A stretch of DNA of 64,000 nucleotides from Eutreptiella sp. 'Long Island Sound 2002' (taxonomy: Eukaryota; Euglenozoa; Euglenophyceae; Eutreptiales; Eutreptiaceae). Where the stretch lies: positions 170,406,476 through 170,470,475 of the forward strand of contig OZ038378.1 of assembly GCA_964036045.1 (NCBI GenBank), written 5' to 3'. The stretch's first letter is position 1. The number at the start of each line of letters is the position of its first letter. Shown here one piece after another: positions 1-64,000 of the stretch. A model generated the notes under the pieces. That model was not told the DNA's origin. It saw only the letters and a list, made by a program, of their open reading frames with translations, and ran no database searches. A program made the translations under genes and the position numbers.

Positions 1-232
1 GCCGTCAACTTAGCCTTTTTTGGGGTTGGGGGGGTCTAGCCAGAGGGCTGTATCGCCCCCCCCCCCCCCTCCCGAAGTTGAAAACCTGCCCATCCCTGAC
101 AGGACACCGTGTCCAAAGGATGAGAGGCAGGTCATGGCCAAAGAGGAGTGTCCCATGATATTGACCGCATTGTGCAGACCCTCTACGGATGCATGCCATA
201 ATTTACCCCTTAACACCGCACGTGCACTGCAG

Positions 233-346
233 GCCTGGGAATTGTATTACAACATCTTCAAGAAAATCAACGCCGCGTTGTTCCAGCATCATTTGATGAG
301 CACCCTCGAGCTGCAGTACGTGTCCCCCAAACTGCACGATGCAAAG
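233..346 (+). CDS. TOR: TOR exon a: FRB domain, C-terminal helix
   Basis: 38 codons between a CAG acceptor at 230-232 and a GTGTGG donor at 347. The peptide [12 protein letters not shown] ... [10 protein letters not shown] is the conserved end of the FKBP12-rapamycin-binding domain. The frame remains open upstream to position 20, but the peptide there (proline run from a poly-C tract) is not TOR-like, so the exon is taken to begin at 233. Confidence 0.95.
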
Positions 347-3300
347 GTGTGGCCACCTCGAGCCCCCTGCAGTTTCGAGTGTGACCGACCATGGATCTGT
401 TGCGTGCAAGTGAGTCGTTGGTCTTTCCAGAACATCAGGCCATTTGCGTTCGCCGGGGACATTGCCGCACGCTGACATGCCGTCTCACAGCCTCTTTTCT
501 GGGGTGGGGCGCAGCGGTGCTTTGAGGACGATGGAAGAGGGCCCTGAGAGTCACGGGACAAACAAAGAAGGGACCCAAAGCTGACCATGGAGCATGCCAA
601 GCCCAGGCTGCTCCGGTTGTGCAGACCGGATGGACGCACCTTTTCAGCAGAAGGCACCCGAAAGGCGGGTGCCTCTTCCACATGACAGCAACGGGCCCGT
701 GGGCCCGCAGGTTCTGTTTCCCGGAAGGCCCGGCAGAGGCCGCCCTCAACAAGGGCATCTGGGTCCTGTACGCACAGGGGGCGGCAGACGCAGCACCCGC
801 CCGTCGAAGCATCCCGCATACATGTGTGACCCGTGTGTGCGCGCGCGCGCGTGTGTGAGCTGCTAGACCAGGAGGCCCGCGGCAAAACCTTGCGCGAAGT
901 GTGCAAGACTTGGGCGACGTCCATTAGACACCCAGACAAGTGCCTTTGTCCGCGCTTTTTCGTCCAGGCCCATTCACACATGAAGCGTGGCCACGTAGGC
1001 GAGACGCCAGGATGCCATCGCGCTGCAGTCGGGCGTATGCGTCCTCAGAGGAACTGCATCGTCGAATTTTGTTGCCAGGCACTTGGGACGCAGAACCGCT
1101 GGGGCACTCCGTGAGATCTTTCTTGGGGCGTGGTGCCACATCAGTGCGGTCAATTCGGTTTGCAAAGATGTCGGGGCCATGGTTTGGATGCTCCCTTCAA
1201 ACCTGTGGAGCCGGGGCCGCTCAATGGTCTCGGTAAAGAATGTCATTTCCCATGGATTGTGGTGCATGCTGAAATGGACCCCAGCCCGCACAGCGTGAGA
1301 CGGATTTGGGGAGAGGTGAGGGGGGAGGGGATGGGCGCGGTCCCAGCGTCCCGCTCCCGGGGCAGGTGTCGCAATAGGAGCTCCCTCGCTCGCTCACGCT
1401 TGTCCTGAGGTGTGTAGTGGCCGCACTTCGCAGGTCCTAAGGCACTCCTTTGTGTGTTCCTGCCATCTGGGGTGGAGCTATCCTGTTGTTCAGTGGTAAT
1501 ACGCTCAATGTGTGGCACTTACGTTGTGACTCATCGTTGGCACAAAACTCTGAGATCTACTTTGCCATACACCCAAATGGGGGTCTGCGTGTGCCCTATC
1601 CTGGAAAGAAGTTTCATAGAGTTGGGGGTTGGGAATGTCAGAGCAAGGGAGGGCCACCCCGAGGGACGCGGGGGGCGGAGGAGTTCTCCAAAGCAGAGAC
1701 GCAAACAATGTACCGGAGCCCCGAATAGCGAAGAACGGCTCACGAGTGGTGCGAATGCAAAGCCTCGTGGCACTTCAGCCCGGGCCCAATACTTGTGGGT
1801 ATTCCAGATGCAAATGCATTGCCAGTGTGGGAGTGCCACCGTCAGATGCCAACAAACGGGCTCTTGGCGCAAACCAATGGCAGCTTGCCCTGATGCAGCT
1901 TGTCTTGGTTTTGCAGACCAGACCACAGACCATTCTCATGACAGTATGGCCTGACCCCGCCCCTCTTGTCATGGGAATGTGCATGTGAAGCCGCCCAGCG
2001 CCTGCAGGGCTACGGATGCCACAGGGATGCGGTAGCCAACGAGCCTTTATGGACCCCCCCCCCCTCCAGTGGTCTCTTTTCATAAAGGCTGCTTTGCGGT
2101 TTGCTTGGGTTTTATGTGTGCATGTGTAGGATTTGGAGCTGGCCATGCCTGGGTTCACCCGTGGGACGCAGACCGTGGCAACCATTGCCTCATTCCACTT
2201 GGAGCTGACAGTCATGCCATCCAAACAGCGCCCTCGCAAACTGGCCATCAACGGGTCTGATGGGGTGCAATACAAATACCTACTGAAGGGGCATGAGGTA
2301 TTCGATGTTCCCTCTTCTGTTTGTGCGACTCTGGTGCTTGCTTCTGTCATTGCTTGTCTTTCTCCGTCATGCTGTATCCCCGCCCTCCCCCCCCCCCCCC
2401 GCCACAGTCCGCAGGCAACGAAGCACAGCCGTGCATGAAATCGGAAATACCAACAACCTCCTCTGTTATGGTTCCCCTCCCTTCCCTTGCGCTAACGCGC
2501 CGCGATTTTCGGGAACGATTTCCGAGCGCATTTTTCGGGGCCGATTGCCGGACACAATTTCCGGGCGCGATCTCCGGAAACAATTTCCGAGTGCGATTTC
2601 TGGGAACCAATTCTCAGCGCGATTTCCGGACAGGATTTCCGGCGTGATTTCCGGGAACGATTTCCGGGCGCGATTTCCGGATGCGATTTCCGGGAACCAT
2701 TTCCGAGTGCGATTTCCGTGCGCGATTTTCGGTCACCATTTCCAGGCGCCATTCTCAGGCTGTCTAACGGCTGTTTTTTTGACCGTCATTTTCGTGGTCA
2801 CGGATGTGAAATGACATATTGTGAGCAGGTTGTGGTGGGAAAGATGGGCGGCTCAAGTCCTCAGCTCATAAATCCGAAGAATAATTGTAAACGGATTTAG
2901 CCAGTGCAGGTGTCCCTTCGTATTCGTATTCGTTTTTGGTTCCATGCACATTTCAAAATGGGCTGGAAACAAGGGGCACGAGTGGCAGTGGTGTCTAGTG
3001 TAAGTTGTGTTAGTTTTTTTTCCTTTTGCTGCAAGTCTCGTACACCTTTTTTTTCTTATGTAAGGGGAAAAAAGTGAAAATGATGTAAGTCGCGCATTAT
3101 GTGCGCCCCTTACAGCAAATGAAGATGACCGCTAAACTGAGGTATTGCAACTGCCGAATACCATTCCCCATCTACCCAACATGCTAATGACCAAGTGTTG
3201 TGCATCAGGCTTGGCAAAGGCCTGAGCAGAGGGCTTGGCAGCGGACTGGGCAATATTGGGGTGCAAGAAGTACCCAACCATTACTACTGCCATTGATTGC

Positions 3301-6300
3301 GTTGGGGCTCCCTTTGCACCTGATTGTGATGCAATCTCATGCCCTGCTCAGCCAAAGTCTGTCTGGCCGCTGAAACGGTGACATAGGACGCCCATGCGGT
3401 GCCCTCAACGTCTTCTTCAACCAACTCTCAGGCATGGGAACATAGGAAAAACTGACTGAACCGAGTGATGCAAAGACTTGCAGAACCAGGACAACACGCT
3501 GGTTGTTCAGCACAATGATTCATGGGGGAAATGACATCATCAAGAAAATCCAAAAAATGAAAGAACCCCCCCCCCCCCCCGCCCCCCAAAGTGTGTGGGT
3601 GCTGCGTCTTGCCACAAAACACCAAAAAACAAACACCCAAACATGTCCGAGGGGGAGGGGCAACAATGGTAAGGAGAAAAACAAAATATACAAAGAAAAG
3701 CTTTTGTTTTGCCTATGAATCCCGAAGCGGACACCAGTGAGCACAAGGTTGAAACCGCAGAAAGTTTTGCACAAAGTATTGGTTAGCCAAACACCAGAAC
3801 TCCTGTTCAAAGACGCAGCTCATAAATTTCATCCAAAAGTGTCCATGTTCAAACAAACTTCTGCCACTTAGCCTCCCAGTCCCGCTGCATGGGCATGGGC
3901 AGTGCCCCCAAGGACACCTGCACCTGATGCCGCAACTCCGTCATCCCCCCCCCCCCCCCAGCTTGTCGCCCTTGGCCCCTGCAATGGCCCCTCCCCTTTG
4001 ATATACTCTGTGACCTCAAGGGGCCACGGGTCATATTGGTCCTTGACTGTATCAACCATGGAGACAGTGTCCATTGTTTGTGCATCCGCAGGATTTGCGT
4101 TTGGACGAGCGAGTCATGCAGTTGTTTGGGCTAGTCAATGCATTGCTGCAGTCCGATCCCGTGAGCACGAAAATGAACCTCAGCATCACTCGATACGCCG
4201 TCATCCCCCTCAGTGCCAACGCAGGCATCATCGGATGGGTGGAGAATTGTGACACTTTCCATCAATTGGTATGCGCTGTCTTCAGGGGCGCCTTAGATGC
4301 ATTTCCGTTGGTTATGGGATGGCGTAGTGGACACCAGACTTTTTGTCCGTTAAAGAAAACCCGCCCAACTGCTGTTGATAAGCTCACAACCGGAGCCCCT
4401 CAGCCCAGAACTGCCATCGGTTGGCCCACAGTCGCTGTCGGTAAGCCCAAAAGATTGCTGCCACCTTTGCCTCAACTGCCGACAGGTGGCTCAGCACGCT
4501 CCTTACCTTCCAAATGAGCTACGATACGAGACCACCATGTTCTCTGTTTGTGTCGAAAAATTGAGCTGACTACTGGACACCCCCCCCCCCTTCTCCATCT
4601 TTTTGAATTGAAAAACATCCAACTTATCAGCACGAAATTTTTCTACAGATGGCCTGGAATCCCCCATAAGGAAGCTTCATTACGACACTGGGAGACACTG
4701 GGGTGCGGCAAATTCTGTGGCGCAAAATTTCCTGCGAAGTTTTTTTCGCAATTGATTCAGCTCCTAAAGGATCCCGCGCCGTCATGCCCTTGGGAATGGG
4801 GGAGGAGACAGGCACACGGATAGGCATTTGGGTCAGCATAGGGAGATGCAGATTTGGGACGTCCGGCAAAGAATGGTGATCAAAATAGTGGCATTAGCCA
4901 AGGAGAACGCATCGGTGAAGGGTCAATGCCATTTCTTCGAACATCTCCCTCTTGCAGTAGGCACGTTTTAGCCACTCAGTGAGCCTTTACCCTCAGTTCA
5001 TGAGGTTGAAGCTGCAAGAAGTGAGGCTGATCTGAACGGGCAATCTGAGGTGCATCTGATACGACTTTCGTGGGTGGGGCTCTCACGCAAGGCGTAGTGC
5101 TGAGCTGGATCATGAGCCACGTAGTCCGACTTTGAGCTACAGTAAATGGCATGCACCACACCATTGGCCTCATCGAGACCATATTTGCCTCGTGCGTAAA
5201 TTCTGCTTTTGGTGCCTTGGGGCCTGGGCGAAAATTCAAAATTGGCCGACAACGCCGGCGCGATCGGGGGGCTTCTGCCTGGGTCGAAAGTTCCGCCCCC
5301 CCCCCCCCCCACGCGCCCACCCACATGCGTTGCCAGGGACGCTGGATGTAAGCAGGAGTACGCGCCTCCTCCTCCTGTAGGAATAAAGGGGAAGAACGGG
5401 GCTGGCGGGACGGGTGCAGCAGCTTGCACAAGGGCTTGCAGATTGGCCAAGTGCATCTTGGTGGCAATGATTATGCCAGTCGCCTGCGCACGACAGGGAT
5501 ACTCTGTCGAAGCTTTGCTGTTTTGGAGCCTGACGCCCTATCTGCGCTTGGGATTTTTTTTGCTGTTGCAGTCCCTCCTGCATGTATACTCTCTTTTCAA
5601 TCCAGCTGTACCATCCAGTCTCCAGACCCACCACTAACCACGGAAATCGGTAACATTCATAGAACAGGGGATGGGCAGTCGCTGGGCGAAGTGAACGTCA
5701 GAGTGACAAATCCGATGTAGCCCTTTGCGTGGCTACCATCCAAGAGTTGTGGAATTGAACAGCTCTCATATCACTGTTGAGGTCAATTACTCTGCATGTT
5801 GAGGCGTGCGTGTGCAACCAAGAATCTGTGCTCCGTACCGACATGACCTCCATGTGGTTCAGGGGTGCTGGTCAAACAGGGCGTGGGACTGGCGCTGGGA
5901 CTGCGACTGGGGCTTGAAGTACCCCTCCCCTTCGATCAACGCATAGGAAATGTCCCGAGCGATAAAAAGGAACAGATTTCAGGCTGTTTCTTCGCATGTG
6001 ACCAACACACAAACCACACACGCACCTCTCCCTGTTTTCTGCCTTCTTTGTCACCAATACTCTACGGGCAGTGTTGCTTTTCGCAACGACACAATGGACC
6101 CATGCGATCGCAGGTGAAGGATTTCAGGGAGAAGAAGAAAATCTACATCAACGTTGAGCACCGGCACATCAACAGCATGACGGTGCAAAACGACGCGGAG
6201 AACTTGCCGCTCATTAAAAAGGTCGAATTGTTCGAGAATGCAATGAACAACACCACAGGCCAAGATTTGTATAAGGTTTGTGCCCTCGGCGCTGCAGATC

Positions 6301-9300
6301 ATTCCAGCCTTCCGGACACCCTATGACGTGAAGCATGTGGGAAGGGTGTGCGGTAGTATGGTCAGCAGAGAGTCCAGACCCTTCAAACCCACGGGCCACG
6401 CCTTGTGTCCGCTACTCATGGTGGGTTGGCAGTAGCAATATGCCCCCAATCCATCCGCATCCAATTGCCATTGGATTCGGAGTTGTTTGGCTGCTTGACG
6501 TGGTTTGTCATGTGCTTTGAATCCTACAGTCTGGTCCAAAGATGGGCCTGAGAATCGTTGGCACCCAAAAACTGTCTTTTCAACCCAAGCTTCTGCACCA
6601 CGAGCACCGCTTTCTCTTCCGGTACCTGAATTAGGCGACTGTCACCTATTTGCTGTCAGCCAACACTGGTCCCGAACAGCTCATAACAATGCGTGTAAAT
6701 CTATTATGTTGGTAGACTAAGAATTTTGGGGAATTCAGAGGATTGGAGAGTTTGGGAAGTTTGGGTATGTAGAGCCTGGGGAATGAAGTCTTTTTTCCCA
6801 TCAACCCTGTCAGCCTCCCTGTGTCTGCCTGTGCCTGCTGTTGTGGAAGAGGAGTGGGGCCATTTTTGGATTGACATGTAACTGTGCACAGCATCCACGC
6901 CAGTCGAACTCAATGGTTACTCTGTGCAGTATGCCACATGAGTTGGACTTTACAGTTTGGGCCGGATTTGAACTTTGCCTTTGGTGTCACGCACAAACAC
7001 CTGCACAGGGCCTCCGGTGGTGGCCACTTTGAGGCATCATTGCCCACCAGCCATGACGTTGCCCCTCGCTTATTTTTTGGTTTTTAGTTTGCTGACGAGG
7101 GGCTTTTAGTGGGGGCAAAGACTTCGGACCACAGGGGGGTTTCATGTTGCCCCAGAGCATTCATGCAGCCGAGGTGTGTTCAATATGGACACTGATTCCC
7201 AGAAGACTGCCCTTCCTGTACCCTTGCAGACTGTCCTCCTCAAGACGCCATTCCCTTGCCTGCATAGCCTGTACTTATGTGGCCAGGTGCTGTGGTTGCA
7301 AAGCCCCAACTCAGAGGTGTGGCTCAATCGGCGCACCCTGTACGCCCGCTCACTGGCAGCCATGTCCATCGTCGGATATATTCTGGGGCTGGGCGACCGG
7401 CATCCAAACAACTTGATGCTTCAGAGGCTGACCGGAAAAGTGGTCCATATCGATTTCGGCGACTGTTTCGAAGTATGCCGTTGCATGTTGCGCAAGTTTG
7501 TGGAGGGCCGACCCACAAAGTCTGATTGAGGGTGCTCACAGACTCACGTACTGTTACACAAGCCACAGCAGCATCACACAGAAGCCTGGGGCTCTGCACA
7601 AGTGTAAAACTGACGGTTGTGGCGGCTCCCTCTTCAAATTGAGAGGTCAGGGGGCTGCAGGGGTAGGTTGGCTAACCCGCTCTTCTGAGTCCCAGCCGCA
7701 TTTGGCATTATGGAGCCTTGGACCTTCGTAGGCGTGCCCTCCTCCTGATTGCGTAAGAGCGTCCTGGACCTGAATGGACTAGTGCCCTCCTCCAAATGAT
7801 GCTTCAGCCTAGATCCATCGCACCTGCACACATATGGAGCGGTTCCGGGATGGGAGTAGGGAGGTGGTAGGCCCTCCCTGGGTGGTGAGTAGGGAGTATG
7901 TCGGCTTCTCTGGGGCGCTGAGTAGGGAGGTGGTGGGATCTCTGGGGTGGTGAGTCGGGGGTGGTAGGCTTTTCCTGGGGTGGGGAAGGGGGGATGTGGT
8001 CGGCTCTCCCTGGGCTGGTGCTTTTGAGGTCACAGATGACCAGTGGTCTTGCGCCGCATGGACCGAATAAGGTAGCATCTGTCCCACTGCTGTAAAGCAC
8101 AGCAGTCTACCTCACTTTGTGCCATTGCTGTGATTGCTCCCTCTCTCCCACGCAACGCCGTTGTGAGAAGACACCGAACACATGCGATGGCTCGCTGCCT
8201 ACAGAGGGAGAAACCGGCAGCCCCTTGTTGCGTGTTTAGGTCGCCATGCATCGCGATAAGTTTCCGGAGAAGATTCCATTCCGGCTCACAAGGATGTTGA
8301 TCAACGCAATGGAGGTACTCACAGTGCCCGGACTGTGTGACTGTAGTGCATCTCCAGCTTCTCTCGCCCGCCACACGTCCAGTGCCGTGTGCACAGCACC
8401 CATCAGCACATGAGTACTTGTTCACCTGAAAAGTGGAAGAGCGTCTCGAAGATGGACGAAATGGGGGGGTGCTTAAGTGGCCAAGTAAGCCCCAATATAT
8501 TGGGGACTGCAAAGCAGAGGACTAAAGTGGCTATGCACCGAAGTGGCAATGCAAGCCCTACTATTTTGGGGACTCTGAAGCAGAGGGTCAGGTGGCTGTG
8601 TAAACCCTGGCTGTGGGTGGAATACACTTCTGTTTTACAGAACCCAGGTACACCTTTCTTTTTTGCTGGAACCTGAGTACACAAGCGTGAGGTGACATAA
8701 CTTTCATCTTGTTCACTCAGAGTACAGCAAAAGAACAGATACACAGGCTACGCCACACATCTTCGTCAGTATTTGCGTACAAAAAAGGAGGCGGTGGCCA
8801 ACCACTCACAACACATGAGAGGCAGGGCTGTGCTATGCAGGCACACGATGCCCCAGCAGGGGTTATGTAGCCACTTCAGTCCAATGCCACCCATGCAGAA
8901 GATACCCGTCAACAAGTATTAATCTTATTCTGCAAAGTCATACAACGTCCGAGAGCGGTATCGTGAGGATGCACAGGGTTGGTTGCAACGTGACCAAAGT
9001 TTATTGAGGACTTGAAGTGCTGGTGTAAGCAGCATCTTTAAGAGGATTGCGAGCGGAACAGGGAGCAAAGAGCAGTGGGTTTTCCACTTCAGTTGGGGGC
9101 TACGGGAGCCCCTGAAAACTGGGGGCGGGGAGGGGTTTGGAAAAGGGCTTCAATGATAGGGGAAGGTGCCGGAAGGAAAATGTGGTCAATGGTGGCCTTC
9201 CACAAAAGAATGAGCGCATGTCCATCACATCTTGCTAAAATGATAGAGGGTGTGATTCTTCCCAGTATATGTGCACATTAACGTGCCATTGACCCATTAC

Positions 9301-12300
9301 CCAAACCCTAACAAGGTTGAGTATGGAGCTAGTGGGACGCTTGGGGATCATACAGGGTTATCCTTATCTGCCAAATACTGCATAAGATTGCATTATATAG
9401 TCGAACTCCTGACCTGGGTTAGCTACCTCCTTTTAACTCTTTACGACAAAGCAATTTCAACGTACAAACCAAACCAGACTACCGACATGCCTTTATGGCC
9501 TAGACCACCTCAGCGAGGAGCTTGTTGCATTTGGTGAACAGTTGTTGTCTGGCCTTTGTTATTAGGCTTCAATCGCCTTGAGCCAGATTGGGCTTCTGCT
9601 ACATTGTTTGTCGCCATGGGTTGTGACATGTGGAATGCAGCCAAGTGTAATGCAATTTTAATGCGATTTCATCTCAAATCCTTACCATCTGTCGATCATC
9701 AGACCTACATGTGCCCTACCTTGTGCAGCCATTGTCACCTCCTCATCACAGGTTTCTGGGATCGAGGGGAATTACCGTTACACGTGCGAAAATGTGATGC
9801 GGGTCCTTCGGGAGAACAAAGATTCGGTGATGGCAATGCTCGAGGTGTGGGCTCCGGACGTTTCTTCTGTACCCCGGCGTCCCCGGGCACGTGGATACGG
9901 TCTCCCCCAACTCTGTCCGTTCGCCCGGCCCCGACAGTGCGACAGAGAGTTGGGGCCTATGGGGCAGAAGCTGCACAACGGTGGTAGTGGTGAATGAACT
10001 CCATCCCAACAGCCGCTTCAACCACAGCGCACTACCCCACAAACACAACGAGTCGCAGTACTGCCTTTGCACACAAAAGAGTTGCATAGCGAATCTGGGT
10101 ATGGTTCAAAGGCATGTGCAAGCACTGCTATCCCGGGGGAGGCGGGAGCTCCGGCCTTGGTCTGCTTTACCTCGTGTACTCCTGCGACTGGCGAGTTGTG
10201 CAAGTACCCTACAAATGGATTGTATGCCCCGAAATCCCACTATCCATCGATGCGCCCCCACTACGGAAGGTGCAGCTTCATGGTGGCCTCAAAAACGGTC
10301 AACCTTCCCCTAGTCCACCTGGAATTGGGAGCAAATCCCGCACACTGGGTGACTGGTTGCGCATACTGCAACCATGCCATTTCCAGTGGTTAACTTCGTT
10401 GCCTTTTGCACAGGCGCCGTGTGAACCGCAAAAGGGAATCCTGATTCATTCTGACCTAACCGGGGCACTGACACCTGATTATTTTGTGCAGGCATTTGCA
10501 CATGATCCTCTGATTTCATGGAGGTTGGTGGGCAAAGACAAGAACAAGGAAGCAGAGAATCAGCAGAAGGTATACCTGCCGCAATGCTTGCTCCACCTTT
10601 CAACCCTCTCTTCTACATTTTTTACACGCCACACGCATTACATGGTCATCCCTGCCCCTAAATCCTAGATCCGGGAGACTCCTAACCCCAAGATAGCACA
10701 TGGACCTTGGTGCAGCACACAGGCCACAATATCATCGGTGTCCCTGCAGTTCTACCTCAGCACACAGACCACACAATGACCCTTGTCCCCACAATTTGAA
10801 ACATGACACAGACCGCACAATCATTTTTATCCCACGATTCTAGCACACCACACAAAGGAGAAAAATCCTTGTTCCACAATATGTACTTGACTCCTCTCAA
10901 CCACATCTCCCTCAGCTCCACCCTCTGTTGTCGCCGCCCTCCTTTGTTAGGCCATGATGCCCAATAAAGCTCACCCACAGACCAAGTGTGGCCCAAGTTT
11001 TCGCATGTGGAATTTGTCTACACAGGAACTGGCTCTTCACCACACCCTACCACACCACACAGACGACTGAGTCACCAACGGGGTTCTCGAAAAGGGTGCT
11101 GGGGCAGGCGCAGCCCTGAGCAGCCATGGAGCTGTGAGTTACGTATCATGAAATACCTAGTACCACGGGGGGGGGGGGGGCGTCTCCTCGGTTCTGGTAC
11201 GCGACCCCCCCCCATATTTCTGCAACGCGCTGGCCATGAATGGCGCAGAGCGCAGAAGACTGCACTACCAGCAAGTCATACATTGGTGAGCTAGCACCCA
11301 TGGCCTTGTGTGACATTCACGTTGCTGGTTGTGGTGAGCACCTCTCAGTCTGGGGTCTTCGTGATGACCGCATACCGGGCACAGATCAGGCCGTGCGGGG
11401 AAGACGCCATGGGCAGAAGTTGCATTCTATATGTATGGCCAGTAGCTATTGACCCTTGGCAACTAAGTGGGCCCGGAGGGCAGGGAGTGGGGGGGGGGGG
11501 GTTGGCACAAGGCCTTAGTGGTTGGCTCTGCTAGCCTGTTGTGTGGCAGCGCCTATTGGTCTCTCGCCCTTGAACGTTTTGCTATGACAAGCAGGCATCC
11601 GTACTATTGCGGGCATCCGCACTGCCGCGGGCATCCATCCACCTACCTGGGTGGGAATCCGGTGGTGCCGAAGGCGCCTGAAAATTTTTTTTCATTCCCC
11701 TTGCCCATTTTGTCCACTTTGCACCCCAACACTATCCTTGAACCCAACCTTGACTCTAACACCCACCCCAACCCTCAGCCTACTCCTAACCCTACCCCCA
11801 AACCTTACCCTTGACCCTGACCCTAGCACTAACCAGGATTGAATATTGGGACCGAGCTGGTGGGGGAAGGAACATCGTCTAGGAGATTTCAACGACAAAT
11901 GAGGTACTCACTATAAAGTGGATGAGAGCGGCTCAAAAAGCGGCTCAAAATGAGCTATGTTCATCCGTTTGGGCACCACAACTGGACTAGGATCATTTTT
12001 GGAAAACCATGGTTTTGACCCGTTTTTGAGCCATTTGTGGTCCCAATTTGGCACATTTTCAAGGCCCTTTCGGCATTGAGAGGGGCCAAAATTGCTCAAC
12101 ATGGGCTCAAAATGGGCTCATTCCACTTGTTTGTGCACTCCAAATAGTCCAAACGTATCTTTGCAAAAACACATTTTTGATCCATTTTTGACCCATTTTT
12201 GGTCCCCAAAAAGCCCATTTTCAAGGCATTTTGTGACTTTGGAGGGGCCAAAATGGCTTGCAATGGGCTTAAAATGGGCTCATTTCATTTGTTTAGGCAC

Positions 12301-15300
12301 CCCAAATGGTCTAGGATCATTTTTGGAAAAAACCATTTTTGACCCTTCTTTGACCCATTTTTTGTCCCAAATCAGCCAATTGTGAAGGCATTTTAGGATT
12401 TTAGGAGGGCCAAAACGGGCCACCACGAGCTCAAAACGTGCCAAAAACACTTGTTTTGGCATTCCATGTGGTCCAAGATCAGTTTTGAAAAAAGTCTTTT
12501 TTTGCACTTGGTGGACCTTGTTGACCTGACCCATTTTGGCACCCACCTCTTCGGGCTACCTCTTGCAGCTTGCTGCAGCCCACTGGGCCCAAGTACGGGG
12601 GTCTAGGCACCGGGTAGGGCAATTTTGAGGGGTGGAAACCACCAAAAGTGGGTGGTTGCGTGTGGATTAGGTGCGCTTGGAATCGCGTTTTGAGCCACGT
12701 AGCCCAAGATATGGTGTGTTTTTGGTTTGGGGGCTGTCGGCGGCCAATGTGCACGAATTCGAGGGCTTTCGCGAGCCTTTTGGGGGCGGTTTGCGGACAT
12801 ATTGTGGAGTTAGAGGGCCCTAGAGGGCCCTTCGGCACGGGGAAGTCTAGCTGCATGTGTACAGTAGCCACTATTTCCCTTCATTTGGCCGTTTTCAGCA
12901 GGTTCTAGGGCGGTTTTGGGCAAAAAAAAAGCTGATTTTGGCCCTAAATCGCAGATTTTGAAATGGAGGTCCGGCAAACCCCAGACCGCCCGGCTCCCGG
13001 GGGGGGGGGGCAACATACATACCTCAAAACGATCCCCATGATGCGGTGATCATTTTGCATATACACAACGGGGGGAAAATTTTTTCAAAAAAATTTGCCC
13101 ATCAACTCAGGCTCCCATCAGCCAAGGTCCGACCCAGGGGTCGGGTCAGGGTCAAAATCCTTTTTTTTTCATCCATTTTTGAATTCTCCACAAAATTCTG
13201 AGTATTTTGAGTATAGACACATAGGGTCAAACAAAAAAAGTTCCCCTTGCCGTCTGCCTAAAACAAAATCTCCGGCGCCTTTGGCGCCCACAAAACCCAT
13301 TGTTTCTCACAACTAACTGACTACAAGACAATGCCACTCGAATGTTTCCTCTTGAACATTACACTAAGGGACCGCATTTTCCATTGCATTTTTTGCCGCA
13401 TTTTCCGCATTTTTTCTGCATTTTCCCGCATTTTTTGCCAATCCCGGCGACCGCATCCCCCCGCCAACCTGCATGAACGAAATTTGGGGATCTTGTTCAG
13501 CCCAATCAACATGGCTGGCATGGCCAAACCAACTGGCTGCAAAGGTTAGGGTTAGGTTTATGGTGATGGTATGGTTAGATGGAGGGCAAGGGGAGGTAAG
13601 GGGAGCCTGTGCCCCCCCCCCCCCCATCGCCCCACCTGGACCCCCCCCCCCCCCACATGGACCCCCCCCCAACCAACCCTCCCGACCGTTCCCCCCCCCC
13701 CATCGCCCCTCCCTGAACCCCCCCCCCCCCCCCCTGGGGGCCTTCGGCCCACTTCTACTGGGGGGGGGGGGGGTCGCGTACAAAAGCCAGGAGACGTCCC
13801 CCCGTGCCTAGCACTTTGAATTGTAAATACGGCTGCATTCCATCAGTGAACCTGGACTCCATCCCTTGGTCAGGCCGCTTTGTTGCTAAATTGCCTCAAG
13901 ATGGTTGTAAAAAACACCATATCTTCCATGATTTTTACGCTCGATGTCGGCTCGCAAAATCATCGGGAGCACCCTGGTGAGGGTCGAGTAGTGGTCCGCA
14001 CAACATGGCACCCAGATTGGGACTCCACCGTAGGCCACACACCTTTGGGGTTGGTAAGTCCTCTGGGGGAAGTCCTCTTTGGTGCATGTTAACGGGCTCC
14101 CCGGCAGCCAGTCCGCATCTTTGTGTCCTCTTTTCACTTGTGCCTGCCTTTCTGCATCACCGGTGCCCTCCGTTGTGTGTCGATTCCCACCTTTGTCACA
14201 CAGGAAGCAGAGGCTGCAAACCCAATCGGAGAAATGGTTGCGGCGCACCAGGACGAGCGGGCTGCAAGAGGGGAGGCGGCCAGGTCCATGCACCCTGAGA
14301 GACACATGACGAAGAAGGGCGATGTCAATTTGCAGGTGACCCCATTCGCATGCCCTGCCCATCTCGGCTGGGTCTTTCTTTTTCTTGTTTGTAACGGCCT
14401 TCCCTGTGTGTGTGGCCAACAGTGGCGGCGGCTGGAGGGGAACCGGCGGCCGCCTGCAGGGCACTGCATCTCTGCTTTGGCACACCGTGTCCGTGGTAGA
14501 CCCATACCCATCCTACTCCCTCCCCATTTCTCTCCCTCCCTCCCTCCCCTCCCACCCTCTCCTCCCTCCAACAGGGAGAGCGCAGGTCCGGTGTGGCCAG
14601 TGGGGGTGAGGGGAGGGGGCTTGCAGGAGAGCACGGGTGAAACGGGATGGGTGGGGCGCTTTTCCAAAACAGTATCGGGCGAGCGCCTAGCAGGAGCCCA
14701 GGAATCCGATCAGCCACAGGCTCCGGAGGGGAATGGCCCCCCCGGAGGGATGTTTGGGCAAGGCGCAGCGCGGCCGTGGACCTGGGTGTGCTTATGTCCT
14801 GGCGAGGGTGGGGAGCCCAGGGAAGGGACAGGGTCAGTCTGTCGAGGGCAGTGGGCGTGACCGTGGTGTGCACTGGGGGCGCCCCGCGCATTGAGCGGGG
14901 CGTGGCCCCCCGGGGGCCCGGAACGCCTGAGGGGAACGTGGGGAGAGGCCCGTCGAGGAGCTGGGGTGTGCATTTCATATGGCATGACTGGCCGATCTGC
15001 ACAGTTGTTGGGGACGCCATCGTGCCCCCCCCTCCCCCGGTGGTCCTGTGAGCCTTAAGATCGGCACCCAAATCCAAATCCGAATCCCCTGCGTTCCTCC
15101 CTCCCTCCCCTCACTGAATTAGGTCCATTTCTTCAAGGGCGAATGTCTGGTGTTTGCCCCCCCCCCCCCCCCCTCCGCACCACCACACGCACTTTAGTAT
15201 GAGGTCCATGAGCACTAATCTGGACTCGGAAATGGATAAGTCGCACCTCCCATGCCTGTACCGCGTGAGGTGCCATACAACATTGAATTGAGGGAATGCA

Positions 15301-18300
15301 GCACTGTACCGACCGAGGCACCAGGCCCCGTGCATGGGCACACCCAGCCCTCTGGAGGCACCAAGGCCTCTGTATCGGGGCGTCCAGCCCCCAGAATGGA
15401 GGTACCGCACCTGCCTCAGAGAGGTGTCAAGCGCTCCGCATTTGGTTTGCTGTCAGACGGCCCAAAGGAAATTGTATCATGCCAGCAAATGACAGCAACC
15501 GTCGAGAAGCCTCCATGAACTGATACCAATCATCCTGGGCCCATGCTGATTGTGCGACAGTTGGCAATTTGTACCACAACTTCCCAATTCAACAGTGATT
15601 CCAAAATTTTCCCACCGCACATTTTGCCTGGCCACATTTTTCTACACACCAAAACTTCCCATCCCCCGAGTCCTCATGGGAGCATGACCACATGCGCCAT
15701 GACAGAGGAGCGCACCAAGCCATTTCAGGGCGTTTCGCTGCAATGGACCCCTGAACATGGAGCGCCCAAGGGGAGTGGGAGTGGGAATGGGAATGGGGTA
15801 GTGGGTGTGGGTGTGGGCGTGGGAGTGGGAGTGGGCGGGGGAGTGGGAGTGGGAGTGGGAGTGGGAGTGGGAGTGGGAGTGGGAGTGGGAGTGGGAGTGG
15901 GAGTGGGAGTGGGAGTGGGACGGGGGTGGTAGTCCGGAGAATCGATGCTAAGTACGTCGAGCTATTTTGCAATCCTGCTCCCTGCCACCCTGCCAAATTT
16001 GGTGTTGGGATCATCCCTTGTTGCCGGGCTTGTGCTTGCACCATATTCCTCCTTCTCATTTCGCAACTGGACATTGTTTTTGGGACAGGCCCAGGAGGTG
16101 AACCAGCGTGCGTATTCGGTCATCAAGAGGATTGACGACAAGCTCAGTGGCACCGATTTCCGAAGCACCTCCACTGAACTGTCCACCGATGACAATCCGC
16201 TGGGTGTCTCCAAGCAGGTGCCTGCGCTGCTGTGCTGTGAAAGAGGGCTCGCAATGCCTGAGGCCCCCCCGTGTGCAAGTGAAAGTCATGCAGCCTGCTA
16301 ATGCTGCGGCGTTGTGGACCCTGAAGGGTCGGGTTTGGCCCTGACAGAAGTACCTAAATGGCCGTGTGTGTTTGGGGGGGGGGTCCCCAAATCCCCCCCA
16401 GAAGTCTGTCCTCAGGGACAAGTGCAAGCTCCTGGAGCCTTACTTTCCTGGCGTTAACACCCCCTGAGGGTTCGTTGTAACGTGGCCCAAAACTGCAACA
16501 AACTCTGGCAGGGGTGGAGTTTGGGGGGCAGGGATGGAGAGGAGATTTATATCATTATTTGGTGCAGGCCAGGGTGTGTGTATGGGGTGGAGGGGTGCTG
16601 GAGGCCATGATGACGAACTACAGTAACTACAGTTACGAAATACCCTTCGGAGACCCCAGAAAAGGGCAGTCTGAGAACTAGTGTTGGATCGTGACCTTGG
16701 AGCACAGCAAAATATTCCCCATGCTACATTCCTCAAAATGATCAGTTGTAGGGTATAGGTTGGGGGTTGCCCAGCTGCAGTCATTACGCTGAATCCCCCC
16801 CCCTTGGGCCCCCTTCCCCAAGTATGGCCATAATGTTGAGGAGGTCCGGACCATACTTGGCTCCGACAGCCTACCATTGTCACCCGGGTGTGCCCTGTGC
16901 ATTTTGTTTTTAAATACACCACTTTTGCTTGACTCAAGATTTTGGAATGTTATGCACATCCCAAATACGGAACTGAAGTTGTTTTATTGTGGGTACCCAA
17001 AGATCACGAATCCTTGCAATTGGCGGTCTTCTTGAGCATGGCCCTGAGAAGGCAGGGGATATGCAGCTATATTGACCTTCCTTGGGAGCCCCAAGACGGC
17101 GGGGTTTATGAAGGCCATCTTGTCCGGCTAGATTTGGCAACATGAGGCAAAACCGTTTCTGGGGCGCCATTTTGATTCTGCACAAATGCATTCTGCCCAG
17201 CGATAGCTGCTGCTCATGTGATATGTGACCAGGCCAAGGCTGATCCACGAAACAAACGCCTATACTTGGGACCCCCCCCCCCCCTTTCTATATAAATGGT
17301 ACCTCTCATATGCACCAGCTGTTGATTACTCTTTTTGATTCAGCTGGGGCCGAAGAATACATTTTGTTATTCTGAAGCCTAGATAATGGTGTTTCCCTGC
17401 TGTCTTTCATGTCACCATGCTCTTCGATGAATCCATGGAATGTTTGTGCAGTGCGAGTGTGCCAAGGAAAGGAAACAACCGGGAGTTCGTTCAAAAGCAT
17501 GCCCTGTGGGGCCTGCTGAGGGAACCCCTCAGCAGGCCTCAGCAGTGCTCAGCCTTTGTGGCAGCCCTCCCCCCCCCCCCCAAGGCGGTGAGTCTTTGAC
17601 CCCCTTCGATGATGAATTACGAATGACAAAATCCAGCAGCCATTGAGGGAACTCCCTTCCATTGACACCAGGAGTGGGTGGGTGGGTGGGTGGGGGCAAA
17701 TCTTGAGCGGTGGCACGAGCAAAGGTGCAGGCCATGAAATCTGGACCCCCCACCCCCCAGCCCCAAAGGCTCTCTGCAGGGCTTTTGAAACCATGACCAA
17801 GTCTACTGCCATAAATATACAATTTGCATGTTGAAGCTAGTGCTGCAGCAAATAGGCGTACACCGTACTATTATCCTCTATATTATGAAGGGTACTGTTG
17901 ATCAATGTATCTGCGATAAAACACAGGCAGGGCATCACAGTCGTGTGTGGTGCGGCATCACCTATTCGACGTGGGGCGGTGTTGGCATGGAAGAATATGA
18001 TTATGCAACGTCATGGACTGCTCCAAAGCTGCAAGACACTTCAGTAGTGGTTGGTTGGGTGGATGGGTGGGTGGGTAGGGTTGATGGGTCTGGAACCCAT
18101 GGGGGGGGGGGGTCCAGGGTCAGGGGGTAGTTGGGAGGTGGCGCCCTCCCTCTTTGGAGTAAACCCTGGAGGCCCATTCATCGACTGTCTGACACTTGTG
18201 CCTTGGCTTCCAGGCATGCGCAGGGGGTGTTAACATCGCTTCTGTCCGCGCCCAGTGCTCCTCCAATCGCTTTGTGGCCGCCAAATCTCTTCCCTCAACG

Positions 18301-19392
18301 GCCAGTAACCATTGTTACATGGTCTTGGACCCCCCCCCCCCCCCTTCGGCCTCCCAACGGACAGTTTTTGGTTGGATGCGATGTGCCTCCTCTGGGTTGA
18401 TGTGTGCATCCTATGTGTTTCTTGTGTGTCCTTGATATGCCTGCTGAGTGCCCCTGTAACCTGCTGGCGTGCCCCGTGAACGCCTCTAGATGTGCTTCCT
18501 GCATGTCCCTTGTGTGCCTGTGATGTGCCCTTTCTGTGCCCAACCATCGTCCTCCTGTGTGCCTTTTGCGAAAATGCAAAACCTCTCACCCAATGCCATG
18601 AAAATGTTCAAATTCCATTCGCTTGGAAAGGTGAAAAGGCTATGGTAGCACCCAAAACTAGTTATCAATGGCATGGATAGTAAACCGGGGTCCCAGGGGT
18701 GGCAGGCAGATGCATGCTGCCATGGCTCCCTGTACAAGCTACTCTCTCGTCACAAAACATGACAGCAGAAATAAAGAGTGTGATGAAACCAAGAAAACCA
18801 TCCATGCACTCTTAAGTTGGATCCACAAGTGCACCAAGATAGGTGCTATGTAACACCAATGAAACGATTTGTTCATCAACAATGACCACCTCAAGGTTCG
18901 TAGAGGCAAGGGATAGTTTTCTGAAGAAAAAGGATTCCCTAATGGGCATCTTTTGAAAGGTCAGTTTCGGAGAATTTGTATTAGGACTGCAAATGACAAT
19001 CCCACCCCATATCTCGGATGTACAATCAATCCACATTTGGCCAATGTTGCCCTTTGTGTACAACCCACCCCACATTCCCGGCCACTATTCTTTTTTTGTT
19101 TACACTTTGCAGCAATCAATCGAATGCATCATGACATTCCCACCCCACTCCATCCCATCCTCCGCTCCGGTGGGAGCATCCCTGTGCATGGCACTTTGCA
19201 TTTCCTTGCCCCATGGTACACTGTGTTGCCTTTAGTATCTTTATCCCACTGCAGAACGCTGCATTGCCCCTCAGTCACCTCTCTGAAGTGCAGTGGACTG
19301 CATTTTCTGAACAGGTGGAAAAGCTGATCCACCAGGCCACCAGTGTTGAAAATCTGTGCCAATGCTACATCGGGTGGTGCCCGTTCTGGTAG
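233..19392 (+). CDS. TOR: TOR (target of rapamycin) Ser/Thr kinase, 3' part of gene, 11 exons
   Basis: PI3K-related protein kinase, catalytic subunit of the TOR growth-control complex. Joined exons: 233-346, 2130-2297, 4092-4268, 6114-6275, 7287-7472, 8240-8314, 9752-9844, 10492-10569, 14204-14335, 16089-16217, 19315-19392, giving 463 residues in one frame. In order they encode the end of the FRB domain, the kinase N-lobe (SKQRPRKL with the ATP-contacting Lys), the catalytic loop [10 protein letters not shown], the HIDFGDCFE metal-binding loop, the region after the activation loop ([15 protein letters not shown]) and a FATC domain ending CYIGWCPFW followed by TAG. All residues normally essential for catalysis are present. 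All ten introns lie between codons (phase 0). HEAT repeats, FAT domain and gene start are upstream of the window. The exon at 14204 is in a poorly conserved linker and is the least certain. Confidence 0.96.
2130..2297 (+). CDS. TOR: TOR exon b: start of kinase N-lobe
   Basis: 56 codons, acceptor TAG at 2127-2129, donor GTATTC at 2298. Starts DLELAMPG, the usual junction from FRB to the kinase domain, and continues to [15 protein letters not shown] and YKYLLKGHE, the N-lobe strands with the ATP-binding lysine. Confidence 0.96.
2503..2755 (+). repeat. Intronic minisatellite, ~12-13 bp unit
   Basis: About twenty degenerate tandem copies of a GATTTCCGGGCGC-like unit (cgatttccgggaacgatttc and variants) lie inside the second visible TOR intron. 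The unit length wobbles between 12 and 13 bases, so the array is not frame-maintaining and the ORFs through it are incidental. Confidence 0.85.
4092..4268 (+). CDS. TOR: TOR exon c: kinase N-lobe
   Basis: 59 codons, acceptor CAG at 4089-4091, donor GTATGC at 4269. [19 protein letters not shown], then [13 protein letters not shown] and [15 protein letters not shown], all diagnostic TOR-kinase strings. It continues exon b without residue loss ([12 protein letters not shown]). Confidence 0.97.
6114..6275 (+). CDS. TOR: TOR exon d: kinase N- to C-lobe
   Basis: 54 codons, acceptor CAG at 6111-6113, donor GTTTGT at 6276. [19 protein letters not shown] ... [22 protein letters not shown] matches the TOR segment between the NCDT...H motif and the LWL(K/Q)S motif. 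Confidence 0.96.
7287..7472 (+). CDS. TOR: TOR exon e: catalytic and metal-binding loops
   Basis: 62 codons, acceptor CAG at 7284-7286, donor GTATGC at 7473. [17 protein letters not shown] leads into [18 protein letters not shown] (catalytic Asp, His, Asn) and HIDFGDCFE (DFG). These motifs are intact, so the kinase should be active. Confidence 0.98.
7840..8010 (+). repeat. Imperfect GGTGGTGAGTAGGG tandem repeat
   Basis: Roughly four degenerate units of about 43 bases (ggtggtgagtagggaggtgg ... tctctgggg) in the intron between TOR exons e and f. Opposite-strand ORFs rich in Pro, Thr and Ser through this stretch are products of the repeat. Confidence 0.6.
8240..8314 (+). CDS. TOR: TOR exon f: C-lobe after activation loop
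   Basis: A 25-codon micro-exon, acceptor TTTAG at 8235-8239, donor GTACTC at 8315. [20 protein letters not shown] then INAME is almost identical to the segment following DCFE in TOR kinases, so it is assigned despite its size. Confidence 0.97.
8480..8605 (+). repeat. Two diverged repeat units containing GGGGACT(C)TGAAGCAGAGG
   Basis: Two related ~75-bp blocks (..gccaagtaagccccaatat.. and ..gcaatgcaagccctactat..), each with ggggact and aagcagagg. They share GTAGCCA- and GGGGAC-type words with the array at 45 kb, and ggggttatgtagccac also occurs at about 8859. Probably dispersed members of one repeat family. Confidence 0.5.
9752..9844 (+). CDS. TOR: TOR exon g: kinase C-lobe
   Basis: 31 codons, acceptor CAG at 9749-9751, donor GTGTGG at 9845. 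[19 protein letters not shown] then [12 protein letters not shown] matches the G(L/I)(D/E)GNYR...REHKDSVMAVLE block of TOR. Confidence 0.97.
10492..10569 (+). CDS. TOR: TOR exon h: end of kinase C-lobe
   Basis: 26 codons, acceptor CAG at 10489-10491, donor GTATAC at 10570. [12 protein letters not shown] is the canonical AF(V)YDPL(I/L)NWRL end of the kinase core, followed by a charged stretch [13 protein letters not shown] that begins the linker to FATC. Confidence 0.96.
11925..12500 (+). repeat. ~162-bp tandem repeat, about 3.5 copies
   Basis: The phrase GGGCTCATTYCAYTTGTTT with diverged flanks recurs near 11951, 12115, 12276 and 12437, each followed by TTTTTGAAAAA/TTTTTGACCC text and AGGGGCCAAAA. 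Copies differ at many positions. It lies in the 3.6-kb intron between TOR exons h and i. No coding potential is evident. Confidence 0.8.
13608..13775 (+). repeat. Cluster of poly-C tracts followed by a poly-G tract
   Basis: At least five C runs of 9-15 bases separated by short spacers, then a G run at about 13760-13772. Long proline- or glycine-rich ORFs on both strands here are artefacts of the homopolymers. Confidence 0.85.
14204..14335 (+). CDS. TOR: TOR exon i: kinase-FATC linker
   Basis: 44 codons, acceptor ACACAG ending at 14203, donor GTGACC at 14336, phase 0 at both ends. The peptide [11 protein letters not shown] ... [12 protein letters not shown] ... GDVNLQ is hydrophilic and not conserved in sequence, as expected for the negative-regulatory linker before FATC. 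It is assigned on position, splice signals and phase. Confidence 0.72.
15772..15925 (+). repeat. (GTGGGA)n hexanucleotide array
   Basis: About 150 bases of almost pure GTGGGA with early variants (gtgggtgtgggc, gggaatgggaatgg), in the intron before the first FATC exon. It produces meaningless Gly-Val or Pro-Leu ORFs. Confidence 0.95.
16089..16217 (+). CDS. TOR: TOR exon j: FATC domain, N-terminal part
   Basis: 43 codons, acceptor ACAG ending at 16088, donor GTGCCT at 16218. [20 protein letters not shown] corresponds to the A(L)xVxxRVxxKLTGRDF block of FATC. A longer variable loop ([15 protein letters not shown]) then leads to VSKQ, which joins VEKLI of the last exon. Confidence 0.95.
19315..19392 (+). 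CDS. TOR: TOR exon k: FATC C-terminus and stop
   Basis: 26 codons including the stop, acceptor ACAG ending at 19314. [20 protein letters not shown] then WCPFW and TAG (19390-19392). The terminal Trp of FATC is invariant in TOR proteins, so this is the true gene end and it shows that TAG is read as stop in this genome. Confidence 0.98.
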
Positions 19393-19624
19393 TGGAGCTG
19401 CACATTGGCCGTACATCCACCGCAAGCTGGACACGACGCTGTCTCCTGTGTTTGCGCGACAGCCTGCCTCCGGAGACTTCAAGAGTCCTTTCTGCTTGCA
19501 CCTTAATCCAGTCGAATTTGGTCGAAGGCACCAAATTGTTTACACTAGCCGTGTGTGTGCCTGAAGTGGTTCCCCGCACACAAAGGACAGGGGTTGTGTA
19601 TGGGTTGTTTGTTTGCACGCGTTG

Positions 19625-19712
19625 TTGCTCTGTATGTATGTATGCATGCATGTATGTATGTATGCATGTACGTTTGTAGGTATGTATGTATGTATGTATG
19701 TATGTATGTACT
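19625..19712 (+). repeat. (GTAT)n microsatellite
   Basis: Tandem GTAT with GCAT interruptions just downstream of the TOR stop. Tyr-Val-Cys-Met ORFs across it are artefacts. Confidence 0.95.
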
Positions 19713-19892
19713 GCCCCCAAATCCTGGACGGCCGGTATCCCCGGACTTCTGGGTCCTCCGTCAAGCTGTGGACAACCTCAGGCAATCCTGGGACCCATGG
19801 CACCGCGTCAGGGTGGCGACCACCTGCTCGGGCGTGGTCGCTGGTAACACCATTAGACGGCATAATGTTGGTTCATTCCTATTCCTATTCCG

Positions 19893-19895
19893 ATG

Positions 19896-19934
<39 letters not shown>

Positions 19935-20045
19935 ATGTACGTACGCACGTATGTACGTATGTATGTCATGTATTTATGTATGTATGCATATATGTATGCA
20001 TGCATGCATGTATGTATGCATTCGTGTCATATACATGCATACACT
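19893..20045 (+). repeat. (GT)n/(GTAT)n compound microsatellite
   Basis: Pure GT dinucleotides pass into GTAT and GCAT tetranucleotides. Same motif class as the tract about 200 bases upstream. Confidence 0.95.
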
Positions 20046-20062
20046 ATCTATCCATGTACTCT

Positions 20063-21775
20063 ATCTATGGCTATGCAAGGCCAAAATGCAGTTTGTATTT
20101 GTACGCACTTATGTAGGCCTGTCCTGTCCAAGAGCTGCCTAGGGCCGCTTTTTGAGTGTTCCGAGGTAGATGTTGATAGTTGAAGAGAGGAGTGCTTGAT
20201 CCTCCTTCGATTTTGTTCACTAAATGCTGTGCATAGAAAAGTATGCACCCGAGCCCCACTGTCCAAAGTGGAATGGCAGTTTTGCTGGGGTCCTGCTTTT
20301 TCTCCTCCGCCAAGGTGCTGAGGACGAAAGAGAGCTCAGTGCGGCAGCCTGGCGACAAGAATGCCACGATGCGGGGGCCTTACTTCGCCCCCTGGCAGTT
20401 TGAGATAAGCTAAGTCAACCAAAGTTCCGCGTAGACCTTCGCTTGATTCGGTCACTCACTCTCTCATTACTGCCCCTCAGGCGCAGTGTCGCACTGTTAC
20501 ACATGCGCGTGTAGACAGGCACGCACACACGAACCAGGTTGTCAACCAGCCTCTCTGTAACACGGAGTGCAAGCGGTTACCATTTGGCCACTTCTGCATG
20601 AATGCGTGTGATGGCCTGCAGCTCCTGCTGCTGTTGGGGGCAGGGAGTGCTGGGCCTGGTCCGTGGATGCCCCCTGCCACCCCTCTCTGGTCTTTCTGGC
20701 GCTAACGCCTGGCGAAGGGCTGCAGATCACTCTCTTCAAGCACAGCCCCCATCAACTGCTTGCCCCCCCCCCCCCCCCTCACGCCCTCCTTGGTTCCCAT
20801 GCGTTGTCTGCGTCACGCCCATGCAGTTTACACAGTTATGGGTTGCCCTCCTTTGCGCCCACATACCAAATTGTTGCCAGGCCCTGCAGATATGCCCGCA
20901 TGGACGTTTGGCGTCATCAAAGGGGGTTGGCACTCGTCCACCAGCTACTTTGGCATGTCCTCCAATCTATAACATCTGCCACCACCTTAGCGCACCGTTC
21001 CCCAAACAGGGGGCGCCAAAATTGCCTTAACGCTGGAAAAAAAAAGGTAGACTGTCGTTGAGTTTGCGGATGACAAATGCCCTGGTGCTGGAACACCAGA
21101 CCCCTTGATTCTCAACCTGCAGCCATCCCCAAGTCCACTGTCATGGTCCTGGTGCCTTGTTGCAGTGTGCATGAACAGTTGGCTTACAGTTCGCACATTG
21201 TTGCAAGGAACTGCTCAATACAGAATGGCAACCGATGCAGATGCGGGTGAAGCAGTGAAATGTACCCTGCACACCCTGCATACCGCAAAATTCATGGTTT
21301 ATTTTTTCTGCAACAAACACTTCTTAAGTTGACCTCCAACCTGGAACATCGTTTGCAACACCTGCCAGACCTTGGCAGGGCACGTGGACAACCTGCCGCC
21401 AGTATGGCGGCCACACCCGCCCCTACCCGCTGGTGGCCACTTTCCGAACTGCCACTTACCGCCTTTGTAACTGCTCATCGACTGAAACCACTGGGCCTTT
21501 TTACCTTCAAGCGGCCTGTCTTCCAGTCCTTCCGGTACAAAATGTGCTGCACGCATTTCCAAGATACGCACTTGTACCTTACCAGCCTGAAATTGCCCAT
21601 GTGTCAGGTTCGGGGGGTGAGGCTGCGGTGGGGGCTGAGCTACCTTGCCCATATTGGCTTTCAGGAGAGGCCCTGACTGCCTGAAATGGCTCACCAAAAA
21701 CCGATGGGTACACCTGCTCTAGTTCAACCAGAGCTCCGGGCCCACAAGCAGGCCTGTCCCTGTTTTAAGGACAGC
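20063..21775. other. Intergenic, no gene recognised
   Basis: Open frames on both strands are short, overlapping and lack domain signatures. A C tract lies at about 20764-20778. No exon with convincing splice borders and conserved peptide was found. Confidence 0.5.
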
Positions 21776-21955
21776 CCCCAAAGACCACCAACCGCCAACC
21801 GCCAACTGCCACCAACCGCCAATCGATAACCACCACCAACCGCCAACTGCCAACCGCCACCAACCGCCAACCGCCAACTGCCAACCGCCGTCAACCACCA
21901 ACCGCCAACCGCTACCAACCGACAACCGTCAACCGTCACTAACCGCCAACCATTG
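21776..21955 (+). repeat. CCAACCG/CCAACTG minisatellite
   Basis: Degenerate tandem ~7-bp units (accaaccgccaaccgccaac and variants) over about 175 bases, ending at ctaaccgccaaccattg. The minus strand gives a Trp/Gly/Val-rich ORF that is purely repetitive. Confidence 0.9.
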
Positions 21956-23975
21956 TTCAATACTGTTTCTGTGGTCTTGTGTCTTGCCCATGTCTTGATC
22001 ATGAAGCAGAGAGCGTCCTCGTGAACGTTCATTTCTGTTGGCGTTACCCCCCCCTTTCTCCCCCCTTAAGGACAGTCCTGCCCACAAGGTCGGCTATTCA
22101 CTGAATCCAAGAAGCGTCTCAGTAAGACAGACATTGCACTTCTACCCACAGAATCCCCCTTCCCAGTCGTGGTCCTGTGGTCCATGACCACGGGGACAGC
22201 GCGCCGCGCCCACGTGGTGTCCGAAGCAAGGGGGTGTGGGGAGCACATCGACCCTATCTGCCCACACCCATCCAGTGGGTAGACCCCCCCCCCATCATCA
22301 TTCGCTTTTTGATGACGCCCCCCTCCCCCCTCCCAGTTGAAAACCTAGATATATGCCCTCGGGGAGGCAAAATGACAGGCGCCAGCCCCAAAGTCATGAT
22401 GCCAGCAGGTGGGACAGTTTCAAAAAATCGGGACATCATTGTGATGGCATCATGAGAGGGCTCCCCACCTCTTGCAATTTTTGACCAGCCTCCCACCCAA
22501 TGGGTGGAAAACCCAACAACCCATCCATGTGCGGAGGATTCGGATGCGCAAAGAAAAGGCGAACAAGTACGTACACCCGGAAGTAACAATCGGCATATTC
22601 AGCCGTTATCCCCCCCCCCCCCAATTACACACCCCTCCCTCCGCACGTACACACTCCCCCACATCCACACTCTACCCAAAGGCACGCCTCCACAAAATCC
22701 AACCCAGTGCATTCGACCCCCCCCTTTCAAATGCTTCAAAGTCCCACTGAGGCTGTGGCAGGGGAGACCCAATCGTGGCGCAAGGACTTGGGATGGGCAA
22801 CCGGAAACTTGCTCCCGAGGGGTTGGGGGGCACAGCAGAGACCTCGCGAAGGAACGGGGCGGGGTGCCCCACCGGGCGTCCGTGCCATCTGGTGGCCTGT
22901 TTGAGGATGACCAGTGGCGTGAAAACGGCCGAAGAAGTCAATTTTTGCACCCTGATACATTCCTCAAAATGGTCAACACGTCATGGGGATGACTTATGAC
23001 TCGTATTTGTTGGGATAGCCCCCTCCCCCCCCCCCCCCAGCGTGCGCTTGAGCGTGAAACCCCCTGCTGGGCCATGCTGGCGGTTGGGCAAGGGAACTGC
23101 ATTAGCCTTGCCTACAGAACTTGTGGGGAAGGGACAGGGGAAAATTAGGAGTGGGGAGGGATGGCGAGGAAGCTGGTGGCGTTTTGTTCCAAGACTGTGT
23201 AGCCCACGGACACCTTCCCCTGGATGTTGCTATTGTCACACTTTTGACCGCAACGGAGGAAGAAAACTGCTCCCCAAAGGCGGGGGCTCAGACCTGATTC
23301 CCGAACCCCCTCGCCCGTCCCTGGCCCATACCAGAGTAGTGCGGGTGGATTACCCGACGAGCCAACTTTCTTTTATTGGAGCATCGAGGCTGGTCTCCTT
23401 TCAGCGAGCCAGACCTGCGATCCAATGCTAAGAAATGCGCTTGCTGATTGCACAGCGATCGCCATGAGTGTCCGCACAAGGACAATTGCGTCGTCAGGAC
23501 CACATTGTGTTCTGCACAACATCATGAATACAAGGTTCAAGTTCCTCCCACCATCACACAGATTTTCTAGCCACTGACCTGGGCCTGGCCCGTAATCGAC
23601 AAGCTGCTTCCATTTCGATGGACTTGTGATGTTGCCACCCATTGGACTGTCCCCAATATTTCCAGTCATTTCAGAAAGGGCTAACGGGCCTGCCAAGGGA
23701 TTTTAGGGGAGTGGAAAGCGGGATAGAAATAAACTCAAAGGATGGCAGGGCCGTCCCCGAGGATATCCACTTGACATGGTTTGGGTGTGGTGCAACAATT
23801 GCTGGAGGGAGGCGGGGGTTAGCGAGTGACTGAGGCTGTGGCAGCGCACCCGCAGAGACCTTTATATATGTGTTTTGTAGAGATTGGGGGCCGAGATGGG
23901 GCTGCCGACCGTACTATGCTTCCACTTGGCCTGACGTTGGATAGGGGGGACGGTGGCTAACCACCTTTGTCTGTG
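21956..23975. other. Intergenic, no gene recognised
   Basis: Only C tracts (about 22610 and 23026) and short ORFs without recognisable motifs on either strand. Confidence 0.45.
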
Positions 23976-24245
23976 TGCGTGTGTGTGTGTGTGTGTGCGT
24001 GCGTGCGTGCGCGCGGGCGTGTGTTTGTATTTGTGCTTCTGTGTGTGTTTGTTTTGGTCCATGTGTTTGTCGTTGCATTTGTCTTTGGCTCTGTCTATTC
24101 ATGCATGCATGCGTGTGTGTGTGTGTTTGTGTGTTATATTTGCGTTGATGTTTGTGTTTGTCTTTGCGTTCGTGTTTGGTTTGTCTTTGTGCTTGTGTCT
24201 GCCTGCTTGTGTATGCACGTGTGTGTGTGGGGGGGTAGGTGTATC
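23976..24245 (+). repeat. GT-rich simple-sequence region
   Basis: Blocks of (GT)n, (GTGC)n and TTTGTGTTTGT-like text over about 270 bases. ORFs here encode only Cys/Val/Phe runs. Confidence 0.85.
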
Positions 24246-25558
24246 CATATGTTTATGCATGCATACACCGTAACCATAACTCTTTACTTACTTGTCTGAC
24301 CATCAACCACAATACTTTCACGAAGGGGCTGGAGGATGAGGGCAAGATCTACTGTGGGCCATGGTGTCTCCAGGTTGCACGTTCAAGGCTCCCACTCTAT
24401 CCTTCTTCTTCTTCTTCTTCTTTTTCTACTTCGAAAAATCTGGCCGAAGCATTTTGTCATTTGCCAGATGTTGACCATAATGACCCACACTTCGGCACTT
24501 GCCTCGGACGAAACGATAGACTGCAGCGCACCCCCCCCCCCCCCCTCTCCCCCAAGTGGTTTCAGGGAGATCATCATTGTGCAGGCCCACCTTGCAGTCG
24601 GGCACCTGGGGGCTTGGGAAGTGCATGGGCCCCTCTCAAACTGCCTATGGCTGCCCTCCCAACCCTCTCAGTTTGCATGGGGGGCAGGCCACCTCTGCGC
24701 CAGCATGAACTGACAACCCGCAGTTGGCATGGCTGTGGGCTGTCCGGGCTTCTTGGTGGAGCCAGGGCGCCTCCCCACAGGCGATGGTGCTTGTGGGTGC
24801 TATCAAATGCGGCCTGTCCATCAAAGAGGGCATGCTGATGCGGTAGCCCGTGGCATGCGGGTGAGGGGACTGCTCAGGGACAGCATGGCTCTCAGGCGGT
24901 CTGGCAGTGCTGCAACAAAATTTGATTGGCACACCATTTTCCCCAATCAAACCCTTTCGTAATGCTGTGGATACCCCTCGGAGAGGCAGGCAGTGGCTGG
25001 GCGGGTCCCTGAGAAATGGACACCCCCTCCCCCGTGTGGAGGTAGGCCATGAGTGGGGTAGTGGGTTGTAGCTGCAGAGCTGCAGCACGCACGCTTCATC
25101 ATGAGGCGGGCCAACTAGCCCATGCACCAGCACGAACGTCCTGCTCTTCGGAAGGCGTGTACCCGGCTGGCATCCCGACTGGGCTCCGGTTGAGCCTCGC
25201 GCCTATCTCCGGCGAATCCGTTGGGCCAGAAGACCTATTTGGGGAGGGAAGAATAGCCCAAAGCTCAAAAGCCCCCCACCCCCCCCGGGTCATTACGCAA
25301 AGGCTTGGCCCAAAAACTTGAAGTGGCAGGACCATCTTGGCATGCTTCTCAAGGGAAGGAATGCATACTTGGGAGCTTTCTCTCCTGAGTCAGTGTTTAC
25401 TGGTCCTCACCTTTCCGCAGGACCGGGGTGTGCGTGAGGCCCTCATTGCCCCATCCCTCGGTAACTTCTGAGGAGGCCTTTCCCTGTCCTGCACATACCC
25501 CTTGGGGGTGTTTGCACTGGCTGTTCTACAGCCGAGCTTTCCTGCACCCCGTACATCA

Positions 25559-25801
25559 TCACGTGGTGTATCCCTTGGTCTGCCCGGCACTCCCATGCAT
25601 TACCAGCGCTTGTGTCTGTGCTGGGACCTTCCACTCCTCTGGACCCAGGATCAAGATGTCATCCATGTACTGCACGACTACCACTTCACTAGGGAAGGCC
25701 TTGACCAAGTACATGGCCAGCAGCCGCTGGGCTAGGGGGGGCTGGCAATCCAGCCAAATGGGAGGGAGGGAAAGGAGTGTCTGAACACCCGGTGACATCA
25801 T
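25559..25801 (-). pseudogene. Reverse-transcriptase fragment with YMDD box
   Basis: The minus-strand frame encodes PPLAQRLLAMYLVKAFPSE followed by VVVVQYMDDILILG. The (Q)YMDDIL string with hydrophobic flanks is the catalytic palm motif of retroelement reverse transcriptases (two of the three metal-binding Asp). The frame ends within about 80 codons and I found no continuation of RT, RNase H or integrase nearby, so it looks like a decayed retrotransposon piece. The retroelement class (LTR or other) cannot be decided from this motif. A chance occurrence is possible but the flanking residues argue against it. Confidence 0.5.
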
Positions 25802-27660
25802 TCAAGTGGTGAAGTGGTCAATGTGTTGTGCCATGCCTGCAATGGAACTCCACTGGCCCATTATTCCCCGATCATTCCCCCATTATTTCCCATTACTCCC
25901 CGGTATTCCCCACTTTCTGGGTGTCAATTTTGTTTTTTCATGTGCCATGCTCTCCACGAATGTGACTGCTGCTGGGCAAATACCCCCTCATGTGTTTCGG
26001 ACTCAAGGCCTCGCACAACCTACTCCAAAGGCTGGGCAATGGACGTCGCTTTTATTGCTGCTGGGGCTGACCACCGTGGCAAGGGAGCAGACAGGGGCCT
26101 TGAGGGCATGGCCACTCACAGCAAGAGCGCGAGGACAGGACGTGAAAAGAGCCTCTAGGATGCATAGCCCCATGCAGCTGAGAACTTTCATAGTACAGTG
26201 CTTCATGCTGCAGATCAAAAGCTGGCATGAAGTGCATAATCTGTAGCAGCTCATTAGCGCTCATTGCACTCCACCTCACCAAGCCCCATGGACTTGAGAC
26301 CCGAAAATGCTTTTTCCGCCCAAAATAAAAAAAAGACCCACAGACCCATGATTTTTGTCCCCCAAAGGGGGCTGTCATTTTCTTGAGGTCCCCCCCCTAT
26401 CCAATAAAGTGGGTTTCAGGTGCACGGTCCCCATCAACACATCATTCACGGTCCCCATCAACACATCATTGGGGGATATTTTCATTACACAATATACTAA
26501 TAGGGATCAGACTACCCATTCCATTGCCTTTGTCAAGTCCACCTCGCAAATAATTGCCCCTAGCAACGTAGCACAAAATCACCCCCCCCCCCCTACCAGG
26601 AGGGGTGGCGAGCGGTGTCACCCTCTGGGTCCCGCCTTGTCAGAGGTGACCAGGGCGCAGCAGGCTCACTGGGAGCTCTGCTCCCTAGAGTGCTCCTGGG
26701 GCAGGGAAGTGCTCAGCACGCCCCAGGACCTTCCTTCTACTGGGACGCTCCCAGCCGGTCTGGCACTCTGTGCAACGCTACCTGTGACCCTCTGGGTCAG
26801 TCAAGGAGCACCTCAGACCACACGCCCCGTGCACCCCTCTGGGGTTCAGTCGTGGGCTGGAGGAAGCTGCTGGTCACCCAACCCACAGACTCCCTCAGCA
26901 GCCTCGTGGTAGGGCACCCATGCCCCGCTGCTGGGGCCCGGTGCACCGGGCACACACAACCCCCCACACGCGCCAACCACGGCCCGCTGGAGAATGACAC
27001 AGGTGTGCCCCTGCCATGAAAGTCCCCCCCCAGGACCCCAGCGCGCGCGGACACACAGGCACGGCGGCATCTCCCTCCCACCAGCGCCTTGGTGGGGTTC
27101 GGGGGTCGTCAGCAGTCTGGAGGGCTGTGAGACCAGACAGCCGGGGTAGGGCCCAGTCGAGCCGGTGAGGGAAGGACACACTGGCCGTGGGAGCCTGCCA
27201 CCGGTGCAAGCCAGGACCCAACCCAACCCAACCCAACCCCCCCCCCTGCTCCACCTCTATCCCATTCCAAGCCACCTAATCACAAAGATAGCACGAGCTA
27301 TGGAAAAGCTAAGGGGATGTTTTGCATGCAGTGCCAAGTTTTTGGGCTCCTAAAAAAATGGGCCCTATTTTCAGGCTTTTTTCAACATTGCATGAAACTA
27401 CCAGAGAAATGGGGTTTTTAGGGGCCCCAAGATGCTGTTTGGTGCAGTGTTTTAGGTTTCTCCCCTATGATGACACCTCACTATATGTGGCCGCGTCAAT
27501 TGTCTTCGCTTTTGAGACCTGAGATGGACGGGTTGTGTACTCCCCTCTCTCCACTTTGGAGACCTAGCAATGTGCCGTGGCAAATGCACAAAGGTCGTGT
27601 GGAACCGCATCACTATTCAAAGGCAAAGGCCACTGGATACCTTACAGGAATGGCTGTGTT
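25802..27660. other. Intergenic, no gene recognised
   Basis: Contains a tandem duplication of CACGGTCCCCATCAACACAT at 26424-26471 and a C tract at about 26581. The GC-rich segment 26600-27240 has overlapping ORFs on both strands without motifs. Confidence 0.45.
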
Positions 27661-27662
27661 TC

Positions 27663-27716
27663 TCATGTCAAGCACCTACATCTGTCAAGCACCTACATCT
27701 GTCAAGCACCTACATT
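27663..27716 (+). repeat. 18-bp triplicate TCAAGCACCTACATCTG
   Basis: Three consecutive near-identical copies of tcaagcacctacatctg(t). Confidence 0.9.
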
Positions 27717-27796
27717 TGGGTGCTGTTTGCACTTTTTTGTTTGTTTGCTGAAAGCAGCCTTGTTGATTGCACTTTGGACACCACTTGTAGTGTCAT

Positions 27797-28685
27797 AGGG
27801 GGCGCACCGTGCGCTGTGCGAAAAGCCGGCTGTTTTTCACCACCGGTAGCCACGGGTCCCAGGGTCCTGAATTCTGCACCCTACAGCCCCTGCCTGTACA
27901 CCAGGGATTTTTTGTTTTAATCTGATGCTTGCCACGGGTCCCAGGGTCCTGAATTCTGCACCCCCAATGCTGTTTTGAATGGATCATGCACGCTTCTGTA
28001 GGTGGGTGGTTTTCCAGGGGGGTTCCTGGGATAAACAACGTAATAATTGGCGCTGTGCCCGCGCTGTGCCCGCGCTGTGCCCACACTGTGCGAAAACGCC
28101 CCCATAGTACCTCATATGTCACAAATCTCCTCGGCATGGAATATTTTTGGACCTTGACAAATCTTGAGAACTTGTTTGAGAGTTGGTTGTAAATCGCAAG
28201 GTGCAATTCTAAGCGAGGGCCATAAAGTCGCATGGGCCAATGAAAAGTTCTGAGACATTTGGTTTGGCACGCCGCTTGGAAAATTGGGCGTCCGCTGCTT
28301 GGAAAAAGTGCTTGCAAATTTTGATGGGCGGGGCCGCTTGGGGGGGCGTACCGTGCGTTGTGCGCGCGCTGTGCACGCGCACAGCGCACAGCGCGCGGTG
28401 TGCGAAAAGTTGGCTGTTCTCCACCACCGGGAGTTCGGTAAGTTCAGAAGATTGAAAGGACGTTATTGAATGGCTGCTGCAGTGGACGGGGCTATAGGGG
28501 GCAGAATTTAGGTCCCTAGGACCCATGGCAAGCATCAGATGTTTGAATTTTTGAGTTTTGAATTGATTGTGCATGATTCCGCAGGTGGGTGGTTTTCAGG
28601 GTTGTTACCTGGATAATCACCGGAATAATTGGCGTTGTGCGCGCGCTGTGCGCGCGCTGTGCGAAAACGCCCCCTGGGAAAAGTG
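27797..28685 (+). repeat. Composite dispersed repeat with GCGCTGTGC units
   Basis: Contains two copies of GGTGGGTGGTTTTYCAGG ... TAATAATTGGC ... GCGCTGTGC(n) GCGAAAACGCCCC (27987-28103 and 28571-28676), differing in number of GCGCTGTGC units. A third copy is at 36542. CCACGGGTCCCAGGGTCCTG occurs twice directly (about 27851 and 27932) and once inverted (about 28508-28535). A GC hairpin of GCGCGCTGTGC and GCACAGCGCGC lies at 28360-28400. The 198-codon minus-strand ORF over this block follows the repeat and is not annotated. Confidence 0.8.
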
Positions 28686-28954
28686 CTTGCGAGATTGCAT
28701 GCGAGGTTGCCGGGTGGGCTGGGCTTGGATTGGTGCTTGGAAATTGCCTAGGATGGATGCATGGGAAAAGTGTGCTTGGTGTTCCTACCAAGAAGTGCTC
28801 GGGAAAAGTAGTTCCAACAATACCACGGTACACCATCACGTCGAAGCTGTTGTCTCCATGGACCAACTAAAAAAGTCGGTTGTGAATACCAGAGTAGAGA
28901 TGTACCCCCTGCCCCTGTTGTAATCCGCCCCCTAATTTCACGCCGGTCTCCCCC

Positions 28955-29150
28955 AATGGGGGGGGGGGGGTCACCAAGTAATGGTCCCCCCCAACCCGAG
29001 TCCCAGTGTGACCTAAAGAAAAATTTTCTTCGGCGCCTAGTGTTTCCAATGCTTTTTTGGCCAAGTGACGCCCCCCCCCCCCCATGGGAGGGGGGGGGAT
29101 TGCAAGGGGTAGGGTATTACAAGCGGGGCGGTGGGGGGGGGGGGGGGGGC
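28955..29150 (+). repeat. Alternating poly-G and poly-C tracts
   Basis: G runs at about 28960 and 29130-29149 and a C run at about 29070, separated by CCCCATGGGAGGGG text. Could form strong secondary structure. No gene. Confidence 0.8.
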
Positions 29151-29356
29151 AATACCCCTGACCAAATATACATTTTATGGAAAGCATATTTGTTACATGT
29201 GTCGGTGCAAGTTTATTGCTTTTGGGTACAACTGCACCAATCAATGTGGAAATTATGTGTGGGGATGGGGTTGATGTCAACCATTGATTTGATCTGCTTC
29301 TTCACAAGAAATGGTCAGAAATGGTCAACGGATGGAGGAAAATGTGGCGGAAATTG

Positions 29357-29361
29357 TCAAT
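29357..29361 (+). repeat. Left target-site duplication TCAAT
   Basis: TCAAT immediately before the left TIR. The same five bases follow the right TIR at 35512-35516. Confidence 0.85.
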
Positions 29362-29394
29362 CTTAGGCGGCCGAAACAGGTACGCTTTTGTACC
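29362..29394 (+). repeat. Left 33-bp terminal inverted repeat
   Basis: Begins CTTAGGCGGCCGAAACAGG and ends GGTACGCTTTTGTACC. The inner part is itself an inverted repeat (GGTAC, six bases, GTACC). One mismatch to the right end. Confidence 0.95.
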
Positions 29395-29631
29395 GCTCTT
29401 TTTAAAAAAAAAACACCGAGAAATGATGTGGGCTTTTTCAGTGAATTACCGTGTTTTTTTGACCCTAATTTTTCATGCCTGTTTTTTCAGTTAAAAAAGG
29501 TACCTTTTTCCTGTCGTTGCAACAAACGAGGCTCCTTTGTACTGGTGCGTACGATGGTATCTCAATAACGAAGGACAACCCACTGTGTGTCGCACCTCGT
29601 GTCGGTTATTACGCCCTTTTTTCTGCAACAA

Positions 29632-29815
29632 ATTGCGAGGCCTCGCAATGCAAGGATTCGATTTCATTTGTTTTACCAGAAGCGAATACACGGAAAATTC
29701 GCATACGGGTAATTACGACAAATAACATTCATTTTCGAATGCGAGGCCTCGCATTCCATTTCGAAATATGCGCAAAAGGTATAGTTTCAGGAATCGAAAT
29801 GCGAGGCCTCGCAAT
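29632..29815 (+). repeat. Three palindromes upstream of ORF-A
   Basis: 18-bp copies of AWTGCGAGSCCTCGCAWT at 29632-29649, 29738-29755 and 29798-29815, all with the perfect TGCGAGGCCTCGCA core. The first two are perfect 18-bp palindromes. They lie between the left TIR and the coding region, where promoter or 5' leader DNA is expected. Confidence 0.95.
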
Positions 29816-29816
29816 A

Positions 29817-30198
29817 ATGGAACAGAAAACAATAAAATGGACAGATCCACCAACTACACAGCATGTGCATTCCCTTGATGCGGCGCTGCTGCATGGGCGC
29901 CCATACAGGTCCCGCCGGCATCTCCAGTTTTCATACTGTGGTCACCACTGGCTTCACTGCCCAACAGCTATGGTGGGCGGTTTGCAACTGGGTACCGCAG
30001 ATGTGATCAACAAGAGAAATGTGGGACCAGTTGACCGTTACCAGCAACCGAAAATGCGCACGCGCGGCGGATTTGCGCGCAAAGATCGCTATGCGCGTGT
30101 CGCGTGTGCAGCAATTTGCTGGCACGAAATTTTATTTAACTGTAGCGTTAAAGGAGTCTGTTTTTTGTGGAATTGTATAATAAAATGCACATTTTTGA
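29817..30198 (+). other. Possible 5' exon region of ORF-A, unresolved
   Basis: ORF-A has no ATG near its 5' end, so at least one upstream exon is expected here. Two frames look protein-like: one from ATG 29817, and another, in ORF-A's own frame, from ATG 29878 with a TGA near 30000 and TAA TAA before 30180. I could not choose donor and acceptor sites with confidence; GTATAA near 30174 is one candidate donor. Confidence 0.3.
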
Positions 30199-32028
30199 TT
30201 CTTTTTTGATTTTGCGCGCTTGCTGCGACTGAACCGGAAAACACGGCACTCACTACGGAGGTTGAAAAGCAGACCAGAGAGCCGAGCCGCCAACCACTTC
30301 AAGGAGGAGTTCTTCAACTTATACAAAATTTTGCGCTTGCGATGCATACCCCAGCACCAGGACGAGGACGCCCCGGGTTTTGCCTCTATCGGTTGGCACA
30401 ACAGGCGCCGGTTGCGCAGAACAGGACTGCTGCGGCTGCGCGAGGAAACCATGAAGGAACGGTCCGCGGGAAAGATGCTTGAGACACGGCGATGGACGGA
30501 GAACCGGCAGGTTTGCATCTGGATCGACAATTGTTACATTAAGCAGTATGGAACGCATCCAACGATCCAGGATCAGTCGCAAAATTGCACAGCCCTTTGC
30601 GTCGTTGAGATTCCGTGCAGGTTGCCGTATTTCAGAGGACACCCAACCATAGATGTGCTCATCGGTAGCATCGGCAGTGTGGCTGCAGCGCTTGTCAGAA
30701 CGAAACGGAGCTTTCATGGGATCGTGACAGACCTGGGCCTGCTTGCGGACAGACCTCCAGCAATACCGGGCATCAGGGCGCCGCTTGACATCGTGCGAGA
30801 TCCACTACCAAATCCTGGTTGGAAGCCGCTGCTGCTGAGTACGCATCAGGTATCCTCGTACAAGGGCCTGGTTGAGGTGTTGGACTACATTGCATCGCTG
30901 TCAAACCACACGCACCCCATTGTGCCCATCCTCGTTGATGAGAACATACCCAAAAGATGCCTCAAGTTGCTGTACTCCGACAGAACGCAGCGGTGGAACT
31001 GGCACGAAAAACTGAAAAGGACTCCGGTCTTGTATGGCTGCTGGCATCCCTACAAATACCTTGTGACCAACGTATGGCGCCGCTTCCATTCGCTGTTTGT
31101 GTACTTCCGCTTTGGCCGCTTAGGAGTGGGAAAAACAGTAGGGTCGTACCCAAAGCTCAGAGTCATGGAGAGAACTATTGCCGGCATCCTCAAGTGTGCG
31201 CCGCATTTCCTGCGGCAGTTGCGCAGGAAAGCGAACAGGTTATGGGCTGTTGCCGATCACGGTGGGACGGCGATCGATCGACTGAAGAGTGAAGTATGTA
31301 AAGCAATGTTGAACCTTCTGCAGAACTGGTGTCCGCTTGTCCTCTACTGTGGATTTCTCGTGAGACAATGCAACTGGTCTGGACGGCACCCTGGAACCGC
31401 CATCGACGCCCAAAATGTTTTGCGACTTGTGTTCGTGCTTTTGATTGAGCTCGGGAGGGCTGCAGCTGAGCCTGTTGTGTATGTGAGGACCATCGGTGTT
31501 GCGTTGCTGCATTGGCAGACCTTCAACAGCGGCCTGCCAGGATTGTGCTATGGTGAGGAGTTTGGCGAAGTCATGCTCAGTCGACTGGGGTCCATGAAGG
31601 ATCGACACACTTGGGCTGTCACACCCAGCGACGTCGAAGATTTGTTTGTCCAGTTCTGCCCTGCGAGAATTAACAGACGCCTGCTGGTTAGTGGTTTGTC
31701 CTCCGACATCGAAACCGAGATCCGACAGCGCTTGCACTCGTATGTTATTGACGACCGCCTGAGAATTCGGTACTGTCCTTGGAAGTCGGGTACGTCGACC
31801 ATGGAGAGACACTGGGAGGCTGATCCAGATTTTCCGTCCGACCCTTACAGCGAGCCGGACGTGGACACATACAGAACTCTGTTAACCGATGTTTTGCGTA
31901 CATTCCTGAGGCAGCCCCGGAATTTCTCACCTTCCGTAATACGATTGATGGACAACAAGGTTCCTCTGCGGTCTGATGCGCAGCGCACGAACATTCTGGA
32001 CACAATCTGGGCCTTTACCGATGCATAA
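30199..32028 (+). CDS. ORF-A: candidate RNase H-fold (DDE-like) transposase
   Basis: Open frame from just after TGA 30196-30198 to TAA 32026-32028. The first ATG is at 30451 (525 aa), but the preceding residues (HFKEEFFNLYKILRLR) look coding, so the true start is probably in an upstream exon. Seen: WIDN with an Asp at 30526, LVDENIPKRCLKLLYSD with an Asp at 30937, then GCWHPYKYLVTNVWRRF at about 31036. An acidic residue in a hydrophobic strand, a second Asp, and a G-x-W-H segment recall RNase H-fold transposases of the KDZ/Plavaka type and the related DUF6589 proteins. That resemblance is from memory and weak. The rest is rich in Arg and aromatic residues. Being the longest gene between intact TIRs, it is the best transposase candidate. 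Alternative: an accessory protein of unknown role. Confidence 0.6.
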   Translation, partial: FFFDFARLLRLNRKTRHSLRRLKSRPESRAANHFKEEFFNLYKILRLRCIPQHQDEDAPGFASIGWHNRRRLRRTGLLRLREETMKERSAGKMLETRRWTENRQVCIWIDNCYIKQYGTHPTIQDQSQNCTALCVVEIPCRLPYFRGHPTIDVLIGSIGSVAAALVRTKRSFHGIVTDLGLLADRPPAIPGIRAPLDIVRDPLPNPGWKPLLLSTHQVSSYKGLVEVLDYIASLSNHTHPIVPILVDENIPKRCLKLLYSDRTQRWNWHEKLKRTPVLYGCWHPYKYLVTNVWRRFHSLFVYFRFGRLGVGKTVGSYPKLRVMERTIAGILKCAPHFLRQLRRKANRLWAVADHGGTAIDRLKSEVCKAMLNLLQNWCPLVLYCGFLVRQCNWSGRHPGTAIDAQNVLRLVFVLLIELGRAAAEPVVYVRTIGVALLHWQTFNSGLPGLCYGEEFGEVMLSRLGSMKDRHTWAVTPSDVEDLFVQFCPARINRRLLVSGLSSDIETEIRQRLHSYVIDDRLRIRYCPWKSGTSTMERHWEADPDFPSDPYSEPDVDTYRTLLTDVLRTFLRQPRNFSPSVIRLMDNKVPLRSDAQRTNILDTIWAFTDA

Positions 32029-32108
32029 CATCGGGTTTAGGTTGATTCCCAACTCTGTTGTTGTTGTTGCGCGCACACCGGTGCTTTTGCTCACTACTGC
32101 GTGTTCGG

Positions 32109-32243
32109 AATGCGAGCCCTCGCAATCGTCTTTTCAAAAAGTGCGTTTTTGACTATATGTTGTTACCTTAATGCGAGGCCTCGCAATACGAAGTAGGTAA
32201 TTGAAGGCAAATACCTATAATGTCGATTGCGAGCCCTCGCAAT
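32109..32243 (+). repeat. Three palindromes between ORF-A and ORF-B
   Basis: Copies at 32109-32126, 32170-32187 and 32226-32243. The first and third carry the variant core TGCGAGCCCTCGCA (one central G to C change that breaks perfect symmetry); the middle one is the standard core. They fill the roughly 265-bp gap where the ORF-A terminator and ORF-B promoter should lie. Confidence 0.95.
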
Positions 32244-32293
32244 CAAAAAATAAATATGTACATTTCTCTCCCTTTTTACAGGCCTATTTCAAC

Positions 32294-32567
32294 ATGGCAG
32301 AGAGTTTGACGCCAACAAAAGCGGGTAGAGCATCACCAGACACGTCACAAGTACCATCCACGCAGGAAACGGTGCCAGAGGAGTTCTTGAGGTTCTACAA
32401 GAAGCCTTTGCAGGTGGAGGTTGACGTTGGGAGCCTTTCCATCGACAAGAAGAAGAAGTACGGCCAGATCCGGAAGTATCAACAGACGCGAGTGGACGAG
32501 GTTATGAGAAGTCTTACGGCAAACCCCCCAGAGGAGCCCCTGACCGTGATTGCATGGCAATCACCAG
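32294..32567 (+). CDS. ORF-B exon 1
   Basis: ATG in AACATGG context; donor GTACGT at 32568; ends in phase 1 (..CA CCA G). Encodes a hydrophilic N-terminus, EEFLRFYKKPLQVEVDVG and DKKKKYGQIRKYQQTRVDEV. Confidence 0.75.
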
Positions 32568-34866
32568 GTACGTAACGCGGTCGCACCGCTGCTGTTTCAT
32601 GTTCATCCTCTGAAGCCCATGTTTTCATCTCCAGCCGACGATTGGATCGTCATTGCAAAGCAGCACTGCGTCTGTGCGCTGAAAGCACTCCGAGACCAAC
32701 GTCTTGAGAAGGGCCTCGACCCACCGCAGTGGATGCAAGTGGTGAAGGTCAACCTGTTGAAAACGGAAACCAGTTGGGCTACACGAGTAGCAATCGCCGG
32801 TCGGAAGCAGGCCATCGATCTAGACATCTCCGCCGTGCCACCGTCGGAAGCAGCTGACAACTTCCTTATGCATTTGCGAGATTCGCCGGCTGGGCCTGAC
32901 GAGACTGCAAGGGAACACATTCACCGCACCATCCCGAAAGCCGCGAGCGGAAGTGCCTGGGTTCCACCACAAGTTTCCGACGATGAACTCCAAGTATGTT
33001 CCATTGTCGAATGCGAGGCCTCGCAATCCGAATATGGCTACTCATCCTCCTCATGTACAGAGTTATTCAGTCAAGGCGTTTGGACCGTTCTTCACTTGGG
33101 TGTACCATGCGGAGGACGCAGCGGTGACGTCGCTGGATAATTTCGAGAAGATGGACATGCCGGTGACGATGAACCAGCTGAAGTTCTTGCAGGGTCTGTA
33201 CGAGCCATCGCTCCTACAACGGGTCGCCGCCGACATGTCGAGACCGAAAACGAACATCAAGGAAATCCAGGACCGGGCCTCTGCCTACCAGAAGCAGCAG
33301 TGGATCAATTGGCATTGGGGAGCCGCGCCGAACAACGTTATCCATCCGACCCGCAGTATGTTCCCCTCACAAGCAGGTAGGCAAACACGCAAACAAGGTA
33401 AACGCAACCTTTCCTATGTTTCCAGAGGCGAGTCCGGCAGAGAAGGTACCGTTGCACGACTGGGATGTCCTTTGGTTTCGGATCCCTTTGGGGGCTTGGC
33501 AGTGGAAACCTGAGGCTCCGTCGCCGAAATGGGAAACGCTCAGCAAGGCGCGATTCTGGACGGCAATGGGAAATACTCATCCAAAGCATGGGTCATCAAT
33601 GGACCTTGGTCGCCTGCGTGCACGACTGGCATCACCCTTGACCGAAGTCAAGTCCACGGAGTCCGGAAAAGTGGACGTGGTGAACATTGAGGTCAGTGGA
33701 AAGATGGTCAAAATGCTGTGTGCCCCCTACAAAGATCCGCAAGATCCCCTGAAGTTTTTGGAGGCTCTGGACACCGACATGATCATTCTGAATGCGAATC
33801 TGGCGGACGGTGTAGATCCTGTGAGTCCTGTTGTGATGGCCAAGTTGATTGACAACCCTGAAACTGTGCTTGTGATCTACGGCGAGGTGGAGACTGTTTG
33901 GGACGCCCTGCAAACAGTTTTGGAGACGCCTGGAATTGCGGAGAACGATTAATGGTATGAAAAAGTGCAAGTGTGTTACTGGCTACCTGGCGCAGGCAAG
34001 ATAGGAAAAGGCGGAATTCAAGTTAAAGCACTTGTTCTGCTGGCCGGTGTAAAGATCAAGAAAAAGGTATGCACAACGCTTTCGGATTGCGAGGCCTCGC
34101 AATGCCTTTGCCATCTTGCTACTCCTCACTACAGATCCCACCATACATCGGTTTGGGTCGCCGCGAACGTGATGAACCAGGGTTCATGCCCCTTGTGCTT
34201 TATACGTGGATGGCAACGCTAATGCGGACCAAAGACCGCACGGAGAACGTCATGATCTTCGATCGCGATGTGCACATGGCGGCGAAAGTGGCAGCGTTGG
34301 ATGATCCTCCGCAAGTTTGTTCTCTGCAATTGACCAAACAGAAGCGGTCGGATTGGGCACGGAGCTACCATCACGAGGTGACGCAGCGCGTGCAGGCGGG
34401 AATTGACCAGACCAGGTTGGCGCAGTGCGAGCTCTGGATCTAGTTCGGCATGCCAATGTGGGTTGAGGACGAGCACGTGGGGTATACGCGTCTCGAGGTG
34501 TCCGCGGCAGCAGAGGAACCAAGTCAGCATGCCCATGCAGAAGGTGGAGACGAAGACGTGGATGAGCCTGGGGACGATGACGATGAACCGCTGCTGACAG
34601 GATCTGATCGGCGATCTCCTCGGAAGTCCACGCAGGTTCGGGCGTTCCAGGCTGGCGAGGCAGATGAGGACGAGCCGAGGGCGAGCCAGGCGCCGAAGCC
34701 GAAAAAGCCAAAGACCCACGCGGCAGCTGAGCCGAAGCAGACGACACTGACGCAGCCCGAGGGAGTGAAGAGGACGCTGAGCCTTCCGGATCCGGGAACA
34801 GCAGTGGGCTCGGCAGCGCGGAGCAAGATGTTGGCAGCGGGATTGAAGAAGAAGAAGAAGCCTTAA
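32294..34866 (+). CDS. ORF-B: five-exon gene with ParB/sulfiredoxin-like N-terminus and two in-frame stops
   Basis: Exons 32294-32567, 32635-32993, 33061-33376, 33426-34066 and 34135-34866 join in frame; introns are 67, 67, 49 and 68 bp, phases 1, 0, 1, 0, each GT...AG. The start MAESLTPTKAG follows a TTTTTACAG-like leader. Residues about 50-130 contain QQTRVDEVMRSL, then DDWIVIAKQHCVCALKALRD, reminiscent of ParB/sulfiredoxin-type nuclease folds (h-h-x-x-K/G-Q-H-x-x-x-A-L); this is a weak, memory-based call. The middle is rich in Trp. The C-terminus is strongly acidic (EDVDEPGDDDDEPL) then Lys-rich (GLKKKKKP), suggesting a nuclear protein. TAA at 33950-33952 and TAG at 34441-34443 interrupt an otherwise open frame, so the conservative protein is 491 aa ending at 33952. 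No ATG lies in frame between 33953 and 34066. Confidence 0.65.
32635..32993 (+). CDS. ORF-B exon 2
   Basis: Acceptor TCTCCAG ending 32634, donor GTATGT at 32994, ends phase 0. Carries the IAKQHCVCALKALRD segment on which the ParB-like suggestion rests, and HIHRTIPKAASGSAW near the end. Confidence 0.75.
33010..33027 (+). repeat. Palindrome inside ORF-B intron 2
   Basis: One standard 18-bp copy within the 67-bp intron 32994-33060, between the donor and the pyrimidine-rich acceptor region. Confidence 0.95.
33061..33376 (+). CDS. ORF-B exon 3
   Basis: Acceptor TGTACAG ending 33060, donor GTAGGC at 33377, ends phase 1. SYSVKAFGPFFTWVYHAED then helical, Gln-rich text (QKQQWINWHWG). Confidence 0.75.
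33426..34066 (+). CDS. ORF-B exon 4, contains in-frame TAA
   Basis: Acceptor TTTCCAG ending 33425. Encodes DWDVLWFRIPLGAW and MVKMLCAPYKDPQDPLKFLE, reaching TAA at 33950. The same frame stays open for 38 more codons (WYEKVQVCYWLPGAGK ... KIKKK) to donor GTATGC at 34067, which pairs with an acceptor that restores the frame. Confidence 0.6.
34086..34103 (+). repeat. Palindrome inside ORF-B intron 4
   Basis: One standard 18-bp copy within the 68-bp intron 34067-34134. Confidence 0.95.
34135..34866 (+). CDS. ORF-B exon 5, contains in-frame TAG
   Basis: Acceptor CACTACAG ending 34134, phase 0. IPPYIGLGRRERDEPG ... RSDWARSYHHEVTQRVQAG is followed by TAG (34441-34443), then, in the same frame, MPMWVEDEHVGYTRLEV, an Asp/Glu-rich tract and a Lys-rich end before TAA 34864-34866. 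The final part could alternatively be a separate ORF starting at ATG 34450. Confidence 0.6.
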
Positions 34867-34906
34867 AGGGCGTTGCAGTCCTATTTTGCGTGATATGTTG
34901 TCTCGC

Positions 34907-35168
34907 ATTGCGAGGCCTCGCATTCCAGTTTAGGCAATTTGCCATTTCAGCTCTGTTTTCAGAGGCGTAATTTGGAGATGACGATTATACTGACCCTAAG
35001 GCAACAGTCAGTATTGCGAGGCCTCGCATTCCGAAAGCCTCACGTCTCGACGCACAGAATGTACTGATACTCTGCATTCTGTTTTTGCTTGTTTCTGAGT
35101 GCTCTGAAGCTGTGTGTAATTGCAGTGAATTGCGTTGTTGCATGTCTCGTATTGCGAGGCCTCGCAAT
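34907..35168 (+). repeat. Three palindromes downstream of ORF-B
   Basis: Standard-core copies at 34907-34924, 35013-35030 and 35151-35168, spaced 106 and 138 bp start to start, between the last exon and the right TIR. No gene was recognised in 34867-35478 apart from these. Confidence 0.95.
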
Positions 35169-35478
35169 ACGAATAGGAAAATGGTGTCATTTTGCAGCAT
35201 TTTGGAAACGAGAGGCGTAAAAAGTGAATTTTTAAGGCAGGAGAAAAAAGCATGCAGAGGAGAACAACAAAAAACAAGGTTTTCTAGTTCGAGAACCCCC
35301 AAAATGTGGTGCATTTTAGAGAAAAGTGGGTAAAATGGCAAAAATTGTGAGAGCTTTTTTGGAGGAAAATCACGCATTTTTGTGGGTAATTGGGCCAAAA
35401 AACTGAGTAGTCAAATTTTGTGGTAGAAAAAAATAGGTAAATCGGGCAAATTACCCCTACCAAATTTGCAGAGACCCT

Positions 35479-35511
35479 GGTACAAAAGCGTACCTGCTTC
35501 GGCCGCCTAAG
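35479..35511 (-). repeat. Right 33-bp terminal inverted repeat
   Basis: Reads GGTACAAAAGCGTACC then TGCTTCGGCCGCCTAAG on the plus strand, complementary to the left end with one mismatch. Confidence 0.95.
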
Positions 35512-35516
35512 TCAAT
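35512..35516 (+). repeat. Right target-site duplication TCAAT
   Basis: Matches the five bases before the left TIR. Confidence 0.85.
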
Positions 35517-37099
35517 GGAGGTAAAAAAGGGGATCCAATGAAGGAGAACAAGGGCACTACCCTGTTGTGGCAACAAAGGCTTGCGGCTTCCTCCCCCAGC
35601 CCCGCTCCCGTTCCAAACTATGCAAATGGATGGAAGAGTGGTTCTGGAGGGTAGTCACCATTCTTGATCTATCGCCAAGCTATGCAAAAGGAGTGATTGC
35701 GGAGGGTGACAACCGTTGTCACTTTATGGCCAAGCTATGCAAAAGTCCTAAACTAATACAGTCCGTACACCTTCTGTAGATTAGAAAGGGCCCGCTGGCA
35801 CATAGGCCATATAAATGCCAACAGACACTTCAATGGCCACACAACAGAAGACCACCTTCACCTTCACCCATGCCAAAAGGCATGCAAACACAAGACGGTG
35901 ATTGGTACATGATTTGTTCACACCCATGTTCCCAATGGAGCACAAGGCTATTGGTAGACTGAATTACAAATGAAAAACCAATACACATACAAATGACTGG
36001 ATGCCCAGGCTCAAAAAGAGGTTCCATGGTGAGCTGGTGTAAGAAAGGATACCCAGAATGCCCAAACTTCCCCCAAATCAAGCCGTGTGGGTTCAAGTGG
36101 GCAAACACTGACAAAATAGATTTGCATGACCTTATCTGGCTTCCAAGTTCGTCACCAACCCAAATCTTACCCCCCCTGCCCCTTGTCCAAGCAATGCCTA
36201 TGTCCAAGCAACACTAGGCGTTGGTTGCGTCAATCTCTGGTCATTTACCGTTGCTTGGACGGTGTGTGTATGTGTGTGTGTGTGTGTGTGTGTGTATCTG
36301 CACTACTTTTGTACCAAAGTACATTGGGCCCAAATTAATATGGCCCCTATGGCTGCTGTATGCCCCCAGAGTCAGAGTCGCGACGACAGTGTAGCTAGGC
36401 CCCTGGAGGGCAATGACGTAACCCTCCACAGACTTGACACTTGACACTTGATCCTTATGCTTGTCAGTGGTACCGGCTGTGCACCAGTGACTATTGTTTC
36501 ACCAACCGATGGCAGGTTGGCCCTCCTGTGGCTTCCTCCATGCACGCTTCTGTAGGTGGGTGGTTTTCAGGTTGTTCCCGGGATAAACACAGTAATAATT
36601 GGCTCTGTGCGAAAACGCCCCCTATGAAATGCAACCCGCTGATTCTTCTTGGCCTTCATTCTTCTACGTGCTCCAGTAGCACCTTGGGATGCGTGTCATG
36701 TGCGCTACCACACTGAGCTGTGGGACAATCGTAGCACTGTACTGCTCTGATTCCTGATTCTGAGAGCTCTCTCGAGTACCGTCTGGTAAGAGGGCTATGC
36801 CAGCTTACCCAAGTCTGAACCCCCCCAAAAATTATGGCCCCTATGGCCCCTGTAGCTTAGACAAGACCAAAAGCAGGTCACAAACGATATGGCACAGGGC
36901 GCCGGCATGACGTATTTCATGGTGCCCAGCTGGCCTTCACGGAACCCTCCATCCGCCCTCTCATTCCAAGGCTGTAGGGCCCGGGGCATTTGCCAATCCC
37001 CGTCGATGCTCAGGACGGGTTCATTGCTGGGTTGGAATTCTGTCATGTGATTGCCGCCATCCTGGCGTTTCTGCCACCACAAACTGTACAGAATCCCAG
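35517..37099. other. Intergenic, no gene recognised
   Basis: Holds a (GT)n tract at 36262-36296 and one copy of the GGTGGGTGGTTTTCAGG...GCGAAAACGCCCC repeat (36542-36628). Opposite-strand ORFs near 36800-37700 are antisense shadows of the gene that starts at 37100. Confidence 0.6.
36542..36628 (+). repeat. Third copy of dispersed GGTGGGTGGTTTT...GCGAAAACGCCCC repeat
   Basis: Starts GCACGCTTCTGTAGGTGGG exactly like the copy at 27987 and ends GTGCGAAAACGCCCCC, but has a single CTGTGC unit where the 28-kb copies have several. Confidence 0.85.
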
Positions 37100-39013
37100 A
37101 TGCAGCCCGCTCCGCCGCATGCGCACGCCCCACTTGTGGTCTGCCCCGGCGCAACCCGGCACGTATATGACACACACACCACCCTCGCCCCGGCGCCTGC
37201 CCCCAATCCTTGGTCCCTGCCAGCGCTGTCTGTGGCAGTTCTGGGGGTTGTGGGGGCGTGCTACTTGCTGACCCTGCCCTCCAGCAGTTCGTCCCTCTGG
37301 ACGCTGACGACCCCTCGGGTCGCACAGTCCCTCCCCCACGCGAGCGAGTCCCGGTCGCGCCTGCACACCTCCCTCAACAGAGACATCGGTAGTCTGCTGA
37401 GCCCCACCGCCCGCAAAAGCCCCGGCATCCCTCGGCCCCGCCCGACCCTCCCAACCGGAGCCCATGACGCAGGGGTCCCCGCCTCCGCCGCTCTCAATGG
37501 TCCCCATGGCCATGAGTCGCTTAGCACAGTAACAGGTGCCGTATCCCATGCTGCCGTGCCCGTTGGTGGGCTCCTGGGCATAGGAGTGCTGGTTGCTTAC
37601 TTCTTTGGCTTGTGGCACAAGTCCCAAAGACAGGCCGATCCTGTGGTGGACCTGCAGCCGCAGCCCCTCGCCATGTGCAGTACCACAAGCACACACAACA
37701 CAAATGGTGGTGAATCTTTGCCCACGTGGGAATCATTAGCTCCGCTGGTGCCTACCGCACAGGACCCTGGACCTGAGGTGTTGGGGATTGCCCTGGATCA
37801 GCCCCCTGCCCAATCTGGTCGCCTGATTTTGTACCGGGACCGCAATGGCTGGTGCCCATACAGTGAGCGTGTGTGGCTGGGGATGATGGAGAAGGGCCTC
37901 GAGTTTGATGAGGTGCTCATCAATCTTCAGGGCCGCAAGCCCAAGTGGTACTATGATGAGGTGCGCACCGGAAACACTCCTGCCATTAGGTTTCCGGATG
38001 GCACCGTGATGTGGGAGTCTCTGGATCTGCTGAAGGAGTTGGATGTCCGATACCCTGCCCCAGAGTACCCGGCCCTGTTCCCAACGGATCCGGATGAAAG
38101 GGCTGAAGCTGAGGCACTCATTCAGGCCTTCTCTTCTACAATGCCCTCAAATTCAAGGCCCTCTTCAAGGGCTGCATTTTTATTCCGGGGATGGGGTGGC
38201 GATCTGATTCCCAAAGGTGAGATTGTACAGACATTTGATCGCCTGGAGAAGCTGTTGGCAAAGCATCCTGCAGGCCCCTTTTTCATGGGCGCACAATTTA
38301 CTGCTGTTGAATGTTGCTGGGCTCCATTTCTGGAGCGGTACACTGTGCAGGTGCCGCTGCTGCACGAGGGCATTGACTTGACTGATGCCTCCCGGTGGCC
38401 TCTCCTGAACAAGTGGTTCCAAGGCATGCACGAGCAAGTCTCGACCTACCTTCCTCGAGTGAAGGGGGACAGCCACACATGGTCCTATGCCTTGGCCGAA
38501 GCTGTGGATGATGCCCGTCGGTACCCCGGCTTGCGTGCTCTGATGAAGGGAGACCAACGTCATGTGGCCGCTGAGCTTGAGGTATTAGATGCTGGTGATG
38601 GATCCGTGTGGGATGAGTACTGCAAAGCGCGGCCAGGAGTAGCCGCCACGCCGGCCCTTGAGGCCGCGGCACGGGTACTCAGGAACCATGAGGCTATCAA
38701 AGAGGATGCCCTTGCTGGATGCGCCACGCAGGGAGTCACTATTGCTCTGGTCGACAAGGTCCTTCGATGCCTCGTCGTCTTGCTCACCTCGGAATATATG
38801 GCGGACCCCTGTTCTCAATGCAAAAGTACTCTGTTGTTGGCGGAAGCCCAGACGCTCTGTGTTGAGAATATCAGCCCGGAAGAGGGCCCTTTGGCAGCAG
38901 ACGTGGCGCGGTTCTTGGCGGGACGGCTCTGCGTGCCGAGGGATATGGGATCGCTACCGGCAGCACATTTCAGAGCTTGCTTGGCGCTGCTCCGTGACTC
39001 TTTGACGGATTAG
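37100..39013 (+). CDS. Glutathione S-transferase-like protein with N-terminal targeting/membrane region
   Basis: An intronless 637-codon gene. Residues about 240-330 form a thioredoxin-fold GST N-domain: RLILYRDRNGWCPYSERVWL with a CPYS active-site motif (Cys near residue 252, the omega/lambda/DHAR-like type), then GNTPAIRFPDGTVMWESLDL with the glutathione-binding cis-Pro and Glu-Ser. A helical GST C-domain follows (LEKLLAKHPAGPFFMGAQFT, about 385-470). The N-terminal 240 residues hold two hydrophobic segments (about 40-59 and 153-172) separated by Ser/Pro/Arg-rich sequence, suggesting an organelle transit peptide and/or membrane anchoring. The last ~150 residues are helical with several Cys and have no match I recognise. 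Residues about 345-365 (SSTMPSNSRPSSRAAF) look unlike a GST helix. ATG 37100 is chosen as the first in frame; an internal start is possible. Confidence 0.82.
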   Translation: MQPAPPHAHAPLVVCPGATRHVYDTHTTLAPAPAPNPWSLPALSVAVLGVVGACYLLTLPSSSSSLWTLTTPRVAQSLPHASESRSRLHTSLNRDIGSLLSPTARKSPGIPRPRPTLPTGAHDAGVPASAALNGPHGHESLSTVTGAVSHAAVPVGGLLGIGVLVAYFFGLWHKSQRQADPVVDLQPQPLAMCSTTSTHNTNGGESLPTWESLAPLVPTAQDPGPEVLGIALDQPPAQSGRLILYRDRNGWCPYSERVWLGMMEKGLEFDEVLINLQGRKPKWYYDEVRTGNTPAIRFPDGTVMWESLDLLKELDVRYPAPEYPALFPTDPDERAEAEALIQAFSSTMPSNSRPSSRAAFLFRGWGGDLIPKGEIVQTFDRLEKLLAKHPAGPFFMGAQFTAVECCWAPFLERYTVQVPLLHEGIDLTDASRWPLLNKWFQGMHEQVSTYLPRVKGDSHTWSYALAEAVDDARRYPGLRALMKGDQRHVAAELEVLDAGDGSVWDEYCKARPGVAATPALEAAARVLRNHEAIKEDALAGCATQGVTIALVDKVLRCLVVLLTSEYMADPCSQCKSTLLLAEAQTLCVENISPEEGPLAADVARFLAGRLCVPRDMGSLPAAHFRACLALLRDSLTD

Positions 39014-39754
39014 GCCTGCGATACAGGGACTGTTAGGGCAGGGTCCTGTGTGGCACACAGGAGTTGGGTTGATATCGGCCAGGCCCCCAGTTTACGGCAC
39101 AGATTGCCTCACCCAACCAGTGTCAGTTGGCTGTCGACAGATAGCGGTGCTTGATGGCGTGTATGGCAATGACATGGCGGTGATGGATTGGATAGCATTT
39201 GATCGTTGAACGACAGGAATTAGTGTCTGGTGGTTGCTGCTTTCTCAGCATGAACTTGAATGGAGGCCAGCAGTTGCCTATTTTTGTTCAAGACCGCCGT
39301 GGATCAGCGCGCGGAAGGAGCATTAGGGCTGATATGTGTGCATGGCCCTCCTTGAGCCAGTTTGTCCTCGGGGTATAACCACATCCCACATGGAGAGCCT
39401 GTGGAGTTCCCCATCAGATATGTGGCAGGCTGAGCCTGAGAGATTGCCTTTTATCTAGCAGAAAACTTTGCTATGGAACCCTGGTGCTCGTACATGCCTC
39501 CCCATCTCCAGTTGTCCCCCACAAATTGCAAAGCCCCTTGCCAAGCAACCCAACCATGAACCAGTTCCAACCCTCCTTTCCCCCATCAGCAAGCAAGTGC
39601 AGCCGCAGCATGCCGTACTTCGCTTTTTGCATGTAGGGACCTGCTTTCCATTTGCCCTTTTCATGACTGGTCGGACTGAACGCCACCAACAACACCTCAG
39701 GCAGCAACTAATTGTTTCAATCTGGAAAATCTGCAGACAAAGCAAATGGTTGCA
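39014..39754. other. Downstream region of GST-like gene, no gene recognised
   Basis: Low-complexity-poor intergenic DNA, presumably including the 3' UTR. No motif-bearing ORF was seen. Confidence 0.4.
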
Positions 39755-39756
39755 TA

Positions 39757-40676
39757 TCTCTCTGGGACATCCGGTTCATGCCAACACGGAGCGTTTTCAC
39801 ATTTTTTCAGACTTTTCTCAACTTTTGGCGTAATGCACCAAAATGTCGTCACCTTGGGGGGGGTATGTGTATGCTTTTCGAAATCTGTGGGAAAACGCCG
39901 TTTCAGAAATGTATGGGTTGGGGGGGGTAGGTGGTCACAGTTTTGCGCACCGAGCTGTACAAGGGAGGACACACAGGGCACAGGCAATGGTCCAGGGATC
40001 ACTCATTATTCCGAATCCGATTCGTTGTCATCGTTGCCCCTTTCTGCAAGGGCCGGGACTCCATTGGGGCACACATCCCCGTGCTTGTGTACTTCTGACG
40101 ACCTGCGTGTTTCACATCTTGCTCCAAATCGACGTCGATGCAGGTTGCCAGAAATTCGTGTTGCGAAGCATTGGTGGGGTGAATCTTTTTATCCCAAAAC
40201 TGGGCTGCAAAAGCCGCGGCCTCAGTAGTGGATAAAATGTCGTGCTCTGTGTGGGCGCATGCAGGCTGCTGTGACCCACCGGTACGAGGCTTTTTGGCGC
40301 GCAAGTCAGGCCGCCGCGTCACCTGCACCCAAGTTTCACCCCCAGATCGCGCTCTTTTTCGCACCAAAGGTTTCAGTGGCGCATCAGGGGAAGCAACAGC
40401 ACGTTGTGTGAATTTGTATGAAGACATGGTGGCTGCCTGTTAGCAAAAATAGGCAGCAGGCAACACAGGCACTGTCCAAAGCGGAGAAAAATCTCAAACA
40501 TGTCGTTAGCACAGCATGCAAACCTGGGGTGTTCCGAATAGCCCTTTTCAAGGGCTTTCCGAATATGCCCCACATACCCCCCCCAACCGGACACTCAGCG
40601 GGCACAAATGAGACCACAAAGGCACCAACCCCTGAAAACGCTCCGTGTTGGCATGAAACCGCACGTCCCAGAGAGA
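39757..40676. mobile_element. 920-bp TIR element with TA target duplication
   Basis: The left end (39757-39799) TCTCTCTGGGACATCCGG... and the right end (40633-40676) are inverted copies of about 43-44 bp, differing by two substitutions and one indel; both include CATGCCAACACGGAGCGTT. TA flanks each end (39755-39756, 40677-40678). Subterminal GGGGGGTATGTG-type sequences are also inverted. This architecture fits a non-autonomous or short DNA transposon. The TA duplication could belong to Tc1/mariner-type elements but I do not recognise the terminus. Confidence 0.75.
39999..40427 (-). CDS. Hypothetical basic protein inside the 920-bp TIR element
   Basis: A 142-codon minus-strand frame starting MSSYKFTQRAVASPDAPLK. 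It has two basic clusters (LVRKRARSGG and LRAKKPRTGG) that could act as nuclear localisation signals, then STTEAAAFAAQFWDKKIHP and a polar tail. Composition is protein-like rather than repeat-like, and it sits wholly between the TIRs. I do not recognise the family; it is far too short to be a transposase. It may be a remnant or an exon of a larger element gene. Confidence 0.35.
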   Translation of the reverse strand: MSSYKFTQRAVASPDAPLKPLVRKRARSGGETWVQVTRRPDLRAKKPRTGGSQQPACAHTEHDILSTTEAAAFAAQFWDKKIHPTNASQHEFLATCIDVDLEQDVKHAGRQKYTSTGMCAPMESRPLQKGATMTTNRIRNNE

Positions 40677-40678
40677 TA

Positions 40679-41424
40679 TTCTGAAATGTGTAAACACATA
40701 CCCAATGTACCACAATCTGAATGGGTGCGGTATGTTGCTCTTCGTGCCCCAAGCCCTCTTCCTGATTGTACTGCTGCAAGAGTTGCATGGTGGCATGCAA
40801 AATGGGAGGAGTTTCCCTTTGCTGTCCAGCATTGCTGGTTTTCTTGTCTGCTGCCCTCGCTCTGCTTGGCCAAGTTGAGCGAGCGTTCAGCTTGGAGGGC
40901 CATATCCAGAGTAAGGACCGGCTGCATATGGGCGACAACAGTTTACGCATGTGGCCATGTCGCATGTTAACAAAGCCACCACAGACAATTTGGATGGTGA
41001 AAGTGATTAATTTGGCCCAACAGAGTTGTGCATATTGTCTGCTGTTTGTGAGTTCAGGGTCCGTGGAAAGTGGGTAACTGCAAGTGCAGTTAGAAGCATG
41101 CTGCAGTGTGCTGCAGATTGCCGCAACAGCGCGAAATTTGCCTGGGGACTGCACTAGCTTGCCCATCAATACCCAGGAGGCTTTGAGAAATATTACTTGG
41201 CCTGTGGGGGAGGGAGGGAGGGGGGCATGGGACAAGGCCAGGTTGCACTACCCAGTGCAAGGCTGTGGTGCAGAGAAAACAGAGTTGCAGAATTTATGCA
41301 AGGGGGCTTCAGACGTATGGTTGTGTTGCAGAATCACATTGGTGCTTGGTATTTGCCCTGTGTGTCAAGACAGACAGTCGCTGAGCGCACACGCGATACA
41401 CAAGCCGGTAACAAATGGGGGTAG
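40679..41424. other. Intergenic, no gene recognised
   Basis: Only short ORFs without motifs. A G-rich patch (ggggagggagggagggg) lies near 41207. Confidence 0.4.
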
Positions 41425-41540
41425 AGCCGGGGGCCGGAGCAATTTACGCCGTAAATTTACGTAAATTTTTGTAAATTCCTCGAAAAGTGGCGTAAATTCC
41501 CGTAAATTTTTGTAAATTCGGCGTAAATTAGGGGTTTTAC
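41425..41540 (+). repeat. Left TAAATTTACG/GGCGTAAATT repeat cluster
   Basis: Several copies of GTAAATTT and GGCGTAAATTCCCGTAAAT, next to GCCGGGGGCCGG. GAAAAGTGGCGTAAATTCCC here is the reverse complement of GGGAATTTACGCCACTTTTC at 44588-44640, so the two clusters face each other across the zinc-finger genes. Confidence 0.75.
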
Positions 41541-41684
41541 ATGATTTCCTTGCCATTGCTGGCAGTTGCAAATATTTGTGAGCTAGATTCTTGTCCATTT
41601 TGGAATGTAAATTGTGCAAATGCCCCTTCCCTGTGGCAGAGTCTGCTGGGGCTGTGTAGCCAATTCGCCGAGACCGGCACCTGG

Positions 41685-42053
41685 AGATCCCTGCCTCGAG
41701 CTTTACCCCGGCTCGAGAAGGAGGCATTTAGGGGCTTGGAGATCCCTGCCTCGAGCTTTTCCCCGGCTCGAGAAGGAGGCATTCACGGGCTTTCTTTCTT
41801 CCTTTGCTTTCTCGTGCTTTGCGTGTCATTCCCTGCACTTACCAATATTTGTGAACAACATTTGTGTCCATTGTCAAATGCAAACTTTGTTGCTGCCCGT
41901 TTCCTATGCTAGAGAACACTAGACCGAATCAGGCAAGAAGAGTGAAGATCCCTGCCTCGAGCTTTACCCCGGCTTGAGAAGGAGGCATTCAGGGGCTTGA
42001 AGATCCCTGCCTCGAGCTTTTCCCCGGCTCGAGAAGGAGGCATTCAGGGGTTT
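41685..42053 (+). repeat. Four ~53-bp AGATCCCTGCCTCGAGC repeats in two tandem pairs
   Basis: Copies at 41685-41737, 41740-41792, 41946-41998 and 42001-42053, period 55. Each holds CTCGAG CTTT(A/T)CCCCGG CTCGAG, a self-complementary-ended hairpin; the third copy has CTTGAG. The spacer CAATATTTGTGA...TGTCCATT also recurs before each pair, so a unit of about 265 bp has been duplicated. Confidence 0.85.
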
Positions 42054-42106
42054 TCTTTCTTTCCTTGCTTTCCTTCCGTTCACGCTGTTCTAGCTTTGTT
42101 ATGTAA

Positions 42107-42652
42107 ATGTGGGTGCGGAAGCAAGGCGGTGATGCCGTGTGGCAACACTTTGCTACTCTGGCAGCCGCGCTCCGCTACATCAAGTCCGAAGGTGCCCCCT
42201 CAAATTTGCAGCAAGTGCAGATTGAGCGTGCGGCGAAGAATTCGAAAGCGCACAATGGTTTCGAGTTCTCGGTCGAAGCCCCCAAGGCACCACCCAAGCC
42301 CGCGCGAACGACAGCCTACACCCCATCGGTCGCCTCGTACGTTGACGTCCTCAGCTCATCGTACTGTGCGAGCTGCCGCGGCCGGCTATGCAGGGTCACT
42401 GCTGCATGCTCCCAGTGTGAACGGGGGCTGCATGAGCAGTGCTTCGTTGTTGTGAAGGGAAACACCGGACGGGTGGAGGTGGATGAGGAGGGCGAGTCGG
42501 GAGATCATCGATGGTGTTTCACATGTGCATGTCGCGGGTGTGCCAAGCCTCTAGGGGACACTGACACTCAACAGTGCATGCGATGTAAATGCTATGTGCA
42601 TGCCACGTGCATTAATGATGGTGCTTGCCTCTCCTGTGCTCGGCCCGCTTGA
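42107..42652 (+). CDS. PHD-like Cys-rich zinc-finger protein
   Basis: A 181-aa frame from ATG 42107. The N-terminal 80 residues are helical and basic (AALRYIKSEGAPSNLQQVQ). From about residue 88 a dense Cys/His array follows: CASC, CSQC, HEQC, then after an acidic loop CFTC, CRGC, CMRC, CYVHATC and CLSC. Spacing (two CxxC pairs, H-x2-C, further CxxC pairs) suggests a PHD or extended PHD-type double zinc finger, usually a chromatin-reading module; aromatic-cage residues cannot be judged. It ends TGA 42650-42652, but the +1 frame downstream stays open with an acidic Ser-rich tail, so a short intron or frameshift near 42620-42670 may join them. Confidence 0.6.
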   Translation: MWVRKQGGDAVWQHFATLAAALRYIKSEGAPSNLQQVQIERAAKNSKAHNGFEFSVEAPKAPPKPARTTAYTPSVASYVDVLSSSYCASCRGRLCRVTAACSQCERGLHEQCFVVVKGNTGRVEVDEEGESGDHRWCFTCACRGCAKPLGDTDTQQCMRCKCYVHATCINDGACLSCARPA

Positions 42653-42822
42653 CTGTCGTGAAACCCTCAGGAATGCCTCTGAGGGACTTGCAACAAGCTG
42701 GCATGCTGAGGGGTCATGCACTGCTGGTCCACAAGACGTGGGCCTCGGACTCACACAGCAGTGCAGAGTCCACATCTTCCTCTGGGTCGTCAACAGACGA
42801 CTCTGGGGAGTCTTCGGAGTAG
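42625..42822 (+). CDS. Acidic Ser-rich tail, probably continuing the PHD-like gene
   Basis: Frame shifted relative to the PHD-like ORF and overlapping its last 28 bases. It encodes GMPLRDLQQAGMLRG, then HSSAESTSSSGSSTDDSGES and TAG. Acidic serine tails are typical C-termini of nuclear proteins. An acceptor-like CCCTCAG ends at 42670. Whether it joins by splicing, frameshift or is a separate peptide is unresolved. Confidence 0.35.
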   Translation: MPLLCSARLTVVKPSGMPLRDLQQAGMLRGHALLVHKTWASDSHSSAESTSSSGSSTDDSGESSE

Positions 42823-42912
42823 TGTGGTGAACGGGGGGGGGGGGGGCAACGGCGCACTGGGGTGGGTTTCAATTTTCCTGTTCCCTGGACCAGATTGTAA
42901 GTTTTTTCAGTG

Positions 42913-43710
42913 ATGAATTCGCTGATGCTTCAAAGTCAACTGCAACAAGCGCTTCATCAGTGGCGGCCCGATGTGCCACCGGAAGGACAAGGAGCACTAT
43001 ATGAGAACGTCCGGAAGATCATCCAGAACGTGGCGCATCTGCGGCAAATCGTTGATGGGGCAAAGCGCGGAGATTTTGACCTGCCAGTGGAGATGTTCTA
43101 CACCGCCACGTTGCTGAAAGTACCAAAAGGTTGTTGTGCTGCATGCCCGTACCCTGTTGCCTGTTGCCTGGTGACTGAATTCTGTGATCTGGGACGTCTA
43201 GCCTATTGCCTGTTGTCTTGGACGTCTAGCCTATTGCCTGTTGTCTGTTGACTGATTTCTGTGGTTTGGGACCTGTTGCCTGTTGCCTGGTGACTGATTT
43301 CTGTGATGTGGGCCTGCGGTCTGTAACTGATTGCCTTATTGCCTGTCACCTGTTGCCTGATGCCTGTTGCTTGTTTCATTGCAGGAAATTTACCCCGACT
43401 GCCACCGCATTTTGGCGCGCTGCAGCTGTACCATCTGCGGCGTGGCAGCCTACCCCCGGAGCTGGATGAAGAAGCGTGCCGGTTCATTGGCCGCACACCC
43501 GGCCAATCCCAGCTCCCCGTTCCCCAACGCCAAGCCGGCACCGCGGAGAACCCGATCTCGGTGAAGGAGCAGGAGGAGGAGGAGGAGAAGGAGGAGGAGG
43601 AGGAGGAGGAGGATGGGGACGAGAGGGAGCGAAGGGAGTGGCTGCATGGGCAGCAACACGATAGTTGGAAGGTGAGGGAGATGGAGGGCAGCGAGTGGCC
43701 CCCATTGTAA
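42913..43710 (+). CDS. Hypothetical two-exon protein with Glu-rich C-terminus
   Basis: Exons 42913-43129 and 43385-43710 join in phase 1 (donor GGTTGT, acceptor TTCATTGCAG) into 180 residues. The first exon encodes MNSLMLQSQLQQALHQWRPD, then YENVRKIIQNVAHLRQIVDG and DLPVEMFYTATLL; the second begins LPRLPPHFGALQLYHLRRGS and ends with a long Glu/Asp tract (about 43568-43640) and REWLHGQQHDSWKVREMEGS. Not recognised. A TTTTTTCAG acceptor ends at 42910, so this may be a downstream part of the PHD-like gene, with ATG 42913 internal. The intron is a CCTGTTG-type minisatellite. Confidence 0.55.
43130..43384 (+). repeat. Intronic TTGCCTGTTG minisatellite
   Basis: Repeats of CCTGTTGCCTGGTGACTGA(T)TTCTGTG and GGACGTCTAGCCTATTGCCT fill the intron of the preceding gene. 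Confidence 0.8.
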
Positions 43711-44565
43711 GCACTTGTGCATGTGCATGGGCATGAGCATGGGCATGCTATGTGGCGGCATGTATACATGCATCAACGCAAATCTAAACTAATGTTAACC
43801 CAATGTGTGTAGCTTGATCTTTCCACCCTCATCTCTAACCCACACACTCGAAACCAACAACATACAACCAAAACTAACGTATGTACCCCCCCCCCCCAAC
43901 CCCCCCCACACTTGTACGGCGCTAAAAGAGGGGCAGTGGGGGAAAAACATTATGTCTTTAGAAGTGAAGAGATACGGAGGCCCGCGTAAAAGATTTTAAA
44001 AAAACCCGCACAAGGTCCAAAAAGAAAAAAACTGTATGGACCGAATGGTTGACGCAATGGGGCAGTTCGGCAAAAAAAAATTTTGCAAGGTCCCCAAAAA
44101 AGAAAAAAAAGCGGCCGAACAAAAAGGAGTCAAAAAAAAGGTGGAGAAGACTCCAACGTCAACCAAGCGCCAAGTGTGCATGCTCCTTTCCTTACCCTCA
44201 CCCAACAACCTCTTGCCCTTTCCGTTGTTTGCAATGCGCCAGAAAATCAGTTGTGTTTTTGAGGGAGGGAACACGTTTTTGACCCGAGCCCGGGTCCATG
44301 GTGCAATCCCCAACCCCATACCCCCCCCCCCCCCAACCCCCGGCAGTCCATGGGCAAACCCACCAAAAAAAACCCTGGCTGTCGGTATATATAAGTATGT
44401 ATTCACACACATTCTTTTCTAATCCAAACACCAAACCAATCATTGAAACGGTGGGAAAACGCCACTTCGGTTCACAAGGCCGAAGCAACCAACCTTCAAA
44501 ACATTGAGCTTCTCTGTTTTGAGGTTTTGATGTTGGTTGAGCTGTTGAGTGACACTGTCCGTTCT
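43711..44565. other. Intergenic, A/C homopolymer-rich, no gene recognised
   Basis: C tracts near 43887 and 44322 and A-rich stretches near 44070-44140 give Lys-rich ORFs that I judge to be compositional. Confidence 0.45.
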
Positions 44566-44569
44566 ACTA

Positions 44570-44722
44570 ATTTACACCATTTCTTGGGAATTTACGCCAC
44601 TTTTCTTGGGAATTTACGCCACTTTTCTTGGGAATTTACGCCATTTGGGGAAAAATTTACACCCATTTACACCACCTGGTGGCCGGGGGCCGAAACAAGT
44701 GTAAACCCCCGTAAATTACCGG
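44570..44722 (-). repeat. Right GGGAATTTACGCC repeat cluster
   Basis: Three copies of CTTGGGAATTTACGCC(A)CTTTT followed by TTTACACC units and GGCCGGGGGCCG. The TTTACGCC words are inverted relative to the cluster at 41425-41540. Confidence 0.75.
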
Positions 44723-45159
44723 CTTGGCGATACATACAGAACAGTAATGGGTCTATTGTTATTCCCATAGGGATCCTGAATGGCTCATTTGTATTCCTTT
44801 GATGTCCCAAGCATTGTGAACAAACAATGGCCATAGCGTGGAGCCACTGCTTGTTCTAAAAAGGAATACCCCTTGATTGACCCTGGCAATTGCAGACCAT
44901 TGGGCCCACTAGTACTGAGCCATGCCCCCCACCCCCCAACCCTTTTCCACACAGAAGTATCCACGCATGTGTTGCACACCAACGTATTGCACATTTTTCT
45001 GGTTCTCAGAAACTTGTGTTGTTGTCCATTTGAACCATGGAGGTACCACCTTGTGTGCAAATGTGTTCACTAGACGAAGGAACCCATAATGCCGCTGCGA
45101 CTCTTTTGCCGGCCATGTGAGCCATTTCTCCCAGTGTTGTATGCTTGGCATCATTTTGG

Positions 45160-45960
45160 GATGAGGATAGCCATGTTTGTGGAAAGCCAATATTGAGTTT
45201 GTCCCCTGCTCTGCAGCGTCGGGGACCCACGAGACAGCAGGGTTATGTAGCCAATCCGCCCAATGGTGGGCCACTGTTGCTTTTGTCCCCCGCTATAAAG
45301 CATTGGGGACCCCGCAAGATGGCAGGGGTTATGTAGCCAATCTTACCAGTTGTGGGCCACTGCTTATTTTTTCCACCACTCCAAAGCATAGGGGACCCCC
45401 TAGGACGGCAGAGGTTGTGTAGCCAATCCGCCAACTTTTGGGCCACAGCTGATTTTGTCCCGCGCTGAAGCATTGGGGGGGGGGGGGGGGCAGATGGCAC
45501 GGGTTACATCGCTGTGCTTCATTCCCCAACGTGGGTCCCCTACGCTTCAGAGCGGGGTCAAAATCAGTAGTGCCCCACAACTGGGCAGATTGGCTGCGTA
45601 ACCCGCGCTGGTTGGGGGGTCCCCAACGCTTCAGAGCGGGAGACCAAATGAGCAATGGCTCACAAGTGGCAAGATTGGAAACATAACCCCTACCATCTCA
45701 TGTGTACCCTACGCTTCATAGCGGGGGACAAACTCGGTATTGGCCCGCAATTGGGCCCATTGGCTACATAATCCCTACCGTCTCGTGGGCCACCAACGCT
45801 TTAGAGCACGGGACAAAATCAGCAGCGCCCGACAAGTGGGCAGATTGGCTCCAGAACCCTTGCCGTCTTGGGGGGTCCCCAACGCTTCATAGCATGGGAC
45901 AAAATCAGCAATGGCGCACAAGTGGGCATATTGGCTACATGACCCCTGCGATCTAAATTA
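45160..45960. repeat. Inverted pair of ~87-bp repeat arrays around poly-G
   Basis: Left of a G tract (about 45475-45490) about three units read GTAGCCAATC ... GGGCCAC ... TTTTGTCCC ... AGCATTGGGGACC. Right of it about five units read the complement: GGTCCCCAACGCTTCA ... GGGACAAAATCAG ... GATTGGCTAC. Spacing between successive marker words is 86-88 bp in both arrays. The whole forms a large imperfect palindrome. Confidence 0.85.
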
Positions 45961-46320
45961 CCTTTTGGGGACATGGATGGAGAGACTCACGGGGTATTGG
46001 CCACGCAAGGCATTGGCATTTGGCACACCAACTAGCAGTGCTCCTGCGCACTTCCAATCGGCAGGGCTGCCATCGGCCCCTGGGCTTGTTGCAACCTCAT
46101 CCTCCCCTTCAATCTCTCTAGGAGGGGGCGCATCATCATCGGCGGGCGGTGCAGGTGCAGCAGCAGCGGAGAAGAACTGTGTCATTGGCAACTGGCGCTT
46201 TGCCTTCAATGGCGGAGCTATAGTAGCCTTGTGTTTCTTGCCCTGGCAATGGGTGGCAAATTGTTGTGTGTCCGCTCCCCACAAATGCAATTCCAAACAT
46301 TCGCAGTGCGGATTGCCCAT
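45958..46320 (-). CDS. Possible U1-type zinc-finger protein
   Basis: A 120-aa minus-strand frame. CLELHLWGADTQQFATHCQG plus KKHKA resembles the C-x(n)-H-x5-H...GKKHK core of U1-like/matrin C2H2 fingers, though the Cys pair is CEC rather than CxxC and the loop is 15 not 12 residues. QLPMTQFF then matches the PCNA-binding PIP-box pattern Q-x-x-M-x-x-F-F, followed by an Ala/Pro/Asp-rich acidic region. On the minus strand an AG acceptor (CTCACTAG) lies just before ATGGTGCATGG, so this may be an internal exon. Function unknown; possibly part of a transposon-encoded protein. Confidence 0.35.
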   Translation of the reverse strand: MGNPHCECLELHLWGADTQQFATHCQGKKHKATIAPPLKAKRQLPMTQFFSAAAAPAPPADDDAPPPREIEGEDEVATSPGADGSPADWKCAGALLVGVPNANALRGQYPVSLSIHVPKR

Positions 46321-46746
46321 GCACCATCTAGTGAGGAAGAAAGCAAGTGAGTTGACATTTGCTGGGATCTAAAGTGGAAAGGAAGATGGGAGTCTGGGGG
46401 CTTGGGATGCTAACCTTGGGTCCGTACACTTCATGACCTATGCACAATGCATACATCCTGTGAGAGGAAAGCAAGGAGCACAATGGGACAAGGGCACGAG
46501 CATTGGCAGATTTTTGGGGAAGAACAAATCATCACATGCAATATGCAATGTGCACAGAGGTGATCCAAGTACATTAACTAATTTGGTGCAACCACTACCA
46601 AAATTGTACAATTTGTTGTCCAAGAGAAAAACATTTCCAAATGATACAATTTTAGTGCGATAGTTTTTTTTCGCGGCCAACCCCTGGAGGGGGGAGGGGG
46701 TACTAAAATTTTTTCTAGGCGCGAAGTTTTTTACCACCCCTCCCCC

Positions 46747-46816
46747 TTGGTCACCAGAGGCCTTTGGATGATGCCTGGTCCCCTTGGTCACCAGAGGCCT
46801 TTGGATGATGCCTGGT
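46747..46816 (+). repeat. 35-bp tandem duplication
   Basis: Two adjacent near-identical copies of CTTGGTCACCAGAGGCCTTT followed by GGATGATGCCTGGT. Confidence 0.9.
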
Positions 46817-47106
46817 GTTTCTTTCTGCCTTGCAGGGGGATTTTTGGGGGGTAGTAGTAGGCCCGATGGATTGCCCAGTGTGCAATACCAACCCAAAGAT
46901 TATGCATACCATGGCAAACATAATAGAATTGAAGAAACAATGCCTGAACACATGGGCGTGGTCCTCAACCTTTGAGGGGACAAAACTTCCTCCCAAGAGA
47001 AGGTTCATTGGAGATACGTTGATAGTATGGGGACAGTTTCCATGAACCCCCCTTGCACCGGGGTGGCACCGGTTGGTGAATCCGGGGAGAAATTGCTGTG
47101 TGCGGA

Positions 47107-47403
47107 GGTAGCACAATTAGCAGTAGCAGCGGCAGTAGTTCAGTCAGCACTACAAGTAGCAGTACCAGCATCAACAACAGTAGCAGCGGTAGCAGCAGAA
47201 ACCTAGCCTAAAAGAAGGCACCTGCAAAGAAGGGCACCAAGCAAGCAGCACCTTCGGAGGGCAGCGACAGCGAATACGATAGCCAGACCCCAGCCAAAAA
47301 GCAGCCAATTAGCAGCCAGCGCCAGAAGCGGCCAACAGCTTCCCAAGGTGGGAAGGCCAAGAAAGCCGTCGCTACTGGGGTGACAACAAGCAAGGCAACT
47401 TGA
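47107..47403 (+). pseudogene. Lys/Ser-rich coding remnant with internal TAA
   Basis: One frame encodes a Ser tract (GSTISSSSGSSSVSTTSSS), then TAA at 47209-47211, then KKAPAKKGTKQAAPSEGSDS and PAKKQPISSQRQKRPTASQG to TGA at 47401-47403. The second half has the look of a basic, disordered nuclear C-terminus. It could be the last exon of a gene with a splice site near 47206-47214, or a broken gene. No upstream partner was identified. Confidence 0.3.
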
Positions 47404-47767
47404 AACGCCAAACGACTCGAAACGCGAAACGTTGCAGCATGCGAAGCGAAATGACTACATGATAGAAATGGGCACCCTATCATGTAGTGGGTCAGGCAAC
47501 ACACACAATGCCCATTTGCAAGCTTGTTGCATGGTGGGGGCGGGGGGGACGAAAAATGTGCAACACGGTGCTTCTGACGCGAGCGGTGCATTTTTTTTGA
47601 TTTTGCAAATTATCCTTTTTCTCTCTCCTCATAAGAATTGTACCATGTTCCTCAGAAGGCAAACACAACCCAAAACAAACATCGTGTTTGGTTTATGGGC
47701 ACATATTTTGGTTGCGATGTGCGTGCAAAAATCACGGAGTGCCGTGGCACACACATCCACATACACA

Positions 47768-47824
<57 letters not shown>

Positions 47825-48680
47825 CCATGGTACAACCAAGTACTTAGCCATTGTGTGACATGTTTTTGCTTGATCCATGGGGTATGGGGAAAGAAGTAGT
47901 ATTGGGGCTTCTGACCGAGGGAGCAACGCCCCTCCTCCTTAACCATGGTTGAAGGGTGAGGCTTCCCCACCGCACTTTGCACGTTGAGCTGGGGCCGTAG
48001 TCTTCACATTGATCGAGTGATGGTGTCAAAAGATCAACGTGCACCGTTTGTCAGTTGTCATGTTTGCTTTCTATATGATAAACTGACCATTCAGCTAGAA
48101 ACATCCACATCTCATGGAAATTTTGGATATATGTGTAAGGAAAAAATTTTCGTACCCCCCCTCCCTCCCGGGGGTTGCCTGCGAAAATAACACTGTATGC
48201 CGTAACAAAGAATTTTTTTTCCGCCCCCCCCCCCCCCGTCTAACGACCATCCACAAGCATTTGAGAACACCCGCCATAGTGGTTTGCAGTGAGCCTATCT
48301 TCACCGGGTAAAATCTCCAGAAACATCAGAAAGGTGCCGCACCATTCACGCACCATGCGACAACACCCTCTTGGAGGCCTCCGGATGACCCATGATTGGT
48401 GGAACCTCTAGCCATGTAGGGTACTTAGGTGATGATGAAAATTCTCCATGTAGACCCTTCCTTTCAGGGGCCTGCACCTTGGCAAGTTGAAGCGGAGGGG
48501 ATTGAGAAGGGGTGTCACAGGCCATTGAGCCTCTGCCTGGCCCACAAAAGCCTCTTCTTTGGGGTGCGGTATGGGCAGTCCATGCTGCACTGCCTCACTG
48601 TCCTGACCCTCCTTCTCCATTTGGTTGTACGTCTAGCCCTGCGGCTCCTTTTCAGGCTTATACCCACCACTCTTTTTTAG
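47404..48680. other. Intergenic, (CA)n microsatellite, no gene recognised
   Basis: A pure (CA)n tract runs from about 47768 to 47823. C tracts lie near 48157 and 48224. No motif-bearing ORF. Confidence 0.5.
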
Positions 48681-48683
48681 TCA

Positions 48684-49562
48684 ATGATTCAACAATTGTT
48701 GGCCGATAGCACAATGAGTTTTTTATTTCCGAACCGCATGAAGACAGATGTCATCGACGTGGACCAGGTGGACCTGAACACCGGGGGGGACGAACCTGTT
48801 GCACTCAAACAACAAGAGCCTGCGGACCGCTCGGACCCGGGGATGGCCTCAGACCATGACGAAGTCCAGCTCCGTCAACGTTCTGCCAGCGGCGCGCAGC
48901 TGCGCTCTCTCACCCCCTCCCCCGCAAGGCTCAGCTCCGGCAAGGCCGCGGCCAATGCTCCACAGACCCCCAGCGGGTCATCCCCTAACCCACTGGCACA
49001 GTACACCACGCCCTCAACGGACCGGCGGCTGTCGTTTGTAAGTGCCGCTCCGGAGCCGGACCCTTTGGAGGTGCACGCTGCGGCATCCTCTTCGGCGGTG
49101 TCCCAGACTTCGCTACTTCCGCCCGTGGACGGCCCTCATGTCCCTCCCCCAGCCCCCAGTCCCCCAAGGGCGGCTGGGCCCCTGGGGATGGCCCAGCTGC
49201 CCTTGCCAGCCCACCTGTTCTCCCCCGTCCAGACCGACAAGCTCCCCCCCTTGGCACGCTCTGCCACTCTGCTCCCCACACGCCCTTGCGCTTCGCAGGA
49301 GGCGCCTGAGGCCCGCATGACCACGCCTCCTGCATCACGGCCCTCCGCCATGGGGCAGCCCCAGCTGGTGCTGTTCCCTGGCCAGGCCGTGGGCGCCACG
49401 CCCCCTTTCGACGTCCCCTCCAGCCGCGCTGCAGGCGTCACGGCCTTCCCCTGCGCCTCATCCCCCTCTTTCCCATGGCCACTCCCTCCGCCCTTCCCCA
49501 TCCCCTTCACGTTCTGTGCTGAGTCATTTCTCAATCGCAGTGTTAATAATGACAACCCTGAG
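48684..49562 (+). CDS. Coiled-coil-like gene exon 1: disordered Ser/Pro region
   Basis: 293 codons ending NDNPE before donor GTGTGT at 49563. A second Met (48714, MSFLFPNRMK) is an alternative start. No domain seen. Confidence 0.72.
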
Positions 49563-52500
49563 GTGTGTGGGGAGTCTGTGTGTGTGGGGAGTTGGATGTT
49601 GGTGGAGGGGGGGGGGGTAGTGGGCTGCGAGTTTGTGCCTGCAGTGTGTTGGGAGGGTTTTTGTGGAGGAACACCGTGTGTGAGGAGTGTATGTGCGGGA
49701 ACTGTGTGTGTCCGAGTTTGCAGGGTTGGTGATACGAGTTTTTTTTTTATTTTGTCAGGGGGAGTATATTTGGGGGCTTGGGGCAGTTAGGCGCTAGGGT
49801 CATCATAGGCGCTCTGAACCATGTGTTGGGAGTGTGTGTATATTAGGTGTGTTTGGGGAGTGTGTGTGCAGAGTTGACACTGGAAGTGGGGGGGGCGGTG
49901 GGAATGGGGATGTGAGGATAGTTTGTGGGAAAAGTGTTCTGTGGATTTTGTGTCAGGAGTATTTGCGGAGTGCAGTTTGGAGTGTGCATGTGTTGAGGGT
50001 GGGGGTTAAATGTGTGTGTAATCCCGACACAGAATCTGTGCACACATTTGCCACCTGCACCCCCCAACACACACTCTCTGAGTGTTGGGAATGTGTGCAG
50101 ATTGTGTGTCAGGAGTGTGTACAGAGTGTGTGACGGGTGTGTGTGTGCCATTTCGCAAGAAGATTTCTCACATCATTATAGACAAAATATGGAAATGAGG
50201 TGCACTGTCTTCCAGGGGTCAGCATGAAAGGTGCAGAAGATGCAAGCGCAGCCTGATGACTTGGCCAGCCCCAATCAACCGCCACACGTTTAAGCAACTA
50301 GCACGTCTTTTAAGGATTTCAAATGTTCATCTCTTTGGACGGCACTGTGTGGTGATGTTTGCAGGTTGCAACGCAGATGGTGAACCCCGGCCAACACCAG
50401 CAGCTTCATGACATTTTCCAGAAAGAGCAGGCAATCCAGCGTAAAGAGGAGGTATGGAAGCCTCCCCCTCATTGACTCATGAAGGAGCCCTCTTCCAACA
50501 ACAGAGCCACAGTTGATTGTGGTACGTGGGCAGGACATGCTCTCACAACATGCTCCTCAGGGACTGTGTCGCATGTCACACATGTCACTTGGGGTGCTGT
50601 TTCACTGTCTAGCCTAAAGATGCTCTGGACTCTGTACTGCCACTGTCCTCCCTCCCGATGTTTACCCATGTTGACGTGTTTCTGGCAACTGCCGACATTG
50701 GTTGCTGTTTGTGCATTTGTTTTGTCCTGGATGTGAAGTAACACTAGAAGTGTTTGATGCAGGCCGTTGCTGGGTGAACCCCCCCTCCTGCATGCTCCAG
50801 GCTCCATGATTGGGTCCAGAGAAGTCACCAACGCTCACTAAAAGTACTGCAAACATCAGTTCTGTCTAGAGATTCGCATTACACCGCGAAACAAGAAGCA
50901 TTTCAACAGATGGATAGCTGTTGCATGGTTCAGGGTGGAACTACATGACAACGAAGAAGGCCTATGCAAATCCTGAAATTGGTGCGATTACAAATGTACC
51001 GATCCGTAAATATTCACTGTTCATTATGTTCCATCAAGCACTATCCAAGCAGGGCCACTGCTTCTGCTGTTGTGGCCAAACAACAGACACGGAAGATGCC
51101 TGATGTGTGTTTGAAGAGAGCGAGACTGTAATGATGGGACTGGGGATCAGGAGCACCGTGCTTGTGTTGACCTCTATTTGGAGAAGGATCTGAAGTTTGG
51201 ATGCACCTTGATGAAGTGAATGGTCGGTCTGGGAATGAGACAGGCATTGCAGTTCTGAGACACCTGACGCAAGAAGCAGTGCAAACGTGGGCACTCTTGG
51301 GATTCTGGGGAAAGGATTGATGTGCACAGCAGTCTGGGAAAGAAAATCAGGACACAGTGCTTGGGAGTGCAGAGTTGCATAACAGCAAGTGAATGTGTTG
51401 GCATGGAGGAGCACCGCAGCTTTTTCACTGCATGAGTCAAAGGGATTTTCACAATTGGTGCATAATCAAATGCTTTGTTTCTGAAGACGCAATTTTTTTG
51501 CGGCATAATTTGCTGAATCACATTATTCCCCGGATACTTTTTCCACCACTTTCCCGCAGTGCACCAGGGTTCCTCGTGCACATCCTGGACCCCTGAGATA
51601 GTTACCCTGGAGCACTATTGTGTGTGTTGCCCAGTCCTGGGGCCCTTGAGGGCGCGTGCGCGGTGTATTTGCCCGGCTCAGATCCGTAGACCGCACGCAC
51701 ACATCACGTTACCTAACCTGCCTTAGCCAAGAATCGTAACGCCACATTCTGACCGGGAGAACGCGTTGCAATGGCAGCGGTGGTTGCCTTTTGTGGCAGT
51801 CTTCAGCACACCTCCAATGTTCATAGTACTGCTATAGGTATATCTGGTGGTGCAAGGGGGTTCTCGTGATGGCCTTGCGGAAGACGGTTTTGTTGTGGGA
51901 GTTTAGCAACCTGTCAGTATTTTCGCTACAGGGAGAGTACAAGTAGTGCAAGTAGGAAATAGCGATTGGTACCCAAACTGAGAAAAAACATTTTTTTTCT
52001 GTTTGAAATGTTTTTTTTTCTCAGTTTTGAGAGTGAGCACTCAAAAAAAAAGTTATTTAAATCAGTTTTGAAACTGAGCAGAAAAAAACCCTGCCAAAGA
52101 CACAAGCCAGGCCTCATCTACAAGTGTGAGTTTTGTGATTTCACATGAAGCACATATTTGCCACCCCTCGGAAAATGCCAAAAAAGCACATCCATGCAGG
52201 ATGGTTTGGCCTTGGTGAGTCACTACTGTCAAGAGTGGTTGGGAAATATCCCGGGGGCACTATGCTCTCGAACGAAAACACTATTTTCTACCAGAGAAGA
52301 AATGAAGTAAAACTGAGTAAAAATCTCGAAAAACTGCTGAGTAAAAAATCTTTCGAACTGACTTTTACTTCATTTTTACTCAGTCTTGCTTCATTTCTTA
52401 TTAAGTCTTTCCAAGCACCCAAAGTGGGGTAACACAGCTTTTTTCGTGACATGCGGGGCAGCCATCAATGTGCAACCCCCTTGTTCCGTGCAGGAGCTCA

Positions 52501-55500
52501 AAAAGAAGGAGAAGGATTTGGACCGGCGAGAGCTGGCACTGCACACGAAAGAGCTGGTGACAGGTGTTCCCCTGCCCTTGTCTTTGACAGCAGCCTCTGT
52601 TGGCAGGAAGTTGAATTGAAGGTAAAATTGATCAGCCAGGGAGATGGGCCACAGACTTGCTCCATTCCCCACAATCCCAAAGTCGATTCCGGTGCTGCTG
52701 AAGGTCTGCCCTGGTAGTGATTTTGGTTTCAGCCAAGGCCCCAAGACGAGTGTGCGCGAGCAAGGGAGTGCAATTGCAACCTGGGCACCTGGGTAGCGAT
52801 GCCAGTACTGTGTCCGCCCCGTTCCACCACAGTAGACCACCCACCCACAATAGGCATGCGTGCACCTGCCAGACATGTACAGGTCTAATTTGTCACAGAG
52901 TACCTATCTGACCCATTCCTAGTGTGATTGGGATGTATCTGTGGGTTTTTTTTGCTTGCGAAATCCTGAATATAGTATACGCAAAGCCTGATTTTTAGGC
53001 GTAAAAGGCCGTTCTTCATTCACTGTGACCCTCCATGAAAATCTGAATTGGAAGGAATACTTGTGTCCGTTTTAGTGTGCCGATCAAATTGAACCAGTCA
53101 CATGCCAAAAGGTCGGACGGGTACGGAGTGTGGCATGCAGCTTGACGATAGCCATTCCAGCACAGGGTGGGAGATACCTGTTTGGGGTGGTATGGGTATG
53201 CTGGCGTGATTTGTTGAGTGGGTTGGTGATGTATATGTGACCTGCTGTGTGACTTGCGTGACTTGTTGTGGGTGGTATGGGTCCATGTGTCTTATGGGTG
53301 CGTGCCTCTAGTGGGTGGTTGTGCCCATCGCTTGGTCAGGGAACGCCAACACTGCGGTGTTGTCTAGCACGATGTGGAGCCCTTTGGGAACATATGGGGT
53401 GCGCATTGGGCTTTTTGGAGGCTGGAAGTGGCTGTGGGCGGGGTCATCTGGCGATCACTTTCCGAGCATGCACGCATGAAGTGTTGTGTGTGGATGTGTG
53501 CATGCCGTGACAGACATGTACATTCGGTGACCGCATTCGGCAATGGTCAGATCGAGGGGCACGGCAAGGAGCAGAGGGAAGTACGGGAGTCTGGACCAGA
53601 AACTGGGAGACTCAGGGGCGGTCGCAGAGCGACTTGTGGTCAGTGCTGTTCACATTGGGGCATAGGCAGGCCTGGGCCAGTCCCAGTGCAGCAATGGCAT
53701 TGTGCTCGTGTGACCTGCGAATGGCCTCATTTTCAGGCGCAGGTGGCACTGAGCGTGCAAGCAGTGCCACTGCTGGTGTCGAACGCTCCATGCTAACGGT
53801 CCTGACCCCTGCACTTGATGCACTGCGGCAGTTCAAGGATCCTGTGGTTGGCGCTTTGTGCACCACGATCAAAACCTTGGGCAATCGTTGTGATGTTCTG
53901 ATTTCTGGTGTGTCCTGGACTTTCAATTGCCCCCATGACCTCACAGCCCTCAGGCTCTCTCCGTATCCTTGCGACTGTCCTGCGTGCATGCATCTGCAGT
54001 GTACATACACACAATTGCCCCCAACCTTCTCCCTGCACACTAACCCCCACATACTCCCCACACGCCCTCCCCATTTTGACCTTCTGCTTCATGCGTTTTC
54101 CAAGATTTCTTTTTGATTTGCAGACACATGGATATACGCACGTGCAATGGACGCATTAGGTTCAATACATGTGCAGCCTAGCCATCTCTCCCTCTGTGCG
54201 CTCAGCCCAACGGTTGTGCTGTATCCGCCTTTGCAATTAGTGATTTCAAAGAGGGGTTCCTTCAGAAGTGGGTTTTTGCTGCAACATGGTGGCATGATCG
54301 CCGGTCCGTTGGCTCTTTTCACCGGGATACAATTGGGCCCACAACACCAGCGTGCAACCCCTGCCACCGGACATGTCTGCCTCTGCCCCTCAGGGCACAC
54401 TGGTGTCAGCACATGCTCACTGTCGTGGGTTGAAATGGGAGGGGGAGACTGCTTCGGCCTGATGGCATTTTGCATGACTGCGTTTGGCACCGACCCGCGC
54501 CTGCAACCACCATTTTGAACGCATCCACCCCACGATCACGAAATTACCTCAAATACGAACAAACTCCTGGCGGAATGCGTTTTGAATTCCAAACCGCGAA
54601 CCATTGTTACGAAGACCAGCATTGTGCAACGGATTCCGTGTGGTTCAGTGTCAATGTCCACAGAAGACCCAGACAAAGGCCACACAAAGCCCACACCCCT
54701 TTGCTCTCCTTTGTTTGATACAACTCCTTGCCACAGGACTACAACAGTTGGCGCAGATCAAAGAAGTGGCCTCCGAGATCTCCAACAATCCATTGGACGG
54801 CGTGGATTCGGCTCATTTGACGACTCAAAAAGAATTGCAACAAAAGATCATCGAGTTGCAATACACAGACGAAGATGAGCCGCTGGAGATCGACCGCAAG
54901 ATTCGAGAGCAGCTCATGGCATTCAAAGCGTTCAATTCATACCAGGCAAAGATGATCACCGACGTCTCCGGTCTGTTGCTGTCCCATTCCTCAGGGTTCC
55001 TTTGTTCCTCTGTGTGAGCACCACAAGTTTCGTGCGCCTGTCTGCGTGTGCGCCGAGTGTATGCATGTGCGTGTGTGAGCTCCTGTACTTGCTGCATGAG
55101 CTGAACTGTCCGTCGGGGGAGAATGAGTAGTACTATGTGGTCCCCTCTGCAGCGCCTCGACAGTTTGCAGAGCTCTGTTTCAGTTTCGGTATCGCAGTCT
55201 GCAGTAGCCTACTGGCAAGACTCGCTGTGTTGCTGACACAGAGGGTTGGGGTGCACCATGCACAGGCGTCCTGGTAGTGACGTGCGTGCCCACCCCCTGT
55301 GCGCATTTCCCACTCAGCAGGATTGCAATCACCTCTTCAGGGAGTCACGAAACATTTTTGAAAAATTTTCGGTGCAAGCGCCGTAAGAAAATGAAGGACA
55401 CGGACGTGCCATGCAAAACAGGGTGAACAACAAGATTAAGTTGATAATCAACATGTGTGCTTCACAATGTGCATTATGCATATGATATTTAAATGAAACT

Positions 55501-58331
55501 CACAGATATTGAGATAAAGGTTTGGGGTAATCCAGAAAACCTCCAGGACCTCTGTGCCCCACACCCATGAGCCCACGCAGGTGTGGATATCATTCAACGC
55601 TTCTCGCTTGGGGTGAGCGGAAACACATAGGACCTGAATTTTTTTTTGACCAGACAGAAAGGAACCACCCTTGGGCAAGGTGGGTGACTGTTTGCAATAT
55701 CTGCCATGTTTCACATCGTTTGTGGTAATCTAGGATAATAAGGGGTAGTTGGCATGAATGGGGGGGGGGGTTGGGGGCACATCCTCAATACGCCAACTAT
55801 TGGGCGCCGCTGACACACAAACGGCACACCATGCCACATTCAGCGCAGCCTCAACACACCAACTACGGGCTCCACAAACGCGGAAACGACACCAGCAAGA
55901 GCACCGGCCGCAGCGGCCGACAGAAAGCAGCAACCCGACGCAACATGCGAAGGGAAGAACAGGTGACTGTCCAGGGCCCCGTAAAAGAACAACAACCAGA
56001 CGGAATGTCACACAGGGGGGCACCCAGACAGTTAGAAACAACCCTTGGAGCTGGCCACAACCGCCCTCCATGAACATCTTCCCCTTTTCTGTGTGGTGTG
56101 ACAAGCCTGTCATGCTAGAGAACTCCCAAAGAAGTGCCTTTCAAAATTTGACAGAAGCAGGAGCTCCAATAGAACAGCACTGGGCGCCATTACAAGTAGT
56201 GTAATGTACAACACAATGCCCAATGCTGTTCTACAATACAATAGTACAATACAATTTCACAGTCATGTACAATACGGCAGGATAGGAATATTAACAGCTG
56301 CTTGAACTCAGTGCAGAAGGGTTTATGTGTTGGACAACAGCCCAAAACAGAGGGCTGGACGAGACCAAGTTTTGGTCTTGAGTGTTGGAATTTGTACCTC
56401 CTTCGACCATCAAAAAATCGCAACGCGCAAAATGGCACCTCCATGTAGCAACAAGGCTGCACTGGCGTGTGTGGCACACAATGCAAACCCCACTTTGGGG
56501 ACATATGCTGACATTGTTGCTGAGGCCAGAGAGGTTGGGGCCCCAAGAAACCCAGGATGCACACAAAATGGCGAAAACGCAAGATTTCACCGATGATACA
56601 TGGTCCTTTTGGTGAGAATTTTATGGTGCTACGCCCGTGCTTTTGGCCATGGCATTTATCAGCCCACTACCAAACTATATGCTATTCTCTTCCCTGCCTT
56701 TCCCCCCATTCGCCCCCCTTTCCCCCCAGTCTTCTGTTATGGGCTCGGGCTCGGGTACATACTGTCTAGGACTGTGTAGGACTGTGTAGACTGTGTAGGA
56801 GCATTGGACCAGAGCTGGACGTGGAAGATGCCTATGATGGGTTGCCTAAGACTGTCTCAAAGACCAAATGCTATCGGTTGACCAGCTGCCACTGGGTGGG
56901 AATGCTGCAATGTGAGCACCCTGCGTTACTCTATTTGCCATGGTGTAGATTCACGTGACCATTTGCATATTTGTTTGAAGTGCCTACCTTGTTTCCCTGT
57001 GCACGTCCAGTGTTATTTATGGTGTGAGCACTGCAAAAAAGGCGTTCTGCTATATTGTAAAGGTTTCCCGCAGTGGATTTGACCACGGGCCCTTAGCTTC
57101 TTCCATTTTGGATTTGCATGCAGAAAAGGTGTTTTGCTGAAATAGTTGCTGAGAAATGTGCCCCTATTTGTTATTTTGTTATTGGTGTTTTCTTGTGGTT
57201 GCCCTGAAAAAATGCATGGATGGTCATTCAAAATATATCCATTTTCTTGCCTACGTTTTGCTGCCCTATAAGCAGGCAATAAATCTTGGGCCGTGGAGGG
57301 CAATAGGCCTGACGCAAGATTTTTGTTGCCTCAAACAGCCCCTATTGGTCTAAAATTTGAGTAGATGATCGTAGGTGTTCACCTCCTGTTTTCATTTTTC
57401 ACCCAAGTTATGTTTTGACCAGAAAGTCTATCCCAGCGTCAAACAGGTGAGGTGCATGCAACCCTGTGCGTTTTTTTTTATCATTTTGCGGTGCGCCTCT
57501 ACTTGGAGGGAATGTTAGCATGCCGGGCACGCGCCGGGCACGCCGGGCAAAGTTTCAACCGTCACTGTCCCACCTCCAACCATTTGGGGGCATGTGTCTG
57601 TATGGGAATTCTGACCTAGCCTAGCACAGTGGGATTGGGCACTTCTTTTAGTGCCCAAGAGAGCAAGCAATTTTTTAAGAGAGGTTGATATTGTCATTAC
57701 ACTCCCTTGCCACCACTTCTTCCAATCATGCATGAATGAGTTGTACTTTTGCTGTTGTGAAAAGGGCACCCCAAGCTCAGTGGAAAGCATTGGGATAGAT
57801 GGTGAGAACATTTATTTGGATGCTGAGCGCGCGCTGGGCAAACGTTCCCTCTTGGGCCGTTGCAGGGCATCCTTGTGGATAGTGCACCCCCAGAGAAGGG
57901 GGAGCCGGCCCCTCCACGGGTTTTGGACAGTCAACGCCGCTGCCGCCCCCATTTTGGGAGGGAGTGCAGAACAAAAGTTTTCCCATTTCGCATGGCTCAT
58001 CGTGATTAGTGCGACCCAACGATCATTTTTTTTTGAGTCGTATGTGTTGTAAACCCCCCCCCCCCCCGAGTTTCGCCAGATCGCAGGGGGGGTAGACGCA
58101 GCAGGACCGGGTCCCCACCCCCTAACCCACCCTACCCCAGTTGCTGAGCTGCCAGGAAGCCTATGACAGGTGGAGGCCGGACATAGCCCCATCACGATCA
58201 CATAATAGTGAGGGTGAGGACCTGATGGATGGCTCTGTTGGACACACTGGCACTGCTTGAAACTGCCCAGAGCTGAGAACCGCAGCTTGACTTTCATGCC
58301 CTCCAAACCGTCGTGCATACTGCCGGATGCC

Positions 58332-58392
<61 letters not shown>

Positions 58393-61333
58393 CAGTTTTC
58401 GTGCACGCACCTTTACGTGTCGATACCCCGCGTCCCTAAGCTCTGTCGATTGCGTGCTGGCCTGTCATCCGTGTCCCCTTGTGGTTGGTCCCGTTCACAT
58501 GTTTTGTTACCCACAGACCCATCTCCCCTCTCTTTGGCATGATCTGTCTTCCCCCCAATGCAATCCTGCACAGGGCTCAGCAAAAAGGTCCACAGTCCCA
58601 CAGCCTGCGATACGATTACCACCTCCGTCGCGCAGCTGCAGTCGTACTGCCAGGCCTTGGCATCAGATATGCAGGAGCTGCTGGCGCACGCCCGCGCCGT
58701 GTGTACTCAGCACGAGCTCTCTTGTGCTCGGGATCAGGCAAATTTCGTCAAGGAGCAGCACCAAATCTTCGAGACCAACATGAGCCAGTGGACCACATCT
58801 CTGTCCACGTACATCCGGCAGCGGGTCTGTGCTACTCTTGGGGGCCGTTTTAGTGTAATTCTGGACCCCAACCCCTGCGCGAGGGCGTGAGGGCAAGGGG
58901 CAGGGATGATAGTAATGTTTTTGTTCTTTTTTTGGGGGGGGGGGGGCATGTTTGACCCCCCCATCAGACCCCCCTCCCCCTTGCGAGATGTCATATCATG
59001 TCATGTCATGTCAATTGGCTGATGTTGTAGTCATCCGTGCCGTAAATAAGGACCTTGGTTCTTTGTGGGGTTTTTGTTGAACGTGTTGAACGCAATGAGC
59101 CCCCTTCCTCTACCACCAAACACGTTTTGCAAGGTCTAAGAAAGTGGCCATCTAGTCAGAGTTGTGCCGCATCTATCCATGCCATCGTAGTTTGCTGTAA
59201 GTCATCGGAACGAGTGAAGTTTTAAAGCTAATTTCCATCGCATGGCAGCCAATTCTAGTTGAGCTTTGCAATGTGGGCTCCTTCCTCGGAGTCCTGACCC
59301 CGACGGAAAAAGGCAAAACAATCAGTTGAAGAAATATATTGTCGCGGCAAATCATGGGATCACCTTTGGGAAGCAACTGACTGGTTTTGCGGAAACCGTC
59401 AGTGGCGGGCAATGTGGATGTTCTGGTCCCTCCATAAGTATGCAAACAAGATGGACCGGCGTGGAAAAGCATCAGGTTCCAATTTGAATATCATTTTCCC
59501 ATGCTCACTTACACCAGACAGTCAAGTTTTCCCTGCACACTGGATAACGAATGCTTTGCAGCTGGCACAATATGGAGTCGTAATTTGGCAATCAGTATTG
59601 AGGGGCCCTTTAGTGCCCGGGATGTAGATTTGCACTATGTTTGGTTGTTTTCAGAAAAAAAAAAAGGTAGTGCAGGGGGTGGAGGGAGTTGTGTAAGATT
59701 TCTGCCGGGTTTCCGACCTGGCAGAAGCATTTGGTACTATCATGTCTCTGGTCTAATTCATGGATAACGTCGTGGTCGCGGGTAGGCGGTCCACAGGCAC
59801 ACATCATAATAAGCGAGGTGAGCAGCTTTTCGTTGGGTATTTGAAACCTCCATTTCCCTGTTGCATTAGGGATGAGTGTCTCTCACGTCTCAGTGTGTGC
59901 TTGACTCCAAGTCTTCAGGCATCATGTATCAACGTGCATGAACATGGGCCAGGGATCATGTGTCGCCCCCCTTGGTCCTTGATAGCCGACTGGTCCCCGA
60001 CGCATTTACCCCCCCCCCCCCTTTGCAATCTCCCCCCCCCCCCTTGCAATCCCCCCCCCCCCGGGAGACCGTCACTTCCATGTTTTTCTAGTTGACATCT
60101 ATTGCGCTGGTTTGTGTTGCCCATCTGCCTTACACATGGCCTTGCATTGCTTTCCCATTACTTCAAATCAATCACCTATGTGTTCTGTGATATTCTCTCT
60201 CCAAAGGCGTTGTATGGGTGTGTTGTGTTTCTGTTTCAGACCCAAGATGTTTTCTCCCGGTGACCGAATACGGTACCACTCACGCACACTTGGTGCACAT
60301 GTGTTGGCCACTGTCATGGGTCCTTCACCAAATGGGCCACATTTTTGCCACTTTCGCAACATACTCCCTGGTGGGGTCACTCCGGTGGATCACGAGAGCA
60401 CTCAACTCTCAAGGCTAGAGGCTGTGGTGGTTGGATCGCCCAAGTCTCCAGAGTCACCGGACGTTACCCAAACCAGCCCCGCGCGCCATTGCCTCCTCCT
60501 CATCAGTGCAACTGTGCCTGTCATGCAAACTGAACTCCTTGCCCCCCTTGGAATCCCCCCCCCCCCGGACCGGGAGAACGTCACTTGGTGACCGCCCCCC
60601 CCCCCCCAACCCGGGAGACCGTCGCGCGCTAACAGGGGAGATTGCAAGGGGGGCGGGGGGTGGGGACTAAAAGGTCGTACATGGCCATAAACAGCGGTAG
60701 AGGTCGGCAGATGGTTGTCATGGGGTCCAAGGGGAGTAGCACCAGGGCGATTAGAAAAATGCCTCCCGAAGGAGTGGAGGGGTGGCAGGGAGGCGCAGCA
60801 GTTTGGGGAGGTGGTGGAAGAGGGGCTCGAACGATCCACCCAGCCCCACCACCCACGGACAAACCTTTTTCCCCCTCACTCTTGGTATTGTATTTTGAAT
60901 GAGCTCGAAAGGGGCATGCACATCACCCCCATTTCCAGCCCTCCATCCAACACTCCTTGCATTTTTCCGCATGACTCCAATGGCACCTGTTTTCATGCAG
61001 GAGAAGATGCTGGAGTCTGATAAAGAGCATCTCGCAGAGCGCAGGAGCCAAACTGAGAAATACCAAGCTATTGACCCAGAGCTGACTCCAATTCGCAAAG
61101 AGATTGACCGACTTCAGAAAAGGGTTGCAGATGCGCATCAAGCCATTGCGCATTGGCGCGAGCAGCGCACGGTCATCGCCAACCTTCGCCTCAGTGTTGC
61201 CACCAACTGCCCAGAGCTCAAGAGGAAACGCAAGCGCAGCCAAAGCAGCACCCCCACCGTAGAGGAGCCGCCAGCACAGCGGCGGAACATTTTCAGTGGT
61301 GTGGGGTCGTGGTTCGGTCTGGGCTCCGCATGA
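48684..61333 (+). CDS. Unrecognised ~674-aa Ser/Pro-rich, coiled-coil-like protein, 7 exons
   Basis: Exons 48684-49562, 50365-50451, 52494-52563, 53737-53907, 54737-54970, 58574-58824 and 61001-61333 join in one frame (phases 0, 0, 1, 1, 1, 0) into 675 codons. Residues 1-293 are disordered and rich in Ser, Pro and Ala, with VIDVDQVDL near the start. The rest is mostly helical and charged: QLHDIFQKEQAIQRKEE, ELKKKEKDLDRRELALHTKE, QKELQQKIIELQYTDEDEPL, and a long C-terminal helix EKMLESDKEHLAERR ... EIDRLQKRVADAHQAI. The tail has a bipartite-NLS-like KRKRKRS and ends IFSGVGSWFGLGSA, like an amphipathic or short linear motif. I do not recognise the family. A TTTTTTAG acceptor directly precedes the first ATG, so a 5' exon (UTR or coding) may exist, and further exons could hide in the 3.6-kb intron 54971-58573. 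Confidence 0.75.
50365..50451 (+). CDS. Coiled-coil-like gene exon 2
   Basis: 29 codons, acceptor TTTGCAG ending 50364, donor GTATGG at 50452, phase 0. VATQMVNPGQHQQLHDIFQK then a Gln/Glu-rich helix. Confidence 0.75.
52494..52563 (+). CDS. Coiled-coil-like gene exon 3
   Basis: Acceptor CGTGCAG ending 52493. ELKKKEKDLDRRELALHTKE then LVT. Donor GTGTTC at 52564 was preferred to GTGACA at 52557 because only it gives the phase needed by the next exon. Confidence 0.68.
53737..53907 (+). CDS. Coiled-coil-like gene exon 4
   Basis: Acceptor TTTTCAG ending 53736, donor GTGTGT at 53908. ERSMLTVLTPALDALRQFKD then PVVGALCTTIKTLGNRCDVL, an amphipathic helix-rich segment. Confidence 0.72.
54737..54970 (+). 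CDS. Coiled-coil-like gene exon 5
   Basis: Acceptor GCCACAG ending 54736, donor GTCTGT at 54971. LQQLAQIKEVASEISNNPLD ... DEPLEIDRKIREQLMAFKAF; charged and helical. Confidence 0.78.
58335..58391 (+). repeat. (GT)n microsatellite
   Basis: A pure GT dinucleotide tract of about 55 bases in the 3.6-kb intron upstream of exon 6. Confidence 0.97.
58574..58824 (+). CDS. Coiled-coil-like gene exon 6
   Basis: Acceptor TGCACAG ending 58573, donor GTCTGT at 58825, phases 1 and 0. SVAQLQSYCQALASDMQELL, then FVKEQHQIFETNMSQWTTSL and TYIRQR. Four Cys are spread along the helix. Confidence 0.78.
61001..61333 (+). CDS. Coiled-coil-like gene exon 7: long helix, basic patch, stop
   Basis: Acceptor TTTTCATGCAG ending 61000. 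110 residues and TGA. Heptad-compatible charged helix to about residue 62, KRKRKRS basic cluster, then SSTPTVEEPPAQRRNIFSGV and WFGLGSA. Confidence 0.82.
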   Translation, partial: EKMLESDKEHLAERRSQTEKYQAIDPELTPIRKEIDRLQKRVADAHQAIAHWREQRTVIANLRLSVATNCPELKRKRKRSQSSTPTVEEPPAQRRNIFSGVGSWFGLGSA

Positions 61334-64000
61334 CAATGTGGAATATGAGTGGCGCCAATGCATGAAATTGCTGGCAGCGCGCGGAACTTGAGATCACTGT
61401 GAACACTCAGTCAATTGCTGCCGATTTGGGGTCCAGGAACCTTTGCAGCTCACTGCGGTGCGGCAGGCTCCCTAGAGGAGTGCAGACTGTCTGTGCAATA
61501 CACCGCAGTTCGTTCAAAAAACAGTGTACACCAACATTTCAACAGTTTTTGAGAAGTCTATCCCGTAGGACATGAGTTTACGGTGCAAAGCACAGCACGT
61601 GTACAACAAGAGGCCCTGTTAAAGGTACTGACGCATCATCCATTTGTGTATCGGTGGCTCTCTGCCCTTTGGAATTGCCAGTTGCCCTTTTTGGGCTCCC
61701 ATAACCCGAACTTACTCTGTTTCATCCGCAAGTCCAAAGTGAGAAGGCTGTGGGCCGGTCAGTTACCGCAATGTGATCGAAGTAGGTTGTGGTCCTTGAG
61801 GCTTGTTTCTGTTGTGCACGATTGCAGTGCCGGAGCCGCTCCCTCTGAGCCCCTTTATTCCGTCGGTGATTTGTTGGCAGCAGCCGCTAAAAGAAGGGTT
61901 GGTTTCTCATGTAGTGTCTCAGGTTTATCGCAAATCACCTCCGAATTCCGGATTCGTGGCTGAATGAAAGTTGGACAGATGATTCAGCTGCGCAATGTTT
62001 GGTTTTTTTCGACAGATTGGGAAGTAATGGGGGCTGACGCCTTGGAGGCGCATGGTTTGGGCAGCGGCTGCGACGTTTTTTCCCCAAACCAACCCAAATC
62101 TGCCGGTTGTTGTTCCTGTTGGGCGCGGAAAGGGTACTGTTTTGCACCACCTCTCGCCTGTTGTAACATATCCCTTGAACGGTGTATGCAATGATTTGCA
62201 TGATCACCCATCCAGATCTAAGGTGCTGTGGCGCACGGTTGGCCACGGTGGAGAAACCGCTTGAGTAGGAAGAGCAAGCGGTTGCACAACCGTTGGGGCC
62301 GCAGTTGGAGTTGAAAAGACGCGGTTGGCGTGGAACCGACAGAAGGGAGGGCGGCGTTCTATACCTGTTGTAGAGGGTAGGATGGGAATTTCCCTCCCAG
62401 CGTAGGCCCGGATGGGCAGTATTGCGAACGATCCTGCACGCAAACACACTTTTTTTCAGCCACAAAAATGGTGACCCGGGACTAAGATGTCGGAGGAGCG
62501 TTGCTCGGAACATTGAATCTTTGCCAGGCTGCCAGTGCTGGGGACTCATTTAAAGAGTTTTTTTGCCCGGAAACTGAACGATCAGATGAGGTCTCAACTG
62601 AGAGAATTGGGTTTCACCATTGTATGGGACGTGGCTCTGGCACTCATCGCATGAGTGCTGTGCTCAAGCATGTTCCCACATTGCAGTGCCGGTTGCCAAC
62701 CTTCCAACTGGGTACTGCCCATTACATGCTGCTGCTGTGTTCTGGAATGGAATTCTAAGGCCAACACATTGTCTGAAAATACAGGCCGTTTTGCCCATTG
62801 TCGAGTCCTGAGCCTGCCAGGGGTCTGTGTGCCAGGGGCACCAGCAAAAGGCCCCCGTGTGACGTTTTGAATGACATATGCTGCTTCACTCACATTGACT
62901 CCTCTCTTGTTTCTTAGCACAAACGTGTGGCAGATTTTGAACAGAGAAGATCCACATCAAATGCTCATTGCAACATTCACCTAAGCTAAAAGCTGCTGAT
63001 AAACTTCACGAAACTGCACACTGCTCTTGGTCGGTGAACTTAGCCCTTGGAAACATGGGTCCAACGTCGCAGTCTCAGATTCAATGGTGTCACGTTTGGG
63101 TGCAGCTGAGAGAGAAGGGGGCTGAGAACAGCTCATGACAAAATGACGATTAAACAGGACTGGCAAACACGATTTGTTGGTGGCGGACCAACTTTCAGTA
63201 TCAACGCGCTTACGTGTTTCTGTTCATGTGGGGAGAAGCCCACGCCTCTGCAGGTTCTGTACACCAGGTTGAAAGGCGTCCCCTGCATCATTTTCTACCT
63301 GTGGCCCCCAAGAGGTTGGCCTGGCATTGGTCAGTCCCAGGGTTTGTTTTGCCGATCCTGGTCTGGCACGCAGCCGTTCCTGCCGCTGATGCCTGTCTTC
63401 CTACGCTTCCAATTCCCAATCCCCGCCTTCACTTAACCTTGACGTTGCGTCATGAGGTCTTGGCCCCGCGGGTAATGTACATACACCAGATCATTTGTGG
63501 CAGAAGTAGACAGGCCCCGAGTCTGTCCAGGCTGGGGCCCGTGGCCCCGTGCACCGGTTATGTTATCTCCCTCATTGGGACTGTGACAGATGGTGGCCAA
63601 TTTACGTGCCGCTGGTGCTGCTTGCATGAGGCAGGTGTATGTGCGAGGTGTGTCTGTTAGTGTTGGGCTGCACTGCACTGCGTGTGCACAAACCGCGCCT
63701 CTAATACCACAGGTCATGCCGACCAGCTGGCGCGACGTATGGCCTCCTATTTTTTTGGAGTGGCAGCAGTTTGTTGATGGTAGTGGTGGACTTTTGATGC
63801 AGGACTTGTTGTTGATCTGCCGAGGTCCCCTGCCCTCCCCTTGAACGCAATCCACCGTTACAAGGCAACCTCAACATTGCAAACCAGCTATGCCTGGATT
63901 TGCAACACCAATGCTGCAGATGGAATGGCCATGCAACCTCCTTTGAATTTAATGGAGCCGCATGGGGTTGGGTGTGTTGTCCGTGCAGGCTGTTTCTTTC
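61334..64000. other. Intergenic or intronic, no gene recognised
   Basis: No exon with convincing borders and a conserved peptide. A short open stretch after an ACCACAG acceptor at about 63714 (MPTSWRDVWPPIFLEWQQFV) might be an exon of a gene continuing out of the window, but nothing supports it beyond composition. Confidence 0.4.

Follow-up and report, generated by a model that had tools for sequence, protein, structure and literature searches.

Eleven copies of one 18-bp palindrome lie within a DNA transposon of Eutreptiella, every one of them in a spacer or an intron, and comparison with other copies of the element supports the view that they are kept there by selection. We think they are probably dimer-binding cis sites of a protein the element itself encodes, with ORF-B as the probable binder, and that they serve transposition or its control. 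Protein binding, the choice of ORF-B and the role in transposition are what we infer; TNPA of Spm and the palindromes of piggyBac are precedents.

The element and its palindromes

The window we analysed is a stretch of 64,000 nucleotides. The palindromes belong to a transposon at 29362-35511, which has 33-bp terminal inverted repeats and is flanked by 5-bp target duplications. Its features are listed here in order; counts of intact sites and splice sites refer to 17 near-full copies of the same family (family A).

29357..29361, target site duplication TCAAT, left
29362..29394, + strand, left terminal inverted repeat, 33 bp, begins CTTAGGCGGCCGAA, 97% complementary to the right end
29632..29649, palindrome 1, 5' of ORF-A, intact in 11/15 scorable copies
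29738..29755, palindrome 2, 5' of ORF-A, intact in 9/15 scorable copies
29798..29815, palindrome 3, 5' of ORF-A, intact in 11/16 scorable copies
30199..32028, + strand, ORF-A, probable DDE transposase, first part deleted in the window copy
32109..32126, palindrome 4, between the genes, C-centre variant, intact in 8/17 copies
32170..32187, palindrome 5, between the genes, intact in 9/17 copies
32226..32243, palindrome 6, between the genes, C-centre variant, intact in 15/17 copies
32294..32567, + strand, ORF-B exon 1
32568..32634, + strand, ORF-B intron 1, 67 bp, without palindrome, GT..AG in 16/17 copies
32635..32993, + strand, ORF-B exon 2
32994..33060, + strand, ORF-B intron 2, 67 bp, with palindrome 7, GT..AG in 15/17 copies
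33010..33027, palindrome 7, ORF-B intron 2, intact in 11/17 copies
33061..33376, + strand, ORF-B exon 3
33377..33425, + strand, ORF-B intron 3, 49 bp, without palindrome, GT..AG in 16/17 copies
33426..34066, + strand, ORF-B exon 4, in-frame TAA at 33950-33952 in the window copy
34067..34134, + strand, ORF-B intron 4, 68 bp, with palindrome 8, GT..AG in 16/17 copies
34086..34103, palindrome 8, ORF-B intron 4, intact in 10/17 copies
34135..34866, + strand, ORF-B exon 5, in-frame TAG at 34441-34443 in the window copy
34907..34924, palindrome 9, 3' of ORF-B, intact in 8/16 scorable copies
35013..35030, palindrome 10, 3' of ORF-B, intact in 13/16 scorable copies
35151..35168, palindrome 11, 3' of ORF-B, intact in 7/13 scorable copies
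35479..35511, - strand, right terminal inverted repeat, 33 bp
35512..35516, target site duplication TCAAT, right

A search of both strands of the whole window for AWTGCGAGSCCTCGCAWT, allowing up to three mismatches, gave 22 strand matches at exactly 11 places. Shuffled windows were expected to give 0.17, and none of 100 shuffles reached 22. Nothing else in the window matched, even at three mismatches. The sequence-only reading with which this work began had counted 11 copies, seen none outside the element and divided them nine to two by their centres, and the search bears it out on all three points: the centre is TGCGAGGCCTCGCA in nine sites and TGCGAGCCCTCGCA in the other two (32109 and 32226), and the arms are uniform in all 11. 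That reading had also placed the palindromes in spacers and introns, never in exons. All 11 are so placed on gene models that hold; for ORF-B they hold because GT..AG is kept across the 17 copies and the ORF-B of a sister family, described below, is interrupted by four introns in aligned positions. Coding sequence makes up about 68% of the full-length element, and on that basis the chance of all 11 sites falling in non-coding sequence at random is about 3e-6. Searches of the window for RNA families and tRNAs found none.

Both genes are damaged in the window copy. Its ORF-A lacks, at the start, about 157 bp present in other copies, and the in-frame TAA (33950) and TAG (34441) of its ORF-B are sense codons in all 16 other aligned copies.

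Conservation among copies of the family

The sequence-only reading had raised two doubts about itself, that the palindromes might be absent from other copies and that the 18-mer might be common quite apart from the element. The palindromes recur at the same places in the 17 near-full copies wherever the stretch is present, and 112 of 176 scorable sites are intact. The 18-mer is indeed common in the genome (1616 forward matches against none for a control), yet all 20 of the loci examined for this purpose, a sample from a single contig, lie in element-related sequence.

Across the 17 copies, divergence at non-CpG columns is 0.048 in the palindromes and 0.091, about twice as much, in other non-coding sequence; the palindromes diverge as little as the second codon positions of ORF-A (0.048) and ORF-B (0.053). 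When sites were placed at random, none of 5000 placements was as low on all columns and one of 5000 on non-CpG columns; without the two rows that have truncated 3' ends, the count was 0 of 5000 on either measure. Ten of the 11 sites diverge less than the sequence flanking them. The exception is the site at 35151, whose divergence is no lower than that of its flanks.

Bases in CpG mutate fast in family A copies. At site 34086, two copies (L044 and L051) have changes at both of two paired positions that leave the pairing intact; at site 29738 of L051 the same two positions have changed and the pair is lost.

Sister families with their own arms

Family B is a sister family from the same genome: its ORF-A is 36% identical to that of family A and its ORF-B only 26%. 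The core GCGAGGCCTCGC recurs in ten sites of family B, in a layout like that of family A: three sites stand 5', two more between the genes, ORF-B introns 2, 3 and 4 contain one apiece, and the last two are 3'. Its ORF-B has the four aligned introns mentioned above. Introns 2 and 4 stand at the same protein positions in both families. The best local match between these introns is the 12-bp core itself; the arms differ, and beyond the core little is common except the splice-site consensus. The low divergence of the palindromes and the persistence of the core in homologous family B introns support selection, as in the original interpretation of a selected binding site or structural signal.

The outer arms are AWT in family A, (A)GTGC in family B and WTGC in family C. 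In one family B copy (L091) the GTGC and GCAC arms are both present in nine of ten sites. In family C a third type of arm surrounds an ORF-A piece of that family, which over about 160 residues is 55% identical to B and 38% to A. For the core 13,991 matches were counted, and for the reversed control word 54.

A further family, gene-less and about 844 bp long, has terminal repeats of A type and four palindrome sites, of which the non-perfect ones carry one to four mismatches, as decaying copies would. Its first site is 342 bp from the end and site 11 of the full element 343 bp, so the gene-less sites may partly be inherited from the full element's right end. In a more distant relative (L117), a 501-bp stretch between the genes is without a palindrome; the sites therefore cannot be taken as general in the lineage.

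What kind of transposon?

With 33-bp terminal inverted repeats and target site duplications, the element is a DNA transposon of the TIR type. Both ends, read by eye, are present in 13 of the 17 copies (in L051 the first four bases are altered). Eleven of these 13 have perfect 5-bp duplications, two of them (L040 and L045) with the last element base changed; of the others, L047 matches at four of five positions and L044 has none. The duplications vary in sequence from copy to copy. The target site of piggyBac is TTAA, and varied 5-bp duplications rule against membership of that group.

ORF-A is a probable DDE transposase. Its relatives keep a D (WID/WFD), a second D (VDEN-like) and EE stretches; in the four proteins measured, 133-140 residues separate D from D and 205-273 separate D from E. 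It matched no Pfam family and no PDB sequence up to an E value of 1, no relatives were confirmed in the prokaryote genomes or viral contigs searched, and its predicted structure, from 14 rows, was a poor model (pLDDT 41). No DNA-binding domain was recognized in ORF-B: its Pfam matches (E 0.015 and up) and PHROGs match (0.42) fell below cut-off, NCBIfam gave none, and a two-sequence profile drew only chance-like matches from PDB sequences (best catenin, E 0.008). The prediction for its N-terminal part, from 33 rows, was likewise poor (pLDDT 33). Neither protein of the element matched any family library used.

Most members of En/Spm-CACTA and the wider CMCT clade have CACTA or CA..TG termini (PMC12730594); neither is present here, where the ends are CTTAGGCGG and CTTAGCCCA. 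Between its second D and its E the clade's transposase carries C(2)C as well as H(3-4)H (PMC12730594), and we found C(2)C in none of the four ORF-A proteins and H(3-4)H in one. Its repeated short cis motif is present, with 11 sites in family A and 10 in B, not confined to the borders. Target duplications are 3 bp in EnSpm and 2-5 bp in the wider clade (PMC12730594); one of 5 bp is outside EnSpm proper and inside the wider range, and thus compatible with the wider clade. There are hAT forms with 5-bp duplications (PMC12730594), which the element's duplication fits, and ORF-A has no Pfam match. The 8-bp duplication of KDZ (Zisupton) (PMC12730594) rules against that family.

How the palindromes might work

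We propose that each palindrome would bind a symmetric dimer of a protein encoded by the transposon family. The core would be read by a conserved part of that protein and the outer arms by a part that differs between families, which would let each of them recognize its own copies. The transposase, acting on the terminal inverted repeats, would be ORF-A. The best candidate binder is ORF-B, which would occupy 10-11 places of the element and, once bound, would join the ends, or control ORF-A and transcription. The sites would be restricted to spacers and introns because coding sequence cannot carry them. Their presence in a gene-less family with A-type terminal repeats accords with sites that serve mobility and not gene expression alone. 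Since no DNA-binding domain was recognized in ORF-B and the structure models of both proteins are poor, we prefer ORF-B to ORF-A mainly by analogy.

The transposase itself is a possible binder, one we consider plausible but doubtful. ORF-A would then carry a dimeric end-recognition domain, like the cysteine-rich domains of piggyBac, and ORF-B would be otherwise employed. The piggyBac transposase dimer binds 19-bp end palindromes through two C-terminal domains (PMC11707139), and in the gene-less family terminal repeats and palindromes occur together. However, sites that lie far from the ends, midway along the element and within introns, do not resemble an end-recognition array, and the second gene is retained in families A and B. 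We think it rather unlikely that the elements have adopted the sites of a host factor of transcription, chromatin or replication. A core identical across three families of one genome is what such a factor might leave, but a single core-reading host factor would not maintain arms that are constant within families and different between them, and the sampled A-type loci were, 20 of 20, element-derived.

Hairpins of RNA or single-stranded DNA, acting for instance in splicing or on the stability of transcripts, seem improbable to us. The perfect dyads are able to fold, two sites are intronic, and the paired changes at 34086 preserve pairing; those changes, however, fall on fast-mutating CpG bases, and at 29738 the same positions lost it. 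The arms have no intervening loop, family A intron 3 has no palindrome, and sites also stand 5' of ORF-A, near the 3' end and in the gene-less family. That the 18-mer is a tiny mobile or converting unit, left in non-coding parts by chance and drift, we regard as very improbable and largely refuted. It would account for many near-identical copies amid otherwise unrelated flanks, but not for the same places in 17 copies, nor for homologous introns 2 and 4 with different arms in families A and B; 10 of 11 sites diverge less than their flanks, and conversion tracts would have brought the flanks too.

A bolder version of our favoured ORF-B reading is speculative, and we hold it unlikely. The lineage, one of eukaryotic two-gene transposons unplaced among the superfamilies tested here, would mark its whole element, even in the introns, with a code of self-identity made up of the 12-bp dyad core and the family arms. 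ORF-B would read the code, nucleate there and coat or clamp the element as ParB does on parS. A coated element might allow own copies to be told from foreign ones; alternatively, the coat might guard it against silencing in a genome depleted of CpG, or bring distant ends together. The ParB-parS partition systems of bacteria have palindromic sites scattered near a gene. By eye, the N-terminal part of ORF-B suggests a ParB/sulfiredoxin-like order, with a GQIR stretch (GQH in family B). No ParB match was found in Pfam, PHROGs, NCBIfam or PDB sequences, and the predicted model is the poor one of pLDDT 33; we treat the likeness as no more than an idea.

Relation to known systems

Among the closest parallels is En/Spm (CACTA), with TNPA and its subterminal motifs: a transposase, a DNA-binding product (here a candidate one) and a repeated short motif. 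Many copies of one short motif are the cis-determinants of En/Spm transposition, and non-autonomous copies move if these are kept (PMC2613891). In a soybean CACTA element the repeats can pair into palindromes, two at the left border and 12 at the right; two motif subtypes in the one species are ascribed to diverging binding proteins, and the rate at which motifs and readers change together is called an open matter (PMC2613891). In these accounts En/Spm motifs are border-confined direct repeats (12 bp in En-1), paired across spacers into stem-loops, whereas each site here is by itself a perfect or near-perfect dyad of 18-22 bp, and the sites are spread over the whole element, introns included. 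The termini are CTTAG rather than CACTA, the duplication 5 bp rather than 3 bp, and ORF-A is without C(2)C.

In piggyBac and piggyBat, palindromes are bound by a protein dimer, and related transposons have unrelated palindromes (PMC11707139). Palindrome length is similar (19 bp in piggyBac). The palindromes described there stand at the ends, where the transposase itself reads them, unlike the 10-11 per element here, introns included; the 5-bp duplication of varied sequence and the lack of a Pfam transposase match also set our element apart.

From CACTA elements it is already known that an accessory protein can read short repeated motifs in cis. What is new is that sites spread into introns, with family-specific arms, in a lineage that matches no library used. 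The literature we searched yielded no description of the element or its palindrome; the core word turned up as text in one unrelated paper. Three families in one genome, with a common core and different arms, make the recognition rule testable by arm swapping, and sites kept in introns suggest that transposon introns can be held for signals at the level of DNA. Among viral contigs, 31 contain the 14-mer once and one contains the 18-letter word TGCGCGAGGCCTCGCGCA once, matches that we take as chance.

The palindromes and the element that carries them

The 18-bp palindromes had been read from the sequence as eleven copies confined to the non-coding parts of one element, and their positions and layout were borne out when we scanned the entire window, allowing three mismatches at most: exactly 11 places match AWTGCGAGSCCTCGCAWT, where 0.17 would be expected. 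The core is TGCGAGGCCTCGCA in nine of the eleven and TGCGAGCCCTCGCA in the other two, and the bases flanking the dyad lean only weakly, toward TTCG on the 5' side and CGAA on the 3' side. The element is a two-gene DNA transposon (family A), encoding ORF-A and a five-exon ORF-B.

Features in the window
29362-35511, DNA transposon, holding all 11 sites
30199-32028, ORF-A (window copy)

The terminal inverted repeats are 33 bp long and 97% complementary, and the target duplication of the window copy is TCAAT, 5 bp. Both ends are present in 13 of 17 near-full copies (in one of them the first four bases are altered); judged by eye, the 5-bp duplication is perfect in 11 of these 13, matches at four of five positions in one and is absent from one. 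In two copies the element ends in a changed base. The CpG observed/expected ratio of the element is 0.99, versus 0.555 for the part of the window that precedes it, so the element is either young relative to CpG decay or a late arrival.

ORF-A has 28 relatives in the protein collection: in the aligned part, identity is 67-93% for 21 of them and 36-43% for five, and two from other sources stand at 31%. Searches up to E 1 gave it no match in Pfam or among PDB sequences, NCBIfam had none for its relatives P0021 and P0027, and structure prediction gave no usable model. It is probably a DDE transposase, because WIDN-, VDEN- and EE-like stretches occur in it in a fitting order. The GT..AG ends of the four ORF-B introns are kept in 16, 15, 16 and 16 of the 17 copies, respectively. 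The window copy is itself defective: about 157 bp are absent at the start of ORF-A (30199), and ORF-B has in-frame stops at 33950 and 34441, where each of the other 16 copies has a sense codon. If still mobile, it would need proteins supplied by other copies.

Conservation among copies

We measured divergence as the pairwise mean in a 17-row alignment of the near-full copies. Outside CpG it is 0.048 in the palindromes versus 0.091 in other non-coding sequence. Intron sequence outside the palindromes stands at 0.075, the terminal repeats at 0.069, ORF-B at 0.053, and ORF-A codon positions 1, 2 and 3 at 0.060, 0.048 and 0.077. In CpG columns the palindromes stand at 0.107 versus 0.158 for other non-coding sequence. 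Of 5000 random placements of eleven 18-mers in non-coding sequence, none was as low over all columns and one was as low outside CpG (none in either case without the 3'-truncated rows L052 and L053), figures that are a guide rather than an exact probability because the copies share descent. With those two rows dropped, divergence lies below that of the site's own flanks at 10 of 11 sites, the exception being 35151. Across the 17 copies, 112 of 176 scorable sites are intact.

Genome-wide occurrence

The sequence-only reading had noticed no copy of the 18-mer outside this element in the window. In the whole genome of the host, a eukaryote (2.28 Gb, 2205 contigs), there are 1616 forward and 1630 reverse matches to the pattern, mostly at identical places, and none to the reversed pattern. 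From the matches listed, which all lie on contig C1, we took 20 loci, leaving out clusters with element-like spacing: 14 are 75-96% identical to the element over at least 200 bases. The remaining six make up one short family with four palindromes and are 80-91% identical in their overlaps; a terminal repeat resembling the window element's is included in four of them, and one copy has both.

L079:10-853, short-family copy with both terminal repeats, 844 bp end to end, four-of-five target duplication

L084 is also listed for this gene-less family, with element-like terminal repeats and four palindromes. In three of the six, some 140-160 bases match the element's right-end neighbourhood at 75-78%, and the first site lies as far from the right-type end as site 11 (35151, 3' of ORF-B) does in the element; the remainder of those stretches has little likeness to it besides the palindromes. 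The short family probably branched off a related element as a gene-less form that retained the sites.

Sister families

The same genome encodes the ORF-A relatives that are 36-43% identical. A genome search with P0021 scored 68 matches of 8464 first-look candidates; 48 of the 68 have an identical score and most frames are open, so this sister family, B, was active very recently.

L091:1418-8274, family B copy with 30-bp terminal repeats starting CTTAG, a CTTAA duplication, ORF-A and a five-exon ORF-B

Family B is also represented by L092-L095, four loci that are copies at 91-94%. The ORF-B of L091 has 878 residues and is 26% identical to that of the window element (E 4e-53), and in the aligned proteins the places of all four introns match. 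L091 carries ten sites around AGTGCGCGAGGCCTCGCGCACT (centre changed in two, arm broken in one), three 5' of the genes, two intergenic, one each in introns 2, 3 and 4, and two 3'. Between the families, the best local match in introns 2 and 4 is GCGAGGCCTCGC itself, with a score of 24; without the core these introns score 12 and 11, and introns 1 and 3 score 11 and 8. Little is common to introns 2 and 4 beyond the core and the splice-site consensus, so the core survived divergence that erased nearly all else there. The arms outside it are AWT in family A versus (A)GTGC in family B. P0032, a piece 98% identical to ORF-B of family B, lies on a short metagenome contig of 5.6 kb, which indicates that environmental sampling has reached the host or a close relative.

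Genome-wide there are 13,991 matches to the 12-bp core and 54 to the reversed word. Arms were compared at 23 core sites, taken from 20 short stretches among the first places listed: four are B-type, 16 have WTGC/GCAW on both sides and one has it on one side; the other two (L100, L114) are unlike all three types. The WTGC/GCAW arms, a third type, give 6488 forward matches against 0 for the control, and an array of this type at C1:3677851-3682434 lies around a piece of ORF-A, here family C, with 55% identity to B and 38% to A. W-T is common to the arms of A and C, and the extra GC to those of B and C, a pattern in line with C being nearer B than A, as judged from three families only. In a more distant relative, one 501-bp intergenic stretch (L117) held no palindrome. 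Other ORF-A families, more distantly related, are also present in the genome, and their open frames reach about 770-845 residues.

What the sites may do

The palindrome is most likely the homodimer-binding site of an element-encoded protein, a prediction drawn from a loopless dyad that is constant over its whole length within a family, is kept in its core and changed in its arms between families, and also occurs in a gene-less offshoot. In families A, B and C alike, one base of the central pair is variable (G or C), which fits two half-sites with a tolerant middle. ORF-B is the likelier putative reader, because the sites extend far from the ends and because in Spm a separate DNA-binding product reads the cis sites, according to PMC2613891. 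It is possible, by analogy, that ORF-A reads them instead: the piggyBac transposase itself reads 19-bp palindromes, as set out in PMC11707139. A ParB-like ORF-B is an idea only, supported by no search. Whether read by ORF-B, as we favour, or by ORF-A, the sites might serve in synapsis, repression or protection from silencing.

Repeated cis sites are common to Spm, piggyBac and the element, which we assign to neither system. Its 5-bp duplication rules out EnSpm proper, piggyBac and Zisupton as characterised, and is compatible with 5-bp forms of hAT and with the wider CMCT clade, for which PMC12730594 gives duplications of 2-5 bp. Judged by that description, the element's termini differ from those of the CACTA/CMCT clade and the C(2)C motif is absent, which is evidence against membership.

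Just outside the element, at 35636-35745, a 55-bp unit stands in two tandem copies, 75% alike, and a long open frame at 36911-39013 looks by eye like a glutathione S-transferase with an N-terminal extension.
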